Below, piece by piece: positions 1-64,000 of a stretch of 64,000 nt of DNA; the first letter of the stretch is position 1; every line of letters starts with the position of its first letter. The notes under the pieces were generated by a model, which did not search any database, had not been told where the DNA came from, and worked only from the letters and a program-made list of their open reading frames with translations. The stretch comes from a bacterium (lineage in GTDB: Bacteria; Sysuimicrobiota; Sysuimicrobiia; Sysuimicrobiales; Segetimicrobiaceae), in contig DASSJF010000082.1 in NCBI GenBank assembly GCA_035691305.1, forward strand, positions 124,001-188,000. Reading direction: 5' to 3'. The position numbers and the translations under genes were made by a program.

Positions 1-202
1 CTCCGGCCGGGTCGCCGCCGGTTGACGGCGCGATCGCCGATAGCGCAGGGCCCCCTCGTGACAAGGTCGTCTTCCAAGCCCGCCGGGACGAACCGGCCCG
101 CGAGATCGTGCACGGTCTTGTATGTGTCGGTTTATCCTTCCAAAACGGATAGCGGCGTCTCCGCGTGGCGCGTACCATCGGTGTGACGATGGAGGTGGTG
201 GT

Positions 203-1399
203 ATGCTGAACCTACACGACGTCGCGGCGCAGACGAACGGAGCGCGCGCGAGCGAGGATCACGTAAACGGGATGCGCACGGACAGGCTCCTTCGCGACGG
301 CGTCCCCGCCGGTGGAACGCAAACGGGCGGCCGGAACGGCCTCGGCGCGAACGACGACCGCCGGTGGCAGGCGGTGCTCACGCGCGACGCGTCGGCCGAC
401 GGCACTTTCGTCTTCGCCGTGCGCTCGACCGGCATCTACTGCCGGCCTTCGTGTCCGGCGCGCCGGCCGAAGCGCGACCGCGTCCGGTTCTTCCGGGAGC
501 CCAGGCAGGCGGCGGAGGCCGGCTACCGCCCGTGCCGGCGATGCCGCCCCGACGTCCTCCGCGAACGCCGCGACGCCGTCGCGCTCGTCCAGCACGCGTG
601 CCGGTTCATCGAGGCCCACCTCGACATGCCGCTCAAACTCACGTCGCTGGCCGGCGCCCTCGAGAGCCGGCCGCAGGCGATCCGCCACGCGTTCGCCCAG
701 GTTCTCGGCATTACGCCGAAGCGGTACGTCGACGCGTGCCGGCTCGATATCGTCAAGGCCCGGCTGCGTGCGCAGGCGGCGGTGACGACCGCCCTCTACG
801 ACGCGGGGTACGGGTCGAGCAGCCGGCTGTACGAACGCGCCGGGGAGCGGCTCGGCATGACGCCCGCGGCGTACCGCCGCGGCGGGGCCGGGGCGACGAT
901 CCGATACACGACCGTGGCCACTCCGCTCGGGCGTCTGATGGTGGGCCGCACCGACCGGGGAATCTGCGCGGTGTCGCTCGGTGACGGCGACGCGGCTCAC
1001 GCCGCGGCGCTACGGACCGAATATCCGGCGGCGCGCCTCGTGCGGGATGATCGGGCGCTCGCGCCGGCGGTGCGGTCGATCCTGGGATACCTCGACGGCC
1101 GCGAGACGCGCCTCGATCTGCCCGTCGACATCCGGGCGACGGCGTTTCAGGCGCGGGTGTGGGAGGCGTTGCGCGCGATCCCGTACGGTGCGACGCGCTC
1201 GTACAGCGAGGTCGCGCGCGCCATCGGGCGACCGGCGGCCGTCCGCGCCGTCGCGCGGGCCTGCGCGGCGAACCCCGTGCCGCTCGTCATCCCGTGCCAT
1301 CGCGTCGTCCAGAGCGACGGCGGCCTCGGCGGCTACCGGCTTGGGGTCGAGCGGAAGCGGGCGCTGCTCGAGCGGGAGGCCGCGGCCGGGCACCGCTGA
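203..1399 (+). CDS. ada: Ada: methyl-phosphotriester sensor, AraC-type activator and O6-alkylguanine-DNA alkyltransferase
   Basis: Suicide repair enzyme and activator of the alkylation response. The Ada zinc domain shows GIYCRPSC and GYRPCRRC, giving Cys80, Cys84, Cys111 and Cys114. An AraC-type helix-turn-helix pair follows at about 125-230, then the alkyltransferase domain with the acceptor motif IPCHRV (Cys365). Length is 398 residues. I chose the ATG at 203 because GGAGGTGG lies at 191-198; an in-frame ATG at 122 has no ribosome site. About 50 residues precede the Ada domain and resemble nothing I know, so a start at 272 is possible. Cys80 would be the methyl-accepting switch by analogy with E. 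coli Ada. The first 202 bases of the window hold no other recognisable gene. Confidence 0.95.
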   Translation: MLNLHDVAAQTNGARASEDHVNGMRTDRLLRDGVPAGGTQTGGRNGLGANDDRRWQAVLTRDASADGTFVFAVRSTGIYCRPSCPARRPKRDRVRFFREPRQAAEAGYRPCRRCRPDVLRERRDAVALVQHACRFIEAHLDMPLKLTSLAGALESRPQAIRHAFAQVLGITPKRYVDACRLDIVKARLRAQAAVTTALYDAGYGSSSRLYERAGERLGMTPAAYRRGGAGATIRYTTVATPLGRLMVGRTDRGICAVSLGDGDAAHAAALRTEYPAARLVRDDRALAPAVRSILGYLDGRETRLDLPVDIRATAFQARVWEALRAIPYGATRSYSEVARAIGRPAAVRAVARACAANPVPLVIPCHRVVQSDGGLGGYRLGVERKRALLEREAAAGHR

Positions 1400-1424
1400 A
1401 CGGTCACCCGCCGGAGCGATCTGA

Positions 1425-1454
1425 AGGGGAACTCGGCCGCGAGTTCCCCTTTTT
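1425..1454 (+). terminator. Rho-independent terminator of ada
   Basis: A perfect 11-bp stem (1425-1435 with 1440-1450, AGGGGAACTCG) closes a 4-base loop and runs into TTTTT. It starts 26 bases after the ada stop, so it separates ada from the downstream dehydrogenase. Confidence 0.93.
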
Positions 1455-1564
1455 GATGTCGGTTTGCGACCTCAATCGGGGCAACGTACACGGTAAGGTC
1501 GTGAGAGGATTCATCGCCGGGCGGCGGGAAGCCCCGCTCACTTCCTCGAGAGGAGGACCCGCCG

Positions 1565-2662
1565 GTGCGCGCCGCGGTCTTCTACGAAGTCGGCAAGCCG
1601 CTCGTCGTCGAGGACGTCGATCTCGAGCCGCCGCGTCCGGGCGAAGTGCTGGTCCGGATCGTCGCGACCGGCGTCTGCCACAGCGACCTCCACTATATCA
1701 AAGGGGACCTCACGATGCCGCTGCCGGTGGTGCTCGGGCACGAGGCGTCGGGCGTCATCGCCTCCGTCGGCGCCGGGGTCGAGTCGGTGCGCTCCGGCGA
1801 CCACGTGGTGCTCCTATTCGCGCCGTCGTGCGGCGCGTGTCGGTACTGCGACAGCGGCCGCCCCCATCTGTGCGAGATGCGGTATCGCGTCCGCGGCCGG
1901 ATGCCCGACGGGACCACGCGGCTGCGCCTGCGGGGCGAAGAGATCAACCATTTCACCTGTGTCTCCTCGTGGGCGGAGCAGGCGGTCGTCCCCGAATCGG
2001 GGGTGCTGCGGATCGATCGCGACCTGCCGCTGTCCGTCGCGGCGCTGCTCGGCTGCGCGGTCACGACCGGCGTCGGCGCGGTGGTCAATACCGCGCGCGT
2101 GACGCCCGGCGCCAGCGTGGTGGTGATCGGGCTGGGCGGCGTCGGCCTGAACGTCGTGCAGGGCGCCCGCATCGCCGGCGCCACGACGATCATCGGTGTG
2201 GATCTGCTCGACCACCGCCTCGAAGCGGCACGGCGGTTCGGCGCCACCCACGTCGTGAACGCCAAGCGGGACGACGCGCTGGCGGCGATCCGCGATCTCA
2301 CGGGCGGCGGCGCAGATTTCGCGTTCGAGGTGATCGGGCGGCCGGAGACGGTCCGTCAGGCCGTGGACGCGGTGGCCCGCGGCGGTGTGGCGGTCGCGGT
2401 CGGCATCCCGCCGGCGAAGGCGGAACTCGCCGTGGGCGGGACCGCGTTTGTGATGAACGAGAAACAGCTTCGGGGCTGCTTCTACGGTTCGGCGCGCCTG
2501 CGCGACGACATTCCACGGATGCTCCGGCTGTATTATGGGAGGCAGCTCATGCTCGATGAACTGGTGACCGCGTCGTTCCCGCTCGACCGCGTCAACGAGG
2601 CGGTGGACGCGCTCGATCGCGGCGACGGCCTGCGAACCATCCTGCAGGTGTCGGCGGCGTGA
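1565..2662 (+). CDS. Zinc-dependent medium-chain alcohol dehydrogenase
   Basis: NAD(P)-dependent oxidation of an alcohol to an aldehyde or ketone; the substrate is unknown. The catalytic-zinc ligands are visible as GVCHSD (Cys38) and GHE (His59-Glu60). The structural zinc site is the four-cysteine lobe Cys89, Cys92, Cys95 and Cys103. The Rossmann motif GLGGVGLN lies near residue 180. Length is 365 residues, normal for the family. The start is GTG at 1565, preceded by GAGGAGG. It has its own transcription space between the ada terminator and the carboxypeptidase gene, which begins 11 bases after its stop and may be cotranscribed. Confidence 0.92.
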   Translation: MRAAVFYEVGKPLVVEDVDLEPPRPGEVLVRIVATGVCHSDLHYIKGDLTMPLPVVLGHEASGVIASVGAGVESVRSGDHVVLLFAPSCGACRYCDSGRPHLCEMRYRVRGRMPDGTTRLRLRGEEINHFTCVSSWAEQAVVPESGVLRIDRDLPLSVAALLGCAVTTGVGAVVNTARVTPGASVVVIGLGGVGLNVVQGARIAGATTIIGVDLLDHRLEAARRFGATHVVNAKRDDALAAIRDLTGGGADFAFEVIGRPETVRQAVDAVARGGVAVAVGIPPAKAELAVGGTAFVMNEKQLRGCFYGSARLRDDIPRMLRLYYGRQLMLDELVTASFPLDRVNEAVDALDRGDGLRTILQVSAA

Positions 2663-2673
2663 GGAGGCGTCCA

Positions 2674-3939
2674 ATGCCGCGGCCTGTCTCGCGCCTCGCG
2701 ATTGCCGCGTTGTGCGCGGCCCTGCCGCTCCAGCCGTGGGCCGCGGTTCCCGGTCCGGCCGAGGCGGCCGCGCGGCCGCACGTTCCCGCTGCCCAGCCGG
2801 GCGGGCCGGCCGGTGCGCGCGCCCCGCTCCCGAACGCGGCCGCCGTCCTCATGGAGGTGAGCACGGGCGAAGTGCTCGAGAGCACGAACGCCCACGTGCA
2901 GCACCAACCGGCGAGCCTCGACAAACTGATGACGCTCTATCTCACGCTGCAGGCGATTCACAGCGGACGGCTGACGCCCGACACCAACGTCACGGTCAGC
3001 ACCGAGGCGTGGCGGATCGGCCGCGTGCCCGGCAGCAGCCGGATGTTCCTCAACGTCGGGGACACCGTTACGGTGCGCCAGATGCTGGAGGGCCTGATGG
3101 TCGCGTCGGGCAACGACGCCGCGGAAGCGCTGGCCGAGACGGTCGGCGGATCCGCGGACCGGTTTGTCGAGGAGATGAACGCTACGGCGGAGCGCTTCGG
3201 CATGCACGACACGCACTTCGTCACGCCCCACGGCCTGCCCGCGCCCGGGGAGCACGTGAGCGCCGCCGACATGGCGGTGCTGGCGCGGCACGTTCTGCTG
3301 GAGTTTCCGAAGGCCACGCAGTACAGCAGCCCGCGGTACGAAACCTACGCCGGCATCAAGCAGGCGAATTGGAACAACCTCATCTTTCGCGATTCCCGCG
3401 TGGACGGTCTCAAGACCGGACATACGGAGGAGTCCGGCTACAGCATCGTCGCAACGGCCCGCGACGGCGATCTCCGTCTGGTCGCCGTCGTGCTGGGTGC
3501 GCCTTCCGTGCCGCGCCGTACGGCGCTGGCCGAGGGCATGCTGGCCGCGGGGTTCGCGCACTACACCGTCGTCTCGGTGCCGTGGCAGACGGTCGTGCCG
3601 GCGGTGCTGCGGGTGTACGGCGGCAGCGTACACGCGGTCGCGATCGCGCCCGCCCGTCCGGTGACCGTGCTCGTGCCCCGCGGTTCGCGCGGCGACTTCG
3701 AGGTGACGGAGCAAATCACGGCGCGGCCGTTCGCGCCCGTTGCGCGCGGCCAGGAGGTCGGGACGCTGACGGTGCGGCGCAACGGCCGGGTCGTGCAGAG
3801 TGTGCCGCTGCTCGCCTCGGCCGCCGTCGGGCGCTCGGGCCTCTTCGGACGGTTGTGGGGTGCGATCACGTACGCCGCGGCCTCGTTGCTGCACCGGCAT
3901 CCGGTTACGTCGCGCGGCACGTACTCGCCGCCGAGTTAG
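2674..3939 (+). CDS. Serine-type D-Ala-D-Ala carboxypeptidase (DacF/PBP5 type, peptidase S11)
   Basis: Trims the terminal D-alanine from peptidoglycan pentapeptides outside the cytoplasmic membrane. A signal peptide covers about residues 1-33. The three penicillin-binding motifs are all present: SLDK (Ser81, Lys84), SGN (145-147) and KTG (247-249). A C-terminal domain of PBP5 type follows at about 270-360, and the tail is moderately hydrophobic and basic, as in membrane-anchoring amphipathic helices. The start is ATG 2674 with GAGGAGG just upstream; this purine run overlaps the stop of the preceding dehydrogenase. Length is 421 residues. Confidence 0.94.
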   Translation: MPRPVSRLAIAALCAALPLQPWAAVPGPAEAAARPHVPAAQPGGPAGARAPLPNAAAVLMEVSTGEVLESTNAHVQHQPASLDKLMTLYLTLQAIHSGRLTPDTNVTVSTEAWRIGRVPGSSRMFLNVGDTVTVRQMLEGLMVASGNDAAEALAETVGGSADRFVEEMNATAERFGMHDTHFVTPHGLPAPGEHVSAADMAVLARHVLLEFPKATQYSSPRYETYAGIKQANWNNLIFRDSRVDGLKTGHTEESGYSIVATARDGDLRLVAVVLGAPSVPRRTALAEGMLAAGFAHYTVVSVPWQTVVPAVLRVYGGSVHAVAIAPARPVTVLVPRGSRGDFEVTEQITARPFAPVARGQEVGTLTVRRNGRVVQSVPLLASAAVGRSGLFGRLWGAITYAAASLLHRHPVTSRGTYSPPS

Positions 3940-3959
3940 CCCCGCAGGCGTACGCGGCC

Positions 3960-3995
3960 ACGCGGCCGGCGCACCGGAAGGCGCGCCGGCCGCGT
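3960..3995 (+). terminator. Strong GC hairpin after the carboxypeptidase gene
   Basis: A perfect 13-bp stem (3960-3972 with 3983-3995) with a 10-base loop lies 21 bases after the stop codon. Only a broken T-run (CGCGTTCTT) follows, so it may terminate weakly or mainly protect the RNA end. Confidence 0.6.
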
Positions 3996-4116
3996 CGCGT
4001 TCTTCCGGCCCCTCGCGCGCCCGTTTCGCAGGAGTGCGCGCACGTGGTCCAGAAATCGATTCGATCCCGGGTATCGCCGGTCGGGAGACGGCGGCCGGGG
4101 GCGTGAAGGAGGCGCG

Positions 4117-4695
4117 GTGGAAGAGGGGTTCGAGGTCGAGTCCAGGGTCGAGGCTGCGGAAGAACACCCGCACTGGCTCATCCCCGCCGTGGCGATCACG
4201 ACGGCGCTGCTTGCCGTCTTCGCTGCCTACGCCAGCTTCGCGGGCGGCAAGGCGGTGCACGGGTCGCTGGCGCGGCTGACCGAGGCGTCGCTGTACCAGA
4301 ACCAGGCGTCCGACCAGTGGGCGTTCTATCAGGCCAAGGGGATCAAGCGCCACGTCTTCGAGGTGCAGCGCGACGTCCTGCGGCTGCAGCATACGCCGCA
4401 GGCCGCGGCGCTTGCCGCGCGCTACGATCGCGAGGTGGCGCGCTACACGTCGGATCAAGAGAAGATCAGCAAAGACGCGCAGGCGCTGGAACGGCGACGC
4501 GACGAGGCACGGCAGTCGGCGGAACGGTACGACGTGCTGCACCAGCGCTTCGGCAGCTCGGTGGCGTTCTTCCAGGTGGGGATCGTGTTGTGTTCGGTGG
4601 CGGCGATCGTTCGTCGGCCGCCGCTGTGGTACGGTGGGATCGTCGCGGGCGCGGCCGGCGCCGTGCTGCTGACGCAGGGCTTGGCGGTCGGTTGA
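4117..4695 (+). CDS. DUF4337-type membrane protein
   Basis: A 192-residue protein resembling the DUF4337 family: an N-terminal acidic segment, a membrane helix at about residues 22-42 beginning at HWLIPAVAITTA, a long charged helical region with the family-like segment NQASDQWAFYQAKGIKRHV, and two C-terminal membrane helices (about 145-190). The middle part is probably a coiled coil. Function is unknown in the family. The start is GTG 4117 with AAGGAGG upstream. It is followed 40 bases later by a small unknown gene, probably in the same transcript. Confidence 0.8.
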   Translation: MEEGFEVESRVEAAEEHPHWLIPAVAITTALLAVFAAYASFAGGKAVHGSLARLTEASLYQNQASDQWAFYQAKGIKRHVFEVQRDVLRLQHTPQAAALAARYDREVARYTSDQEKISKDAQALERRRDEARQSAERYDVLHQRFGSSVAFFQVGIVLCSVAAIVRRPPLWYGGIVAGAAGAVLLTQGLAVG

Positions 4696-4735
4696 CGCGT
4701 GCGGCGGACGGGCAGAGACGCGGGGGAGGTGCGGT

Positions 4736-5020
4736 GTGGAGAACCAGTCGGGGTCGGGGGCCGCGGTGTCGACTGAGGCCCAGGCCGCGCGCCGGGAGTG
4801 GGCGGAGCCGCTCCTCGCGGGCATCGTTGTGTCGCTCGTCGCCGAGGCGAAGGACGCGGGATGGAGCGGGCGCCTCGAGTACGTTGTCGAGCTGTGCGTT
4901 CAGGAGATGATGTCGACGCTCGGCATGTCCCGCGAGCAGGTGATCGAGACGCTCCTCCGGTGGTCGGCTGAGCTCGGCGAATCTCTGACCAGGGAGGACG
5001 TGGAGAAGGCCATCGCCTGA
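4736..5020 (+). CDS. Small soluble helical protein, unknown function
   Basis: A 94-residue acidic, helix-rich protein with one cysteine and no membrane segment. I do not recognise a family. The start is GTG 4736, preceded by GGGGGAGGTGC. It sits between the DUF4337 gene and a terminator, so the two genes appear to form a two-gene operon. The C-terminal half alternates hydrophobic and acidic residues, compatible with a small helical bundle or a protein-binding partner. Confidence 0.7.
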   Translation: MENQSGSGAAVSTEAQAARREWAEPLLAGIVVSLVAEAKDAGWSGRLEYVVELCVQEMMSTLGMSREQVIETLLRWSAELGESLTREDVEKAIA

Positions 5021-5066
5021 CCGGCGTCGAGCGCGGCCGCGGGCCGCGCTCCGGTCGCGCCCTCGC

Positions 5067-5099
5067 AGCCGGCGCTCACGGGCGCCGGCTCTCGTTTTT
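5067..5099 (+). terminator. Rho-independent terminator
   Basis: A 9-bp stem AGCCGGCGC (5067-5075) pairs with 5082-5090 across a 6-base loop and is followed by CTCGTTTTT. It ends the DUF4337 operon. Confidence 0.88.
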
Positions 5100-5210
5100 C
5101 GGGGCCGAAACCCGGGTACAGAAACAACAAATGAGTGCGTCACCGTGCCGGTCCGGAAGGAACCGGTCCGCGGCGGCGCGTCGGATCTCTCCATGGAGGT
5201 GGCAGGTACA

Positions 5211-5690
5211 ATGGGACAGATGCATGGTGGCGCGGCGGGAACGCGGGCGCTGATCGCAGCGGCGGTCGTGTCGGTCGTGGGCGCGGCCTGGCCGGCGGCA
5301 GCGTTCGCCGACGGGGCCCTCGCGATCGGACAGCCGTCGGACGTGGCCAATCACGGATTTGCGTTCGGGATCGTCAGCAACGTCTCCAACTCGAGTCAGG
5401 CGTCCAATCAGGCGCTGGACCTCTGCCGGACCGCGAAGGGCGCTTCCTCCGACGCCCGCAGCGTCTGCAAGGTCGTGAAGACGATCAGCCAGCAGTGCGC
5501 CGCGGTGGCGATGGATCCCAAGAAGGGCACCCCGGGCGCCGGCTGGGCCGTCGCCTACGACAAGAAGACGGCGGAGTCGCAGGCGCTCGCGCAGTGTTAC
5601 GACACGGCGGGGACGGGCCGGCAGTCGTTCTGCGTCGTCTCGGCCTCGCAGTGCGACACCGGCATGGGGGCCACGAGGGGCGGACAGTAA
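5211..5690 (+). CDS. Secreted cysteine-rich DUF4189-like protein
   Basis: A 159-residue exported protein: signal peptide at about 1-35 (ending PAAAFADG), then a small domain with regularly spaced cysteines and two repeats of the pattern WAVAYDKKTAESQALAQC, as in DUF4189 proteins. The cysteines would form disulfides outside the membrane. Function is unknown. An in-frame upstream start exists at 5145, but ATG 5211 has GGAGGTGG eight bases ahead (5195-5202), so it is preferred. The gene stands alone between a terminator and the microprotein promoter. Confidence 0.72.
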   Translation: MGQMHGGAAGTRALIAAAVVSVVGAAWPAAAFADGALAIGQPSDVANHGFAFGIVSNVSNSSQASNQALDLCRTAKGASSDARSVCKVVKTISQQCAAVAMDPKKGTPGAGWAVAYDKKTAESQALAQCYDTAGTGRQSFCVVSASQCDTGMGATRGGQ

Positions 5691-5716
5691 GGCGCGCGCG
5701 GAATTCGTGCGGTGTT

Positions 5717-5744
5717 TTGAAACGCGCTATACTGGGAATATAGT
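5717..5744 (+). promoter_or_regulatory. Sigma-70-type promoter for the microprotein
   Basis: TTGAAA at 5717-5722 and TATAGT at 5739-5744 are separated by 16 bases. Transcription would start near 5751, about 36 bases ahead of the ATG at 5787. It stands out because the surrounding DNA is far richer in G and C. Confidence 0.7.
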
Positions 5745-5786
5745 GCGGGATACACCATAGTTCGGATGAACAGGAGGTGGAAAACG

Positions 5787-5858
5787 ATGCTGCTGGCCGG
5801 GTTGCTGCTTCTGGTCGGCTTGGCGCTGTGGGCCACCGGACACCTGATCATCCGCTAA
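5787..5858 (+). CDS. Single-helix membrane microprotein, 23 residues
   Basis: An ATG at 5787 follows a near-perfect ribosome site, AGGAGGTGG at 5772-5780, with six bases between. The reading frame encodes 23 residues and stops at TAA 5856-5858. The product begins MLLAGLLLLVGLALWATG and ends in HLIIR. It is one uninterrupted hydrophobic stretch with a single positive charge and a histidine at the end, so it should span the membrane once. It has its own promoter and no other gene to serve, because the next gene is convergent and its stop lies 19 bases downstream. Function is unknown; short membrane proteins of this sort often modulate a larger membrane complex. Confidence 0.7.
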   Translation: MLLAGLLLLVGLALWATGHLIIR

Positions 5859-5876
5859 GCGGTCCACAGACGATAG

Positions 5877-6905
5877 CTAACCGCCGCCGGTTCTGTCCCT
5901 GGAATCGGCGGCGGTGTGTTGTGCGGGGCGGGCGTCGATTCTGAACGCCCGCCCGGCCGTTTTCCAGTAGATCTGCTCGAGGACGTCCGCGGGAAGGTCG
6001 AGCCCGCGCAGCCTCGGTGCGCCGGCCGCGTCGGGATCCGGGATCGGCGACTCGCACTCGAGATCCGTCTCCCAGAACATCTGATGGACCCAGTACCGCA
6101 CGAGGTAGCGGACCGGGTCGGAGTCCTTGAGCACGACCTGATCCGTCCCGAAGCAGATGCGATCGGCCCAGCGGCCGAAGAACGTGCGCGCGGCCTCGCG
6201 TTGGCGCCCGAGCTCGCGGACGATCCACTTCGTCGCGCTCGTGTCCAGATACAGGTTGGGGTAGCGGGTCAGCAGGTCGGCGAGGTGGTCCAGGTGCTCG
6301 GGATCGCCGCCCATGTGCGCCGCGAGAAACGGCACCGTTGGATACTGTCGCAGCCGGTGTTCCAGCATCGGATACTGATCGGCCTTCGTGCCGTACCTGG
6401 CCGGATCGTACTTGTGCTCGAACCAGCGGTCGGGATCGCTCACGTGCACCAGCACGCCCAGCCCGTGGGCCGCGATCGCCTCGAAGATGCGGTCGAGGCG
6501 GGGGGAATCGAAGAGGAAGTCGAGGCGGTCGCGGATGCGCGGCGCGAACCAGAATTTAATGACGCGCACGCCACTCGCCGCCGCCCGCGGGATCGTCTCG
6601 AGTCCGCGCTCTTCCGGCGGACGGTCGTCGCGCGGCGCGGGGCGGCCGGGGGGCGGCGCGAGCGGCGGCCGGGCGATGATCTCGATCTCACGCGGGTACC
6701 GGCGCCGCAGCGCGAGGCCCTCGTCGAGCTGGGTGATCGCGCCGATCCGCGCGATCCCGTAGCGGCGCCCGGCGTCGACGAGCTCGTGATTGGTGCCGGG
6801 TTCCGTCATGTGGGTGTGCATGTCCACGATGGGACACGACACCTTGCGGGGCGGCGGCGACGCGAATCCGTCGCGCTGCGCTTCGTCGAGATGCTGTCCG
6901 TTCAT
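5877..6905 (-). CDS. Amidohydrolase-2 family metal-dependent hydrolase
   Basis: A TIM-barrel metal hydrolase or decarboxylase of the amidohydrolase-2 (PF04909-like) type, 342 residues. The metal-binding HxH is seen as DMHTH near residue 29, a further histidine as AAHMGG, and the late aspartate as CFGTDQV. The substrate cannot be told from sequence. The start is ATG 6905 with TAGGAG upstream on the minus strand; the longer open frame upstream antisense to the aldehyde dehydrogenase is not coding. A GC inverted repeat (5881-5888 and 5907-5914) lies within its last codons. It is divergent from the aldehyde dehydrogenase, leaving about 135 bases for promoters. Confidence 0.87.
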   Translation of the reverse strand: MNGQHLDEAQRDGFASPPPRKVSCPIVDMHTHMTEPGTNHELVDAGRRYGIARIGAITQLDEGLALRRRYPREIEIIARPPLAPPPGRPAPRDDRPPEERGLETIPRAAASGVRVIKFWFAPRIRDRLDFLFDSPRLDRIFEAIAAHGLGVLVHVSDPDRWFEHKYDPARYGTKADQYPMLEHRLRQYPTVPFLAAHMGGDPEHLDHLADLLTRYPNLYLDTSATKWIVRELGRQREAARTFFGRWADRICFGTDQVVLKDSDPVRYLVRYWVHQMFWETDLECESPIPDPDAAGAPRLRGLDLPADVLEQIYWKTAGRAFRIDARPAQHTAADSRDRTGGG

Positions 6906-7040
6906 TCGGCGGCTCCTACGGCGTCGTCGGTCTCTGCCCGGCATAACGGGCGCGGCCCACACACGAATTTCCCTCGGCAGGAGTCCGGTCCTGCGAAGCA
7001 CGAACGAACGCCTCACCTCACCGTCCCGGGAGGAGATCCG

Positions 7041-8501
7041 ATGAGTACTTCCAGCGTGCACCGCGACGCCGGACCCCGCGTCGTGGTCGACGTCAACCCG
7101 GCCGACACGACCGATGTGCTGGCCGAAGTTCGGCAGGCGACCGCCGCCGACGTGGAACCGGCCGTCGCCCGCGCGAAGGCCGCCTTCGCGAAGTGGCGCG
7201 ACGTGCCGGCCCCCGAGCGCGGCCGCGTGCTCGCGCGGGCCGCGGCGATCACCCGGGCGCGCGCCGATGACCTGGCCCGGCTGCTGACGCGTGAGGAGGG
7301 CAAGATCGTCTCCGAAGCGCGCGGCGAGATCATCCGCGGCGCCGTGCTCTTTGAATGGTTCGCCGGCGAGGGGTTCCGCATGGGCGGGCGTACCCGCCCG
7401 TCCGAGATGCCGTCGACGCTGCTGTTCACGCTGCGCCAGCCTCTCGGCGTTGTCGCGGTCATCACGCCGTGGAACTTCCCCTGGGCGGAGCCGGTGTGGA
7501 AGGCCGGGCCGGCGCTCGTGGCCGGGAATGCCGTCATCCTCAAACCCGCGACGCTCACGCCGCTGCTCGCCGAAGAGTACGCGAAAATCTTGGGTGAAGC
7601 CGGCCTGCCGGAGCACGTGCTCCAGGTCTTGCCGGGCAGCGGCGGGGAGGTCGGAGACGCGCTCGTCGACCATCCGGACGTCAAAGCGGTGTCGTTCACG
7701 GGGTCGACCGCGATCGGCAGCGACGTCTACGCGCGGGCCGCGCGCCGCCTCGCGAAGGTCACCTGCGAGATGGGCGGCAAGAACGCCGTCGTCGTGATGC
7801 CGGATGCGGACCTCGACGTCGCCGCGGCCGGCGTCGCCTCGGGGGCGTTCGGCAGCACCGGACAGCGGTGCACCGCGACCAGCCTGTGCGTGGCGCACCG
7901 CGATATCGTGCGGGACCTCACCGAGCGGATCGTCGCCTCCGCCAAGAAGATGCGGCTCGGCAACGGGTTGGAGAAGGACGTCGACATGGGACCGCTCGTC
8001 GACGCGCACCAACTCGAGAGTGTGCTGGGGTACATCGACGGGGCGCGGCGCGAGGGGTTGCGCGTCGCCACCGGCGGCCGGCGCGCGACCGAGGGCGCGT
8101 GCGAGCGCGGGTACTTCGTCGAGCCGACGGTGTTCGTCGATGTTCCGGCCGGCGCGCGGATCGCGCGGGAGGAGGTCTTCGGCCCCGTCCTCTCGATGAT
8201 CACGGTCGGCTCGCTTGACGAGGCCCTCGCCGTGACCAACGGCGTGACGTACGGCCTCTCTTCGTCCATCTACGCGCGCGACTCATCGGCCATCATGCGC
8301 TTCGTGGACCGCGTCGAGGTCGGCATGGTCCACGTGAACTCTCCGACGGTCGGCGGCGAGGCGCAGGTGCCGTTCGGCGGCATCAAGTGGAGCGGCGTCG
8401 GCGGCCGTGAGATGGCCGAGGAAGGTCTCGAGTTCTACACCGAGCTGAAAACGGTGTTTTTCGACTACACGGGCAAGCCGCGGGAGTCCAAGATTTACTA
8501 A
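7041..8501 (+). CDS. NAD(P)-dependent aldehyde dehydrogenase
   Basis: Oxidises an aldehyde or semialdehyde to the acid. It is 486 residues long with the full set of family motifs: PWNFP (Asn145), the glutamate in CEMGGKN (Glu243), FTGST (219-223) and the catalytic cysteine in GQRCT (Cys277). It resembles the succinate/2,5-dioxovalerate semialdehyde branch, but the substrate is inference. The start is ATG 7041 with GGGAGGAG upstream. It heads a run of eight plus-strand genes ending at the amidase; the M20 hydrolase begins 19 bases after its stop. Confidence 0.93.
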   Translation: MSTSSVHRDAGPRVVVDVNPADTTDVLAEVRQATAADVEPAVARAKAAFAKWRDVPAPERGRVLARAAAITRARADDLARLLTREEGKIVSEARGEIIRGAVLFEWFAGEGFRMGGRTRPSEMPSTLLFTLRQPLGVVAVITPWNFPWAEPVWKAGPALVAGNAVILKPATLTPLLAEEYAKILGEAGLPEHVLQVLPGSGGEVGDALVDHPDVKAVSFTGSTAIGSDVYARAARRLAKVTCEMGGKNAVVVMPDADLDVAAAGVASGAFGSTGQRCTATSLCVAHRDIVRDLTERIVASAKKMRLGNGLEKDVDMGPLVDAHQLESVLGYIDGARREGLRVATGGRRATEGACERGYFVEPTVFVDVPAGARIAREEVFGPVLSMITVGSLDEALAVTNGVTYGLSSSIYARDSSAIMRFVDRVEVGMVHVNSPTVGGEAQVPFGGIKWSGVGGREMAEEGLEFYTELKTVFFDYTGKPRESKIY

Positions 8502-8520
8502 ACCTTCGGACCGCGGGCCC

Positions 8521-9774
8521 GTGCCGAGCGAGGGGAGCGCCGCCGCGGAACGGGCGCTCGACGCCGTGCTGGCGGCGATCGACGACGCGTACACGCTGAA
8601 TCTCGCGCGCCGTCTCGTCCGCATCCCCAGCGTCTACCGGCCCGGCGACCCGCGCGGCAATGAGGCGGAGGCCGCCGCCTTCGTCGCCGAGGAGCTGCGC
8701 CGGCTCGATCTCGTCGTCCGGGTCGAAGACGCGGCGCCCGGCCGGCCGAACGTCATCGCCGACCTGCCGGGCACGGCGTCCGGGCCCCTGCTCATATTCG
8801 AAGGCCATACCGACGTTGTGACCGAGGGCGACGCCGCCGCGTGGACCGTCCCGCCGTTCGGCGGGGAGCTCCGCGACGGACGGCTGTACGGCCGCGGCTC
8901 CGCCGACATGAAGGCCGGGGTCGCCGCCGCGGTCGGCGCCGTGCGTGCGCTGCGCAGCGCCGGCGCGCGCCTTCCCGGGACGGTCCGGCTCGCGATCGTC
9001 GCCGACGAAGAAGGCATGATGCTCGGCATCAAGGCGTTCATTCGCAACGGCTGGGCGGACGGCGCGCGCGGCGCGATTATCTGCGAGCCCGAGGAGAACG
9101 CGATGTGCCTCGTGCAGAAGGGCGGGGTGCGCGCGCTCGCGCGGTTCCGCGGGCGCATGGCGCACGGCGCGATGCCGAAGAGCGGCCGCAACCCGATTCC
9201 GGCGGCGGCGGCGTTCGTGCGCGAAGCCGGCGCCCTCGAGGCGCGCTACATCTCGCGCCACGGCCGCCACGCGCTCCTCGGCGAGCCGAGCGTGACGCCG
9301 ACCCTGCTGCGCGCCGGCGAGCCGGCGCAGCTCAACGTCATGCACGCCGAGGCGCTCGTGGGCCTCGACATTCGGACGATCCCCGGACAGGACCACGCGG
9401 CGATCTGCGCGGATCTTACCGCGGCGGCGCGGGCGGCGGCCGCCGCGACCACGGGGTGCGGCGCCGAGTTCGAGGTCATCGAAGAGCGGCCCTGGACCGA
9501 GACCGACCCCGCCGCACCGATCGCGGTCGCCGTCGCGAACGCCTGCCGGCGCGTGCAGGGCCGGCCGCCGCGCATCGCCGGCGTGCCCGGCGCCACCGAC
9601 GGCACATTCCTGCACGCGCGGGCGCACGTCCCGATCGTGACCATCGGGCCCGGCGACGTCACGATTCCGCATCAGGTCGACGAGTTTGTCCGCGTCGCCG
9701 AGATCGCCGAGGCGTGCCGCATCTACGCTGCGGCGGCGTGCTATTTCTTCGGAGGCGAATGGCCGGTCCGCTGA
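8521..9774 (+). CDS. M20-family zinc hydrolase (ArgE/DapE/carboxypeptidase G2-like)
   Basis: A dinuclear zinc amidohydrolase releasing an N-acyl or N-carbamoyl group, or a peptide bond, from an amino-acid-like substrate. Visible ligands are GHTD (His96, catalytic Asp98), GRGSADMK (bridging Asp129) and DEEG (Glu163-Glu164). Length is 417 residues and it lacks a signal peptide. The start is GTG 8521. Its last 16 bases overlap the start of ecfA1, which ties it to the ECF transporter: the transported compound, or a derivative, may be its substrate. Confidence 0.9.
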   Translation: MPSEGSAAAERALDAVLAAIDDAYTLNLARRLVRIPSVYRPGDPRGNEAEAAAFVAEELRRLDLVVRVEDAAPGRPNVIADLPGTASGPLLIFEGHTDVVTEGDAAAWTVPPFGGELRDGRLYGRGSADMKAGVAAAVGAVRALRSAGARLPGTVRLAIVADEEGMMLGIKAFIRNGWADGARGAIICEPEENAMCLVQKGGVRALARFRGRMAHGAMPKSGRNPIPAAAAFVREAGALEARYISRHGRHALLGEPSVTPTLLRAGEPAQLNVMHAEALVGLDIRTIPGQDHAAICADLTAAARAAAAATTGCGAEFEVIEERPWTETDPAAPIAVAVANACRRVQGRPPRIAGVPGATDGTFLHARAHVPIVTIGPGDVTIPHQVDEFVRVAEIAEACRIYAAAACYFFGGEWPVR

Positions 9775-10634
9775 TCGTTTGCGAGGACCTGCACTTCTCG
9801 TACGCGGCCGCCCCGGAGTCCGGCGCGCCGGCGGCGCCCTCCCGGCCCGGCGAGGTTCTGCGCGGCGTCTCGCTGCGGATCGACGCCGGCGAGTACGTGG
9901 CGATCGTCGGCCCGAACGGCTCCGGCAAGTCGACGTTCGCCCGGCACCTGAACGCGCTCTTGCGACCGACGGCCGGCCGCGTACTGGTCGCGGGGCTCGA
10001 CACGGGTGATCCGGTCCACACCCGGGCGATCCGCGGCGCCGTCGGCATGGTCTTCCAGCACCCCGAAAGCCAGATGGTCGCGACGATCGTCGAGGAAGAC
10101 GTCGCCTTCGGTCCCGAAAATCTCGGCGTGCCGCACGACGAGCTGCGCCTCCGGGTGCGCGAGGCGCTCGAGCTGGTGGGGATGTGGCACGCCCGCGAGC
10201 GCCCTCCGCACCTTCTGTCCGCGGGGCAAAAGCAGCGGGTCGCGATCGCGTCGGTGCTGGCGATGCGGCCGGCGTGCGTCGTGCTGGATGAAGCGACGTC
10301 GATGCTCGATCCTGAGGGCCGGGAGGCCGTCGCCGCGATCGTCGGCGAGCTGCGCCGGCGGGGAACCGCGGTCGTCGCGATCACGCACCTGATGAACGAG
10401 GCCGCCCGCGCCGACCGCATCGTCGTGCTGGCTGAGGGCGCCATCCTGCTGGATGGGCCGCCGCGCCGGGTCTTCGCCCGTGCCGATCTTCTTCGCGAGA
10501 TCGGCCTCGATCTGCCGCCCGTGACCGCCGTCGCGCTGCGCGTGCGCGCGCACGTACCGGGGTTCCCGATCGACGTGCTCTCCGTCGACGAGTTCGCCGC
10601 GGCCGTGGCCGCGCGCGCGGGCGGCCGGTCGTGA
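9759..10634 (+). CDS. ecfA1: ECF transporter ATPase subunit A1
   Basis: One of two ATPases that power an energy-coupling-factor importer. Walker A is GPNGSGKST (51-59), the Q-loop glutamine is Gln100, the signature is LSAGQKQ (153-159, with Ala where LSGGQ is usual), and Walker B is CVVLDE (173-178). Length is 291 residues. The start is ATG 9759, which has GGAGG at 9751-9755 and overlaps the M20 gene. The N-terminal part carries an Ala/Pro-rich insertion at residues 16-31 not needed for the ATPase fold. It overlaps ecfA2 by 4 bases. Confidence 0.93.
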   Translation: MAGPLIVCEDLHFSYAAAPESGAPAAPSRPGEVLRGVSLRIDAGEYVAIVGPNGSGKSTFARHLNALLRPTAGRVLVAGLDTGDPVHTRAIRGAVGMVFQHPESQMVATIVEEDVAFGPENLGVPHDELRLRVREALELVGMWHARERPPHLLSAGQKQRVAIASVLAMRPACVVLDEATSMLDPEGREAVAAIVGELRRRGTAVVAITHLMNEAARADRIVVLAEGAILLDGPPRRVFARADLLREIGLDLPPVTAVALRVRAHVPGFPIDVLSVDEFAAAVAARAGGRS

Positions 10635-11503
10635 GCGCGGGCGCCCCGATCATCGAGGTCGCCGGCCTGTGGCACACCTACATGGTGGGCACGCCGTTTG
10701 AGCACACGGCGCTGCGAGGCGTCAGCGTCGAGGTGCGCGCCGGGGAGGTGGTCGGCATCCTCGGCCGGACCGGCTCGGGCAAGTCCACCCTGATCCAGTA
10801 CCTCAACGGCCTGTTCCGCCCGGCGCGCGGCCGCGTCGTCGTCGACGGGCACGACCTCGCGAACCCGCGCACCGATCTGCGGCGCATCCGCCAGCAGGTC
10901 GGTCTCGTGTTCCAGGATCCGGAGACCCAGATGTTCGAGCCGCTCGTCGGCGACGATGTCGCCTACGGGCCGCGGCAGCTGGGTCTCGGGGCGGACGAGA
11001 TCCGCGCCCGCGTGCGGTGGGCGATGGACGCGGTGGGGCTGCCGTTCGAGCGGTTCAAGGATCGGTACACCTTCTCGCTGAGCGGCGGCGAGATGCGCAA
11101 GGCCGCCCTCGCCGGCGTGCTTGCGATCCGGCCGCGCGTGCTCGTCTTGGACGAGCCGACCTCGGGCCTCGACCCGGGGGCGCGCGCGGAGCTGCGGTAC
11201 CGCATCGAGGAGCTGCGGGCCCGCGAAGGCCTCACGCTCGTCCTGGTCTCGCACGACATGGAAGAGGTGGCGCGCCTCAGCGACCGTCTGTACATCCTGA
11301 AGGATGGGGCGGTCGCGGAGGCGGGCTCGCCGCGCGAGGTGTTCGGCGACCCGGCGCGCCTCGCGGCCCTTGGCCTGCTGCCGCCGGAGCCGGTGCGGGT
11401 CGTCCAGCGCCTGCGCGCCCTCGGCCTGCCGGTCGCCGGCGACGCGCTGACGGTCGAAGAGGCGGGCGATGCGGTGGCGGCGCTGCTCGGGGCGCGCGTA
11501 TGA
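10631..11503 (+). CDS. ecfA2: ECF transporter ATPase subunit A2
   Basis: Second ATPase of the ECF module, expected to pair with EcfA1 and EcfT on the inner face of the membrane. Walker A is GRTGSGKST (45-53), the Q-loop reads VFQDPETQ (93-100), the signature LSGGE (150-154), and Walker B VLVLDE (170-175). Length is 290 residues. The GTG start at 10631 overlaps the stop of ecfA1 (GTGA), and its own end overlaps ecfT (ATGA), so the three are translationally coupled. Confidence 0.93.
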   Translation: MSAGAPIIEVAGLWHTYMVGTPFEHTALRGVSVEVRAGEVVGILGRTGSGKSTLIQYLNGLFRPARGRVVVDGHDLANPRTDLRRIRQQVGLVFQDPETQMFEPLVGDDVAYGPRQLGLGADEIRARVRWAMDAVGLPFERFKDRYTFSLSGGEMRKAALAGVLAIRPRVLVLDEPTSGLDPGARAELRYRIEELRAREGLTLVLVSHDMEEVARLSDRLYILKDGAVAEAGSPREVFGDPARLAALGLLPPEPVRVVQRLRALGLPVAGDALTVEEAGDAVAALLGARV

Positions 11504-12339
11504 GCGAGTTCGAGCTGCTGCGCAACATCACGCTCGGCCAGTACCTGCCGACCGGTTCGTACCTGCACCGGATGGACCCGCGCGCGAAGATTGTCGCGAC
11601 GTTTCTCTTCCTTGGAGCCGTCAGCTTCACTCCGACCTACGCAGGCAATGCCGTACTCATGGCGGCATGCCTCGGGATCGTCACGGCCGGGCGCATCCCG
11701 ATGCGTTATGCGCTTCGCGGTCTCCTCCCGGCGTTGCCATTGCTGGTAATCCTCGCAGTCATGCAGTTGTTGTTCTTCGGACGAGGGTTTGCGCCGTCGA
11801 GCCCGGTGGTGTTTCAGTGGGGCTGGATCGTTGTCACCGCGGCAGTCGTCCGCCTGGTGGTCGTCTCCGCAGTCCGATTCGTGGAGCTACTGCTAGTAAC
11901 GAGCGTGTTCACGCTCAGCACCACGACCACCGAGCTCACGCATGGGATCGAAAGCCTGCTGCGGCCGCTGCGGCGGTTCCGGGTGCCGGGACACGAACTT
12001 GCGCTCGTGGTGACGATTGCGATCCGCTTCGTGCCCACGCTCGCGCTGGAGGCCGAACGGCTGATGAAGGCGCAGGCATCCCGCGGGGGCCGTATCGGCG
12101 GGAACCGCTGGCAGTTCGTGGAGCGCACCCGGCAGATGCTGCCCATTCTCGTTCCACTGTTTACGTTCGCGCTGCGCCGTGGTGAGGAGTTGATCGTCGC
12201 GATGGAGGCGCGCGCGTACACCGGCGGCGCCGGGCGCACGACATACACGGTGCTCGGTGGATCCGCTCTCGACTGGCTGGTGCCCACCGCCGCGTTCATC
12301 TTCCTCGTTGCTATGCTGCGCGTGCCGTTCGCGAAATAG
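11500..12339 (+). CDS. ecfT: ECF transporter transmembrane subunit T
   Basis: Membrane scaffold that links the two ATPases to substrate-binding S components. It has 279 residues with about five hydrophobic segments, and the two coupling-helix regions appear as QASRGGRIG (around residue 190) and MEARAYTGG (around 233), standing in for the family's Ala-Arg-Gly signatures. The start is ATG 11500 in an ATGA overlap. From about 11600 the codon usage is visibly less GC-biased than in the ATPase genes, which continues into the S component. Confidence 0.93.
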   Translation: MSEFELLRNITLGQYLPTGSYLHRMDPRAKIVATFLFLGAVSFTPTYAGNAVLMAACLGIVTAGRIPMRYALRGLLPALPLLVILAVMQLLFFGRGFAPSSPVVFQWGWIVVTAAVVRLVVVSAVRFVELLLVTSVFTLSTTTTELTHGIESLLRPLRRFRVPGHELALVVTIAIRFVPTLALEAERLMKAQASRGGRIGGNRWQFVERTRQMLPILVPLFTFALRRGEELIVAMEARAYTGGAGRTTYTVLGGSALDWLVPTAAFIFLVAMLRVPFAK

Positions 12340-12389
12340 ACATCGGGACCGCGCAAGACGCAGCAGGAGGGCGCGCGGACGTAGGGAAT

Positions 12390-12413
12390 GGCCCCGCTGT
12401 TCTATGCGGGGCC
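12390..12413 (+). promoter_or_regulatory. Hairpin in the ecfT-ecfS spacer
   Basis: GGCCCCGC at 12390-12397 pairs perfectly with 12406-12413 across an 8-base AT-rich loop. No T-run follows, so it is not a terminator. It lies 46 bases ahead of the S-component ATG and could stabilise the RNA or tune translation. An alternative ATG at 12388 would place it inside the coding region. Confidence 0.4.
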
Positions 12414-12459
12414 CGCGGCCGGGGATGCCGTGGCCCACGACGACCACGGGAGGGAAGCG

Positions 12460-13008
12460 ATGCAGGGTCAGGGGGGACTCTCGACGCGAGGCATCGTGAT
12501 TTCCGCGGTGCTTGCCGCGATTGCGATCTTCCTCGGTGCCACGCGTCTCGGTTTCATCCCGGTGCCGACCGCGGCAGGAAGCGCGACGATCATGCATGTT
12601 CCGGCGATCATCGGCGCGATCCTGGAAGGCCCGGTAGTCGGCGCAATCATCGGTACGATCTTTGGACTTTACAGTTTCTTCTTCGCTACGATCCCGCTGT
12701 TCAAGGATCCCATCGTTGCTATCGTGCCGCGAATTTTCATCGGCATCTTCGCGGCGTGGGCCTACATGGCGTTTCGGCGGTCCGGCGAAGTGACCGCGAT
12801 CACCGTTGCGGCGATCGTCGGCACGGCGACGAACACGGTCCTGGTGCTCGGCTTCGGCGTTCTGCGCCACTACATTCCCACGAAGGCAGCCGTCGTGGTC
12901 GCGGTGACACATGGGATTCCGGAGATCATCGTCGCGGTGATCATTTCGCTCGCGGTGCTGTTGGGTTGGAAGCGCGTGCAGCGGCCGGAGGCCCGCGCAC
13001 GGGTTTAG
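12460..13008 (+). CDS. ECF transporter substrate-binding (S) component, substrate unknown
   Basis: A 182-residue membrane protein with about six hydrophobic segments, the size and pattern of ECF S components of the general ECF_trnsprt type. It has the small-residue helix typical of the T-S contact (AVLAAIAIFLGATRLG). Nothing in it names the substrate. The start is ATG 12460, preceded by GGGAGGGAAG; a longer version starting at 12388 would add 24 polar residues that do not look like family sequence. Its position next to EcfA1A2T makes it the dedicated partner of this module, and the flanking M20 hydrolase and amidase suggest an amide-bearing ligand. Confidence 0.85.
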   Translation: MQGQGGLSTRGIVISAVLAAIAIFLGATRLGFIPVPTAAGSATIMHVPAIIGAILEGPVVGAIIGTIFGLYSFFFATIPLFKDPIVAIVPRIFIGIFAAWAYMAFRRSGEVTAITVAAIVGTATNTVLVLGFGVLRHYIPTKAAVVVAVTHGIPEIIVAVIISLAVLLGWKRVQRPEARARV

Positions 13009-13036
13009 TGTTCCGTTTGACTCCGGTCTTCGCCGC

Positions 13037-13240
13037 ATGCCCGTAGACACCGCCGGCCTGGCGCAGCTCGCCCGGGTGCTCGGCCTGTCGCTGCCGCAGG
13101 ACGCGCTCGAACGGCTGGCCCCGGTCGTTTCCAGGGTCTACGCAGATCTCGACCGCCTCCGCGCCCTGCCGATCGACGACCGGCGTCCGGCACTGCCGCC
13201 GCTCGCGGACCTGCCGTACGAACCGGAGACGCACCGCTGA
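13037..13240 (+). CDS. GatC/AtzG-like small subunit (DUF4089-like) of the amidase
   Basis: A 67-residue helical protein with the GatC-like layout LARVLGLSLPQD...ALERLAPVVSRV...LRALPIDDRRPALPP, resembling the small AtzG protein that binds the AtzE amidase in cyanuric-acid catabolism. In that complex the small subunit wraps and stabilises the amidase. Here it ends at TGA 13238-13240, inside the presumed CTG start of the amidase, which supports a stoichiometric pair. No convincing ribosome site precedes ATG 13037. The family call rests on size, pattern and position only. Confidence 0.72.
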   Translation: MPVDTAGLAQLARVLGLSLPQDALERLAPVVSRVYADLDRLRALPIDDRRPALPPLADLPYEPETHR

Positions 13241-14646
13241 CCGCCCTCGCGTACGAGACGATCTCCGGGCTCGCGGAGCGGCTCGAGTCTCGCGAGGTCT
13301 CGGCGGCGGCCGTCACCGAGGCCGCGCTCGAGCAGTTCGAGCGGTGGCGCGCGCTTAACGCCTTCATCACGGTGACGGCGGACCTGGCCCGCGCGCAGGC
13401 GGAGCAGGCCGCCCGCGAGATCGCGTCGGGCCGCTACCGCGGCCCGCTGCACGGCGTGCCCGTCTCCCTCAAGGACCTCATCGACACCCGCGGCATCCGC
13501 ACCACGTGCGGATCGCGGGTGCGGGCCGACCACGTGCCGGCGCGCGACGCGACCGTCACGGTCAGGCTGCGCGACGCCGGGGCGGTGCTGCTCGGCAAGG
13601 CGGCGCTGCACGAATTCGCCTTCGGCATCACCAACAACAACGCGTATTTCGGGCCGACCCGCAATCCCTGGGGGCTCGACCGGATCCCCGGGGGCTCGAG
13701 CGGGGGCGGCGGCGCCGCGGTGGCGGCGGGGCTCGGGGCAGCGTCGATCGGTACGGACACCGGCGGCAGCATCCGCATTCCGGCCGCGCTGTGCGGCGTC
13801 GTCGGCCTCAAGCCGTCGTACGGGCGCGTCAGTACCTATGGCGTGTTCCCGCTCTCGTGGTCTCTCGACCATCCCGGTCCGCTGACCCGGACCGTCGAAG
13901 ACGCGGCGATCGTGCTCCAGGCGATCGCCGGGCCGGACCCGCACGACCGGACGACGCTCGGGCAGCCCGCGCCGGATTTTCGCGCGGCCGTCCGCCGCGA
14001 CGTGCGCCGACTGCGCATCGGCGTCTTCGACGACTCGTACCACCGGCAGGTCGAGCCGGGCGTGGCCGTCGCGTTCGAGGCGGCGCTCGACGTTCTGCGC
14101 GGGCTGGGGCTGCGCGTGGAGCCCGTGGCCCTGCCGCACATGGCGGAGACGTTCGCGGCGCAACTCGCGATCATCCAGGCCGAGTCGGCCAGCGTCCACG
14201 AGCGCTGGCTGCGGGAGCGTCCGGGGGACTACGGACCGGAGACCCTCGAGCGGCTTCGCCCCGGGCTGTTCGTGACCGCCGCGCAGTACCTGCGGGCCCA
14301 GAAGCTCCGCGCGCTGGCGTTCGACGAGTACGCGGAACTGTTCCGAAGCATCGACGCGCTCGTCCTGCCAAGCGTGCCCGCGGTCGCCCCGCGCATCGGT
14401 CAGGACACGATCGATCTCGCGGGTGAGGTCCTGGAAACTCGAGCGGTGATCACGCGCTTCAGCCGTCTCTTCAATTTCGTCGGAGCGCCGGCGCTCTCGG
14501 TACCGTGCGGATTCGGCGCGCACGGTCTGCCGGTCGGGCTGCAGATCGCGGGCCGGCCGATGGACGAAGAGACCGTGATCGCGATCGGCGCCGCTTACGA
14601 GCGGGCGACGCCGTGGCACACCCGCCGGCCGCCCGAACCCGAGTAG
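13237..14646 (+). CDS. Amidase-signature hydrolase (AtzE/GatA-like), probable CTG start
   Basis: Ser-cisSer-Lys amidase: Lys79 in VSLKDLID, the glycine-rich GGSSGGGG carrying the cis-serine (154-155), and nucleophile Ser178 in GTDTGGSIR. The 469-residue length fits the family only if translation starts at CTG 13237, which overlaps the AtzG-like stop as CTGA. No ATG, GTG or TTG occurs in frame between 13237 and GTG 13372, and starting at 13372 would delete the usual first 45 residues (helical segment plus NAFIT motif). It probably hydrolyses a carbamoyl or carboxamide group imported by the ECF system. It converges on queT with a 5-base gap. Confidence 0.88.
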   Translation: MTALAYETISGLAERLESREVSAAAVTEAALEQFERWRALNAFITVTADLARAQAEQAAREIASGRYRGPLHGVPVSLKDLIDTRGIRTTCGSRVRADHVPARDATVTVRLRDAGAVLLGKAALHEFAFGITNNNAYFGPTRNPWGLDRIPGGSSGGGGAAVAAGLGAASIGTDTGGSIRIPAALCGVVGLKPSYGRVSTYGVFPLSWSLDHPGPLTRTVEDAAIVLQAIAGPDPHDRTTLGQPAPDFRAAVRRDVRRLRIGVFDDSYHRQVEPGVAVAFEAALDVLRGLGLRVEPVALPHMAETFAAQLAIIQAESASVHERWLRERPGDYGPETLERLRPGLFVTAAQYLRAQKLRALAFDEYAELFRSIDALVLPSVPAVAPRIGQDTIDLAGEVLETRAVITRFSRLFNFVGAPALSVPCGFGAHGLPVGLQIAGRPMDEETVIAIGAAYERATPWHTRRPPEPE

Positions 14647-14651
14647 GCGGG

Positions 14652-15227
14652 TCAGCGCGTCGGACTCTTGAGGACCTTTCGCAGCGCCGCGTGCACCGGC
14701 TGCATCACCGGCACACCGAGGACGATCAGCAGGATCTCGCTGATCACGAGGGGCGGGAACAGCACCCGCGGCGACGCCTGCAAAATGAAGGACAGCATCA
14801 CCGATACGGCCGCCGCGATGATGACGGCGTACGCCGTCGCGCCGAGGTAGGCGTTCACGCGGCCGAGCCGCCATGCGGCCCATCCGCCGACGAGGTTCGC
14901 AAACGGCATCCAGACGAACTCCCACGGACCGGCGAACGGGCTCGTGAGGTTGCCGAGGAAGTTCCCGACGACGAACGCGGGAATGAGATGAGGCTCCCAG
15001 ATCACCAGGGGCTTCAGAATCTCCGAGAGCCGCAGCTGGTATGGTCCGTAGGCGACCGGCGCGAGGTAGATCGTCAGCGCGGCGTAGGCCGCGGCGATGA
15101 CGGCGCCTTCGGCCACGCGCCGGGCAACCCCCCCACGTCGCGCGGCCGCCGCCGCGGCTCCGGCGGCTTCGATTCCATGGTCGCCGGCGGCGGGTCCGCC
15201 GGCAGACCCGGGGGGGCCGGCGGTCAC
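14652..15227 (-). CDS. queT: QueT-family ECF S component for a queuosine precursor
   Basis: A 191-residue membrane protein of the QueT family, with the family stretch LAPVAYGPYQLRLSEILKPL, the acidic NxxG segment VVGNFLGNLTSPF and five to six hydrophobic segments. It would import preQ1 or a related deazapurine using a shared EcfA1A2T module. The start is GTG 15227, overlapping the queF stop by 4 bases (GTGA), so the two genes are coupled. Its first 45 residues are Ala/Gly/Pro-rich and outside the family core. It lies next to the complete ECF module, which could energise it. Confidence 0.87.
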   Translation of the reverse strand: MTAGPPGSAGGPAAGDHGIEAAGAAAAAARRGGVARRVAEGAVIAAAYAALTIYLAPVAYGPYQLRLSEILKPLVIWEPHLIPAFVVGNFLGNLTSPFAGPWEFVWMPFANLVGGWAAWRLGRVNAYLGATAYAVIIAAAVSVMLSFILQASPRVLFPPLVISEILLIVLGVPVMQPVHAALRKVLKSPTR

Positions 15228-15733
15228 GATGCCGGGGTCGCCGGTCGGGGCCACCGCGTGCGGACGACGGTGTGCACGCCGCCGCGGACGCGGTAGTCGA
15301 GTTCGAGCTCCATCCAGCTCGGGTCGGACGAGCGCACCAAGTCCTCGAGGATGCGGTTGGCGGCGTGCTCCTGGAAGATGCCGACGCTGCGGTAGGATAA
15401 GAGATAGTGCTTCAGCGAGCGCAGCTCCAACACGCGCGCCTTCGGCAGATAGCGGACCACCAGACGGCCGAAGTCCGGCAGGCCGGACCACGGGCAGACC
15501 GCGGTGAATTCATCGGTGTCGATCTCGACCACGGCCGGCGATCCGGCGTACTCATACGGGAACGTCTCCAAGACGTCGGCCCGCACCGTGGCCGGATCGC
15601 GGATTTCCAGATCGACCGGGACCGGTGATTTCGCGGTTGCGGACTGCTGAGTCGGCCGGCTGCGGTCGCCGTCGATGCCGGCGGAGTCGCCGCCCGGCCT
15701 GATTTTATGGGTCGTGGAGGGCTTTGGGCGCAC
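15224..15733 (-). CDS. queF: QueF: NADPH-dependent 7-cyano-7-deazaguanine reductase
   Basis: Reduces the nitrile preQ0 to the amine preQ1 in queuosine biosynthesis. The unimodular core is clear: FPYEYAG, the catalytic cysteine in TAVCPWSGLPDFG, and the QueF motif LELRSLKHYLLSYR with the following FQEHAANRI. The start is uncertain. GTG 15733 gives 169 residues with about 50 nonconserved N-terminal residues and a weak GGGTGG site; it fits the promoter at 15776-15805. No ATG lies closer to the core. The queF-queT pair suggests de novo reduction combined with salvage. Confidence 0.88.
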   Translation of the reverse strand: MRPKPSTTHKIRPGGDSAGIDGDRSRPTQQSATAKSPVPVDLEIRDPATVRADVLETFPYEYAGSPAVVEIDTDEFTAVCPWSGLPDFGRLVVRYLPKARVLELRSLKHYLLSYRSVGIFQEHAANRILEDLVRSSDPSWMELELDYRVRGGVHTVVRTRWPRPATPAS

Positions 15734-15755
15734 GTATGTTCGCCACCCGGCTCGG

Positions 15756-15785
15756 TTGTACGTCAAACCGATGCTATGGTACAAT
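15756..15785 (+). promoter_or_regulatory. Promoter of the half DEAD-box gene
   Basis: TTGTAC at 15756-15761 and TACAAT at 15780-15785 with an 18-base spacer. The start would be near 15792, giving a leader of about 165 bases before ATG 15957. The -10 element overlaps the -10 of the opposing queF promoter. Confidence 0.55.
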
Positions 15786-15805
15786 AACCGCGCAGCCAAA
15801 CTCAA
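15776..15805 (-). promoter_or_regulatory. Promoter of queF-queT
   Basis: On the minus strand TTGAGT (15805-15800) and TACCAT (15781-15776) are 18 bases apart. The start near 15769 lies about 36 bases ahead of GTG 15733. Two bases of its -10 are shared with the plus-strand -10, so the two promoters should exclude each other. Confidence 0.45.
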
Positions 15806-15956
15806 ACCCCGGCGTCTCTCCAGCGACGCAACGACGCATCTTCCAACGGTCCGGCGGGAGTGGGTGACTGTCTCCGGTCGTGTCCCGTGTACCGGCATCA
15901 TCGGCTGAGGTCCGTGCCGGTCGCACGGCGCAGAACCTGATTCGAGGGGCGTGCGA

Positions 15957-16631
15957 ATGGCCATCGAAACACATGCAAGTACGAACGGATTCGGCGGTCT
16001 GGCCGATCCTCGCATCCAGCGTGCGCTGCAGGAGCTCGGTTGGGCGACTCCCACGCCGATTCAGTCGCGCGTGATCCCGTCGCTCGCCATCGGCCGCGAT
16101 CTTGTCGCGCAGGCCGATCCCGCGCCGCGCACCACGGCGGCGTTCGGCATCCCGATGCTGCAGCGGCTCGATCCGCGCAGCAAAGCGGTGCAGGGTCTCG
16201 TCCTCGCGCCCAACCGCGATGCGGTGCGGCAAATCACGGGCGACCTCGGGCGGCTTGGGGCGCACACGCGGCTGCGCATCGTCGCGATTTCGACCGGCGA
16301 ACCGCTGGCCCGGCAGATCACGCGGCTGCGCGAGAAGCCGCATATCGTCGTCGGCACGCCGAACCGCGTGCTCGAGCACCTCGGCAAGGCGACGCTGACG
16401 CTCCGCAGCGTGCACATGCTTGTCCTCGACGACGCCGACCGCATGCTGAAGATGGGGCTGCGGACGGACGTGGAGCAGATTCTCGTGCGCACTCCGTCGA
16501 CGCGCCAGACGGCGCTGTTCTCGTCGACGTTGCCCGAGCCGATCCGCGCGATGGTGAGCCGGTATCTCCGCAACCCGATCTGGGTCACCGACGCGCCGGT
16601 GCAGTCGCTCAATTCCGGCCACCGCGCCTGA
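15957..16631 (+). CDS. Degenerate stand-alone N-terminal domain of a DEAD-box protein
   Basis: A 224-residue protein that aligns along its whole length with the first RecA-like domain of DEAD-box RNA helicases and has no second domain. The Q-motif region is good (GWATPTPIQSRVIPSLAIGRDL spans 28-49). The Walker A site, usually AQTGSGKT, has become AQADPAPRTT (51-60): the lysine and both glycines are gone. DEAD is DDAD (158-161), SAT is SST (189-191), PTRELA is APNRDAV and TPGR is TPNR. It cannot bind or split ATP in the usual way. The frame is intact over its length with normal codon bias, so it looks maintained rather than decayed. The start is ATG 15957 with GAGGGG at 15944-15949. Confidence 0.85.
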   Translation: MAIETHASTNGFGGLADPRIQRALQELGWATPTPIQSRVIPSLAIGRDLVAQADPAPRTTAAFGIPMLQRLDPRSKAVQGLVLAPNRDAVRQITGDLGRLGAHTRLRIVAISTGEPLARQITRLREKPHIVVGTPNRVLEHLGKATLTLRSVHMLVLDDADRMLKMGLRTDVEQILVRTPSTRQTALFSSTLPEPIRAMVSRYLRNPIWVTDAPVQSLNSGHRA

Positions 16632-16683
16632 TCGGGCGCCGGCCGGGCCGCGCGGCCCCATGACTACGCTTGCGGTCCCCGTC

Positions 16684-16729
16684 ACGTCCCGGAGCGTCCT
16701 TGCGCGGCGCTCCGGGACGTGGCTATAAT
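16684..16729 (+). promoter_or_regulatory. Inverted repeat with embedded promoter, leaderless start
   Basis: A perfect 13-bp inverted repeat (16684-16696 and 16708-16720, core CGTCCCGGAGCG) encloses TTGCGC at 16700-16705. A consensus TATAAT at 16724-16729 lies 18 bases beyond. The predicted transcription start, about 7 bases after the -10, coincides with the GTG at 16736. The repeat could be an operator or the end hairpin of the preceding gene; no T-run follows. Confidence 0.6.
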
Positions 16730-16735
16730 ACGGCT

Positions 16736-17593
16736 GTGGACGAGCAGCCCGTGATGTCCCGCGTCGCGGACGACTCTTCGCCTGAAGAAGACCGGTTCGG
16801 CTTCTGGCGATTCGCGCGCCACGACTTCTTCACGGACGTCAACCGGTGGCTCGTCGACCGCGTCGCCGCGCTCGGCCCCAGAATCGTGGATCTCGCGTGC
16901 GGACCGGGCGCGATCACGGAGCTGCTGCTCGCGCGGATGCGCGAGCACACGCGCGGCATCATCTACGCGGTCGACCCTTCGATCGCCGAGCTCGACCGCG
17001 CGCGGCGCCGGATCGCGTCGAGCGTCGTGCGCTTCGTTCACGGCAGCGCCGAAAACCTCAGCCGGCTCGTCCCGCAGGTCGATGTCGTCGTGTTCTGCAA
17101 CGCCATTCACCTGATCGCCGACAAGGAGCGCGTCGCGCGGGAGATCCGCGCGGTCCTCGGGCCCGGCGGCGTGCTCGCGTTCAATACGACCTACTTCAAG
17201 GGATGCTACGTCCCGGGCACCGAGCGCTTCTGGCGTTCGTGGGTCGTGCGGGCCGCCCGCCTCGTTCAGGAATCGGGCATCGCGGTGGCGCACACGCACG
17301 AGGGACGGGCCGCGGCGATGCGGTGGCGCACACCCGAGGAGTACGCGCAGCTGTTGTCCGGCGCCGGGTTTGTGGCCCCGTCCTGGGAGCTTCAGAAGGT
17401 CGAGATGTCGCCGGAGAGCCTCGAAGACATCGGACAGTTTTCGATGTTCATCGAAGGGGCGCTCCCCGGCGTGCCGCTCGAGGCCGGGGCGGACGCGCTC
17501 AAGCGCACCGTGCGGGCGGCGATCGAAGATGCCCGCCTATCCGGCACGGTGCCGCGGTACTGGCTGCAGTTCATCACGCACGCGCCCGCGTAG
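16736..17593 (+). CDS. Class I SAM-dependent methyltransferase
   Basis: A 285-residue methyltransferase: motif I is IVDLACGPGAITE, the acidic end of strand 2 is YAVDPS, and motif IV region is VDVVVFCNAIHLI. The C-terminal third is a lid-type region with a conserved-looking LQKVEMSPESLEDIGQF. The acceptor is unknown. GTG 16736 is preferred because it coincides with the predicted transcript start downstream of a perfect TATAAT, implying leaderless translation; ATG 16754 is the alternative. It converges on the SPOR gene with a 4-base gap. Confidence 0.83.
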   Translation: MDEQPVMSRVADDSSPEEDRFGFWRFARHDFFTDVNRWLVDRVAALGPRIVDLACGPGAITELLLARMREHTRGIIYAVDPSIAELDRARRRIASSVVRFVHGSAENLSRLVPQVDVVVFCNAIHLIADKERVAREIRAVLGPGGVLAFNTTYFKGCYVPGTERFWRSWVVRAARLVQESGIAVAHTHEGRAAAMRWRTPEEYAQLLSGAGFVAPSWELQKVEMSPESLEDIGQFSMFIEGALPGVPLEAGADALKRTVRAAIEDARLSGTVPRYWLQFITHAPA

Positions 17594-17597
17594 GGCC

Positions 17598-18353
17598 TCA
17601 CCGCGCGACCAAGGTCACGATCTCCGGCGGGATCCCGCTGTCTTCCATGCCGCGCACGACACGCTCCGCCTCAACGCGGGTGGCGAACACCGGCGTCACG
17701 ACCTCGGAGAGTCCCCCGCGCCGGACGACCACTACGAGGAATCCCTTCCGCAGCACGATGTGCCGCATCCGGTCGGCGGCGTCGGGATCCGTGAAAGTCC
17801 CCACCGTGACCGCGTACCGCGCACGCGCCCGCGGCGGTGCGGCGGCGGTGTGGCGCCGGACAGCCGGGCTGTCGGCGGCTGGATTCCCGACGCCGAAGAC
17901 GGCGGCCGCGACTGGTCGTGGCACGGCGGTGGCGGCGGGCGCCGCGCTGTGACTCAGCGATCCCGGCGGCACTCGGCCCGTCGGCCCGGGTGCGCCGACG
18001 GCGCGGCCGATCACGAAGGCCGCGATGACGGCGACGGCGACCGCGGCGCGCGCCCGCCAGGGGGATCGACGCGCCGGCGTCCGGGCGGCGTCCCAACGCA
18101 ACAACGCGTCTTCCAACAGATCCTCGCGAACCCACAACGGCCGTATGCCCGGCGGCCGCCGGGAGGCGTGGATCGCCGCGTCAAGGTCAGCAGTCGTGTA
18201 GATCTTTTGTCCTGCGATCGCCAGGCGGGAGACGCCGTCGAGGTAGGTCTCATCCCAATAGACGATCCGATCGGGGTTCCACGAGTCGGAGTCTGGAACG
18301 TCGCGGAGGAGCAGGCGACCCCACACAGCGGCGGCGGAGAAGAACCTTGCCAC
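17598..18353 (-). CDS. Membrane protein with C-terminal SPOR domain
   Basis: A 251-residue type II membrane protein. Residues 1-95 are cytoplasmic and contain a small DNA-binding-like segment (QKIYTTADLDAAI); a membrane helix follows at about 98-118 (AAVAVAVIAAFVIGRAVGA), then a Pro/Ala-rich linker, and a SPOR domain at about 175-250 (YAVTVGTFTDPDAADRM...GFLVVVVRR...VTPVFATRVEAERV). SPOR domains bind denuded glycan strands at division septa, so a role in cell-wall or division processes is likely. The start is GTG 18353 with GAGGGTG upstream. Confidence 0.75.
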   Translation of the reverse strand: MARFFSAAAVWGRLLLRDVPDSDSWNPDRIVYWDETYLDGVSRLAIAGQKIYTTADLDAAIHASRRPPGIRPLWVREDLLEDALLRWDAARTPARRSPWRARAAVAVAVIAAFVIGRAVGAPGPTGRVPPGSLSHSAAPAATAVPRPVAAAVFGVGNPAADSPAVRRHTAAAPPRARARYAVTVGTFTDPDAADRMRHIVLRKGFLVVVVRRGGLSEVVTPVFATRVEAERVVRGMEDSGIPPEIVTLVAR

Positions 18354-18524
18354 GGTTCACCCTCGTACTGTTCGAGGTGTTTCAGCCAAGAATAAGACAC
18401 CTTTTCCCCGAATCCCCGGCAATTTCACTCGTCCCGGTGGGCTAAGCTCCGCAAGCGCGACAATTTGTGGTCCACGGGCGCTGTCCGACGTATTTCTAGA
18501 ATGTCCATAGATTCATTCTGCCTC

Positions 18525-18553
18525 TTCCATTTGGATCGCAGATATGATATAAT
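18525..18553 (+). promoter_or_regulatory. Extended -10 promoter
   Basis: TGATATAAT at 18545-18553 is a perfect TATAAT preceded by the extended TGn element. A weak -35 (TTCCAT, 18525-18530) lies 17 bases upstream. The start is expected near 18560. It is the best -10 in the window together with that at 16724. Confidence 0.72.
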
Positions 18554-18559
18554 ACGCCC

Positions 18560-18601
18560 TGTCAACAGTTTGAGGGCTCGCGCGGTCCGCGCGGGCTTTT
18601 T
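18560..18601 (+). ncRNA. Candidate short attenuated RNA, about 42 bases, ending in an intrinsic terminator
   Basis: Directly downstream of the extended -10 promoter a stem of up to ten pairs (18576-18585 with 18587-18596, one G-T pair) runs into TTTTT at 18597-18601. Most transcripts should stop here after about 42 bases. It is either a tiny RNA or an attenuator in the threonine synthase leader. No antiterminator or leader peptide with threonine codons is visible in the short leader. Confidence 0.5.
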
Positions 18602-18664
18602 CGTTTCCCCGCGAGAAGTTGTAACGTAGATGCGGGCGGGCGTGCCGCCCAAAAGGGGGTCTCC

Positions 18665-19882
18665 ATGAACTTCCTGCATCACCTCGAGTGCACGGCCTGC
18701 GCGGCGACGTACGCCGCCGACGAGCTCCACACCGTCTGTCCGGCCTGCGGCAAGGTCCTCTACGCCCGGTACGATCTGGACCGGGCGCGCAGCGAGTTCG
18801 CGCGCGAGTCGCTGCGGGGACGTCCGGCGACGATGTGGCGCTACCATGAGCTGATGCCGGTGCGAAACGAATCGAACATCGTCACGCTCGGCGAGGGCAT
18901 GACGCCGCTCCTGCCGGTGCCGGGAGTGGGCAGCCGTCTCGGCCTCGCGAACGTGCTGTGCAAGGAAGAGGGCCTCAACCCGACGGGATCGTTCAAGGCG
19001 CGCGGCCTTTCCGCGGCGATCAGCCGGGCGAAGGAGCTCGGCGTGACAACGATCGCGATGCCGTCCGCCGGGAACGCGGCATCGGCCGCCGCGGCCTACT
19101 GCGCGCGCGCCCATCTCGAACTGTACCTCGTGATGCCGGTCGACGCCCCGCACACGAACAAGGCGGAGTGCGCGGCGTACGGCGCGCACACGTACCTGAT
19201 CCACGGGCTGATCACCGACGCGGGCCAGGTGCTGCGGAGGGCGGGCGCCTCGCGCGGCTGGTTCGACATGTCGACGCTGCGCGAGCCGTACCGCGCGGAG
19301 GGCAAGAAGACCCTCGGCTACGAGCTGGCCGAGCAGCTCGGCTGGACGCTGCCGGACGTGATCATCTATCCAACCGGCGGCGGCACCGGCATCGTGGGTA
19401 TGTGGAAGGCCTTCGCCGAAATGGAAACGCTCGGCTGGATCGGCGCCAAGCGGCCGCGGATGGTGGTCGTGCAGGCCGCGGGCTGTGCGCCGATGGTGCG
19501 CGCGTTCCAGGAGGGTCGGACGCACGCCGAGCCTTGGCGCGACGCGCGGACGATCGCCGCCGGGCTCCGCGTGCCGGCCGCCATCGGCGACTACCTCATC
19601 TTGCAGGCTGTGCGCGACAGCGGCGGCACGGCCTACAGCGTCTCCGACGAATCGATCCTCGCCGACATGCAGGAACTCGCCCGCGAGGACGGCCTGTTCG
19701 CTTGTCCGGAGGGGGCCGCGACATACGGCGCGCTCAAGGCGATGGTGCGCGACGGGCTCGTGCGCAAACATGAGACGGTTGTGCTCTTCAACACCGGCGC
19801 GGGTCTCAAGTACGTCGACCTGCTGCACCCCGCGCTGCCGGAGTTCAAGCCGGCGGAGCCGCCGGCCGCGCTGAGCGCCTGA
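18665..19882 (+). CDS. thrC: Threonine synthase
   Basis: PLP enzyme converting O-phosphohomoserine to threonine; 405 residues. An N-terminal zinc-ribbon-like segment has CTAC (Cys9, Cys12) and CPAC (Cys25, Cys28), as in many threonine synthases. The PLP lysine is Lys111 in NPTGSFKARG, with the phosphate-binding glycine-rich loop PTGGGTGIVG. The start is ATG 18665 after AAAAGGGGGTC. It follows the promoter-terminator element at 18525-18601, so it may be controlled by attenuation. The DUF815 gene starts 4 bases after its stop. Confidence 0.92.
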   Translation: MNFLHHLECTACAATYAADELHTVCPACGKVLYARYDLDRARSEFARESLRGRPATMWRYHELMPVRNESNIVTLGEGMTPLLPVPGVGSRLGLANVLCKEEGLNPTGSFKARGLSAAISRAKELGVTTIAMPSAGNAASAAAAYCARAHLELYLVMPVDAPHTNKAECAAYGAHTYLIHGLITDAGQVLRRAGASRGWFDMSTLREPYRAEGKKTLGYELAEQLGWTLPDVIIYPTGGGTGIVGMWKAFAEMETLGWIGAKRPRMVVVQAAGCAPMVRAFQEGRTHAEPWRDARTIAAGLRVPAAIGDYLILQAVRDSGGTAYSVSDESILADMQELAREDGLFACPEGAATYGALKAMVRDGLVRKHETVVLFNTGAGLKYVDLLHPALPEFKPAEPPAALSA

Positions 19883-19886
19883 CCGG

Positions 19887-21359
19887 ATGGCCCGGAAGGC
19901 GTCTCGCCGCCCCACGCGCCGCCGCGCCGGTTCCGTGCGGGAGAGCGCCGCGGGGTGGCGGGATCTCGCGCGCGCCGCGGAGTCGCTTGTCGTGCTGCGG
20001 GGTGTGCTGGACGACCCGGCCGGCCGGGAGTGGCGCGAGCTCGTCGGAGCGCTGGCCCGCGAGGCGCCCGACGCGGTGCGGGCCGCCGCCGCGTACGCCC
20101 GGTTGTTCACGCTTCTCGCGGTGGAGACGGAGTCCGCCGCCGGACCGCTTGTCGGCGACGCGTGGCAGACGCATCTGATCGCGCGGCTTCTCGAGGACGA
20201 CAACCCCTTCAGCCACAAAGCGGAGCGCGCGCCGTGGCACGCGCTCGGGCCGGCGCTGGTCGCGCAGGTGCGCACCGATCTCGCGGCGCTCGCCGTCTGC
20301 CACGAGCGCGGCGGGACGGCCCTGTTCGAAGCCGCGGCGCGGCTGACCGGGCGGCCGGCGGTCTCTTGGGACGGCTTCCGGCCGTTCGACGGCGCGGCCG
20401 CGGCTCCGGCGCGCCTGCGGATCATGCGGCGCCTGCACGCATCGCGGGAGTGGCCGGTGCTCGCGCAGGACCTCGCCGCCTACTTCGCGTCGGCGGGCGT
20501 GGGGTTGTTCGGCCGGTACCGCGCGTTCCGTTGGGTCCACGACGAGGGTGCGGGGCGCCTCGAGGGCGTCGCGGTACCGGACCCGGTGCGCCTCGCCGAT
20601 CTCGTCGACTACGAACTGGAGCGCGAGCCGGTCGTCGAGAACACGCGGCAGTTTGTCGCCGGCGGCCCGGCCAACAACGTGCTGCTCTACGGAGACCGCG
20701 GTACCGGCAAATCGTCGACGATCAAGGCGCTCGCGAACGAATACGCCGGATCGGGCCTGCGGCTCGTCGAGGTCGCGAAGGACCGCCTCGGCGACTATCC
20801 GCGTATTCTCGCGCTGCTACGGGGCCGCCGCGAACGGTTCATCCTCTTTGTGGACGACCTGTCGTTCGACGAGCACGAGACGCAGTACAAGGCGCTGAAG
20901 GCGGTGCTGGAGGGCGGCGTCGAGGCGCGGCCGGACAACGTCGTGCTGTACGCGACGAGCAACCGGCGGCGCCTCGTCGTGGAGCGGTTTGCCGACCGCC
21001 AAGCGGCCGGCGGCCCCGAGGACGAGGTCAACCCGCAGGAGGCCGCGGAGGAGAAACTGTCCCTCGCCGACCGCTTCGGCATCCACGCGCCGTTCCTGGT
21101 GCCGGACCAGGAGCGGTACCTCCACGTCGTCGAGGGGCTCGCGTCACAGTTCGGCCTCGACGTCCCGCGCGAGGAGCTGCACCGCCGCGCGATCGTCTGG
21201 GCGCAGTGGCACAACGGCCGTTCGTGCCGGGCCGCCCGGCAGTTCATCGACGCGCTGCGCGGGGAAGCGCTGCTGCGGCGGGAGGCTAGCGAAGCAGGGT
21301 CAGCAGCACCGCGGCGGTCAGCGGACTCAACAGCGTCGTCACGATCACGGCGCCGCTGA
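19887..21359 (+). CDS. DUF815-family P-loop ATPase
   Basis: A 490-residue AAA-type ATPase of the DUF815 family. A nonconserved N-terminal half of about 245 residues leads into PDPVRLADLVDYELER and the Walker A site GDRGTGKSS (269-277). Walker B is FILFVDDLSF, and TSNRR forms the sensor-1 region. Family function is unknown. The last 25 residues are Ser/Arg-rich low-complexity sequence that lies antisense to the end of the AEC permease gene; the family core ends at about residue 465. Confidence 0.87.
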   Translation: MARKASRRPTRRRAGSVRESAAGWRDLARAAESLVVLRGVLDDPAGREWRELVGALAREAPDAVRAAAAYARLFTLLAVETESAAGPLVGDAWQTHLIARLLEDDNPFSHKAERAPWHALGPALVAQVRTDLAALAVCHERGGTALFEAAARLTGRPAVSWDGFRPFDGAAAAPARLRIMRRLHASREWPVLAQDLAAYFASAGVGLFGRYRAFRWVHDEGAGRLEGVAVPDPVRLADLVDYELEREPVVENTRQFVAGGPANNVLLYGDRGTGKSSTIKALANEYAGSGLRLVEVAKDRLGDYPRILALLRGRRERFILFVDDLSFDEHETQYKALKAVLEGGVEARPDNVVLYATSNRRRLVVERFADRQAAGGPEDEVNPQEAAEEKLSLADRFGIHAPFLVPDQERYLHVVEGLASQFGLDVPREELHRRAIVWAQWHNGRSCRAARQFIDALRGEALLRREASEAGSAAPRRSADSTASSRSRRR

Positions 21360-22194
21360 CGAGGGACGGCGCGACCCCGAACTCCGACGCCCAAATCGCG
21401 GCCGTGACCGCGGTCGGCAGGCTCGACTGCAAAATGCTGGTCTGCCGCGCCACGCCCTCGAGCCCGACCCAAGGCGCCGTCACCCACGCGAGCACCGGCG
21501 CGATCCCCAGGCGGATGATCGTCGCTACCGTGATTGCCGGCCACTCGCCGTTCGGATGCACCTGCGCGAGCTGCACCCCGATCAGCAGCAGCATCACGGC
21601 GACCGCTCCGTTCGCCAGCAGCTCGGCCGCCCGCGCGACCGGCGCCGGCGGCACGACGCCCAGCACGTCGAGCAAGAGGCCCGCGGCCACGGCGTAGGTG
21701 ATCGGCAGCCGGGCGAGCGTCCGCAGCGCGCGGCGCGCGCCGGACTCGGCGTGGGCGGCGATGTAGGCGGCCAGCACGTTCACGAGCACGGCCTGTACCG
21801 CGAAGAAAGCGAGCGCCGCGGCGAGGCCGCGGCTGCCCCACGCGAAGAGGGCGAGCGGCAGCCCGGCGTTGCCGGCGTTGCTGAACAGCGTCGCAAGCAG
21901 GAGACCGGTGCGGCGCGTGCGATCCCACCGCGCGACGGACGCCGCGGCGATCGCGATCGCGCCGATCAGGACGAGCTGCACGACGAGGTACGCGGCCATC
22001 CGCGCGAGCACAGTGTGGTCCCCCGTCGCGGTGGTGACCGCGTAGAAAGAGATCGCCGGCGCGAGCACCGCGACCGACAGCGACGTGAGGGGCTGCGCGT
22101 CGACGAGCTTCGCGCGGCCGAGCGCGTACCCCGCCGCGCCGATCAGGAGCACCGGTCCAATAACGTTGCTGAAGACCCCGAGGACGCCGATCAG
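21286..22194 (-). CDS. AEC-family (auxin efflux carrier type) permease, probable CTG start
   Basis: A membrane carrier with about ten hydrophobic segments, of the AEC family that includes malonate and organic-anion exporters. Recognisable pieces are IGAAGYALGR, the NAGNAGLPLALF motif and the C-terminal SLPTAVTA segment. Starting at GTG 22152 would cut the first helix. CTG 22194, which overlaps the stop of the VOC gene as CTGA, restores IGVLGVFSNVIGPVLLIGAAGY and gives 302 residues, the usual length. No ATG, GTG or TTG lies in frame between. The 3' end overlaps the DUF815 gene on the other strand by 74 bases. Confidence 0.86.
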   Translation of the reverse strand: MIGVLGVFSNVIGPVLLIGAAGYALGRAKLVDAQPLTSLSVAVLAPAISFYAVTTATGDHTVLARMAAYLVVQLVLIGAIAIAAASVARWDRTRRTGLLLATLFSNAGNAGLPLALFAWGSRGLAAALAFFAVQAVLVNVLAAYIAAHAESGARRALRTLARLPITYAVAAGLLLDVLGVVPPAPVARAAELLANGAVAVMLLLIGVQLAQVHPNGEWPAITVATIIRLGIAPVLAWVTAPWVGLEGVARQTSILQSSLPTAVTAAIWASEFGVAPSLVSGAVIVTTLLSPLTAAVLLTLLR

Positions 22195-22598
22195 CTCCGG
22201 ACCGCCTGCACGAGTTCGATGAGGGTCGCGCCGCCCCCCGGATCCAGAAACACGCCGAAGGCGCCGCCGGGGTCCCGGCGCGGCCGGTCTTCGAGCGTGC
22301 GCAGTCCCGCCGCCCTGACGCCGGCGATTGCGGCGTCGATGTCGGCGACTTCCAGCGCGACGTGGTGCGGGCCTTCACCGCGGTCGCGCAGCGCCGCGGC
22401 CCAGATCGTGCCGTCGGTCAGCGGCTGGATGAGGTGCAGGAGGCTTTCACCGGCGGAGAGCAGCGCCACCGTGGCTTCGCCGCGATAGTCTTCGACGCCG
22501 AGCACGTCAAGGCCGAGGCCCGTCCGGTACGTCTCCGCCGCCGCTTCGGCGTCGCGCACAATGATGCCGACGTGATGAATCCGCAGCACTTCGGGCAC
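22191..22598 (-). CDS. VOC-family protein, methylmalonyl-CoA epimerase-like
   Basis: A 135-residue vicinal-oxygen-chelate protein: the metal ligands appear as RIHHVGI at the start, HHVALEV in the middle and ATLIELVQ at the end. It resembles methylmalonyl-CoA epimerase, which interconverts the R and S forms of methylmalonyl-CoA. The GTG at 22598 is preferred since it starts right at the domain; a frame opening at 22688 overlaps the divergent cupin gene. It is coupled to the AEC permease through a stop-start overlap, hinting at organic-acid metabolism. Confidence 0.82.
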   Translation of the reverse strand: MPEVLRIHHVGIIVRDAEAAAETYRTGLGLDVLGVEDYRGEATVALLSAGESLLHLIQPLTDGTIWAAALRDRGEGPHHVALEVADIDAAIAGVRAAGLRTLEDRPRRDPGGAFGVFLDPGGGATLIELVQAVRS

Positions 22599-22686
22599 GC
22601 CTGCCGCTTCGTGTCCGTCTGCAGGGAGGCCTGCCGCGGGCCGTCGAAGTGCGCTTCCCTCGACCTTCTTCACGCGGAGGACCCCC

Positions 22687-23106
22687 ATGGCGGATTACGC
22701 AATCGTCGACTCCGAGAAGATCGCTTCGGACGTCACGTACGAACCGCCGCTCGTGATCGCGTTCGGCGTGGACAAGCACAGCGTCGGTTCCCGCACGATC
22801 ACGATGGGCCGCACGCGCATCCCGCCCGGCGGGCGCAACCAGGCGCACTACCACTCCTGCGAAGCGTCGTTCTTCATCCGCAAGGGCCGGCTGCGCATCT
22901 TCATGGGCGAGGACCGAAAAGAGTACGTGGTCGCCGAGAACCAGTTTGTTTACGTTCCGGCCGGCGTGGTCCACGGGCTGCAGAACATGAGCGACACGGA
23001 GACCGCGGAGTTGGTGTTCACGTACGGCAACTGCCCGAGCAAGGAGGACGCCGGGACGTTCTTCGTGGAGAAGCCTTGGGCCGAAGCGTCGAAGAGCGCC
23101 GGGTAG
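22687..23106 (+). CDS. Cupin-domain protein
   Basis: A 139-residue single-domain cupin with motif 1 as RNQAHYHSCEASFFIRKG and motif 2 as NQFVYVPAGVVHGLQN, giving a His/His/Glu/His metal site. The reaction is unknown; such small cupins include isomerases, decarboxylases and sugar-binding proteins. The start is ATG 22687 with GGAGGACCCCC upstream. It is followed 16 bases later by a second cupin, and the pair leads into the CocE-type hydrolase. Confidence 0.85.
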   Translation: MADYAIVDSEKIASDVTYEPPLVIAFGVDKHSVGSRTITMGRTRIPPGGRNQAHYHSCEASFFIRKGRLRIFMGEDRKEYVVAENQFVYVPAGVVHGLQNMSDTETAELVFTYGNCPSKEDAGTFFVEKPWAEASKSAG

Positions 23107-23122
23107 GCAGGGAGGGGCGACG

Positions 23123-23560
23123 ATGCCGTTTCACAAGTGGGACGCGTTGCCGGACGAAGTCATCTCGCCGCACTATTCCACGGCCACCGGCGGTACCGTC
23201 ACCGGAGCGATTATCGAAGTCGGCCGCTACCGGATTGCCGGCGGCACCGGGGCCGATCCCCACGAGCACCCCAACGAGCAGATCATTTACCTGCTGAACG
23301 GGCGGCTCAGGGCGCACGTCGGCGATGAGGAGCAGATCGTCGAGGCCGGCGAGGTGATCCACGTGCCGCCGAACGTGGTCCACGAGATCCGCGCGATCGA
23401 AGACAGCGTCTTCCTCAGCAGCAAGAATCTCGTCGACGGCGAGGGCAGCCGGGGCTGGTCGGCGTCGGCGCGGGTCGACCGGCCGCGCGTGCGCAGGCCG
23501 GTGGCGCGAAAGCCCGCGCATCGGGCGAAGTCCAAGGGAAGCCGCGGGCGGCGCCGATGA
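23123..23560 (+). CDS. Cupin-domain protein with basic tail
   Basis: A 145-residue cupin: motif 1 is ADPHEHPNEQIIYLLNG and motif 2 GEVIHVPPNVVHEIRA. Residues after about 112 form an Arg/Lys-rich tail absent from the first cupin, possibly contacting nucleic acid or a partner. The start is ATG 23123 after GGGAGGGG. Its last four bases overlap the start of the hydrolase (ATGA). Confidence 0.84.
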   Translation: MPFHKWDALPDEVISPHYSTATGGTVTGAIIEVGRYRIAGGTGADPHEHPNEQIIYLLNGRLRAHVGDEEQIVEAGEVIHVPPNVVHEIRAIEDSVFLSSKNLVDGEGSRGWSASARVDRPRVRRPVARKPAHRAKSKGSRGRRR

Positions 23561-25308
23561 CCGAATCGTCCGAGCGCCCGTGGCGCGTCGACCGCGACGC
23601 GGGCATGGTGATCGAGTGGGACGCCGGCATCCGCATGAATGACGGCGTCGTGCTCCGCGCGGATATCTTTCGCCCCGACACGGCGGGGCCGCATCCCGTG
23701 CTGCTCACCTACGGCCCGTACGCGAAGGGCCTCCCGTTCCGGCAGGGGTACCCCGATCAGTGGACCCGGCTCGTGGAGCATCACCCCGACGTCGTGCGCG
23801 GGTCGTCGGGACGCTATCAGAGCTGGGAGCTGCCGGACGTGGAGAAGTGGGTCCCCGACGGTTACGCGTGCGTCCGCGTCGACTCGCGCGGCGCCGGCCG
23901 GTCTCCGGGCTTCCTCGACCCGTTCTGTCCCCGCGAGACGCGCGACCTCTACGAGTGTATCGAGTGGGCGGGCACGCGGTCCTGGAGCAACGGCCGCGTC
24001 GGCCTCGCGGGCATTTCGTACTACGCGATCAACCAGTGGCACGTCGCCGCGCTGCAGCCGCCGCACCTCGCGGCGATCTGCCCCTGGGAGGGGGCGGCGG
24101 ACTGGTACCGCGACATGACGCGCCACGGCGGCATCCTGTGCGACTTCTGGGGCAACTGGATGAAGAAGCAGGTCCTTACCGTCCAGCACGGCCTCGGCGA
24201 CCGCGGTCCGGTCAATCCCAACACCGGCCAGCCGGTCGCCGGTCCGGAGACGCTCTCCGAGGAGGTGCTCGCGGCCAGCCGCGCGGACCTGCGCGGCGCG
24301 GTGCTGGCGCGGCCGCTCGACGGGCCGTTCTATCGCGAGCGCTCGCCCGACTGGTCGAAGGTGCGCGTACCGCTTCTCTCCGCCGCCAACTGGGGCGGGC
24401 ACGGTCTCCACGCGCGCGGCAACTTCGAGGGCTTCATGCGCGCCGCGTCGACGGAGAAATGGCTCGAGGTGCACGGCCTCGAGCACTGGACCCACTTCTA
24501 CACGGACTACGGGCGCACGCTGCAGCGCCGTTTCTTCGACCACTTCCTTAAGGGCGAGTCGAACGGCTGGGAGGACCAGCCGCGCGTGCTGCTGCAGGTC
24601 CGTCACCCGGACCGTTTCGAGGAGCGGGCGGAAGACGAATGGCCGCTCAAGGGCACGCGGTGGACGAAATGGTATCTTGACGCCGGCGCCCGGACGCTCG
24701 CGGAGCAGGCGTCCGGCGCCGCCCTGTCCGCGGTCTACGACGCCGGCGGGGCCGGCGTGACTTTCTCGACGCCGCCGTTTCCGGACACGACGGAAATCAC
24801 CGGCCCGGCCGCGGCGAAGCTCTTCCTGTCGTCGTCGACGGCCGACACCGACGTGTTCGTGGTATTGCAGGCCTTCGACGCCGCGGGCCGCGAGATCGAT
24901 TTTCAGGGCGCGCTCGATCCGCACTCGCCTGTCGCAAACGGATGGCTGCGCGCCTCCCAACGCCGGCTCGACCCGGCCCTCTCCACGCCGTGGCGGCCGT
25001 ATCACGCCCACGACCACGCCGAGCAACTCGTCGCCGGCCGAGTCTACGAACTGGACGTCGAGATCTGGCCGACGTCGGTCGTGGTGCCGGCCGGCGGCCG
25101 CGTCGCGTTCACGGTCCTCGGACGCGACTTCGAGCGTCCGGGACCCGCGCAGGAGATCCGGTCGTTCGTCACGCCGTTTCGGGGATCCGGACCGTTCGTG
25201 CACACGGATCCGGACGATCGCCCGGCCGCAGTGTTCGGCGGCCGGAACACGCTGCACACCGGCGGGGTGCACTGTGCCTTCGTGCTGCTGCCGGTAATCC
25301 CGCGCTGA
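23557..25308 (+). CDS. CocE/NonD-family serine hydrolase (X-Pro dipeptidyl-peptidase-like)
   Basis: A 583-residue alpha/beta hydrolase of the CocE type, acting on an acyl ester or proline-containing peptide. The nucleophile is Ser154 in GISYYA, flanked by the family stretch VRVDSRGAGRSPG (oxyanion region). The C-terminal half is the jelly-roll domain typical of the family (from about residue 375). No signal peptide is present. It overlaps the second cupin by 4 bases. Confidence 0.88.
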   Translation: MTESSERPWRVDRDAGMVIEWDAGIRMNDGVVLRADIFRPDTAGPHPVLLTYGPYAKGLPFRQGYPDQWTRLVEHHPDVVRGSSGRYQSWELPDVEKWVPDGYACVRVDSRGAGRSPGFLDPFCPRETRDLYECIEWAGTRSWSNGRVGLAGISYYAINQWHVAALQPPHLAAICPWEGAADWYRDMTRHGGILCDFWGNWMKKQVLTVQHGLGDRGPVNPNTGQPVAGPETLSEEVLAASRADLRGAVLARPLDGPFYRERSPDWSKVRVPLLSAANWGGHGLHARGNFEGFMRAASTEKWLEVHGLEHWTHFYTDYGRTLQRRFFDHFLKGESNGWEDQPRVLLQVRHPDRFEERAEDEWPLKGTRWTKWYLDAGARTLAEQASGAALSAVYDAGGAGVTFSTPPFPDTTEITGPAAAKLFLSSSTADTDVFVVLQAFDAAGREIDFQGALDPHSPVANGWLRASQRRLDPALSTPWRPYHAHDHAEQLVAGRVYELDVEIWPTSVVVPAGGRVAFTVLGRDFERPGPAQEIRSFVTPFRGSGPFVHTDPDDRPAAVFGGRNTLHTGGVHCAFVLLPVIPR

Positions 25309-25344
25309 GGACGCCGCGCCCAGGGGGCCGGCGAGGTTCGGGGG

Positions 25345-27417
25345 GTGAGGGCATCTGACCTCCAGGCGATCGTGCCGGACGCCGTAGGCGTCGGGGTCGA
25401 TGTCGGCGGCACGTTCACCGACGTCGTCGCCCGGCCCGCCTCGGGCGGGCCGCTCCGGTTCTGCAAGATGCCCACCACGCGCGACCCGTCGCGGGCGCTG
25501 CGCGAGGGGCTCCGCCGCGTCGTGCGCGCCGGCGAGCGCGTGGCGCGCCTGACCTACGGCACGACGGCGGTTACGAACGCGGTGCTGGAAGGCCGTGGAG
25601 CACGCACCGCGCTGGTGACCACCGAAGGATTCCGCGACGTCCTGGAGATCGGCCGGCAGCAGCGCGACCATCTCTACCGGCTCGACGTCCCCGGCCGGAC
25701 GCCGCCGGCCGTGCCGCGCGCGCTGCGCTTCGAGGTGCCCGAGCGGATGGACCACCGCGGGCGGCCGCAGGTACCGCTCGACGAGGCCGCCGTGGTGCGC
25801 CTCGCGGGGACGCTGCGCGAGGCGGGCGTCGAGGCCGTCGCGGTGAGCTTCCTCCACGCCTATGCCAACCCGGCGCACGAGCGGCGCGCCGCGGATCTGC
25901 TGCGTCCGGCGGTGCCGCACGTCTGCCTCTCGTCCGACGTGAACCCGGAGTTCCGCGAGTACGAGCGCACGCAGACGACCTGCGTCAACGCGCAGATGGT
26001 CCCCCTGGTCGATCGGTTCCTGGCCGACCTCGAGTCCGGCCTCGCGGGGTGCGGGCTCAGCGGTACTTTACGCCTCATGCAGTCGAGCGGGGGGATGGCG
26101 CCTCCCGGCCAGACGCGCCGCGTGCCGCTCGCGATGATTCTGTCCGGCCCCGCGGGCGGGGTCGCCGCGGCGCGCGCCGCGGCCGCCGCCGCGGGCGTGG
26201 CAGACGCCGTCGCGCTTGACATGGGCGGGACGTCGACCGACGTCTGCCTGATCCACGGCGGACAGGTGGAGACCCTCACCGAGCGCCGCGTCCACGGCCA
26301 GCCCGTCCGGGTGCGCTCGCTGGCCGTCGAGAGCATCGGCGCCGGCGGCGGGTCGATCGCGTGGGTCGACGAGAGCGGGGCGCTCCGCGTCGGACCGCGC
26401 AGCGCCGGCGCGGAGCCCGGCCCGGCCGCCTACGGACGGGGCGGTGAGGAGCCGACGGTGACCGACGCGTACGTCGTGCTGGGCTATCTCGACCCCGAGG
26501 CCGGCGTGGGCGGGCTGCGCCTCGATCCGGCGCTCGCCTGGCGGGTGCTCGAGCCGCTCGCCACGCGATTCGGAATGTCCGTGCCCGAGGCGGCCGCGGG
26601 CGTGCTCGAGGTCGCCAACGCGGCGATGACCCGCGCGCTGCGCATGGTATCCGTCGAACGGGGCGCCGATCCACGCGGCATTGCGCTGATCGCCTACGGC
26701 GGGGCGGGTCCGCTGCACGCCGGACGGCTGATCGAGCTCGCCGGGATGCCGCGGGCGCTCGTCCCGCCGTGCTCGAGCGGGTTTTCCGCCTATGGCTGTC
26801 TCGTCGCGGACCTACGCTACGATGCCGTGCGGACGCGGCGCTTCGTTCTCGGCGCCTCGGCGCCGTCTACGTGGGACGTGCCGTTCGCGGATATGGAGGC
26901 GGAACTGCTCGAGCGGCTCGCCGGGGACGGCGTTGCGGCCGGCCGCGTCGTCCTTCAGCGGTCCATGGACCTGAGGTACCGCGGCCAGAACTACGAACTG
27001 GAAGTCGCCGTCGCGGCGGGCTTCGACGCGCCGGGCATCCGGCGGCGCTTCACCGATCGGCATCGCCGCCGGTATGGGTACGAGACCGACGAACCCGTGG
27101 AGTGCGTCAATCTGCGCGTGAGCGCGGTCGTGCCCTCCCGCGACGGCGGCGCCGCGCCCGCCGCCTCCGCCCCGTCCGCGGGGCGGAGCGCGGGACGAGA
27201 TGCCCGGGGCGGCGGGGGCGGCCGAGGCGAACGGCGCGCGTTCTTCTACGGACGCGGATGGATGCCGGCGGCCGTGCACACCCGCGGCGGCATCGAGCCG
27301 GAGACGCGGCTGCTCGGTCCGGCCGTGGTCCAGGACGAGTGGTCGACCGTGGTCGTGCCGCCGGGGCAGGCGCTGCGGTGCGACGCCGCGGGCCTCCTGT
27401 GGCTCGAGGCCGCATGA
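25345..27417 (+). CDS. hyuA: Hydantoinase/oxoprolinase A subunit
   Basis: ATP-dependent ring-opening of hydantoins, N-methylhydantoin or 5-oxoproline, or acetone-carboxylase-type chemistry, together with HyuB. It has 690 residues with two ASKHA-type phosphate loops (GVDVGGTFTDVV near residue 17; DMGGTSTDVCLI near 294) and the family stretch LTYGTTAVTNAVLE. The C-terminal domain carries an Ala/Gly/Arg-rich insert (about 598-632). GTG 25345 is the only reasonable start. It is coupled to hyuB by an ATGA overlap. Confidence 0.92.
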   Translation: MRASDLQAIVPDAVGVGVDVGGTFTDVVARPASGGPLRFCKMPTTRDPSRALREGLRRVVRAGERVARLTYGTTAVTNAVLEGRGARTALVTTEGFRDVLEIGRQQRDHLYRLDVPGRTPPAVPRALRFEVPERMDHRGRPQVPLDEAAVVRLAGTLREAGVEAVAVSFLHAYANPAHERRAADLLRPAVPHVCLSSDVNPEFREYERTQTTCVNAQMVPLVDRFLADLESGLAGCGLSGTLRLMQSSGGMAPPGQTRRVPLAMILSGPAGGVAAARAAAAAAGVADAVALDMGGTSTDVCLIHGGQVETLTERRVHGQPVRVRSLAVESIGAGGGSIAWVDESGALRVGPRSAGAEPGPAAYGRGGEEPTVTDAYVVLGYLDPEAGVGGLRLDPALAWRVLEPLATRFGMSVPEAAAGVLEVANAAMTRALRMVSVERGADPRGIALIAYGGAGPLHAGRLIELAGMPRALVPPCSSGFSAYGCLVADLRYDAVRTRRFVLGASAPSTWDVPFADMEAELLERLAGDGVAAGRVVLQRSMDLRYRGQNYELEVAVAAGFDAPGIRRRFTDRHRRRYGYETDEPVECVNLRVSAVVPSRDGGAAPAASAPSAGRSAGRDARGGGGGRGERRAFFYGRGWMPAAVHTRGGIEPETRLLGPAVVQDEWSTVVVPPGQALRCDAAGLLWLEAA

Positions 27418-29078
27418 TGCCGGTCGACCCCATCACTCTTGAGGTGGTGCGGCACGCGGTCTTTTCGGTCGCCGAGGAGATGCGCGCCGTGCTGATGCGC
27501 TCGGCGCGCTCGCCCGTCCTCAAGGAGGCGGGCGATCTATCCTGCGCGCTGACCGACGCGGACGGGAATCTGGTCGCGCAGGGTCGCGACATTCCGATCC
27601 ATCTCGGCGTGATGGCGTTCACCGTCGGCGAATTTTTGAAACGCGTACCCGCGTCGGCGCTCCGCGAGGGCGACGTGTACTTTACGAACGACCCCGAGGT
27701 CGGCGGCAACCACCTGCCGGACGTGAAGGCGATCACACCGGTGTTTCACGGCGGGCGGCCCGTGGCGTTTGCGGTGAACCTGGCACACTGGCCGGACGTG
27801 GGCGGCGCGCGGCGTGGCAGCTACGTCGCGACGGCCCGGGATCGCTACGCGGAAGGCCTGTGCATTCCGCCGGTGCCGCTGTTTCTCGCCGGCGCCCCGA
27901 ACGCGCCGATGCTCGAGATGGTGCTCTCGAACGTGCGGGGGCGCGACGAGCGGCGCGGAGACGTCCTGGCGCAGTGCGCCGCGAACGCGGTGGCGGCGCA
28001 GCGTCTCCGGGAGATCTTCGAGCGCTTCGGCGGGGACACGGTGGCCGGCTGCCTCGCGCGAATGCTCGACGAGTCCGACACCTTGATGCGCCGGGCGATC
28101 GCGGCGCTGCCGCCGGGGGAGTACGCGGGCGAAGACTGGCTCGACGGCGACGGCATCGACGAGCGGCCGGTGCGGATCGCGGTGCGGGTGCGGCCGGACG
28201 GCGACCGCCTCGACGTCGACTTCGAGGGCACCGCGCCGGAGACCGCGGGGCCGCTCAACGCCACACGCTTCGTGACCGCTTCGGCCGTCTTCTACGCGAT
28301 GCGGGCGCTCTTGGGTCCGGAGATCCCGGCGAACGGCGGTTGCTACCGGCCGCTCCGTCTGCGCGTGCCGGGGGGTACGGTGTTGAACCCCGGCCCCGAA
28401 GCCCCGCGCGTCGGCGGCAACCACGAGACGTCGCAGCGCGTCGTGGACGCGGTGTTCCGGGCGCTCGCGCCGGTGCTCCCGGACCGGATCGTCGCCGGCG
28501 GTCCCGGGACGTCCGGGCTCGTGATGTTTGGCGGACGCCACGAGGACGGGCGGCCGTTCGTGTTGTACGAGGTGCACGGCGGAGGCGAGGGGGCCGCCCG
28601 CGACCGGGACGGGACCAACGCGGTGCGCGTGCACATGAGCAACGTGATGAACACGCCGGTCGAGGTGATCGAGAGCGAATATCCGCTGCGGGTGGAGTGC
28701 TGCGCGCTGCGCCCGGACAGCGGCGGACCCGGCCGGCGCCGCGGCGGGCTCGGGCTGCGCCGGTCGTACCGCGTGCTGTGCGAGCAGGCGGAGCTGTCGA
28801 CGATGATCGAGCGCGCGCGCGTGCGGCCGTGGGGCGTGTTCGGGGGCGGCGACGGCGCGCCGTTCCGCGTGACCTGCGAGCGCGGGGGGGAGCGCTTCGC
28901 CGTCGCGCCCAAGGAGAACCGTGACCTGCGGCGCGGTGATCTCATCGTGCTGGAGAGTTCCGGCGGCGGCGGGTACGGGCCGCCCGGGGAGCGGTCCGAG
29001 GCGCTTCGGCGGGCGGATCTCGACAACGGGTACGTGACCGGAGGGACACCACCGGCGGCGGCGCCGCCGGCGGTTTGA
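27414..29078 (+). CDS. hyuB: Hydantoinase/oxoprolinase B subunit
   Basis: Partner of HyuA, 554 residues. The family start PITLEVVRHAVFSVAEEM is clear, as are FTNDPEVGGNHLPDVK, the GGNHETSQRVVDAV segment and the GGGEGAARDRDG region. The ATG at 27414 overlaps the hyuA stop; the adjacent ATG at 27417 would differ by one residue. The C terminus (VTGGTPPAAAPPAV) is low-complexity. The substrate cannot be told, but the following SDR and molybdenum hydroxylase genes suggest one catabolic route. Confidence 0.92.
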   Translation: MMPVDPITLEVVRHAVFSVAEEMRAVLMRSARSPVLKEAGDLSCALTDADGNLVAQGRDIPIHLGVMAFTVGEFLKRVPASALREGDVYFTNDPEVGGNHLPDVKAITPVFHGGRPVAFAVNLAHWPDVGGARRGSYVATARDRYAEGLCIPPVPLFLAGAPNAPMLEMVLSNVRGRDERRGDVLAQCAANAVAAQRLREIFERFGGDTVAGCLARMLDESDTLMRRAIAALPPGEYAGEDWLDGDGIDERPVRIAVRVRPDGDRLDVDFEGTAPETAGPLNATRFVTASAVFYAMRALLGPEIPANGGCYRPLRLRVPGGTVLNPGPEAPRVGGNHETSQRVVDAVFRALAPVLPDRIVAGGPGTSGLVMFGGRHEDGRPFVLYEVHGGGEGAARDRDGTNAVRVHMSNVMNTPVEVIESEYPLRVECCALRPDSGGPGRRRGGLGLRRSYRVLCEQAELSTMIERARVRPWGVFGGGDGAPFRVTCERGGERFAVAPKENRDLRRGDLIVLESSGGGGYGPPGERSEALRRADLDNGYVTGGTPPAAAPPAV

Positions 29079-29136
29079 CGACATCGTTGCCGGCGAGTCC
29101 GCCGTCAGGCGGTCCGCCGGCGGAGGGAGACGGGGC

Positions 29137-29925
29137 GTGAGGTTGCGGGATCGCGTGGCGGTCGTCACCGGCGCGGCGAAGGGCATGGGGGATGCGGTCT
29201 GCGAGGCGTTCGCGCGCGAGGGTGCCTCGATCGTCGCCGCGGCGCGCGAGCCGGGGCCGCTGTCGGCCCTCGTGGAGCGGCTGCCCCCGGTCGAGGGCGC
29301 GCGATCGCGGCATCTCGCGGTGCCGGCGGACGTGACGCGCGAGGACCAGGTGGCCGCGCTCGCGGACCGGGCGCTCAAAGAATTCGGGCGGGTCGACATC
29401 CTCGTGAACGGGGCGGGCACGATCGGCCCGATCGAGACGCCGCTGCACAAGATCCCGGCGGAGGAGTGGGATCGCGTGCTGGCCGTCAACGTGCGCGGGG
29501 TGTTCCTCTGCTGCCGGGCGTTCGTGCCGGGGATGATCGAGCGGAAGTACGGCAAGATCATCAACATCGCGGGGACCTCCGGTCTCCGCGGCTACCGATT
29601 TCGCGCGGCGTACTCGTCCTCGAAGTGGGCCGTGCGGGGGCTCACCCGCACGCTCGCGCTCGAGGTCGGGCCCTACAACGTGAACGTGAATGCGATCTTC
29701 CCCGGCGTCGTCGCGGGCGACCGGATGGACAAGATCATCGCGGAGAAGGCGCGGGTGCGCGGTTGGACCCGCGAGGCCGTATTCGACGAGTACGTCTCCG
29801 AGATGGCGATGCGCCGGTTCACCGAGGAGACCGACGTCGCGAACGCCGCGGTCTTCCTCGCGTCGGACGAGAGCCGGCAGATCAGCGGCCACGAAATCGT
29901 CGTCGACGGCGGGTGGGACGTGTGA
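29137..29925 (+). CDS. Short-chain dehydrogenase/reductase
   Basis: A classical SDR of 262 residues: cofactor motif TGAAKGMGD (residues 10-18), NGAG near residue 90, and the catalytic Tyr159 and Lys163 in YSSSK. The end motif HEIVVDGGWDV is typical. It probably oxidises or reduces a hydroxy intermediate of the hyuAB-cox pathway. The start is GTG 29137 after GGAGGGAGACGGGGC. Confidence 0.9.
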   Translation: MRLRDRVAVVTGAAKGMGDAVCEAFAREGASIVAAAREPGPLSALVERLPPVEGARSRHLAVPADVTREDQVAALADRALKEFGRVDILVNGAGTIGPIETPLHKIPAEEWDRVLAVNVRGVFLCCRAFVPGMIERKYGKIINIAGTSGLRGYRFRAAYSSSKWAVRGLTRTLALEVGPYNVNVNAIFPGVVAGDRMDKIIAEKARVRGWTREAVFDEYVSEMAMRRFTEETDVANAAVFLASDESRQISGHEIVVDGGWDV

Positions 29926-29927
29926 CG

Positions 29928-30809
29928 ATGCCCGCGGTCCCCTTCGACTATCACGCGCCGGCGACGGTCGCGGACGCGCTCGCCGCGCTGGGCAGCCTCG
30001 GCGAGGACGCGAAGGTGCTTGCCGGCGGGCAGAGCCTCGTGCCGATGCTGACGCTGCGCCTGGTGCGCCCGTCCGCGGTCGTGGACATTCACCGGCTCGA
30101 CGAGCTGCGCGGCGTCCGGCTCGACGGGCACACGCTCGAGATCGGCGCGCTCGTCCGGCACCGCGCGCTCGAGGAGGGCGAAGGCCCGCTGGCCGCGTGT
30201 CCGCTGCTCTCGGAGGCGGCGGCGCTGATCGGCAACGTGCGGGTTCGGACGATGGGGACGATCGGCGGCAGCCTGGCGCACGCCGACCCTGCGGCCGAGC
30301 TGCCGGCGGTCATCCGGGCGCTCGACGGCGTGCTCGTGGCCCGCGGGCCGCGGGGCGACCGCACGATTCCCGCGGCGGAGTTCTTCACGGGGCTGCTCTC
30401 GACGTCGCTCCGGCCGGACGAGCTCCTGGCCGCGGTGCGCCTCACGCTGCCGGAGGGCCGTGCCGGCTACGCGGTCGAGGAGTTTACGCGCCGGGCGGGG
30501 GACTTCGCGATCGTGGCGGCGATCGCCGCGGTCGAGCTCGACGGCGGCGGGCGCGCCACGCGCGTCCGCGTGGCGATCGCCGGGGCGGGCCCGGCGCCGG
30601 CGCGGCTTGCCAAGGTGGAGGCGGCGCTCGGCGGCGTCGAGCCGTCCGAGCGGGTGTTCCGGCAGGTGGTTAAGGAGCAAACGCTGGAGATCGAGCCGGG
30701 CGACGACGTGCACGCGTCCGCCGAGTATCGCCGGCACCTCGCGCGCGTTCTCACCGTGCGCGCGCTTCTCCGCGCGACCGCGCGCGCGTCGGCGGGAGGC
30801 CGGCCATGA
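29928..30809 (+). CDS. coxM: FAD-binding (medium) subunit of a molybdenum hydroxylase
   Basis: Transfers electrons from the molybdenum and iron-sulfur subunits to an acceptor through FAD; 293 residues. FAD-binding motifs are AGGQSLVPML and TIGGSLAHADPAAELP, with the C-terminal CO-dehydrogenase-flavoprotein domain. ATG 29928 is given; GTG 29922, which overlaps the SDR stop as GTGA, is equally possible and adds two residues. It lies in the order medium-small-large usual for this family. Confidence 0.92.
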   Translation: MPAVPFDYHAPATVADALAALGSLGEDAKVLAGGQSLVPMLTLRLVRPSAVVDIHRLDELRGVRLDGHTLEIGALVRHRALEEGEGPLAACPLLSEAAALIGNVRVRTMGTIGGSLAHADPAAELPAVIRALDGVLVARGPRGDRTIPAAEFFTGLLSTSLRPDELLAAVRLTLPEGRAGYAVEEFTRRAGDFAIVAAIAAVELDGGGRATRVRVAIAGAGPAPARLAKVEAALGGVEPSERVFRQVVKEQTLEIEPGDDVHASAEYRRHLARVLTVRALLRATARASAGGRP

Positions 30810-31270
30810 CCGAGCTGACGATCGCCTTCACGCTGAACGGCGAGCGCCGCGAGATACGCGTTCCCGCGCACGCCACGCTGCTCGCCGTGCTGCGGGATGA
30901 ACTCGGCGCAATCGAAGTGAAGGACGGCTGCGGCGAGGGCGTCTGCGGCACGTGCACCGCGCTGCTCGACGGCGAGCCCGTGAGCAGCTGCCTGCTGCTG
31001 GCCTCGCGGGCCGCGGGACACGAGATCACCACGGTGCGGGGTCTCGCTCCGGCCGGCGCGCTCAGCCCGCTCCAGGAGGCCTTTGTCGCGCACGGCGCCG
31101 CGCAGTGCGGGTTCTGTACGCCCGGGATGATCCTCACCGCGCACGCGTTCTTAAGACGGCATCCGCGTCCGACGCGCGACGACATCCGCCGCGCCATCGC
31201 CGGCAACCTGTGCCGCTGCACCGGCTACACGAAGATCGTCGACGCGATCGAGGCCGCCGGCCGTGGGTGA
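30806..31270 (+). CDS. coxS: [2Fe-2S] (small) subunit of a molybdenum hydroxylase
   Basis: Electron-transfer subunit of 154 residues with two [2Fe-2S] clusters: the plant-type set CGEGVCGTC plus a later Cys, and the second set CGFCTPG and CRCTGY. The ATG at 30806 overlaps the coxM stop, and the gene end overlaps the large-subunit start by 8 bases, so all three subunits are translationally coupled. Confidence 0.95.
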   Translation: MTELTIAFTLNGERREIRVPAHATLLAVLRDELGAIEVKDGCGEGVCGTCTALLDGEPVSSCLLLASRAAGHEITTVRGLAPAGALSPLQEAFVAHGAAQCGFCTPGMILTAHAFLRRHPRPTRDDIRRAIAGNLCRCTGYTKIVDAIEAAGRG

Positions 31271-33647
31271 GCCCGCCCCCGGACCGGGCGCTTCCCCCGC
31301 GGCTGTCCTTCCCGCCGAGCGGCTGCGCGTCGTCGGCAAGCCGATCCCGCGCCACGACGCCCGCGACAAAGTGCAGGCCGCGACCCTGTACGCCGCCGAC
31401 TGGCGGATGCCGGGCATGTTGCACGGGGCCGTGCTGCGGTCGATGTACCCTTCGGCGCGTATCCGGCGCCTCGATACCGCGCGCGCCCTCGCGGTCCCCG
31501 GGGTCGCCGCGGTCCTGACCGCCCGTGACGTGCCGCGCAACACGCTGTGGACCGACGTCCCCGGGCAGACGAGCGAGGTCGGCGCCCTGCGCGCGCGCAT
31601 CCAGGTGCTGGCCGACGCCGTCGTTCGCTATCAGGGCGAGCCTGTCGCGCTGGTCGCCGCGGAGACGCCGGCGATTGCGCAGCAGGCGCTGGAGGCGATC
31701 GAGGTCGAGTACGAGGCGCTGCCGGGCGTCTTCGACCCGGAGGAGGCGCTGCGGCCCGGCGCGCCGCGCGTGCACGAGGAGGGCAACGTGCTCGCGCGGT
31801 GGCACGTGCAGACCGGCGACGCGGAGGCGGCGCTCGCGAAGGCCGACGCCCTCGTCGAGGGCGCTTACCGCTGCCAGTTCATCGACCACGCCTATCTCGA
31901 GCCGGAGTGCGGCGTGGCCTGGGTCGACGCGGACGGCGTGGTGACGATCCGGGTCTCGACCCAGGTGATCGAGCACTTCCGCGACGTGGCCGAGGCGCTC
32001 GGGTTGCCGCACAATCGCGTGCGCGTCATCGGCGCCTACGTCGGCGGCGGGTTCGGGGGCAAGGAAGACGTCACGGTCGAGGTTTTCCTCGGCCTGCTGG
32101 CGTCGCGGACGCGCCGCCCGGTCAGCATGGTGTGGTCCCGCCAAGAGTCGCTGCTCGCCCGCCCCAAGCGCCATCCCTTCCTGCTGCGGTATCGGACCGG
32201 CGCCATGCGGGACGGGACGCTCGTCGCCCAGCACGTGGCGCTGCTCGCGGACTCCGGCGCGTACGCGTACCTGAGCGCGCTCGTGCTGATGTACGCGACC
32301 GTGACCGCGGCCGGCCCGTATCGCATTCCCAACGCGACGATCGACGCGCGGGTCGTCTACACCAACAATCCGCCGACGAGCGCGATGCGGGGCTTCGGCG
32401 GCATGCAGATGGTGCTCGGCTACGAGTCGCAGATGGACCGCCTCGCCCGGCGCCTCGGGATCGATCCGGTCGCGATTCGCGTTCGCAACGCGCTCCGCAA
32501 GGGCGACCGGCTCCCCGTCGGCCAGGAGCTCGACACGCACGTCGGCGTCGCCGAAGCCGCGGAGCGGGCGTGGGCCGCGCTCGGGACGCGCGAGCCGGCC
32601 GCGGGGTCTGCCGCCGCCGGCCCCGGCGGCGCGGCATCGGGCACGCGGCGGCGCGGCCGGGGAATCGCGTGCAACATTCAGCCCTACGGCCGCATCGTCT
32701 GGCTCCACGACTGGGCGAGCGCGTGGGTCGGCTTCGAGATGGACGGCACGGTCGTCGTCCGGGCCGGCGTCCCCGACGTGGGCGGCGGCCAGGCGTCGTC
32801 GCTGTGCCAGATCGCGGCGGAGGTCCTCGGCGTCGAACCGGAGCGGGTGGCCGTGCACATCGGGGACAGCGCGCTGACGCCGCTCGCCGGTACGACGACG
32901 GCGACGCGCCAGCTCTATATGTCGGGGAACGCCGTGCTCGAAGCCGCGAACGGACTCCGCGGCCGGCTGCTCCCGGTGGCCGCGCAGATGCTCGGTGCGC
33001 GGCCGGATCGGGTGACGCCGCGCGACGGCGGCGCGGCGGACGACTCGGGCAGGCGCGTCGAGTGGCCGGCGGTGCTCAAAGAGTGCGCGCGCCACGGCGT
33101 TCCCCGCAGCTACCTCGGCGTCTACCACGCGCCGGCGGGAGACCCGGTGGATCTCGAGCGCGGCGGCGGGCGGATCTTTCCGGACTACACGTTCGGGGCG
33201 CACGCGGTCGAAGTCGAGGTGGATACCGAAACCGGCGCCGTGACCGTACTGCGCCACGCGGCCTGCCACGACGTGGGACGGGCCATCAATCCCCAGAGCG
33301 TGGAGGGCCAGATCCAGGGCGGCGCGGTGATGGGCCTCGGCTACGGACTCATGGAAGAAATCGTGGTGGACCGAGGCGTCAATCTGTCCACCAATTTCGC
33401 CTCATATCTCATCCCGACGTCGCTCGACGTGCCCGACGTCGTGCCGCTGCTCCTCGAGTCGCACGAGGGCAAGGGGCCGTTCGGGGCGCGCGGCATCGGC
33501 GAGCCGCCGATCGGGCCCCCGGCGGCCGCGGTCGCGAACGCCGTCGAAGACGCGGTCGGCGTCCGCGTCACCGAGCTGCCGATCACCCCCGAGCGGGTCG
33601 CGCGGGCCCTGGGCCTCCTAGGACCGGAGGCGTCGGGGCGGCGTTAG
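31263..33647 (+). CDS. Molybdopterin-binding large subunit, xanthine dehydrogenase/aldehyde oxidase type
   Basis: Catalytic subunit of 794 residues. Molybdopterin-contact motifs are GGGFGGKED (261-269) and GVPDVGGGQ, and the presumed catalytic glutamate is Glu747 in GIGEPP. The VAYXCSFR active-site loop of copper-molybdenum CO dehydrogenase is missing, so I do not call it CO dehydrogenase. It probably hydroxylates a heterocycle or aldehyde. Its closest relative in this window is the orphan large subunit at 45192-47510. Its stop overlaps the stop of the convergent DUF1989 gene. Confidence 0.9.
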   Translation: MGEPAPGPGASPAAVLPAERLRVVGKPIPRHDARDKVQAATLYAADWRMPGMLHGAVLRSMYPSARIRRLDTARALAVPGVAAVLTARDVPRNTLWTDVPGQTSEVGALRARIQVLADAVVRYQGEPVALVAAETPAIAQQALEAIEVEYEALPGVFDPEEALRPGAPRVHEEGNVLARWHVQTGDAEAALAKADALVEGAYRCQFIDHAYLEPECGVAWVDADGVVTIRVSTQVIEHFRDVAEALGLPHNRVRVIGAYVGGGFGGKEDVTVEVFLGLLASRTRRPVSMVWSRQESLLARPKRHPFLLRYRTGAMRDGTLVAQHVALLADSGAYAYLSALVLMYATVTAAGPYRIPNATIDARVVYTNNPPTSAMRGFGGMQMVLGYESQMDRLARRLGIDPVAIRVRNALRKGDRLPVGQELDTHVGVAEAAERAWAALGTREPAAGSAAAGPGGAASGTRRRGRGIACNIQPYGRIVWLHDWASAWVGFEMDGTVVVRAGVPDVGGGQASSLCQIAAEVLGVEPERVAVHIGDSALTPLAGTTTATRQLYMSGNAVLEAANGLRGRLLPVAAQMLGARPDRVTPRDGGAADDSGRRVEWPAVLKECARHGVPRSYLGVYHAPAGDPVDLERGGGRIFPDYTFGAHAVEVEVDTETGAVTVLRHAACHDVGRAINPQSVEGQIQGGAVMGLGYGLMEEIVVDRGVNLSTNFASYLIPTSLDVPDVVPLLLESHEGKGPFGARGIGEPPIGPPAAAVANAVEDAVGVRVTELPITPERVARALGLLGPEASGRR

Positions 33648-34312
33648 CGTCTCACCCACGGCTGGATCCCCGCGCCTTTGCCGGTGGGTTCCGGGTCGTA
33701 GACCACGACCTGCAGCGGCGTCGGCTTGAAGGCGTTGCACGGGTTGCGCTCCTGCGGGCAATTCGAGACCGCGATCAAGAGATCGATGTTCGCGCGCAGG
33801 TCGAGGTAGTCGCCCGGCTTGGACTTGGGCTCCTGGATGCCGGTGCCGCCGTCGGACGCGACCGGCGTGTTCATGAAGACGTTGAACGAGTACGGGATCT
33901 CGGTGAGCGGGATGCCGTAGGGTTTGAGCGCCCGCTCGAAGTTGTTGCGGCAGTTGGGCGTCCCGCGCACGCCGTATCGGAACGCGTTCGTGTACTCGCT
34001 GCACGATCCGCTGATGATGTCGTTGACCCCGCAGGTGTCCGCCGTGATCGTCATCAACTGCGTCGCCTTGGTCGAGTACAGGTGGTGTCCCTTGGTCAGG
34101 AACAGCGTCCCGTTCAGCAGCTGCGTGTTCTCGGGCGAGATCTTGTCGACGTAGTCGTTCAGGTTGAAGCAGATGAAGTCGGCAACCTGCTGTCCCTCCA
34201 GGTCGACGATCCGGCAGACCTGGCCGGCCCGGATCGGGAATGCCGTGCCTCCGCGTGCGGGAAGCGTCTCCTGCCATGCCAGGAGCGACGGGCTGATTCC
34301 GGGATGCTCCAT
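33644..34312 (-). CDS. DUF1989 (urea-carboxylase-associated family) protein
   Basis: A 222-residue protein of the DUF1989 family, which accompanies urea amidolyase and nitrogen-transport genes but has no settled function. Typical stretches are GQQVADFICFN, TITADTCGVNDIISGSCSEY and VSNCPQERNPCN, with several cysteines that could bind metal. The start is ATG 34312 with GGAGG at 34321-34325. It is divergent from the ABC binding-protein gene. Confidence 0.87.
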   Translation of the reverse strand: MEHPGISPSLLAWQETLPARGGTAFPIRAGQVCRIVDLEGQQVADFICFNLNDYVDKISPENTQLLNGTLFLTKGHHLYSTKATQLMTITADTCGVNDIISGSCSEYTNAFRYGVRGTPNCRNNFERALKPYGIPLTEIPYSFNVFMNTPVASDGGTGIQEPKSKPGDYLDLRANIDLLIAVSNCPQERNPCNAFKPTPLQVVVYDPEPTGKGAGIQPWVRR

Positions 34313-34532
34313 CAGTATCACCTCCGCGATGCTCGAATAACCTCGCTAAACTTGCCCCCCCGGTGGCGCCGCCCCCCGAACCCGCGGCGGCCCGTCGTGC
34401 GTACTTGAGATAGCGCCATACCCGGTCGGACGGACTTCTGGCGGGGAGGATTTGCAACCTCCCTCCGGAGAACCCCGGGGGACGCGCGGCGCACTGCTTT
34501 TGCGCCGAACACGTGGGGAGGGGTGGAGCAGC

Positions 34533-35669
34533 ATGCGGAACGTGTTCGCAGTTGCCACGCTGCTGGTGTTCCTGATCACCGGCATGGTGCCCGGCATGGT
34601 GCCCGGCGTGGGCGCGCAGGGGGCGACGATCAAGATCGGCGTCCCGGTGCCGCTCTCCGGCGGGAACGCCAAGATGGGGACGGATATCGTGCAGGCCGCG
34701 ACGATGGCCGCCGACGAGCAGAATGCCAAAGGCGGCGTCCTCGGGCGCAAGCTCGAGATCGTTTCGTTCGACGACGCGTGCGACGCGCAGCAGGCCGTGA
34801 CGGCCGCGCACAAGCTCGTCGACGCGGGCGTGGCGGCGGTGGCGGGCGGCTACTGCTCGTCCGCCGCGATTCCGGCGAGCGCCGTCTACCACGACGCGGG
34901 CGTTGCGTTCGTGGCGGACGCGTCCAGCAACCCGAAGCTCACGGACCAGGGCTTCGAGAACGTGTTCCGGGTCATCGGCCGGGACGACCAGCAGGGGCCG
35001 TACGCGGCCGGCTTCATGACCAAGGACCTCCACGCAAAGAAAGTCGCCATCATCCACGACAACACGCTGTACGCGAAGGGCCTTGCGACGGCGACGCAGG
35101 ATGCGCTCAAGAAGATGTCCGGCGTGAACGTGGTTTTCTTCGACGCGATCACCCCGGGTGAGAAAGACTTCTCGGCGACCCTCACCAAGGTCAAGAGCCT
35201 GAACCCGGACGTCACCTACTTCACGGGCTACTACCCCGAGGGCGGCCTGGTCTGCAAGCAGTTCCATGACCTGGGGGTATCGGGCAAGTTCATGGCGGGC
35301 GACGCGAACAACGATCCAACGTTCATCAAGGAGTGCGGTCCGGCGTCGACCGGCGTCTACATTACGTCGACCCCGCTGCCCCAGAACCAGGCGACGGCGA
35401 AGTCGTTCATCAGCCGCTACACGGCCCGTTGGAAGCAGGATCCGGGTCCGTACTCCGCGCTCGAGTACGACTCGGTAGGCGTGGTGATCAACGCGATCCA
35501 ACGTGCGAAGAGCGCGGACCGCGCGGCGATCATCAAGGCGCTCCAGGCGACGTCGGGCTATTCCGGGGCGACCGGTAAGATCACCTTCGACAAGAAGGGC
35601 GACCGCGTCCAGGTACTCTACATCACGTATATGATCAAGGGCAACGATTTCGTGCCCACCGGAATGTGA
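34533..35669 (+). CDS. Branched-chain amino acid/amide ABC transporter binding protein
   Basis: Periplasmic type I binding protein of the LivJ/UrtA group, 378 residues. The signal peptide covers about 1-30, ends in GAQG, and has no lipobox cysteine. The mature part starts ATIKIGVPVPLSGGNAKMG, with the usual second-domain segments AKKVAIIHDN and VTYFTGYYPEGG. The ligand may be a branched-chain amino acid or an amide or ureide, given the flanking DUF1989 genes. The start is ATG 34533 after GGGGAGGGGTGGAG. Confidence 0.91.
   Translation: MRNVFAVATLLVFLITGMVPGMVPGVGAQGATIKIGVPVPLSGGNAKMGTDIVQAATMAADEQNAKGGVLGRKLEIVSFDDACDAQQAVTAAHKLVDAGVAAVAGGYCSSAAIPASAVYHDAGVAFVADASSNPKLTDQGFENVFRVIGRDDQQGPYAAGFMTKDLHAKKVAIIHDNTLYAKGLATATQDALKKMSGVNVVFFDAITPGEKDFSATLTKVKSLNPDVTYFTGYYPEGGLVCKQFHDLGVSGKFMAGDANNDPTFIKECGPASTGVYITSTPLPQNQATAKSFISRYTARWKQDPGPYSALEYDSVGVVINAIQRAKSADRAAIIKALQATSGYSGATGKITFDKKGDRVQVLYITYMIKGNDFVPTGM
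34582..34605 (+). repeat. 12-bp tandem repeat in the signal-peptide coding region
   Basis: GGCATGGTGCCC occurs twice without a gap (34582-34593, 34594-34605), with a decayed third copy after it. It encodes GMVPGMVPG just before the predicted cleavage site, so length changes here would keep the frame. Confidence 0.85.
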
Positions 35670-35685
35670 GGCCGCGGTAAGGCGC

Positions 35686-35717
35686 GGGGCCGCCCCGGAT
35701 CCAGGGGCGGCCCCGTT
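35686..35717 (+). terminator. Leaky hairpin between binding-protein and permease genes
   Basis: GGGGCCGCCCC (35686-35696) pairs perfectly with 35704-35714 across a 7-base loop; only GTTT follows. Such partial terminators commonly keep binding-protein RNA above permease RNA in ABC operons. Confidence 0.7.
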
Positions 35718-35726
35718 TGCTGATCA

Positions 35727-36626
35727 ATGGAGATCGCCCTCCAGCAGATCGTCAACGGACTGACGATTGGGGCATTCTACGCCCTGATCGCGCTCGGCTA
35801 CACCATGGTGTACGGCATCATCCGCCTGATCAACTTCGCCCACGGCGACATCTACGCAGCCGGCGCGTTCTTCGGGTTCTCCACGTACGGTCTGCTGGCG
35901 CTGCTGCACGTCGAGAGCCCGATCCTGACCACGCTGCTGGCCCTTGTGGTGTCGATGGGGCTCACCGGCCTGCTCGGCACGCTAGTCTACCGCGTCGCGT
36001 ATCGGCCGCTGCTCCACGCGCGCCTGTCGATTCTCATCTCCGCGATCGGCGCGTCGCTGACGCTCGAGTACAGCCTGCTGCTGATCTACAGTCCGTCGTT
36101 TCTGGTCTACCCGCACCTGTTCGGCCGCGCGGGTCCGGCGTTCGCCGGCGTCACCGTCTCCTGGCTGCAGATCCTGATCTTCGTGTCGAGCATCGTGCTG
36201 ATGGCCGCGATCTACGTCGTCGTGAACCGCACCAAGACCGGGATGGCGATGCGGGCGCTCGCGATCAACCAGGACGCCGCGCGGCTCATGGGCATCGACG
36301 TCAACCGGGTCATCGGGATCACGTTCTTCCTCGGATCGACGCTGGCGTCGTTCGCGGGCGTTATGACCGGCCTCTACTACTCGCAGATCTCGTTCCTGAT
36401 GGGCTTTTTGATCGGACTGAAGGCCTTTACGGCCGCCGTGTTGGGAGGCATCGGCAACATCCCGGGGGCCGTCGTCGGCGGTTTCGTGCTCGGCATCCTC
36501 GAAAGCCTGGCGGCCGGATACTACTCCAGCCGCTGGAAGGACGTCGTGGCCTTCGCCGTGCTGATCCTCGTGCTGGTGGTGCGGCCGCGCGGTCTGTTGG
36601 GCGAGCGCGTGGTCGAGCGGATGTGA
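35727..36626 (+). CDS. livH: Branched-chain/amide ABC transporter permease LivH
   Basis: A 299-residue inner-membrane permease with about eight hydrophobic segments. Family signatures are LIALGYTMVYGIIRLINFAHGD at the N terminus and the coupling segment MGIDVNRVIGITFFLGS. The start is ATG 35727, directly after the hairpin at 35686-35717. It overlaps livM by 4 bases (GTGA). Confidence 0.94.
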   Translation: MEIALQQIVNGLTIGAFYALIALGYTMVYGIIRLINFAHGDIYAAGAFFGFSTYGLLALLHVESPILTTLLALVVSMGLTGLLGTLVYRVAYRPLLHARLSILISAIGASLTLEYSLLLIYSPSFLVYPHLFGRAGPAFAGVTVSWLQILIFVSSIVLMAAIYVVVNRTKTGMAMRALAINQDAARLMGIDVNRVIGITFFLGSTLASFAGVMTGLYYSQISFLMGFLIGLKAFTAAVLGGIGNIPGAVVGGFVLGILESLAAGYYSSRWKDVVAFAVLILVLVVRPRGLLGERVVERM

Positions 36627-37660
36627 GCAGCCGGTCCGCCGCGTCGCGCCCGCTGCTTCCCGTCGCGCTGTCCGTTGCGGCCGTTCTGGCGGCGGTCGCG
36701 CTCCCGGTCTTCGGCACATCGTACCTCATCGACGTCGGGACGCTCGTCCTCGTATACGTCATGCTCGGACTCGGCCTCAATATCGTGGTCGGGTTCGCGG
36801 GTCTGCTCGACCTCGGGTACGCGGCGTTCTTCGCGATCGGCGCGTATACGACCGCGTACTTCATGGTCAACAGCCATATGTCGTTCTGGCTGACGCTGCC
36901 GATCGCGGCGTGCTTCACCGCGGCGTCGGGCGTTATCATCGGGGGGCCGACGCTGCGGATGCGCAGCGACTACCTCGCGATCGTGACCCTCGGCTTCGGC
37001 GAGATCGTCCGCATTGCCGCGACCAACTTCAACTTCACCGGAGGGCCGGAAGGCATCTACGACATGCCTCACGCGCAGATCGGCGCGTTTGTGCTGCGGA
37101 CGCCGGCGCACCTCTATTTTCTCGGGATCGCCTTTGCGCTCGTGGTGCTGTTCGGCTCCTACAACCTCTCGCGCTCGCGGCTCGGGCGCGCCTGGCTTGC
37201 GATCCGCGAGGACGAGGCGGCGGCTCAAGCCGCCGGCATCCATCCCGTGTACTACAAGCTGCTGGCCTACGTCCTGGGGGCGGTGTTCGCCGGCGGGGCC
37301 GGCTCGTTCTTCGCCGTAAAGCTCACGGCGATCAACCCGTCGAGCTTCACGTTCATCCAATCGGTGACCATCTTGATGGTGATTATCCTGGGCGGCCGCG
37401 GCAGTCTGCCGGGGGTGATCCTCGGCGCCGCGGTGATCGTGATCCTGCCCGAGATCCTCCGAGGGGTCGATCAGTACCGCATGCTCGCCTTCGGCGTCGG
37501 ACTGATCGTCCTCATGCTCTTGCGGCCGCAGGGACTGTGGCCGAGCCGGTACGGGCGGATTGAGGCGCGTGAAGTCGCGATGTCCGAAGCCGAGGCGGCG
37601 GCCGGCGTCGCCGCCGGCGCCTCGGCGGCAGATTCCGCGGCGCCGGGCGCTTCGTCGTGA
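36623..37660 (+). CDS. livM: Branched-chain/amide ABC transporter permease LivM
   Basis: A 345-residue permease partner of LivH. Family stretches are VYVMLGLGLNIVVGFAGLLDLGYAAF and GGPEGIYDMP, with the C-terminal segment GRGSLPGVILGAA. The last 30 residues form an Ala/Ser-rich cytoplasmic tail. The start is GTG 36623 inside the livH stop; the end overlaps livG. Confidence 0.93.
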   Translation: MSSRSAASRPLLPVALSVAAVLAAVALPVFGTSYLIDVGTLVLVYVMLGLGLNIVVGFAGLLDLGYAAFFAIGAYTTAYFMVNSHMSFWLTLPIAACFTAASGVIIGGPTLRMRSDYLAIVTLGFGEIVRIAATNFNFTGGPEGIYDMPHAQIGAFVLRTPAHLYFLGIAFALVVLFGSYNLSRSRLGRAWLAIREDEAAAQAAGIHPVYYKLLAYVLGAVFAGGAGSFFAVKLTAINPSSFTFIQSVTILMVIILGGRGSLPGVILGAAVIVILPEILRGVDQYRMLAFGVGLIVLMLLRPQGLWPSRYGRIEAREVAMSEAEAAAGVAAGASAADSAAPGASS

Positions 37661-38460
37661 CGGCCGTCTCGCGGCCGCCGGACGTGGGGACCGGCGCGAT
37701 TCTGGGCGTCGAGCACCTCACGATGCGCTTCGGCGGCCTCGTCGCCGTCTCGGACGTCTCGTTCGACGTCGGGCTCCGTGAGATCCTCAGTATCATCGGA
37801 CCGAACGGCGCGGGCAAGACGACGGTGTTCAACTGCATTACGGGCTTCCTCCGGCCGACCGCGGGGCGGATCGCGTTCGAGGGCAACAACCTCACCGGGC
37901 TGCGTCCGGACCTCGTCGTGCGGCACGGGATCGCGCGGACCTTTCAGATGATCCGTCTTTTCCCCGACCTCGGCGTGGACGAAAACGTGATGATCGGCCT
38001 CCACGGCCGGATCCACGCCGGCACGCTCGACTCGCTGCTCCACACGCCGCTGCACCGGCGTGAAGAGGCCTGGGTGCGGGACGAGACCCGCCGCTGGCTG
38101 GCGTTCGTGGGGCTGGAAGGCCGCGCGAGCCGGCTCGCGCGCGAGTTGGCGTACGGGGACCAGCGGCGCCTCGAGATCGCGCGGGCGCTCGCGACGGCGC
38201 CGCGCCTGCTGATCCTCGACGAGCCGGCGAGCGGCATGAACCCTGCGGAGAAGGCCGGGCTCGTGCAGCTCGTCAGCCAGATCCGCGATTCCGGGGTCAC
38301 CGTGTTGCTGATCGAGCACGACATGAGCGTCGTGATGGGCATCAGCGACCGCATCATCGTGCTGGATCACGGCGTGCAGATCGCGGAAGGCTCGCCGGAC
38401 CAGATCCAGCGCGACTCCAAGGTCATCGAGGCCTACCTCGGGCGCGAGGACGGCGAATGA
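37657..38460 (+). CDS. livG: Branched-chain/amide ABC transporter ATPase LivG
   Basis: A 267-residue ATPase: Walker A is GPNGAGKTT, the Q-loop ends in TFQMIRLF, the signature region is AYGDQRRLEIARAL (LSGGQ replaced by AYGDQ, normal for LivG) and Walker B LLILDEP. The LivG-type insert with PLHRREEAWVRDE is present. The start is GTG 37657, overlapping livM. Confidence 0.94.
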   Translation: MTAVSRPPDVGTGAILGVEHLTMRFGGLVAVSDVSFDVGLREILSIIGPNGAGKTTVFNCITGFLRPTAGRIAFEGNNLTGLRPDLVVRHGIARTFQMIRLFPDLGVDENVMIGLHGRIHAGTLDSLLHTPLHRREEAWVRDETRRWLAFVGLEGRASRLARELAYGDQRRLEIARALATAPRLLILDEPASGMNPAEKAGLVQLVSQIRDSGVTVLLIEHDMSVVMGISDRIIVLDHGVQIAEGSPDQIQRDSKVIEAYLGREDGE

Positions 38461-39176
38461 GTCTCCTCGAGGTCCGCGACCTCGTCACGGCGTACGGCAC
38501 CATCGAGGCCCTGCACGGGCCGTCGTTCCACGTCGAGGAGGGCGAGATCGTCGCGCTGCCCGGCGCGAACGGCGCGGGCAAGACCACGGCGCTGCGGACG
38601 ATCTCGGGGCTGCTGCGCCCCCGGTCCGGCGAGATCCGGTTCGCGGGACGGCGGATCGACCACCAGCCGGCCCACGAGATCGTGCGCCTCGGACTCACGC
38701 AGGTGCCCGAGGGCCGGTGGATCTTCTCGCTCATGACCGTCGAAGAAAACCTAAAATTGGGCGCCTATATCGAGGCCGGGGTGCCGCGCGGGGGGCTCGA
38801 CCGCGTCTTCACGCTCTTCCCGCGCCTTGCGGAGCGGCGGACCCAGCTGGCCGGGACGCTCTCCGGCGGCGAGCAGCAGATGCTGGCGATGGCGCGGGCG
38901 CTCATGACCAAGCCGCGCCTCTTGCTGCTGGACGAGCCGTCGATGGGGCTCGCGCCGGTGCTGGTCCGTCTGATCTTCGAGAAGATCGCCGAAATCAACC
39001 GCGAAGGCACGACCGTTCTGCTCGTCGAGCAGAACGCGAACGCCGCGCTCCGGCTCGCGCAGCGGGCCTACGTCCTCGAAAACGGCCGCGTCGTGCTCGA
39101 GGGCCCGGCGGCCGACCTGGCCCGCAACGAGGCGGTCCGCCGTGCCTACCTCGGCATCGGGGCGCGCGGCGGCTGA
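38457..39176 (+). CDS. livF: Branched-chain/amide ABC transporter ATPase LivF
   Basis: A 239-residue ATPase: Walker A GANGAGKTT, Q-loop LTQVPEGRWIF, signature LSGGEQQMLA and Walker B LLLLDEPSMGL, all typical of LivF. The usual Leu before the Walker A glycine is Pro here (VALPGANG). The start is ATG 38457 overlapping livG. The next gene, a DUF1989 protein, begins 19 bases after its stop and is probably cotranscribed. Confidence 0.94.
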   Translation: MSLLEVRDLVTAYGTIEALHGPSFHVEEGEIVALPGANGAGKTTALRTISGLLRPRSGEIRFAGRRIDHQPAHEIVRLGLTQVPEGRWIFSLMTVEENLKLGAYIEAGVPRGGLDRVFTLFPRLAERRTQLAGTLSGGEQQMLAMARALMTKPRLLLLDEPSMGLAPVLVRLIFEKIAEINREGTTVLLVEQNANAALRLAQRAYVLENGRVVLEGPAADLARNEAVRRAYLGIGARGG

Positions 39177-39195
39177 ACCGAATGGAGGTTTCGAC

Positions 39196-40038
39196 ATGCC
39201 CGAACCCCCGCCACTGTACGATCGCGGACCCGGCACGCCGCTCGACGTCGACCGGAAGTTCTATGGGCGGCTGGCGCGCGAGGTAGGCGGCCGGACGCCC
39301 GTCGAGCGGTTCGTGATTCCGATTCGGTCCGGGCGCGCCTGGACCGTGCCGGCCGGCCACCTCTGCCGCATGATCTGCGTCGACGGCCCGCAGGTCGGCG
39401 ATTTCAACGCCTGGAATTTGACGAACCCGCGCGAGCGGTTCTGGGCGTCGCGCACCCGGCAGCTGCACGGGTCGCATGTGACGACGTTCGACCGGCTCTG
39501 GTCCTGCCTGCCGTACCTGCGCCCGATGTTGACGATCACGGCGGATACGATCAACTACGGCGTCGACGAGGACGGAGCGGGCTGCCACGACCTGCTCGGC
39601 ACGCGGTGTGATCCGTACGTGACCAAGATGCTGAACGGCGAGGAATTCGATCTGACCTGCCATTCCAACCTGACCCGCGCCGTGGCTGCGTACCATCTCA
39701 CGGAGCTGGACGTCCACGACGTGCTCAACGTGTTCATGGTGACCGGCCTGCGGAAAGACGGCCGCTACTTCGCGAAGTCCTGTCCGGCGAAGCAGGGCGA
39801 CTATTTCGAGTTCTTCGCGGAGATGGATCTCTTGTGCGCGCTGTCCACCTGCCCGGGCGGGGACATCTCGAAGCCGATCTTCGGCCCGCATCGCGCCGAT
39901 CCGCTGTCGGTCTGCCGGCCGCTCGCCGTCGAGGTGTCGCGGCCGGCCCCGACACTGCTCGAGGGCTGGGCGCCCCGCGGGCCCGTCGACTACCGGGGAG
40001 GGCACGGGCTTCGGTCGCCCGAATCGGCGGCGCGCTGA
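39196..40038 (+). CDS. DUF1989 (urea-carboxylase-associated family) protein, long form
   Basis: A 280-residue member of the same family as the protein at 33644-34312, with about 40 extra N-terminal residues. Shared features are VPAGHLCRMICVDGPQVGDFNAWN, TITADTINYGVDEDGAGCHDLLGTRC and the CALSTCPGGD segment, so several of the cysteines are kept. The start is ATG 39196 after AATGGAGG. It closes the liv operon and precedes the 2-oxoacid dehydrogenase genes by 4 bases. Confidence 0.87.
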   Translation: MPEPPPLYDRGPGTPLDVDRKFYGRLAREVGGRTPVERFVIPIRSGRAWTVPAGHLCRMICVDGPQVGDFNAWNLTNPRERFWASRTRQLHGSHVTTFDRLWSCLPYLRPMLTITADTINYGVDEDGAGCHDLLGTRCDPYVTKMLNGEEFDLTCHSNLTRAVAAYHLTELDVHDVLNVFMVTGLRKDGRYFAKSCPAKQGDYFEFFAEMDLLCALSTCPGGDISKPIFGPHRADPLSVCRPLAVEVSRPAPTLLEGWAPRGPVDYRGGHGLRSPESAAR

Positions 40039-40042
40039 TCGC

Positions 40043-41059
40043 ATGACCGACGACACACGCACGCGCACCTCCGCAGCGGCCGCGCCCGATCTCGCGCCGG
40101 GCGATCTCGAGCGCCTCTACCGTTACATGGTGCTTCAGCGGCTCGCCGAGGAACGGGTCGTCAAGCTGTATCAGACGGGCCAGATCGTCGGCGCCTGCTT
40201 CACCGGCTGGGGCCACGAGGCGATCGCCGTCGGCGCCGCGGCCGCGCTCGGACCGGACGACGTCGCCGCCACGCTGCACCGGGACCTCGGAGCCCGGCTC
40301 GTACTGGGCATGCCGCTCGGCTACTACTTCGCGAACTTCCTCGGCCGCACAGGCTCGCCGACCCGCGGCCGGGAGGGCAACCTGCACATCGGCGGCCTCG
40401 GGCCCCGCATTCTTCTGCACACCGACTTCGTCGGCGGCAACGTTCCGATCGCGGCGGGCGCCGCGCTCGGCTTCCAGGTCCGCGGAGAGCCGCGCGTGGC
40501 GCTCGCCAACTTCGGCGAAGGGACGCTCGCCACGGGGGAGTTTCACGAGGCGGCCAACCTCGCGGCGGTGCTGCGGCTGCCGCTCGTGCTCGTCTGCTGG
40601 AACAACCAGTTCGCGCTCTCGACCCCGCTCGCGCGCGAGATCGCGGGACCGCTCGACGTCCGGATGGCCGCGTACGGCATGCGTGCGTGCTCCGTCGACG
40701 GCAACGACGTGCTCGCGGTCTACGGCGCGGCGCGGGAGGCGGTGGACCGTGCCCGGTCGGGCGGCGGGCCGTCATTCATCGAGGGCCGGACGATGCGGGT
40801 GCGGGGGCATTCCGAGGCCGACGACGCGTCGTACGTCCCGAAAGCGATGATCGAGGAAGGCCGCCGGCGGGATCCGATCGAGCAGTTTGCCGGGCACCTT
40901 GTGGAGAGCGGGGCCGTCACCGCCGCGCGGCTGGCCGGGCTCCGCGCGGACGCGCAGGCCGAGGTCGACGACGCGCAGGCGTGGGCCGAAGCGAGTCCGC
41001 CGCCCGACCCCGCCGAACTGGAGCAGGGCGTGTACTGCGAGGCGACGCCGTGGCCGTAA
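40043..41059 (+). CDS. Thiamine-diphosphate 2-oxoacid/acetoin dehydrogenase E1 alpha subunit
   Basis: Decarboxylating component of a pyruvate, branched-chain oxoacid or acetoin dehydrogenase; 338 residues. The thiamine-diphosphate motif runs from FGEGTLATGEFHEA to CWNNQFALSTP (GEG...NN in place of the usual GDG...NN). The substrate-entry segment is GREGNLHIG (usual form GRGGSMH). The E2 and E3 components are not in this window. It overlaps the beta gene by one base (TAATG). Confidence 0.9.
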   Translation: MTDDTRTRTSAAAAPDLAPGDLERLYRYMVLQRLAEERVVKLYQTGQIVGACFTGWGHEAIAVGAAAALGPDDVAATLHRDLGARLVLGMPLGYYFANFLGRTGSPTRGREGNLHIGGLGPRILLHTDFVGGNVPIAAGAALGFQVRGEPRVALANFGEGTLATGEFHEAANLAAVLRLPLVLVCWNNQFALSTPLAREIAGPLDVRMAAYGMRACSVDGNDVLAVYGAAREAVDRARSGGGPSFIEGRTMRVRGHSEADDASYVPKAMIEEGRRRDPIEQFAGHLVESGAVTAARLAGLRADAQAEVDDAQAWAEASPPPDPAELEQGVYCEATPWP

Positions 41060-42024
41060 TGACCTACATCGAAGCTATTGCCGACGGCCTGCGCCGGGCG
41101 ATGCGGGCCGATCCGTCGGTCATCGTGTTCGGCGAGGACGTCGGCGTCTACGGCGGCGCGTTCAAGCTGACGAAGGGCTTCGTCGAGGAGTTCGGGGCGT
41201 CGCGCGTGATCGACACGCCGATCTGCGAGGCGGCGATTGTCGGGACCGCGGTGGGCGCGGCGCTCGTCGGGATGCGGCCGGTCGTCGAGATGCAGTTCGC
41301 GGACTTCATTTCAAACGCGTTCACCCAGGTGGTAAACGCCGCGGCCACGTCGTCCTACCGGGCGGGCGGCTGCGTGCCGATGGTCGTGCGCGCGCCGTGC
41401 GGCGCCGGCACCCACGGCGGGCCGTTCCATTCACAGTCGATCGAAGGCTACTTCTTCCACACGCCGGGCCTCAAGATCGTGATGCCGTCGACGCCCGCGG
41501 ACGCGAAGGGACTCATCCTGGGGGCGATCGCCGATCCCAACCCGGTGCTCTATCTCGAGCACAAGGCGCTGTACCGCTCGCAGCGGGGCGAGGTCGACGA
41601 GGGCCTCACGGTCTCGCCGCTCGGCCACGCGGCCGTCCGGCGGCCGGGGCGGGACCTTACCGTGTTGACCTACGGGATGATGGCGCACCGGAGCCTCGAG
41701 GCCGCGGAACGCGCGGCCGCCGACGGCATCGAAGCGGAGGTCATCGACCTGCGCACGCTGCTGCCGCTCGATCTCGAGACGATTTCCGAGTCGGTGGCCC
41801 GGACCAGCCGCGCCCTGATCGTGCACGAGGACCGCCTGCGCGGCGGCATCGGTGCGGAGATCGCCGCCTACCTCGGCGAGCATCTCTTCACCTCGCTGGA
41901 CGCTCCCATCTCGCGGATCGGGGCCCCGGACACGCCGGTGCCGTACGCGCCGCCCCTCGAGAGCGCCTACCTGCCGAGCGTGGACCGGATCCACGAGGGA
42001 ATTAAGCGACTGGTGCGTTGGTAA
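41059..42024 (+). CDS. Thiamine-diphosphate 2-oxoacid/acetoin dehydrogenase E1 beta subunit
   Basis: Partner of the preceding alpha subunit, 321 residues, transketolase-type pyrimidine domain plus C-terminal domain. Typical stretches are VIVFGEDVGVYGGAFKLTKG, VVEMQFADFISNAF, APCGAGTHGGPFHSQSIEGYF and EVIDLRTLLPLDLETI. ATG 41059 is used; GTG 41050 is an alternative. About 106 bases without a recognisable element separate its stop from the convergent DUF4242 gene. Confidence 0.93.
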   Translation: MTYIEAIADGLRRAMRADPSVIVFGEDVGVYGGAFKLTKGFVEEFGASRVIDTPICEAAIVGTAVGAALVGMRPVVEMQFADFISNAFTQVVNAAATSSYRAGGCVPMVVRAPCGAGTHGGPFHSQSIEGYFFHTPGLKIVMPSTPADAKGLILGAIADPNPVLYLEHKALYRSQRGEVDEGLTVSPLGHAAVRRPGRDLTVLTYGMMAHRSLEAAERAAADGIEAEVIDLRTLLPLDLETISESVARTSRALIVHEDRLRGGIGAEIAAYLGEHLFTSLDAPISRIGAPDTPVPYAPPLESAYLPSVDRIHEGIKRLVRW

Positions 42025-42130
42025 TCTCGAACGCTCACGGGTGAACGCGGTCCCGGTTTATGGGCGGCTCCCCGGCGTCGAGCCACCGGCTGCCCGCGCG
42101 CAGAACGTGTACTCTATCGCGCCGTGGCGG

Positions 42131-42403
42131 TTACTTGTAGAAGTACGGATCGAGAACGCTTACCTGCGTGACGCTGTCGACGGGCAGGCCGTTGGCCTGT
42201 GCGGCGCGCCGAATGGCGTCCGGGTTTGGTCCGTCGTAGATGCAGAACGTTTTCTTCTTGTCCGTGCTCACATAGGAATGCACCCAGGTGACCCCTTCGA
42301 CGCCGTTCTTGCCGACGACGCTCAGGCATGCCTGCGCGCCTTGCTCGGTCATTGGGATCTCCAGACCGGCGGGAAATGTCCGTTCCACCATGTACCGGGG
42401 CAT
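42131..42403 (-). CDS. DUF4242-type small protein
   Basis: A 90-residue ferredoxin-like fold protein of the DUF4242 (SCO4226-like) group, recognised from MPRYMVERTFP, VTWVHSYVSTDKKKTFCIYDGP and the RRAAQANGLP segment. The family includes nickel-binding members, but function is unsettled. The start is ATG 42403 with GGAGGTGG upstream. It is the last gene of the minus-strand run that begins at pxpA. Confidence 0.82.
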   Translation of the reverse strand: MPRYMVERTFPAGLEIPMTEQGAQACLSVVGKNGVEGVTWVHSYVSTDKKKTFCIYDGPNPDAIRRAAQANGLPVDSVTQVSVLDPYFYK

Positions 42404-42481
42404 CGCTCGCCACCTCCGCAGAAGATATGAGCCGAGATTCTCGCCCGGTTTGTCACGAGCCTGCCGAGCGAAGCTTCGCCG

Positions 42482-43252
42482 CTAGAGAAACACGCGTTCG
42501 GGGTCCAGGCCGCGGAGCGCGCGAAGCTCATGCTCGGCCGGCGGCTCGAGGCGCCGGCCGTTCGCCGCCGCCCCGAGGTCGAAGCCGGTCTGCTCCTTCA
42601 CCTGACTCGGTTCCACGCCCGGCTGCAACGCCGCGATGCGCATCCGGCCGGACGCGGGATCGAAGTCCATGAGCGCGAGGTCGGTCAGCACGGCGGTCAC
42701 CCGCCCGAACAGGAGTCCGGCGCCGCGGCGGGCGCCCTCACCGCCGATCTGGCCGGGGCTTGTCAGGAAATCGAGCCGCTCGACGAACCGGCGCCGCTCG
42801 TGCCGGGTGACGATCATGATCTCCCGGCAGAGGCAGGCGATGTCGCAGGCGCCGCCGCTGCCCGGGAGGCGCACTTTGGGCCGTTCGATCGGACCGATGA
42901 CGCTGGTGTTGATGTTGCCGTACGGGTCGATCTGGGCCCCGCCGAGGAAGCCGTAGTCGAAGAAGCCGCGCTGCGCGTACAGGAAGATCTGCGTGATCGA
43001 CGGCAGCGCGACGGCCCGCCGCGCGCCGCGCATCTCGTTGGTGGAGATCGGCAGGCTGCCGGGCGCGACCTCGAGGCCGATCGAACCGCCCTCGATGACG
43101 ATGGTCAGGCCGGGCGCATGCGTCGCACGCGCGAGGGCCGAGGCGAGCAGCGGCGTGCCGACGCCCGCGAACACGACTTTGCCGTCCGCGAGCAGACGGC
43201 TCGCCGCGACGGTGAGCAGTTCGGAGGCGGTGTAGCCGGCCGTTTCGGTCAC
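42482..43252 (-). CDS. CoA-transferase subunit B (GctB type)
   Basis: Family I CoA-transferase, 256 residues, exchanging CoA between two acids. The catalytic glutamate is expected in IVIEGGSIGLEV, the counterpart of ENGxxG. Other family parts are GFLGGAQIDPYGNINTS and LPGSGGACDIA. The donor and acceptor are unknown. The start is GTG 43252 with TGAGGAA upstream, 10 bases after the subunit A stop. Confidence 0.9.
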   Translation of the reverse strand: MTETAGYTASELLTVAASRLLADGKVVFAGVGTPLLASALARATHAPGLTIVIEGGSIGLEVAPGSLPISTNEMRGARRAVALPSITQIFLYAQRGFFDYGFLGGAQIDPYGNINTSVIGPIERPKVRLPGSGGACDIACLCREIMIVTRHERRRFVERLDFLTSPGQIGGEGARRGAGLLFGRVTAVLTDLALMDFDPASGRMRIAALQPGVEPSQVKEQTGFDLGAAANGRRLEPPAEHELRALRGLDPERVFL

Positions 43253-43262
43253 GTCCGGTTCC

Positions 43263-44231
43263 TCACGGGTCCCTGCCGGTGAGGTCGCGCGCCACCCGGC
43301 GCTGCCGCTCGAGCCGGTCCGCGCCGAACTTGGCGAAGTACGCTTCCGCGGTCTCCGGTCCGTAGACCCACTCGTCGAGGTAGGCGCGGACTCCGGCGAC
43401 GCCCTCCGCGGCGACGCGCTTCGCGTAGGCGTCGATGTGCTCGAGGTCAGCGTCGTACCGCCCGTACATCTCGTGCGGGTAGGCGCCGTACGGCGCTTCG
43501 ACCACCGCGTCGACGGCGAAGAAAGGGATGACGGTGCGGTCCGCGGTGCGCCGGATCTCGTCGGGGTCCACGATCTCCTCGGCGCTCAGCACGACGGTCT
43601 GCGCGGCCGCGGCGATGTCGGCGTCCATGTGCGGATAGCCGTCGATCTGCGCGTTCCCGAAGCGGTCCGCGCGGTGGACGTGGATCAGCGCCACGTCGGG
43701 GAAGAGCGCCGGGATGAGGCACAGCGGCTCTCCGGTGAAGGGGCAGGTCATCGTCTTCGCGCCGGTGGTGCGCATCAGATCGGAGCCGAGCATCGAGAGG
43801 GTGGGGAGGAACGGGACGCCCATCGCGGCGGCGTGGTAACGCATGCCGATCGCGAGGTGGCTCCATTCTTCGAATCGCGCCCGGCCGCCCTCGACGAACT
43901 CGCGCACGATCCGCGACAGGCCCCACGGCAGCCCGATCCCGACCCAACTCGTCACGATCTCGCGGCAGGCGCCCGCCGCGAGAAACAGCTCGCTCTCGTA
44001 GCACATCAGGCTGCGGGAGAGCACCACGTCGCGGGGACGCCGGCGCAGCACCTCCCGCAACAGCAGCGTCGGCGTTCTCGAGTAGAGGCAGCCGCCGATT
44101 GCGATGTGCTCGCCGTCGCGCACTAGGGCGGCCGCGGCGGCGAGCGGCAACCGCTTGTCCCGCGGCGCCTTGTTCTTGGCCTCGATCCCGCGGCGCGCCT
44201 CGACGAAGGTGCGCGCGGGCCGCTCAGGCAT
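43263..44231 (-). CDS. CoA-transferase subunit A (GctA type)
   Basis: Partner of the preceding protein, 322 residues. Family features include IAIGGCLYSRTPTLLLREVLRR, the segment TCPFTGEPLCLIPALFPDVALIHVHRADRFGNAQIDG and VVLSAEEIVD. The start is ATG 44231, overlapping the LLM-oxidoreductase stop by 8 bases. Residues 1-25 are basic and not part of the domain. Confidence 0.9.
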   Translation of the reverse strand: MPERPARTFVEARRGIEAKNKAPRDKRLPLAAAAALVRDGEHIAIGGCLYSRTPTLLLREVLRRRPRDVVLSRSLMCYESELFLAAGACREIVTSWVGIGLPWGLSRIVREFVEGGRARFEEWSHLAIGMRYHAAAMGVPFLPTLSMLGSDLMRTTGAKTMTCPFTGEPLCLIPALFPDVALIHVHRADRFGNAQIDGYPHMDADIAAAAQTVVLSAEEIVDPDEIRRTADRTVIPFFAVDAVVEAPYGAYPHEMYGRYDADLEHIDAYAKRVAAEGVAGVRAYLDEWVYGPETAEAYFAKFGADRLERQRRVARDLTGRDP

Positions 44232-45192
44232 GCACGCGTCTCGCGCCGGGACGCAGCCGGGGCAGCACGTCGCGCGCGATCACCTCGAGTTGATCCGTCC
44301 GGTACTCCGACGGGATCAGGACGATGTGCTCCTCGCCCGCGTCGAGGTGGGCGGCAAGCTGCTCCGCGCACTGCGCCGGGGTGCCGCGGATCGCGCTCTC
44401 CGGCGTCGACTCGCTCCACGGCGCGACGTCGAAGTAGCGGCCGATGAACTCCTTGACGCGGCGGTCCGCGTCCTCGTACGTGCCCGCGACGCAGATCGGG
44501 AGCTGGCTGATGTTCCGCAGCTCGGCGGGGTTGCGGCCCTGCTCCTCGGCAAAGCCGCGGATCTTCGCCCACGTCGCCCGGAACGTCTCCGGCGTGTAGA
44601 AGTAGGTCAGCCAGCCGTCGCCGTACTTGGCCACCCGCCGCAGCACGCGGTCGACGTAGCCGCCGATGAACAGCGGCGGGTGCGGCCGCCGGAACGGCTT
44701 CGGGAGCATTACGGCCTGGTTGAAGACGTAGCCGTCCACCGACCCGCTGACGCTGTCCTCGGTCCACAGCCGGCGCATGATCTCGAAGTTTTTCACGAAG
44801 ATCCGGCCGCGCTCCGCGAACGGAATGCCGCAGGCCTGAAACTCGCGCTCGTACCAGCCGGCGGCGAGCCCGAGGACGAGCCGGCCCTTCGACATCTGGT
44901 CGATCGTCGCGAGCTCCTTCGCCAGGATGACCGGATTGCGCAGCGGCAGTACGAGCACCCCGATACCGAGCTGCAGGCGCTGCGTCCGCGCCGCGAGCGC
45001 GCTCAGGGTCGCGAGCGACTCGAGAAAGGGGAACGCCCGCCGGGTGCCGAGGAGGATGTGGTCCCAGGCCCAGGCCGAGGCGAAGCCCAGCGCCTCGGCC
45101 TGGGCCGCGTAGGCCAGCACGCGGTCGATGCTCGGCTCGACCGAGGCGGGCGTGAAGTTCTCGAGCGCGACTCCGAACTGCGGTTCCGGCAT
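44224..45192 (-). CDS. LLM-class (luciferase-like) flavin-dependent oxidoreductase
   Basis: A 322-residue TIM-barrel flavoprotein, FMN or F420 dependent. Typical stretches are AEALGFASAWAWDHIL, TQRLQLGIGVLVLPLRNPVILAKELAT, LVLGLAAGWYEREFQACG and PLFIGGYVDRVLRR. ATG 45192 shares a base with the stop of the upstream large-subunit gene (TGATG) and has AAAGGAGAG ahead; the in-frame TTG one codon upstream is less likely. Confidence 0.9.
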   Translation of the reverse strand: MPEPQFGVALENFTPASVEPSIDRVLAYAAQAEALGFASAWAWDHILLGTRRAFPFLESLATLSALAARTQRLQLGIGVLVLPLRNPVILAKELATIDQMSKGRLVLGLAAGWYEREFQACGIPFAERGRIFVKNFEIMRRLWTEDSVSGSVDGYVFNQAVMLPKPFRRPHPPLFIGGYVDRVLRRVAKYGDGWLTYFYTPETFRATWAKIRGFAEEQGRNPAELRNISQLPICVAGTYEDADRRVKEFIGRYFDVAPWSESTPESAIRGTPAQCAEQLAAHLDAGEEHIVLIPSEYRTDQLEVIARDVLPRLRPGARRVHA

Positions 45193-47510
45193 CAATCTCT
45201 CCTTTCGTCACGGCCCGGACGGCCGTCCGCCTCGAGCGCGCGTAGCACCCGCTCGGGCGTGATCGGCAGGTCCGTCAGGCGCGCGCCGGTGGCGTCGTGG
45301 ATCGCGCCGGCGATCGCGGCCGGCGGTGGCCCGGTCGGCGGCTCGCCGATCCCCCGCGCTGAAAACGGCCCTTTCCCCTCGCCGGATTCGACCACGACCG
45401 CCCGGACGTCCGGCAGGTCGAGCGCCGAGGGGATCAGGTAGCTCGCAAAGAGCGTGCTCATGTTGCTGCCGCTTTCGACCACGATCTCTTCCGTGAGCGC
45501 CTGGCCGATTCCCATGACCGCGCCGCCCTGGATCTGGCCCTCGACGCTCTGCGGGTTGATCGCCCGGCCCACGTCGTGGCACGCGGCGTACTTGAGCAGG
45601 CGCACCGCGCCCGTCTCCCCGTCCACCTCGACCTCCGCGGCGTGGCACCCGTAGGTGAAGTCCGGGAAGGTGCGGCCCTGTCCGGTCGCGAGATCGACCG
45701 GCGGCGCCTGCTCCGCGTAGAACGTCGCGAGGTGCGCCGCGGGAACGCCGCGCCGCCCGCACTCCACGACCATCTTGGCCAGGGTGACCCGGCGGTCCGG
45801 GCTGCCCGCCACGCCTACGTGGTCGTCGGCGAACTCGAGGTCCGCCTCCGCGGCTTCGAGTAGCGCGGCGGCGACCGGCGCGACCTGCTCCCGCAGCTCG
45901 CGCGAGCCACGCAGCACCGCGTTGCCGGACATGTAGAGCTGCCGTGTGGCGAACGTGCCGCCGGAGAGCGGGGTCAGCGCGCTGTCGCCGACGTGCACGG
46001 TGATGCGCTCGAGCGAAACCCCGAGCACCTCCGCGGCGATCTGGGCGAGCGCGGCGGACTGCCCGCCCCCGAGGTCGGGGACCCCCGTGCGGATGACCAG
46101 CGAGCCGTCGGCCTCGAAGCCGAGCCAGGCGCTCGCGCGGTCCCGGAACCAGACGGTGCGGCCGTACGGCTGGATGTTGCAGGCGAAGCCGCGTCCGATC
46201 CTCGCCTGGGGCCCCGACGGCCGGCTGCGCTCGCCGAGCGCCGCCTGCGCCCGGCGCATCACCTCCGGCAGGGCGACATGGGTCTCCACGCGCTCGCCGG
46301 TCGGGAGCGCGTCGCCTTTCGACAAGAAGTTGCGCGTGCGGATCTCCTCCGGAGTCAGGCCGAGCCGTTCCGCCAGGGCGTTCATCTGGGACTCATAGGC
46401 GAAGGTGACCTGCATCGCCCCGAACCCGCGCATCGCGCTCGACGGTACGTTGTTCGTGAAGACGGCGCGCGCGTCGATCGCGACGTTGGGGATCCGGTAC
46501 GGGCCACAGCCCGTGACGAGGGCCGCGAACAGGACGCGCGGGCTGAGCAGGGGATAGGGGCCGGAGTCGGCGATCAGCGAGATCTCCTGCGCGACGAGGC
46601 GGCCGTCGCGCGCGGCGCCGGTCTTGTACCGCATCGCGAACGGGTGCCGCTTCGGCCGGGCGAGCAGCGACTCGTAGCGGGTCCAGACCATGCGGACCGG
46701 CTGTCCCGTCTTCCACGCGAGCAGCGCGAGGTGGGGCTCGACGGTCATGTCTTCCTTGCCGCCGAAGCCGCCGCCGAGGAACGGCGCCACCACGCGCACG
46801 CGGTTGTGCGGAACGCCCAACATCTCGGCGATCTCGCGGAAGTGCTCGATCACCTGCGACGACGCGCGGATGTTGACGACGCCGTGCGCGTCGATCCAGG
46901 CGACGCCCGCTTCCGGTTCGAGGTAGGCGTGGTCGACGCGCTGCGTCCGGTAGGTGTGCTCCACGACGGCGTGCGCCTGCCGGAAGGCCTCGGCGGCGTC
47001 GCCGCGCCGGAGCGTCCAATGCACGAGGACGTTGTCGCGATCGGGATGCACGCGGGGCGCGCCCGCGGCGAGCGCGCCTTCGGCGTCGAAGACGCCCGCC
47101 AGCGGCTCGTAGTCGACGTCGATCGCTTCGAGCGCCGCGTGGGCGTGCTCGGGAGAGTCCGCCGCGACCAGTGCGACCGGCTCTCCCTGGTAGCACACCC
47201 GATCCGCCGCGAGGACGGGCGTCGCGAACCGGATGAGGCCGATGCCGGTCGGGTCTTCCTCGACCGCGTTGTGCGGAACGTCGCCCGCGGTCAGCACCGC
47301 GGCGACGCCAGGCAGCCTGCGGGCCCTCGCGATGTCGAGCCGGCGAATCCGGGCCGACGCGTAGAGCGCTCTCAGGATCGCGCCGGACAGCATGCCCGGC
47401 AGCTCCCAGTCCGCGGCGTAGCGGGTGGCGCCGCGGATCTTGTCGACCGCGTCGAAGCGGGGCTGCGGCCTGCCGACGACCCGATACTGATCTAGGCGCC
47501 GGCTATCCAC
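45192..47510 (-). CDS. Second molybdopterin-binding large subunit, without its own medium and small subunits
   Basis: A 772-residue paralogue of the large subunit at 31263-33647, with the same landmarks: QVIEHFREIAEMLGVPHNRVRV, FLGGGFGGKED, RPKRHPFAMRY, ACNIQPYGRTVWFRDRASAW and Glu723 in GIGEPP. It too lacks the CO-dehydrogenase loop. No FAD or iron-sulfur subunit gene lies beside it, so it probably borrows CoxM and CoxS or works with subunits elsewhere. GTG 47510, inside the end of pxpA, is the best start but has no good ribosome site. Confidence 0.87.
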   Translation of the reverse strand: MDSRRLDQYRVVGRPQPRFDAVDKIRGATRYAADWELPGMLSGAILRALYASARIRRLDIARARRLPGVAAVLTAGDVPHNAVEEDPTGIGLIRFATPVLAADRVCYQGEPVALVAADSPEHAHAALEAIDVDYEPLAGVFDAEGALAAGAPRVHPDRDNVLVHWTLRRGDAAEAFRQAHAVVEHTYRTQRVDHAYLEPEAGVAWIDAHGVVNIRASSQVIEHFREIAEMLGVPHNRVRVVAPFLGGGFGGKEDMTVEPHLALLAWKTGQPVRMVWTRYESLLARPKRHPFAMRYKTGAARDGRLVAQEISLIADSGPYPLLSPRVLFAALVTGCGPYRIPNVAIDARAVFTNNVPSSAMRGFGAMQVTFAYESQMNALAERLGLTPEEIRTRNFLSKGDALPTGERVETHVALPEVMRRAQAALGERSRPSGPQARIGRGFACNIQPYGRTVWFRDRASAWLGFEADGSLVIRTGVPDLGGGQSAALAQIAAEVLGVSLERITVHVGDSALTPLSGGTFATRQLYMSGNAVLRGSRELREQVAPVAAALLEAAEADLEFADDHVGVAGSPDRRVTLAKMVVECGRRGVPAAHLATFYAEQAPPVDLATGQGRTFPDFTYGCHAAEVEVDGETGAVRLLKYAACHDVGRAINPQSVEGQIQGGAVMGIGQALTEEIVVESGSNMSTLFASYLIPSALDLPDVRAVVVESGEGKGPFSARGIGEPPTGPPPAAIAGAIHDATGARLTDLPITPERVLRALEADGRPGRDERRD

Positions 47511-48280
47511 GTGCCGAGAGCCGACACCTCGACGCCGGCCTGTTCGAGCATTCCCCGCAGCTTCCGCACGGCCGCGCGCGACGGCGCGTGGTCGCCGTGG
47601 AGGCAGATGGTGTCGACCTGCACCTCGACGGTCTTTCCGTCCACGGTCGGCACCCGTCCGTCGCGGACGGCGCCGACCGCGCGGCGGCACATCTCGTCCG
47701 GGTCCATCAGCATCGCGTCGGGCCGCCGCCGGCTCGCCAAGGTGCCGTCCGCCATGTAGCCGCGGTCCAGGAAGAACTCGCGCGCCACGCGCAGTCCCGC
47801 GGTGCGGCACTGCCCCGCCAGCTGTGACGCCGGCGTGGCCACGACGGCGAGGTGGGGGTCGATGCGCTTCACCGCCGCCGCGATGGCGCCCGCGCAGCCT
47901 TCGTCGACTTCCGCGACATTATAGAGCGCGCCGTGGGGCTTCACGTGCTGCAGCCGCCCGCCGAACGCCTCTACCATGCCGCGTACCGCCGCGACCTGGT
48001 AGAGGACGAGGTCGTCCACTTCCTGCGGCGTCAGGTCCATTTTGTGCCGGCCGAAGCCGATGAGGTCCTGGTAGCCCGGATGCGCGCCGATCGCGACCCG
48101 GTGGCGGTGCAGCAGCTCGACGGTCTTGCGGATCGTCGCCGGATCGCTGGCGTGAAAGCCGCACGCGATGTGCGCGGACGTGAGGTAGGGGGCGATCTCC
48201 TCGTCCCCTCCCATCGGCCACCGTCCAAGGGATTCCCCCATGTCCGCGGAGATATCGACGCGCCGCGACGCTGCCGTCAT
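47492..48280 (-). CDS. pxpA: PxpA: LamB/YcsF-family 5-oxoprolinase subunit A
   Basis: A 262-residue protein of the LamB/YcsF family, subunit A of the ATP-dependent 5-oxoprolinase PxpABC. The start motif DISADMGESLGRWPMGGDEEIAPYL, the GFHASDP loop and VKPHGALYNV are clear. The usual PxpB and PxpC partners are not next to it, but HyuA and HyuB, a different oxoprolinase type, lie 20 kb away. The start is ATG 48280 with AAAGGAGGT upstream. It is divergent from the cysteine synthase gene, with 243 bases between. Confidence 0.9.
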   Translation of the reverse strand: MTAASRRVDISADMGESLGRWPMGGDEEIAPYLTSAHIACGFHASDPATIRKTVELLHRHRVAIGAHPGYQDLIGFGRHKMDLTPQEVDDLVLYQVAAVRGMVEAFGGRLQHVKPHGALYNVAEVDEGCAGAIAAAVKRIDPHLAVVATPASQLAGQCRTAGLRVAREFFLDRGYMADGTLASRRRPDAMLMDPDEMCRRAVGAVRDGRVPTVDGKTVEVQVDTICLHGDHAPSRAAVRKLRGMLEQAGVEVSALGTWIAGA

Positions 48281-48523
48281 CGGCGGACCTCCTTTCGAAA
48301 GATCTGCGGGAGCGGCCACATCGGGCTTCAGTTTCCTGTTTGCCCGCCGCGCAGTCGGCGGGCGGTACGGCGGGAGGCGGTCCGCCGGCAGAGCGGTTAG
48401 TTCGGTCCCGCGTCCGGGCGGCCCTCTCCGGTCCGGGCAGGGCGCGTGCGCGCGCGATGAGAACCGTGACCAAGGAGATACAACGACGCGTGCCCGCGGA
48501 GCGACAGGGGGGAATCGGACGGC

Positions 48524-49558
48524 ATGGATTGGGGACGCCGGCGGCGCCCGGTGGACAGCGTGCTCGACACGGCGGGGCTGACCCCGCTCGTCAGGCTTCG
48601 GCGGGTCACCTCGCCGGCATCGGCGGCGGTGTACGGGAAGCTGGAGTTCTTCGGACCCAGCGGGAGCGTGAAGGACCGGATTCTTCCGTTCATCGTGGCC
48701 GAGGCGGAGCGCCGGGGCGAACTGCGCCCGGGGATGATCATCATCGAAGGCACGACCGGGAACACCGGCATCGCGACGGCGATGGTCGGCGCGGCCAAAG
48801 GCTACCGCGTGATGATCGTGATGCCGGCGGGCATGAGCCGCGAGCGGCAGGACGTGATCCGCGCCTACGGCGCGGAGCTGGTGCTCACGCCGGGCGGCGA
48901 GAGCGACGTCGATCTCGTCCTCGAGAAGGTGCGCGAGCTCAAGGCGCGGCACGGTGCGAACATCTGGGAGGTCGGCCAGTTCACGAACGCCGACAACGTG
49001 CGCGCGCATCGGCAGACGACCGGGCCCGAGATCTGGGAGCAAACGGAGGGCCGCGTCGACGCGTTCGTCGCCTCGCAGGGGACCGGCGGCACGCTGACCG
49101 GGGTGGGCGCGTACCTCAAAGAGCGGCGGCCCGACATCCTGTCTTTCGCCGTCGAGCCGGCCGAGTGCGCGATTCTCGCCGGCCGCGCCTGGGGGCCGCA
49201 CCGCATCGAAGGCATCGGCGACGGATTCATTCCGGAGGTCTTGGACCTGAAATGGGTGGACGGCGTCGTGACCGTGTCCTCGGACGACGCGATCGCGATG
49301 GCGCGCCGGCTCGCGCGCGAAGAAGGGATCTTCTGCGGGATCTCCTCCGGCTGCAACGTCGCGGCGTGCCTGAAGCTCGCGCGCCGCTACCCGGCGTTGA
49401 AGACGATCGTCACGATGATCAACGACAACGGGCTGCGCTACCTCACGACGGAACTCTGCGGAGCGGCGCCGGATGTGGCCGTTCCGGACCGCGAGCACGC
49501 GCCGCGGCCCGAGGACGCGCGACGGCTCGCCGCCAAGCGCCTGACGGTCGTCGACTGA
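48524..49558 (+). CDS. cysK: Cysteine synthase-type PLP enzyme
   Basis: PLP-dependent beta-replacement enzyme making cysteine from O-acetylserine and sulfide, or a close relative such as cystathionine beta-synthase without regulatory domains. It has 344 residues with Lys in GPSGSVKDR, the TTGNTGIA loop, the phosphate cup SQGTGGTLTG and SSGCNVAA. The start is ATG 48524 with GGGGGAAT upstream. It is monocistronic and convergent with the next gene. Confidence 0.87.
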   Translation: MDWGRRRRPVDSVLDTAGLTPLVRLRRVTSPASAAVYGKLEFFGPSGSVKDRILPFIVAEAERRGELRPGMIIIEGTTGNTGIATAMVGAAKGYRVMIVMPAGMSRERQDVIRAYGAELVLTPGGESDVDLVLEKVRELKARHGANIWEVGQFTNADNVRAHRQTTGPEIWEQTEGRVDAFVASQGTGGTLTGVGAYLKERRPDILSFAVEPAECAILAGRAWGPHRIEGIGDGFIPEVLDLKWVDGVVTVSSDDAIAMARRLAREEGIFCGISSGCNVAACLKLARRYPALKTIVTMINDNGLRYLTTELCGAAPDVAVPDREHAPRPEDARRLAAKRLTVVD

Positions 49559-49571
49559 CCGCGGACGAACG

Positions 49572-49973
49572 CTAGCGCGTCCGCTCGGCCTCGTGGACGA
49601 TGTTGAGGGCGGTTTGCGCTTCGCCTTCGACGATCCCCCAATCGGCCGCATCGGCGATGTCATGATTGGCGTGCCGCGTCACTTCGTAGATCTTTGCGAG
49701 CGCCGACTTGACGCGCTCGACTTCCTCCGCCGCCATCCGCAGCGCCGCGCGGCCGCCGTCCACCGAGGACACCGACTCCAGCGCCCGGAGGGCGTCGCGG
49801 TACGCCTTGCGCGCCGCAGCCTCGGCCTCCGCCGCCGGTGGACGCCGCCCGGCGCCGCGCTTCGATCCGCCCGCGGCGCCCTTCCGCCCGGCCGCGATTC
49901 GGGCGCCGCACCGGTCGATTCGCTTCTGTAGATAGAGCCGTACCGCGTCAAGGCCGCCGCCCTGGTTCTTCAT
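49572..49973 (-). CDS. Small helical protein with basic linker, unknown
   Basis: A 133-residue protein. Residues 25-48 are Arg/Lys/Gly-rich, and residues 49-130 form an Ala/Glu-rich helical region with heptad-like spacing (AEAEAAARKAYRDALRALE), likely a coiled coil. I recognise no family. The start is ATG 49973 with GAGGAGGACGGG upstream, a strong site that supports it as real. It is the last gene of the minus-strand cluster with the dehalogenase. Confidence 0.68.
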   Translation of the reverse strand: MKNQGGGLDAVRLYLQKRIDRCGARIAAGRKGAAGGSKRGAGRRPPAAEAEAAARKAYRDALRALESVSSVDGGRAALRMAAEEVERVKSALAKIYEVTRHANHDIADAADWGIVEGEAQTALNIVHEAERTR

Positions 49974-50005
49974 CCCGTCCTCCTCAGGTATCGCCGTGAG
50001 CGTGG

Positions 50006-50668
50006 TTAGCCGCTGACGTGATCGACAAGCTCTTCGAGGTCGCGCACGATCAGGTCCGGTGCGAATCCCAGCCGCTCGGCCGGTGCGCCGGCCCGGTTGA
50101 CCCAGGCCACGGGCAGGCCGAACGACTTCGCCCCGGCGGCGTCCCACGCGTTCGACGACACAAACAGCATCGCCGGCCGGGGAAGCCCGAGCCGCCGCTC
50201 CGCCAGCGCGTAGACGGCGGGGATCGGCTTGTAGGTCTTGACCTCGTCGACGCTGATGACGTGCGCGAACAAGTGGTTGAGCTCCGCGGCGCGCAGCGCA
50301 CGGTCCAGCATCCGCGGGCTACCGTTCGACAGCACGGCGAAGACGGGCGGGCTCAACTGTCCCAACGCCGCCGCCACCTCGGGGTAGGGGAGCAGAGTCA
50401 GCCACGCGTCCATGAGGCGCCGCCGCGCCGCCGGGTCCACCGAAAGCCCCAGCCGCTCAAGCGTGAAGTCGAGCGCCTCGCCGGTCACGGTCCAGAAATC
50501 CTGGTAACGGCCCATCGCGGCCCGCAGCCACGTGTATTCAAGCTGTTTCTGGCGCCAGGCGGCGACGAACGATTCCGGGCCGCCCGTCTCCGCGGCGCCG
50601 AGCCGGTCGAGCGAACGGACGTCGAGCAGCGTGCCATACAGATCGAACACCAGCGCCTCAACCCTCAT
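50006..50668 (-). CDS. L-2-haloacid dehalogenase-type HAD hydrolase
   Basis: A 220-residue HAD protein of the type II haloacid dehalogenase branch: nucleophile Asp9 in VFDLYGTLLD, the serine/asparagine motif LSNGSPRML, Lys in VKTYKP, and FVSSNAWDAAGAKSFG, whose SSNxWDxxGA signature marks the haloacid group. It would displace a halogen from a 2-haloacid to give a 2-hydroxyacid, or act on a phosphate ester. The start is ATG 50668 with GGGAGG upstream. Confidence 0.88.
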   Translation of the reverse strand: MRVEALVFDLYGTLLDVRSLDRLGAAETGGPESFVAAWRQKQLEYTWLRAAMGRYQDFWTVTGEALDFTLERLGLSVDPAARRRLMDAWLTLLPYPEVAAALGQLSPPVFAVLSNGSPRMLDRALRAAELNHLFAHVISVDEVKTYKPIPAVYALAERRLGLPRPAMLFVSSNAWDAAGAKSFGLPVAWVNRAGAPAERLGFAPDLIVRDLEELVDHVSG

Positions 50669-50730
50669 CGAGGCCTCCCGCGTTCGACGCCGGCGCATCC
50701 CGCCGGCTGGTTCCCGTCGGGGGTGCCGGT

Positions 50731-51279
50731 CTAGATCTCGTGCCGGTTCTGCTGGTCCGGCTGTCCCAGGCCGAGCATCTCGACCAGTTTCCCGAATCCG
50801 TCGGCGAGCGCCATGAACGCGCCGAGCTCGATCAGCTCCTCATCACTGAACTGCGCCTTCCACCGCCGGAGATGCTCGTCGCCGATCGAGCGGTAGTCTT
50901 GGGTGAACAGCGCCGCCATCTCCAACGCCGCGCGCTCTCGGGGCGTGAACACCGGGTTCCCGGGGTCCGACGTCGCGTCGAGCTTGGCCTCGTCGAGGCC
51001 CATCTGCTCCGCCACGGCGGAGCGGACGGTGCTTCAGTAGCTGCACGTGCGCAGCCGGGCCATGCGTACGCGCATCAGCTCCTTCAGCGGATGCCCGACG
51101 ATCCCGCCGTAGAACATGTCCTGCCATCCTGAGTAGAAGGCGCGCAGCGCGACCGGGTGCCGCGCCAGGATGCGGAGCAGCGTCGGGTTGGGCGCGCCGC
51201 GCCTGGCGGCATCGGCGAAGGCCTGCCGGACGTCGTCACTTAGATCGGGTTCTTTCACGGGCGCGATGCGAACGGTCAT
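50731..51279 (-). CDS. AhpD/carboxymuconolactone-decarboxylase-like protein with in-frame TGA, probable selenoprotein (CxxU)
   Basis: Read through one TGA at 51036-51034, this frame gives 182 residues. Residues 1-81 (MTVRIAPVKEPDLSDDVRQA at the start) and 83-182 form one continuous peroxidase/decarboxylase-like helical domain. The family redox motif, normally CxxC in a context such as CxYCxxxRS, reads C79-S-Y-U82-STVRS, so the TGA falls exactly on the resolving-cysteine position. A SECIS-like hairpin follows immediately (separate entry). The start ATG 51279 has a strong AGGAGGACG site. Selenocysteine would make it a thiol/selenol peroxidase or disulfide reductase. A nonsense mutation or a sequencing error at a TGC codon is the alternative. 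Confidence 0.78.
51006..51036 (-). promoter_or_regulatory. SECIS-like hairpin directly after the in-frame TGA
   Basis: Ten bases after the TGA, GCUCCGC (51023-51017) pairs perfectly with GCGGAGC (51012-51006) across the tetraloop CGUG. The loop guanine lies 19 bases after the UGA and is the second loop base, matching the bacterial pattern of a G in the first two loop positions at the distance seen in E. coli formate dehydrogenase SECIS. SelB would bind it to recruit Sec-tRNA. Confidence 0.6.
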
Positions 51280-51304
51280 GGGCGTCCTCCTAGTCGTTTG
51301 GCCG

Positions 51305-52027
51305 TCACGGCACCGAGACCCCCAGCACGTTGTGCGTCGTGACCAGCCGGGCCACCAACCCCGATGCCTTCGCGTCCTCGACGAACCCGCGGAGGAACTC
51401 GGCACCGTCCGCGCCCCGCCGGCGCGGCGTCCCGATCGACTGCTGCACCCCGGTCACCTGACCGTCGAGAATCCGCGACCCGGGCAGCGCGTCCGCCGCC
51501 GCGACGAGCCGCGGCTTGAGGCACGCCAGCGCCTCGAGCTTGTCCTCGGTGAAGAGCCTGACCGACTTCTCGATGCCCTCGGCGCGGACGAGCGCCGCCC
51601 GCCGCAGGGTGCGGCTGAGGAACAGGTCGTACGCGCTCTTTCCGGAGACCGCGATCCGGACGTCCTCCCGGTCCACATCCGCGATCGTCCGGATCGGCGA
51701 ACCGGCCGGCACGAGATACGTCACCGGGATCTCGAGGTACGCCGGGCTGAACGCGATCTCGGCGGCGCGCTGCGGCTCGTTGCCGAGAAACGCGATGTCC
51801 CAGCGGTCGTCCCGCACCGCGTCCGCGAGCGGTCCCGCCTGCGGAAACCGCACGAACTCGACCCGGACGGCGAGGCGGCGCGCGATCTCCCGGCCGAGGT
51901 CGGGCGCGACGCCCCGCGACGCGCCGTCCGGCGCGTCGGCGAGCACGAGGAGGAAGTTTCCATAGTTGAGCCCAACGCGGAGCGTGCCCGAGGGCGCGAG
52001 CGCCGCGCGGGCGTCAGGAGTGGCCAA
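51305..52027 (-). CDS. Family-3 solute-binding-like protein without signal peptide
   Basis: A 240-residue type II periplasmic-binding fold of the amino-acid type: TLRVGLNYGNFLLV at the start, GVAPDLGREIARRLAVRVEFVRF, WDIAFLGNEPQRAAEIAFSPAYL and the hinge segment EDVRIAVSGKSAYDL. The N terminus MATPDARAALAPS is not a signal peptide, so the protein is probably cytoplasmic and may act as a sensor or enzyme. The ATG at 52027 lies inside the end of the SDR gene. No permease gene is near. Confidence 0.8.
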   Translation of the reverse strand: MATPDARAALAPSGTLRVGLNYGNFLLVLADAPDGASRGVAPDLGREIARRLAVRVEFVRFPQAGPLADAVRDDRWDIAFLGNEPQRAAEIAFSPAYLEIPVTYLVPAGSPIRTIADVDREDVRIAVSGKSAYDLFLSRTLRRAALVRAEGIEKSVRLFTEDKLEALACLKPRLVAAADALPGSRILDGQVTGVQQSIGTPRRRGADGAEFLRGFVEDAKASGLVARLVTTHNVLGVSVP

Positions 52028-52790
52028 TGTAGTCCATCCGGCCGCCGTCGACGGTGAGGATCTGCGCGGTCACAAAACTCGACTCCGGCGCGGCCAGAAA
52101 CGCGACCGCGTTCGCCACGTCCTCCGGGGCGCCGACCCGGCCGACCATTGCCAGGCCGGCGAGGTTGCCGACCAGATCGCGCAGCTGCTGCTCGGAGCGG
52201 TGTTCCCTGACCATGTCGGTCATGATGAACCCGGGCGCCACGGCGTTGACGGTGATGCCGTGCGGCCCGAGCTCCATCGCGAGGCGGCGCGTGAGCACCG
52301 ATACCGCGGCCTTGGTCATCGCGTAGAACGTCAGGCCGGTCCGCGCCGTGCCGTTCCCGGCCACGGAGCTGATGTTAATGATCCGGCCGTAGCGCCGCTG
52401 CTTCATCGCGGGCGCTACAGCGCGCGTCGCGTGCACTACGCCGTCCACGTTGGTGCGGCGCATTTGTTCGAACCGGGCCGGGTCGAACGTCTCGAGCGTG
52501 GCGTGGACAGACACGCCGGCGTTGTTGACGAGGATGGATACCGGTCCCAGCTCCGCGGCGGCGCGGTCGACCATCGCCTGAACTTGCCCGGCGTCGCCGA
52601 CGTCGGCCCGTACCGCGATGGCGCGGCCGCCGGCGCCGCGTATCTCGCCCGACACGGCCTCGGCCTCGTCCTCTCGACTGCGGTAGTTCACGCACACGGC
52701 GGCGCCGTCCCGCGCGAGGCGCACAGCGATCGCCCGGCCGAGGCCGCGCGACCCGCCGGTGACCAGCGCCGTCTGTCCCCGCAGGCTCAT
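52014..52790 (-). CDS. Short-chain dehydrogenase, 3-oxoacyl-ACP reductase-like
   Basis: A 258-residue SDR: cofactor loop TGGSRGLGRA, NNAG, catalytic serine in NISSVAGNG and YAMTK (Tyr and Lys). It resembles FabG, but its setting between a MOSC gene and a binding-protein-like gene argues against fatty-acid synthesis. The ATG at 52790 overlaps the MOSC stop (ATGA). Confidence 0.9.
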   Translation of the reverse strand: MSLRGQTALVTGGSRGLGRAIAVRLARDGAAVCVNYRSREDEAEAVSGEIRGAGGRAIAVRADVGDAGQVQAMVDRAAAELGPVSILVNNAGVSVHATLETFDPARFEQMRRTNVDGVVHATRAVAPAMKQRRYGRIINISSVAGNGTARTGLTFYAMTKAAVSVLTRRLAMELGPHGITVNAVAPGFIMTDMVREHRSEQQLRDLVGNLAGLAMVGRVGAPEDVANAVAFLAAPESSFVTAQILTVDGGRMDYIGHS

Positions 52791-53488
52791 GGAGAGCGTG
52801 ATATTCGGCTCAGGAAGTGCGCTTTCCATTTTTCGGGCAGGGCCGGCACGCGGACGGCACGGGCCAGCAGCCCGCGGTCGGCCCAGGGATGCCCGTAGAG
52901 GCGGGCCACGTCGGCGACCGTGACCCCGTGCGGGTCGGGTTCGAGCAGTTCGATCGCGTCGCCCGCCTGCACCATTCCTTCGCGGACGACGGCGAGGTAG
53001 AAACCCGTGCGTCCGCTGGCGAGGAACCGTTTGCCGAAGTCCGGACGGTCGAATTTCGCGGCCAGCTTGTAGCAGGGGACACGCGGCTCGGTCACCCGCA
53101 CTTCCGCCGTCCCGACACGGAACCGGTCGCCGATGTTGACGTGGTCTTCGTCCATCCACTCCGCCGTGAAGTTTTCGCCGAACATGCCCCACGGCAGCGT
53201 CATCTCCGGGAATTCCGGGCGCCAAAACGCGTAGTGCTGCACCGGGTAGACATAGGCGGCCTTGCTCGGGCCGCCGTGCACCCGAAGGTCGGCCTGCCGG
53301 TCGCCGTCCAGGTTGAGCGTCCGCAGCCGCACCGCTCCCTCGACCGGCTCTTTGAAGATCGCGGTCCTGACCCGCCGGCCGGCGTGGCTCACCGTGCGGG
53401 GCCGGGCGACGTTCACCGAGACGATGCGCAAGGGCGGTTGACTCCCACACGATAAGGTACGGGACTCGGTGCTGTAGTCTTCGCTCAC
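52787..53488 (-). CDS. MOSC-domain protein (YiiM-like)
   Basis: A 233-residue MOSC-family protein. The conserved cysteine is Cys139 in EPRVPCYKLAAKF, after the segments LRVHGGPSKAAYVYP and GMFGENFTAE. Such proteins bind molybdenum cofactor and handle sulfur, and YiiM reduces N-hydroxylated compounds. That suits a genome segment with two molybdenum hydroxylases. The start at GTG 53488 is uncertain; the domain begins near residue 20. It heads the four-gene minus operon that includes the AhpD-like gene. Confidence 0.87.
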   Translation of the reverse strand: MSEDYSTESRTLSCGSQPPLRIVSVNVARPRTVSHAGRRVRTAIFKEPVEGAVRLRTLNLDGDRQADLRVHGGPSKAAYVYPVQHYAFWRPEFPEMTLPWGMFGENFTAEWMDEDHVNIGDRFRVGTAEVRVTEPRVPCYKLAAKFDRPDFGKRFLASGRTGFYLAVVREGMVQAGDAIELLEPDPHGVTVADVARLYGHPWADRGLLARAVRVPALPEKWKAHFLSRISRSP

Positions 53489-53566
53489 ACCTGTCCGTTA
53501 CGCCTGTAACAAACCGCGCCCTCGCGAGACTAATTCCACAGACCGATCGAGAATGGAGGGAAGAGA

Positions 53567-53743
53567 ATGAAGTCGTTCCGGAAGGCGTTCGCGCTGTTTG
53601 CAGTGGCAGCGGTGTTGGTGGTGACCGGCACGTTCGTGCAGAAGACGATGCAGGGTCTGCTTCCCGTCGAGCACGACCGCAGCGGGGTCATCTACGACCA
53701 TGACAGCCGCACCGCGGTGATCGTTGAGCACGACCGCAACTAA
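53567..53743 (+). CDS. Small exported or membrane-anchored protein with repeated (V/Y)(E/D)HD motif
   Basis: A 58-residue reading frame from ATG 53567 (GGAGGG at 53555-53560) to TAA 53741. A hydrophobic helix or signal segment covers residues 7-24 (AFALFAVAAVLVVTGTFV). The tail repeats a short charged unit three times: VEHDRS, YDHDSR and VEHDRN, separated by hydrophobic spacers. I know no family for it. It lies just upstream of the sigma/anti-sigma pair and is followed by a 13-bp hairpin, so it may be its own transcript. Confidence 0.68.
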   Translation: MKSFRKAFALFAVAAVLVVTGTFVQKTMQGLLPVEHDRSGVIYDHDSRTAVIVEHDRN

Positions 53744-53766
53744 CGCCTGATCGTCCCGGCGCCGCC

Positions 53767-53799
53767 GCGGCCCTCCCGGCCATCCCCCGGGAGGGCCGC
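53767..53799 (+). terminator. GC hairpin after the small protein gene
   Basis: GCGGCCCTCCCGG (53767-53779) pairs perfectly with 53787-53799 around a 7-base loop, 24 bases after the stop. No T-run follows, so termination would be weak; it may instead stabilise the short RNA. Confidence 0.55.
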
Positions 53800-53848
53800 C
53801 CGGTCTCGGATCGCAGGACTCGTCCCCGTCTTCTTGGAACGCCCCGGT

Positions 53849-54514
53849 GTGTCCGACGAACGCGACTCCGCCGCCGTGCGACCGCCGGTTGGCGACGCCG
53901 AGATGGTTGCGCGGCTTCGCGCCGGCGACGACGCGGCGTTTCTCGATCTCGTGGACCACTACGGACCGGCGATGATGCGACTGGCCTCCATGCACCTGTC
54001 CCGCGCCGTGGCGGAGGACGTCGTGCAGGACGCTTGGCTTGGCGTGCTGCGGGGAATCGGGCGGTTCGAGCAGCGGAGCACGCTCAAGACGTGGGTCTTC
54101 AGCATCCTCATGAACCGCGTGCGCACGGAAGCGCAGCGCGAAGGCCGCAGTCTCCCATTTTCAGCCCTCGAAGCGGCGGCCGAGGGCGGCGAGCCCGCGC
54201 TGCCGGCCGAGCGGTTCCTCGCGGCCGACCATCCCCGGTGGCCGCATCATTGGGCGGCGCCGCCGAAGAGTTGGGGCGCGTCGCCGGAAAACCGGCTGCT
54301 CGCCGCGGAGGTGCGGGCGGAGATTCAGCGCGCGATTGACGCGCTGCCGCCGGGCCAGCGGGAAGTGATCACGCTGACGGACGTCGAGGGATGGAGCGCG
54401 GACGAGGTATCGGAACTCCTTCGGATCACGCCGGTCAATCAACGGGTGCTGCTCCATCGCGCCAGATCCAAGGTGCGGCACGCGCTCGAACGATACTTCG
54501 AGGAGGTCGACTGA
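53849..54514 (+). CDS. ECF-type RNA polymerase sigma factor
   Basis: A 221-residue sigma factor. Region 2 reads VVQDAWLGVLRGIGRFEQRSTLKTWVFSILMNRV (about 58-92) and region 4 LPPGQREVITLTDVEGWSADEVSELLRIT. The linker between them is unusually long and carries PRWPHHWAAPPKSWG, a feature of one ECF subgroup. GTG 53849 is given; TTG 53834 adds five residues and neither has a clear ribosome site. It overlaps its anti-sigma gene by one base (TGATG). Confidence 0.9.
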   Translation: MSDERDSAAVRPPVGDAEMVARLRAGDDAAFLDLVDHYGPAMMRLASMHLSRAVAEDVVQDAWLGVLRGIGRFEQRSTLKTWVFSILMNRVRTEAQREGRSLPFSALEAAAEGGEPALPAERFLAADHPRWPHHWAAPPKSWGASPENRLLAAEVRAEIQRAIDALPPGQREVITLTDVEGWSADEVSELLRITPVNQRVLLHRARSKVRHALERYFEEVD

Positions 54515-54771
54515 TGCCGTCGCCGGATGAGATGACCTGCCGCGATTTGGTCGAGACGGTCACGGAGTACCTCGAAGGAACACTGGGCGCCGCGGATCGC
54601 GCGCGCTTCGAAGCGCACGTCGCCGAATGTCCGCCCTGCCGGGACTACCTCGAACAGATGCGGGACACGGTGTCCGCTCTCGGCCGGCTGCCACGCGAGT
54701 CGATCTCCGAGGACGCGAAGCGCGGCCTCCTCGACGCGTTCCGGAACTGGAAGAGGCGCCTGCCCCCATAG
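54514..54771 (+). CDS. Soluble zinc anti-sigma factor (zf-HC2)
   Basis: An 85-residue putative zinc-finger anti-sigma protein with HxxxCxxC as HVAECPPC, preceded by the cysteine in MTCRDLVE. There is no membrane helix, so it should be cytoplasmic and could respond to redox or zinc like RsrA-type proteins. The start is ATG 54514 after AGGAGG. It presumably holds the preceding sigma factor inactive. Confidence 0.88.
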   Translation: MPSPDEMTCRDLVETVTEYLEGTLGAADRARFEAHVAECPPCRDYLEQMRDTVSALGRLPRESISEDAKRGLLDAFRNWKRRLPP

Positions 54772-54825
54772 CGCGGACGCTCGAAGAGGACCGGGCGCGC
54801 GTCGCTGCGAACCCCGATCCTGTCC

Positions 54826-55809
54826 ATGCCGACGCCGCGCGTCTACCTCACGCAGCCCATACCGGACGGCGCGCTCGCGCGGCTCCGGAGCCTCGGGGCG
54901 GTGGAGATGTTCGGCGATCCCCTGACGATCGCGCCGCGCGACCGGCTGCTGGCCGGGGTCCGCGAGGCGGACGTGCTCTTCTGTCTGCTTCACGACCGCG
55001 TCGACGCGGAGGTGCTGGCCGCCGGCGCACGGTTGCGGCTCGTCGCGTGTATGGCGATCATCCCCGCGAACATCGACCTCGCCGCGGCGACCGTGCGCGG
55101 CATCCCCGTGACCGTAATCCCGCCGCTGGTGACCGAGGCCACGGCCGACGTCAACATGGCGCTTCTGCTCGCGGTCGCGCGCCGGATCGTCGAGGGCGAC
55201 CGGCTGCTGCGCGCGGGGGTCTTTCCCGGCTCGCAGTCGACGCATCTCGTCGGCGGCACCGTCCACGGCAAGACGATCGGCATCGTCGGCTTCGGCGCGA
55301 TCGGGCGGGAGGTGGCCAAGCGCGCCCGCGGCTTCGGGATGCGCGTGCTCTACATGAAGCGCACCCGCCTGCCGGAATCGGAGGAGCGCGCGCTCGGGAT
55401 CGAGTGGGCGCCGCTGGATGACCTGCTGCGTGCGTCGGATTTCGTGTCCGTCAACGCGCTCTTCACGCCGGAGACGCGGCACCTGATCGGCGAGCGCGAG
55501 CTCGGGCTCATGAAGCCGAGCGCCTACCTCATCAACACCTCGCGGGGACCGCTCGTCGACGAGGCGGCGCTCGTCGGGGCGCTGCGGGAGCGGCGGATCG
55601 CCGGGGCCGGCCTCGACGTCTACGAGCACGAACCGAGGGTTACCCGGGAGCTGATCGAGATGTCGAACGTCGTCCTGACGCCGCACGTCGGCAGCGCGGA
55701 CCGAGAGACCCGCGAGCGGATCGCCGGAGTCGTCGTCGACAACGTCGAGGCATGGCTGCGCGGGGACCGCCCCCCGAACGTGGCCAATCCCGAGGTCTAC
55801 GCGCGGTAA
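54826..55809 (+). CDS. D-isomer-specific 2-hydroxyacid dehydrogenase
   Basis: A 327-residue NAD(P)-dependent reductase of 2-oxoacids, phosphoglycerate dehydrogenase/glyoxylate reductase group. The cofactor loop is GIVGFGAIGREVA, the substrate arginine lies in NTSRGPLVDEAAL and the catalytic histidine in LTPHVGSAD. ATG 54826 is used. It begins 54 bases after the anti-sigma gene and ends 31 bases before the binding-protein gene, so it may belong to either transcript. Confidence 0.9.
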   Translation: MPTPRVYLTQPIPDGALARLRSLGAVEMFGDPLTIAPRDRLLAGVREADVLFCLLHDRVDAEVLAAGARLRLVACMAIIPANIDLAAATVRGIPVTVIPPLVTEATADVNMALLLAVARRIVEGDRLLRAGVFPGSQSTHLVGGTVHGKTIGIVGFGAIGREVAKRARGFGMRVLYMKRTRLPESEERALGIEWAPLDDLLRASDFVSVNALFTPETRHLIGERELGLMKPSAYLINTSRGPLVDEAALVGALRERRIAGAGLDVYEHEPRVTRELIEMSNVVLTPHVGSADRETRERIAGVVVDNVEAWLRGDRPPNVANPEVYAR

Positions 55810-55840
55810 GCATTCGGCCGCGCAGTAGGGGGAGGGGCGG

Positions 55841-57148
55841 ATGAAACGGTCCTGGGTGCGCCTCGCGGTCGCGCTGCTCGTCGCGGTCGCGCTGCTCGTC
55901 GCGGCCGCGCCGTGGGCCCGCGCGGCGCCGGAATGGGTGCTGCCGCAGCGCCCCGTGACGGTGACGTACTGGGACGCGGTCGACGGGCCCCGGAACGCCT
56001 TGATGATGAACACCGTGATCCCGGCGTACATGCGCCTGCACAGCGAACTGGCGAAGACCTTCACGATCAAGTACGAAGCCGTCCCGGATGTGGAAGGCAG
56101 GATCCTCGCCGCGCTCGGCGACGGCACCGCCCCGGACATGTTCGTCGCGCCGGATTGGTACCTGCCCAATCTCTACGAAGCCCATGTGCTGGATCCGCTG
56201 CCGCCCGCGGCGTGGGACCAGCACAGCGTCATCGCGGTCGAAGGCACCTACGTGCCGCGCACGCTGGACGCCCAGATCGACGCCGCCAGACTGTACGCGA
56301 TCCCGGCCCGCGAGCATGCGCTCAGCCTGTTCATCAACAACCGGATGTTCCGCGCGGCGCACCTCGACCCGGTCAAGGACGCCCCGAAGACATGGATCGA
56401 CGTGGCCAAGCTGAACACCCTGCTGACCAAGGCGCAGGGCGGCTCGGTCGTCCAGAAGGGCTTCGAGATGCGCTACGCCGCCGAAGGCGCCCGCTGGCCG
56501 TCGCTGCTGTTTCAGCTGCTGCTGTATCAGGCGGGCGGCGAGATCACACGCGCGGGGATCCCGGTCTTCAACAGCGGCGCGGGGCTGCGCGCGTTGACCG
56601 TATGGCGCACGCTGATCGTTGACCCGAAGGTCACGCACAACACGGCCGCGTCGCCGTACCAGGATTTCGCGGCGGAGCAGGACGCGATGATGATCGGCGA
56701 TCCGACGGCCGGGGCGGCCGTGGAGGCGATCAACCCCCAGATGACCGGCAACTACACCGCCGCGCCGCTGCCGCAGATGACGCCGGAGACGCCGATCACG
56801 ATCGTCTACTCGGACAACTGGGCGGTGAACGCCAAGGCGCCCGCGGACGAGCGGACCGTGGCGTGGGACTTCATCCACTTCGCGGCGACGCAGCCGCGGC
56901 TGTTCTGGACCGCGGCGGGACACCTGCAGCCGGTGAAATGGTACGATCCGCTGGCCGGTCGGCAGCCGCCCTTCCTCGGCGTCTTCGTGCACGAGCTCGC
57001 GGCCGGGCGCCCGGTCGCGCGGTCGACGCACTACACGGAGCTGCGGGCCGCGCTCGCCAAGATGATCGACCGCATCTTTCTGAACGGCGCCGATCCGAAG
57101 CGGGCGCTGGATCAGGCCGCGGGCGAGTACGCCGCGGCGTACCGGTAG
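55841..57148 (+). CDS. Carbohydrate-type ABC transporter binding protein, copy 1
   Basis: A 435-residue type II binding protein of the UgpB/MalE group. The signal peptide (about 1-28) ends ARAAPEW and has no lipobox cysteine. Mature landmarks are PVTVTYWDAVDGP, LFINNRMFRAAHLDPVKDAPKTW and SPYQDFAAEQDAMMIGD. It resembles copy 2 at 60094-61401 along its whole length. No permease gene follows directly, so it probably feeds the permeases at 62419-64000. The ligand is unknown. Confidence 0.9.
   Translation: MKRSWVRLAVALLVAVALLVAAAPWARAAPEWVLPQRPVTVTYWDAVDGPRNALMMNTVIPAYMRLHSELAKTFTIKYEAVPDVEGRILAALGDGTAPDMFVAPDWYLPNLYEAHVLDPLPPAAWDQHSVIAVEGTYVPRTLDAQIDAARLYAIPAREHALSLFINNRMFRAAHLDPVKDAPKTWIDVAKLNTLLTKAQGGSVVQKGFEMRYAAEGARWPSLLFQLLLYQAGGEITRAGIPVFNSGAGLRALTVWRTLIVDPKVTHNTAASPYQDFAAEQDAMMIGDPTAGAAVEAINPQMTGNYTAAPLPQMTPETPITIVYSDNWAVNAKAPADERTVAWDFIHFAATQPRLFWTAAGHLQPVKWYDPLAGRQPPFLGVFVHELAAGRPVARSTHYTELRAALAKMIDRIFLNGADPKRALDQAAGEYAAAYR
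55865..55900 (+). repeat. 18-bp tandem repeat in the signal-peptide coding region
   Basis: GCGGTCGCGCTGCTCGTC occurs twice in perfect tandem (55865-55882, 55883-55900) and encodes repeated AVALLV in the hydrophobic core of the signal peptide. Confidence 0.9.
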
Positions 57149-57168
57149 AACGGGGGCACGGCGCCGGC

Positions 57169-58803
57169 ATGCTGACGGTCAAAGAGGCGCTGCGGCTCGA
57201 GGCGCTGCAGGACGTGAAGGTGGTGGCCGGCGGCGCCGGGCTCGACCGGCAGATCCGCTGGTGCCACATCATCGACAACCCCGAGATCGTGCGGTGGATC
57301 CAGGGCGGGGAGCTGCTGCTGACCACAGGGTACGGGTGGCCCGAGATCGAGCAGACGAGCCGCCGGACGATCCGCGCGCTGAACGCCAAGCGGCTGGCGG
57401 CGATTCTCTTCGATCCCGGACCGTTCCTCGGCGAGATCCCCGCGAGCGTCGTGGACGAGGCCGGCCGGCTCGAGCTGCCCGTGCTGGTCGCGCCGCGGAA
57501 GCTGCGGTTCGCCGACGTGACGGAAGCGGTCGGCCGCGAGCTGGTCCGCCGGCAGTACGAGATGATCGAGCGCGCCGACCGGTATCACCGGCAGATCACG
57601 GCCGCGGCCGTGGAGGCGAAAGACCTGAACGACATCGCCCGCACTGTCTGTGAGCTGACGCGCCGATCCGTCGCCATCGAGGACGCCGAGTCCCGGCCCC
57701 TCGCCCGGGCGGACCGCCTGCCGGCGGACTCGCCCGCCGCGGTGAAATCGCCGCGGGCCGACGTTCCCGCCGAGGCGCGCGCGGTATACGAACGGCTGCG
57801 GCACGCCGACGGGGCGGTGCGCCTCGACGGCGGGGCGGCGTGCGCGATCCGGGCCGGGACCGAGCTCCTCGGGTACTTGAGAATCCTCGAAGGCGACGCG
57901 CCGCTCGGCGACCTCGAGCTCCGCGTGGCGGAGCACGGTTCGATGGTCGCGGCGCTGCACATCCTGCGCCAGCGCTCGCAGGCCGCCGTGGAGGCGCGCA
58001 TCGGTCACACCGTCGTCGATGCGCTGATCCGCGGAGACGTGCCGGAAGAGGACCTGATCGAACGGTCGAGGCTCCTCGGTTTCGACCCGGACGGCGATTA
58101 TGTGGTCATGATGGTGTCGCTCGTGAACCGGGCCGCGCGCGGCCGCAAATGGCCGCTGACCAGCGGCGACGAGTACTACCGCCGCGAGCGCGCCGCCCAG
58201 ATCGTCCGCCGGCTGCTGGGCCAGAAGCGGCTGCCGACGCTCGTCACCTACTCGCTCAACCGCGTCGTGTGTCTCCTGCCGGTCGGCCGCATGCCGGACG
58301 AGCCTGAGCGGCTGCGCCGGTTCGGCCGCGTGGTGCATGAGTCGCTGGCGGAGGCGGGCGGGGTGCCGCCGGCGCTGGTGACCTTCGGGACGGCGCACGC
58401 GGGGCTGTCCGGCGTTTCCAAAGGGTACTGGGAGGCCGACCGCGCGCTCGCTCTGGCCAAGGACGCCGACGGCGTGCTGTTCTTCGAGGACCTGACGCTC
58501 GCGCATCTCCTCGCCCAGATTTCCGACACGGCCTCCTTGCAGGCGATGTACGCCAGGACACTCGGGCCGGCGCTCGCGGGCCCGATGGGCCGTGTGCTGC
58601 GCGAGACGCTGTGGGCGCTCGTCGACGCCGGTTTCAACAAGGAGGCGGCGGCGTCGGCGCTCGGGATCCACCGCAACACGATGCGCGGTCGCCTGGAGCG
58701 AGTCCAGACGCTGCTCTGCCGGTCTTTGGGCGACCCGACGGTGCGCCGGGACCTCGCGGTGATCAAGGAAATCGAACACCTGCTGGCCTCAGAGCCTCGC
58801 TGA
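57169..58803 (+). CDS. PucR-family transcriptional regulator
   Basis: A 544-residue regulator: N-terminal PucR domain (MLTVKEALRLEALQDVKVVAGGAGLD, with the IQGGELLLTTGY motif), a GAF-like central region (about 140-270), and a C-terminal helix-turn-helix of the PucR type (FNKEAAASALGIHRNTMRGRLERVQ). Such proteins control purine, amino-acid or sugar-acid catabolism in response to the pathway substrate. It lies between two copies of the binding protein and probably regulates the surrounding transport genes. The start is ATG 57169, 20 bases after the previous stop. Confidence 0.9.
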   Translation: MLTVKEALRLEALQDVKVVAGGAGLDRQIRWCHIIDNPEIVRWIQGGELLLTTGYGWPEIEQTSRRTIRALNAKRLAAILFDPGPFLGEIPASVVDEAGRLELPVLVAPRKLRFADVTEAVGRELVRRQYEMIERADRYHRQITAAAVEAKDLNDIARTVCELTRRSVAIEDAESRPLARADRLPADSPAAVKSPRADVPAEARAVYERLRHADGAVRLDGGAACAIRAGTELLGYLRILEGDAPLGDLELRVAEHGSMVAALHILRQRSQAAVEARIGHTVVDALIRGDVPEEDLIERSRLLGFDPDGDYVVMMVSLVNRAARGRKWPLTSGDEYYRRERAAQIVRRLLGQKRLPTLVTYSLNRVVCLLPVGRMPDEPERLRRFGRVVHESLAEAGGVPPALVTFGTAHAGLSGVSKGYWEADRALALAKDADGVLFFEDLTLAHLLAQISDTASLQAMYARTLGPALAGPMGRVLRETLWALVDAGFNKEAAASALGIHRNTMRGRLERVQTLLCRSLGDPTVRRDLAVIKEIEHLLASEPR

Positions 58804-58830
58804 CCCCGTCCACGCCCGCTTTCTGCCGTC

Positions 58831-58847
58831 CTGTGCGCGGCGCACAG
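58831..58847. promoter_or_regulatory. 17-bp palindrome, candidate operator
   Basis: CTGTGCGCGGCGCACAG is a perfect 8-bp inverted repeat around one base. It lies upstream of the beta-propeller gene and just after the PucR gene. A possible -35 (TTGAAT, 58879-58884) lies about 30 bases downstream with a poor -10 (CATGCT, 58902-58907). It could be the binding site of the adjacent regulator. Confidence 0.45.
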
Positions 58848-58936
58848 ATCGGAGCGTACAGGTAGTGCACCGCACCCCTTGAATCTACGGCCGTGCCCGC
58901 GCATGCTGAGACAATAATCCCTCCGCGGTCGGTGAG

Positions 58937-60076
58937 ATGTTGCCAAGCGCCCGGCAGGTCGCAGCGAGGTTCGAGCCGGTAGGGCATCTCGCGCTCCCGG
59001 GCGGAGGGCAGATCACGGTCGACGGCGACTACGCGTATGTCGGCCACATGGCGCCGCCGTACGGTACGTCGATTCTCGACGTCGCCGATCCCGCGCATCC
59101 TCGGCTCGTCGCCCAGTTGAACGTCCCCGGCGACATTCACTCGCACAAAGTACGGGTCGCCGGCGACGTGATGGTCGTGAACTACGAGCGCTACCCTGAA
59201 AACGACCGCTCGGTCAGGCCCGAGGTCGGGTTCAAGGTTTTCGATATCGCGGACCGGAGCCGGCCGCGCGAGATCGCGTTCTTCCGGACGGCGGGCCGCG
59301 GCGTTCACCGGTTCGACCTCCAGGGGCGCCACGCGTTTCTTTCAACCGAATGGCCGGGGTTCCGCTCCAATATCCTGCTGATCGTCGATCTCGCCGATCC
59401 GGCGCGCCCGCAGGTCGCCGGCCGGTGGTCGTTTGCCGGCCAGGAGGAGGCGGCGGCGCCGCAACCGCTGCCGATCGACCACTGGGTGCATCTCGCGCTG
59501 GCCCGCGGCGACCGCGCGTACGTGGCGTGCGGCCACGCCGGGGTGATGATCGTCGACATCTCCGATCTCGGCCGGCCGCGCACCGTGGGCGCCGTTGCGT
59601 GGGACCCGCCGTACACCAATCCGACGCACACGTTTCTGCCGGTGCCGCACCGCATCGGCAGCCGCCGGTTTGCCGTCGTGACCGACGAGGACGTGACCGA
59701 CGATGTGCTCGAGGATCCGCCGGCGTTCATGTGGGTGCTCGACATCACCGAGGAGACGCGCCCCGTGCCGGTCGCGACGTACCAGGCGGCGCCGGACGGG
59801 CTCGTGGTGCCGGGGCAGCGCTTCGGCGCGCACCAGCCGTGGGAGGACATCCGAGAGGACAATGTCGTGTTCCTCGCCTGGTTCAGCGGCGGGGTCCGCG
59901 CGGTGGACATCTCCAACCCGTACCGCCCGCGCGAGCTCGCGGCCTACGTCCCGCCTCCCGGACGCGGCCGCCCGGCGGCGCAGACCAACGACATCTTCGT
60001 CGATCGCCGGGGATTCGTGTACGCGATCGACCGCTACGAGGGTTTGAGCGTGCTGGAGCTCCGACGCAACGACTGA
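58937..60076 (+). CDS. LVIVD-repeat beta-propeller protein
   Basis: A 379-residue protein with repeated blades of the LVIVD type, seen as TSILDVADPAHPRLVAQL, FKVFDIADRSRPREIAF, ILLIVDLADPARPQVAG, VMIVDISDLGRPRTVGA and VRAVDISNPYRPRELAAY. It should fold as a beta-propeller binding a partner or ligand. There is no signal peptide. The ATG at 58937 is used; no strong ribosome site is visible. The gene is followed by copy 2 of the binding protein 17 bases later. Confidence 0.86.
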   Translation: MLPSARQVAARFEPVGHLALPGGGQITVDGDYAYVGHMAPPYGTSILDVADPAHPRLVAQLNVPGDIHSHKVRVAGDVMVVNYERYPENDRSVRPEVGFKVFDIADRSRPREIAFFRTAGRGVHRFDLQGRHAFLSTEWPGFRSNILLIVDLADPARPQVAGRWSFAGQEEAAAPQPLPIDHWVHLALARGDRAYVACGHAGVMIVDISDLGRPRTVGAVAWDPPYTNPTHTFLPVPHRIGSRRFAVVTDEDVTDDVLEDPPAFMWVLDITEETRPVPVATYQAAPDGLVVPGQRFGAHQPWEDIREDNVVFLAWFSGGVRAVDISNPYRPRELAAYVPPPGRGRPAAQTNDIFVDRRGFVYAIDRYEGLSVLELRRND

Positions 60077-60093
60077 TGAGGAGGGGGAGACCG

Positions 60094-61401
60094 ATGATGC
60101 GTCGCGCCCGTCTTGCAATCGCAGTGAGCGCGGTCCTGGCGGTCTGTTTAGGAGCGGGGTTCCGCGGGGCCGGTGTGCCCGCGGCCACCGCCGCGGCCGG
60201 CTGGGTGCTGCCGACCGGACCGGTGACGATCACCGAGTGGGACGGCGGCGACGGCACGAAGTCGCATCTGCTGCTGGAACTGATCGCGAACTACGAGAAG
60301 ATGCACCCGAACGTCAAAATTCAGTTCGAGACGGACGTGAAATCGCTGACGGTCGCGGCGGCCGTTGCCGCCGGCACGGCGGCTGTGATTTTCGAAGCGC
60401 CTGACTCTGTGCTGCCCAAGTATATCAAGGCGGGGGCGCTCGAGCCGCTGCCCCCGGCCGCCTGGGGGAAGCCGACGGTGGACGGCGTGCTCACGCTCTA
60501 CCTGCCGCACGTCCTGGACGGCTTCATGGCCGGCCACACCCTGTACGCGGTGCCGGATCAAATGAACGCCCACAGTCTGTGGATCAACAACCGGCTGTTC
60601 CGAGCGGCCGGTCTCGACCCGGTGAAAGACGCGCCCAAGACGTGGGCTGACGTCGCGCGGCTCGACAAGGTCCTCACGAAAAAGCAGGGCGACCGGATCA
60701 CGCAGAAGGGCTTTGAGTTTCGCTACGTCTGCGACGACGGGCACTGGGAAGCGCAGCTCTTCCAGGCCCTGGTGTATCAGGCCGGCGGTCAGGTCCTGCA
60801 GGACGGCAAACCGGCGTTCAACGGCCCGGCGGGCCTCGAGGCGCTCAACACGTGGAAGAGTCTCGTCGTGGCGCCCCAGGTTACCCAAAACACCTGCTCG
60901 TCCCCGTATCAGGACTTCGCGGTAGAGCAGGACGCAATGACGTTTGCCGGGCCGAACGGCGGGCCGGTGTTCGAACAGGTCAACCCGAAGATGAAGGGCA
61001 ACATGACCGTCGTCCCGCTGCCGCAGCTCAACCCAGCCCGCCCGGTGACGCTGCTCTACTCCTTCAACTGGACAGTGAACGCGCGCGCGTCGGCGGCGCA
61101 GAAGCGCGTGGCGTGGGACATCATCCACTACTTCAGCACTCAGCCCACGCTGTGGTGGACGCGGATCGGCTTCCTGCAGGGCGCGGAAGGCTGGTACAAG
61201 ACTCCCGAGGCCCAGAAGACTCCGTTCCTGAACGTGTTCAACCACGATCTCTCGCTCGGGCGGCCGGTCGCGAGGAGCACCAATTACCCTGAGCTGCAAG
61301 CCGCGCTCAAGCGCCTGGTGGAGCGCGTGATCCTGAGCGGCGCCGATTCGAAGCAGGCCCTCGATCAGGCCGCGGAAGAGTACAGTCGGGCGACGCGGTG
61401 A
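60094..61401 (+). CDS. Carbohydrate-type ABC transporter binding protein, copy 2
   Basis: A 435-residue paralogue of the protein at 55841-57148, with the same order of landmarks (PVTITEWDGGDGTKSH, LWINNRLFRAAGLDPVKDAPKTW, SPYQDFAVEQDAMTFAG, GADSKQALDQAAEEY). The signal peptide covers about 1-30 (ending TAAAGW), again with no lipobox. ATG 60094 follows GAGGAGGGGGAG; the ATG at 60076 overlapping the previous stop lacks a ribosome site. It overlaps the amidohydrolase by 4 bases. Confidence 0.9.
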   Translation: MMRRARLAIAVSAVLAVCLGAGFRGAGVPAATAAAGWVLPTGPVTITEWDGGDGTKSHLLLELIANYEKMHPNVKIQFETDVKSLTVAAAVAAGTAAVIFEAPDSVLPKYIKAGALEPLPPAAWGKPTVDGVLTLYLPHVLDGFMAGHTLYAVPDQMNAHSLWINNRLFRAAGLDPVKDAPKTWADVARLDKVLTKKQGDRITQKGFEFRYVCDDGHWEAQLFQALVYQAGGQVLQDGKPAFNGPAGLEALNTWKSLVVAPQVTQNTCSSPYQDFAVEQDAMTFAGPNGGPVFEQVNPKMKGNMTVVPLPQLNPARPVTLLYSFNWTVNARASAAQKRVAWDIIHYFSTQPTLWWTRIGFLQGAEGWYKTPEAQKTPFLNVFNHDLSLGRPVARSTNYPELQAALKRLVERVILSGADSKQALDQAAEEYSRATR

Positions 61402-62414
61402 GTGCGCCCGAAACGATCGACGTCCACTTTCACGTCGTCCCGTCGGAGTTCTATGACGAGGTCCGGCGGGGCACGTTCCGCCGCTGGGTGGAGATGGAGC
61501 GCCGCGGCGGGGAGGAGCACATGGTGTACCATCCGCCGGCGGGCGTGGTACTCGAACCCGGCGGAGCGGTCGAGGCGGAGTGCACGGATCCGGGCCTCAT
61601 GCTCCGGGGCCTGGACCGGCGCGGCCTGGATGCCGCCGCGGTCGGGCCGTCGCCGGGGCAATTCTACTACTGGGCCGACGCGGAAACCGCCGAGCGGATC
61701 GCCCAGGTCACCAACGACGGCATCGCGGGACTGGCGCGCTCGCACCCGGACCGGATGATCCCGATGGGCTCGCTGCCGATGCAGGACGGCGAGCGGGCGG
61801 TGCGCGAGCTGGAACGCGCCGTGACCCGTCTCGGCCTGCGCGCGTTCGAGATCTGCACGCACATCAACGGACGGGATCTCGACGATCCGGCGTTCGAGCA
61901 GGTTTTCGCCGCCGCGGCGCGCCACAATGTCCCGATCTTCCTGCATCCGCAGAACTGGGGCGAGATGCGGCGCATCAAGGACTACCACCTCTGGAACCTG
62001 GTCGGCTTTCCCTTCGAGACGGGACTGGCCGCGGCGCGGCTCGTCGCGGGCGGGGTGTTCGAGCGCAACCCCGGCCTCAAGGTCGTGCTGGCGCACGGCG
62101 GCGGGTACTTCCCGTACCAGATCGGCCGCCTCGACCACGGGTACAAGGTGCGCGCCGAACTCCACGACCGGCTGCCGAAGCCGCCGAGCGCGTACCTCGG
62201 CGGTATCTACTGCGACACCCTCACGCACAACACAACGTCGCTACGGTTCCTCGTCGAGCGGCTCGGCGACGACCACGTGGTGATCGGTACGGACTACCCC
62301 TTCGACATGGGGGACGAGACGCCGGTCGAGACCGTGCGCGCGTGCCGCCTTGGAACGGGGGCGGAAGCGAACGTGCTCGGCCGCAACCTGGCGCGGCTGT
62401 TGAAGCTGACGTAA
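61398..62414 (+). CDS. Amidohydrolase-2 family decarboxylase/hydrolase (ACMSD-like)
   Basis: A 338-residue metal-dependent TIM-barrel enzyme. HxH is seen as DVHFH near residue 10, further ligands as FLHPQNW and LAHGGGYFP, and the aspartate as GTDYPFD. The closest type is the ACMSD/gamma-resorcylate decarboxylase group, acting on a carboxylate. It differs from the amidohydrolase at 5877-6905. The GTG start overlaps the binding-protein stop, so it may act on the solute carried by this ABC system. Confidence 0.87.
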   Translation: MSAPETIDVHFHVVPSEFYDEVRRGTFRRWVEMERRGGEEHMVYHPPAGVVLEPGGAVEAECTDPGLMLRGLDRRGLDAAAVGPSPGQFYYWADAETAERIAQVTNDGIAGLARSHPDRMIPMGSLPMQDGERAVRELERAVTRLGLRAFEICTHINGRDLDDPAFEQVFAAAARHNVPIFLHPQNWGEMRRIKDYHLWNLVGFPFETGLAAARLVAGGVFERNPGLKVVLAHGGGYFPYQIGRLDHGYKVRAELHDRLPKPPSAYLGGIYCDTLTHNTTSLRFLVERLGDDHVVIGTDYPFDMGDETPVETVRACRLGTGAEANVLGRNLARLLKLT

Positions 62415-62418
62415 GGAC

Positions 62419-63375
62419 GTGGGCTCGCTGGGCGCGGGAACGACCGCGGCATCTCGGGCCGGCGCAGCGTCCGGCTCCGCCCGCGGTTGGTCGCTTGCAT
62501 GGCTTCGCTCCGCGGAGGCCCGGCATCAGGCGTGGGGCTATCTGTTCCTCGCGCCGATGTTTCTGCTGCTGGTCGTTTTCAAATTCATCCCGATGATCCA
62601 GGCGCTCTATCTGAGCCTCACCAACTACGATCTGCTCAGCCCGCCGCGATTCATCGGGCTGCGCAACTACACGGATCTGCTCGGCGACCCGCTGTTTCAC
62701 CAATCGATCGCGGTCACAGTCTACTTTGTCTTCGGCACCAGCGTGTTCATCTGGTTCCTGTCGCTCGCCGCGGCGGTGATCTTCAACGCGCCGCTGCCCG
62801 GCCGGAACTTTCTGCGAACCCTCTACTTCCTGCCGGCGATCGTGCCGGTGGTCGTCTACGCGATCATCTGGCTGTTCATGTTCCATCCGTACGGCCTCGC
62901 GAACGCGGCACTCCACGGCTTGGGGTTGCCGCCGCTCGGGTGGCTCGCCGACCGCCGGGCGGCCATGCCGGCGCTCATTCTCTCGGCCTTGTGGCGTTTC
63001 GTGCCGTACTTCATGATCATCTATCTCGCCGGGCTGCAGAACATTCCGAACGAGTACTACGAAGCGGCGTCGATCGACGGGGCGGCCGGCGTCGACGCGT
63101 TCCGGTACGTGACGCTGCCGCTGCTGCGGCCGACGGTCCTGCTCGTGGTCATTCTCTCGATTATCTTCATGTCCAAGGTGTTCACGAACGTGCTCATCAT
63201 GACGGGCGGCGGACCCGGCAGCGCGACGCGGGTGCTGTCGCTGTTCATCTACCAGACCGGGTTCCAGTACTTCAAGATGGGGCTTGCCAGCGCCGCTTCG
63301 ATGTTTCTGCTCTTCGGCACCATGGTGTTCACCCTGCTGCAGCTGCGGATCTTCCGCGACGATGCCCGCGGATAG
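62419..63375 (+). CDS. ABC sugar-type transporter permease (UgpA/MalF-like)
   Basis: A 318-residue permease with six hydrophobic segments, the family sequence LIPMIQALYLSLTNYDL-like near the N terminus (KFIPMIQALYLSLTNYD), and the ATPase-coupling EAA loop EAASIDGAAGVDAFRYVTLPLLRP. The start is GTG 62419, 4 bases after the amidohydrolase stop; its first 35 residues are Ala/Gly/Ser-rich. It overlaps the second permease by 14 bases. Confidence 0.93.
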   Translation: MGSLGAGTTAASRAGAASGSARGWSLAWLRSAEARHQAWGYLFLAPMFLLLVVFKFIPMIQALYLSLTNYDLLSPPRFIGLRNYTDLLGDPLFHQSIAVTVYFVFGTSVFIWFLSLAAAVIFNAPLPGRNFLRTLYFLPAIVPVVVYAIIWLFMFHPYGLANAALHGLGLPPLGWLADRRAAMPALILSALWRFVPYFMIIYLAGLQNIPNEYYEAASIDGAAGVDAFRYVTLPLLRPTVLLVVILSIIFMSKVFTNVLIMTGGGPGSATRVLSLFIYQTGFQYFKMGLASAASMFLLFGTMVFTLLQLRIFRDDARG

Positions 63376-64000
63376 GCGCCGCGACCTGCTCACGTGGGTT
63401 GGCGTGTTCCTGGTTGCCGGCTGGGGCCTCGTGCAGCTGGCGCCGATCGTCTGGATGGTCTCGACGTCGCTGAAGCCGCTGAACCAAGTCTTCGCCCTGC
63501 CGGTGCAGTGGCTGCCGCACCCGCCCGAGTGGTCCAACTATCCGGACGCGTGGAACCAGTTTCCGTTCGCGCGCTACTTCGCCAACAGCTTCATCGTGTC
63601 GCTGTCCGTGACGGTGTTGAACGTCCTGCTGGCCGGCATGGCCGGATACAGCCTCGCGAAGTACCGGTACTTCGGTCAGCGCGCGCTGTTCATCGCGATC
63701 CTCAGCACCCTGATGCTGCCGATCGAGGTCCTGATGGTGCCGACGTTCATCATCGCGAAGGACCTCGGCTGGCTCAACTCTTATCAGGGCTTGATCGTCC
63801 CGGTGGCGGCGGACGCCTTCGGCGTCTTTCTAATGCGCCAGTACATGCTGAGCCTGCCGGACTCGCTCGTCGAAGCGGCGCGGATCGACGGCGCCGGCGA
63901 GCTCCGCACGTATTTCCGCATCGTCGTACCGCTCTGCTGGCCGGCCGTGCTGACGCTCGCTATCCTGACGTGGCGGGAAACGTGGGACGCCTTCGTCTGG
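63362..64000 (+). CDS. ABC sugar-type transporter permease (UgpE/MalG-like), partial
   Basis: Second permease of the system, 213 codons before the window ends with the frame still open. It starts at ATG 63362 (MPADRRRDLLTWVG), has the family stretch PIVWMVSTSLKP and the EAA loop EAARIDGAGELRTYFRIVVPLCWP. About 60 residues are expected beyond the window. The ATPase gene of the system is not seen. Confidence 0.92.
   Translation, partial: MPADRRRDLLTWVGVFLVAGWGLVQLAPIVWMVSTSLKPLNQVFALPVQWLPHPPEWSNYPDAWNQFPFARYFANSFIVSLSVTVLNVLLAGMAGYSLAKYRYFGQRALFIAILSTLMLPIEVLMVPTFIIAKDLGWLNSYQGLIVPVAADAFGVFLMRQYMLSLPDSLVEAARIDGAGELRTYFRIVVPLCWPAVLTLAILTWRETWDAFVW

Follow-up and report, generated by a model that had tools for sequence, protein, structure and literature searches.

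A probable AhpD-like selenoprotein with a CxxU redox motif in the uncultured phylum Candidatus Sysuimicrobiota

On the minus strand of the 64,000-nucleotide stretch of bacterial DNA analysed here (the window), two open frames are separated by a single TGA, which raises the question of whether this codon ends a gene or is decoded as selenocysteine (Sec). A preliminary description of the locus proposed one gene of 182 residues in which Sec replaces the second cysteine of a CxxC motif. Our analysis leads to the same reading, in which residue 82 of an AhpD-like selenoprotein is Sec, and we assign to it a probability of about 0.95 (Table 1). When TGA is translated as Sec, the gene has only one in-frame TGA and the motif reads C79-S-Y-U82. 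As first described, a ribosome site precedes the start and none precedes the downstream half; the Shine-Dalgarno sequence lies 6 nt before the ATG. The Pfam CMD domain (PF02627) is matched by the joined protein (31.5 bits versus a gathering cut-off of 23) and by neither half alone, which supports the earlier joining of the two frames into one gene. Taken alone, the open frame beyond the TGA is weak evidence for a single gene, a run of 99 open codons having a chance probability of about 0.15 at 70.5% G+C. Chance is excluded because homology extends over both sides of the TGA and because all orthologs have the same TGA.

Table 1. Coordinates of the predicted selenoprotein gene and its elements, numbered from the first letter of the window.
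Feature	Position	Strand	Description	Evidence
AhpD-like selenoprotein CDS (predicted)	50731..51279	(-)	182 aa with Sec82, TAG stop	TGA=U translation, Pfam CMD, orthologs
In-frame TGA	51034..51036	(-)	codon 82, predicted Sec	TGA in 9/9 distinct orthologs; Cys in distant homologues; tRNA-Sec, selA, selB and selD in genome
Shine-Dalgarno AGGAGG	51286..51291	(-)	upstream of the single start ATG	read directly
Cys79 codon TGC	51043..51045	(-)	CxxU partner of Sec82	invariant among orthologs
Glu67 codon	51079..51081	(-)	counterpart of the AhpD proton-relay Glu	invariant among orthologs; 12 residues before Cys79
bSECIS hairpin (putative)	51006..51023	(-)	GCTCCGC-CGTG-GCGGAGC	7-bp stem, 4-nt loop CGUG, G at loop position 2

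The nine distinct sequences that share the TGA are our gene, those of seven other genomes of the family (70–87% identity) and that of one Chloroflexota MAG, Thermoflexus (55%); loci L022, L024 and L025 are contigs of G010, G008 and G011 and were counted once (L022 and L025 being checked by sequence). The downstream half is conserved like the upstream half (76–85% between phylum orthologs). Codon 82 aligns with the second Cys of the CxxC motif in seven distant homologues, from Caulobacter, Massilia, Natribaculum, Deinococcus, Novosphingobium, Nonomuraea and Caballeronia, so that the substitution of CxxU for CxxC suggested from the window holds up in the alignment. We searched 43 genomes of the phylum and saw no Cys ortholog of the CSYU gene among them. 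These genomes yielded 25 matches at E≤1e-12, of which 24 span the site, each with one TGA placed individually, the remaining match being a fragment that covers residues 1–43. The matches form three subfamilies, CSYU/CGYU (to which the gene of the window belongs), CEYU and CPFU, and the source genome has one member of each, the gene of the window being on contig C82. On a tree of Sec and Cys proteins, five Sec/Cys changes are needed; well-supported branches impose four or more of these, while long branches leave the deep branching order unsure. No relatives of the gene were found among phages and viral contigs.

The machinery for decoding UGA as Sec is present in the source genome, a 3.58-Mb draft that is 96% complete. 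It carries a tRNA-Sec with anticodon UCA (68.7 bits versus a cut-off of 47), a cluster on contig C69 that contains both selB (337 bits when joined) and selA (552 bits), and selD (393 bits), so that all four components named for checking in the preliminary description score above curated cut-offs (4/4). The selD product itself has an in-frame TGA in CAGUASK (L064, G000:C40:5000-12000), and two formate dehydrogenase alpha (FdhA) frames have one in UHAPS and UHGPT (L101, G000:C27; L102, G000:C46), positions that are the classical Sec sites of SelD and of formate dehydrogenases (U-H-x-P). Because tRNA-Sec, selA, selB and selD are present and because the TGAs of SelD and FdhA fall at these sites, the organism almost certainly makes Sec, as had been supposed. 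Two more AhpD-like genes of this genome, with CEYU (C72:6621-7109, L051) and CPFU (C41:88159-88635, L092), each have a single in-frame TGA in place of the second Cys and their own downstream hairpin, which likely brings its selenoprotein genes to at least six (three AhpD-like, SelD and two FdhA). Elsewhere in the phylum, TGA-bearing paralogs were found in genomes without detected selA (genus g17 and G018). We attribute the missing Sec genes of G028 and G018 to contig edges. The G028 contig stops 90 nt past tRNA-Sec, where the sister genus has selB-selA, and the start of the G018 contig truncates selB. G031 and G034, to which G028 is a sister draft (loci L040 and L041; drafts 94% and 72% complete) carry CEYU TGA genes, and tRNA-Sec, selB and selA were not found in these two drafts.

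The hairpin begins 10 nt past the TGA and its loop 18 nt past the UGA, a spacing of 17 nt. The bacterial SECIS rules quoted in PMC13188914 call for a loop of 3–9 nt, a stem of 4–16 bp, a G at one of the first two positions of the loop, a distance of 16–37 nt from the UGA and an energy of -7.5 kcal/mol or lower. Checked by hand, our hairpin (7 bp, CGUG, 17 nt, -12.4 kcal/mol) agrees with all of them, in keeping with the original observation of a G-containing loop at SECIS distance. The 51-nt stretch that contains it folds with z = -3.9 versus dinucleotide shuffles; about 4% of synonymous recodings of the same peptide yield a hairpin at least as stable, and a single copy, given the peptide, proves little. 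Comparison of seven orthologs gave a synonymous-change rate of 0.21 at codons 83–96 versus roughly 0.4–0.6 across most of the gene. Of 168 sliding windows, every one of the 12 with the lowest rates overlaps the hairpin stretch, and the minimum lies over codons 77–96. The hairpin register pairs in 98% of cells across nine UGA sequences (eight orthologs and an Actinomycetota gene) and includes one compensatory double change (C-G to U-A in G009); covariation among close orthologs is limited to this single pair and is not significant versus shuffles (65/500). A second register is common to the CEYU paralogs and the ortholog from Thermoflexus. Between these paralogs and the Chloroflexota ortholog it shows four compensatory pairs (0/500 shuffles), all of which stem from one divergent sequence. 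In each of the UGA genes examined, a hairpin of 5 bp or more lies at a suitable distance, and a G occupies one of the first two positions of its loop, except for one or two among the weaker hairpins. A search of the window hairpin against Rfam gave no match to a known RNA family.

Two other readings of the TGA have to be weighed against this evidence. The codon could be a genuine stop or stem from an error in sequencing, so that the locus would hold a pseudogene or a pair of separate short genes, and a downstream GTG (51013–51015) would indeed start a 94-aa ORF. However, neither half alone has a CMD match, no ribosome site precedes the second half, the genome has the full Sec machinery, and the presence of the identical TGA in nine distinct orthologs from different genomes, with both halves equally conserved around it, rules out a pseudogene, a split gene and a sequencing error; we regard this reading as very improbable. 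Smaller still is the probability that UGA specifies a different amino acid, through code reassignment or near-cognate read-through, an idea for which we found nothing in support beyond the open frame itself. The adjoining gene ends at a TGA used as a normal stop (51305–51307), the tRNA-Sec has the UCA anticodon, and the in-frame UGAs fall at Cys/Sec positions in the AhpD-like genes, SelD and FdhA; the normal stop, SelD and FdhA together rule out code reassignment.

What kind of protein, then, would the recoded gene encode? The AlphaFold2 model (pLDDT 86, pTM 0.82) matches AhpD-like and peroxidase-related structures of the PDB in Foldseek with TM of about 0.8, and with the Pfam match it supports a confident prediction of the AhpD/"peroxidase-related" (CMD) fold that the preliminary description had recognised. 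The best NCBIfam match is NF053654, 'YciW-related (seleno)protein' (E 1.5e-20, residues 4–165), but its 73.7 bits versus a curated cut-off of 310 place the protein outside that family; TIGR01926 (peroxidase-related enzyme) likewise scores 47.6 bits, below its curated cut-off of 81.8. The proton relay of AhpD/PA0269 consists of Glu, Cys, His/Tyr, Cys and His (PMC3141380). Our protein has a predicted PA0269-like fold and shares with M. tuberculosis AhpD and PA0269 the two-helix active-site motif Glu-x11-Cys-x-Tyr/His-Cys, with Glu67, Cys79, Tyr81 and U82 present and with Glu67 and Cys79 spaced as Glu118 and Cys130 of AhpD (PMC3141380). It differs from them in having Sec for the second Cys, Arg86 for the relay His and about 25% identity to PA0269. 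This Arg occurs in all orthologs, and the AhpD active-site signature (Glu, CxxC, His) is thus incomplete; the same position is Arg in the CEYU paralogs, Asn in CPFU and Arg in an archaeal Cys homologue with CAYC. Because Arg86 stands in for the relay His, AhpD-type peroxidase activity is not assured and the corresponding chemistry may not apply. The likeness to AhpD is thus one of fold and redox motif, from which the AhpD reaction itself is inferred, and a role as a thiol/selenol oxidoreductase is plausible.

The mechanism that we propose starts with SelB, which would bind the hairpin just 3' of UGA-82 and bring Sec-tRNA-Sec, so that the ribosome would put Sec at the second position of the redox pair C79-S-Y-U82. 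The selenol would most likely attack a small molecule that is oxidised or electrophilic (a peroxide or a disulfide), a selenenylsulfide would then form between Sec82 and Cys79, and cellular thiols would reset it. The gene, its UGA, the hairpin and the Sec machinery are seen in the sequence; the insertion, the redox cycle and the substrate are inferred. A peroxide or disulfide is our somewhat favoured candidate for the substrate.

It is unlikely, in our view, that the selenoprotein has another target and serves as a Bmp8-like thiol/selenol reductive dehalogenase or as a catabolic redox accessory. The debrominase Bmp8 (PDB 6OHI/6OHJ) is the top Foldseek match (TM 0.82), its CxxC aligns with the CxxU, and it too is without His at the relay position (Phe in the alignment). 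However, several other AhpD-like structures score nearly equally, Bmp8 is only 18% identical and has Cys where our protein would have Sec, and a halogenated substrate is not indicated here. The surroundings of the gene invite a catabolic role: a type II haloacid dehalogenase adjoins it in the window, and amidohydrolases are neighbours in G003, G009 and Thermoflexus. Yet the dehalogenase neighbour is kept in G002 only, among the compared loci. The full same-strand order in the window is MOSC, SDR, family-3 solute-binding protein, AhpD-like gene and type II haloacid dehalogenase, with the solute-binding-protein gene separating the SDR from the AhpD-like gene. The congener G002 keeps most of these neighbours, its SDR being a weak 76-aa match only, and none of them (MOSC, SDR, solute-binding protein, dehalogenase) is present at the loci of G001, G003, G009 and G011. 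The MOSC-SDR-dehalogenase operon proposed earlier is therefore not supported as a functional unit and, since neighbourhoods vary among genomes, is no guide to function. Zinc alcohol dehydrogenase, amidohydrolase and S15 peptidase surround the gene in both G003 and Thermoflexus, G011 (a short contig) has the amidohydrolase in common with this set, and a different amidohydrolase adjoins the gene in G009, so that the AhpD-like gene is found in varied, mostly catabolic neighbourhoods. No ahpC was found among the identified neighbouring genes. We think it very unlikely that a Sec enzyme of AhpD fold that has lost the relay His uses its selenol for reductive dehalogenation or works as another non-peroxide reductase; if it did, a selenol reductive dehalogenase of this kind would be the AhpD-fold counterpart of the selenoenzyme deiodinase.

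Catalogues from 2005 onwards, those of the Sargasso Sea, GOS and later sets (PMC1088965, PMC2398784, PMC13188914), include AhpD-like or CMD-like CxxU selenoproteins, which bears out the earlier statement that they have been reported in bacteria, and the predicted protein of the window is a new addition to them. It resembles the catalogued proteins in its AhpD/CMD domain, in Sec as the second residue of CxxU and in a bSECIS element right after the UGA; compared by description only, it differs in forming a Sysuimicrobiota/Thermoflexus subfamily, in its sub-TIGR01926 score and in its Arg for the relay His. The main text of the paper describing Ca. Sysuimicrobiota (CSP1-3) contains no word starting with 'selen', and our analysis adds well-supported Sec proteins for this uncultured phylum. 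Several parallel Sec AhpD-like subfamilies (CSYU/CGYU, CEYU and CPFU) appear to coexist there, with UGA in every member found; automatic annotation normally splits such UGA genes in two or misses them.

Several further observations accompany these results. The Thermoflexus and G003 loci (L023 and L059) have in common a four-gene set, the CxxU gene included, and this gene group may have been transferred between phyla. Some more distant AhpD-like genes, with CHYU (L047, in G012) and CTYU (L050, in G040), retain the relay His; since their relatives in G019 and G025 have CHYC, a separate Cys/Sec switch is suggested in this group. A CMD-family gene of an Actinomycetota MAG (MAG54, L026, positions 22–492) has CNYU and a SECIS-like hairpin. 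Finally, another TGA of the window, at 25306–25308 on the plus strand, joins two open stretches whose composition is coding-like (659 and 702 codons); it has no Cys nearby and probably reflects two genes that share one frame.
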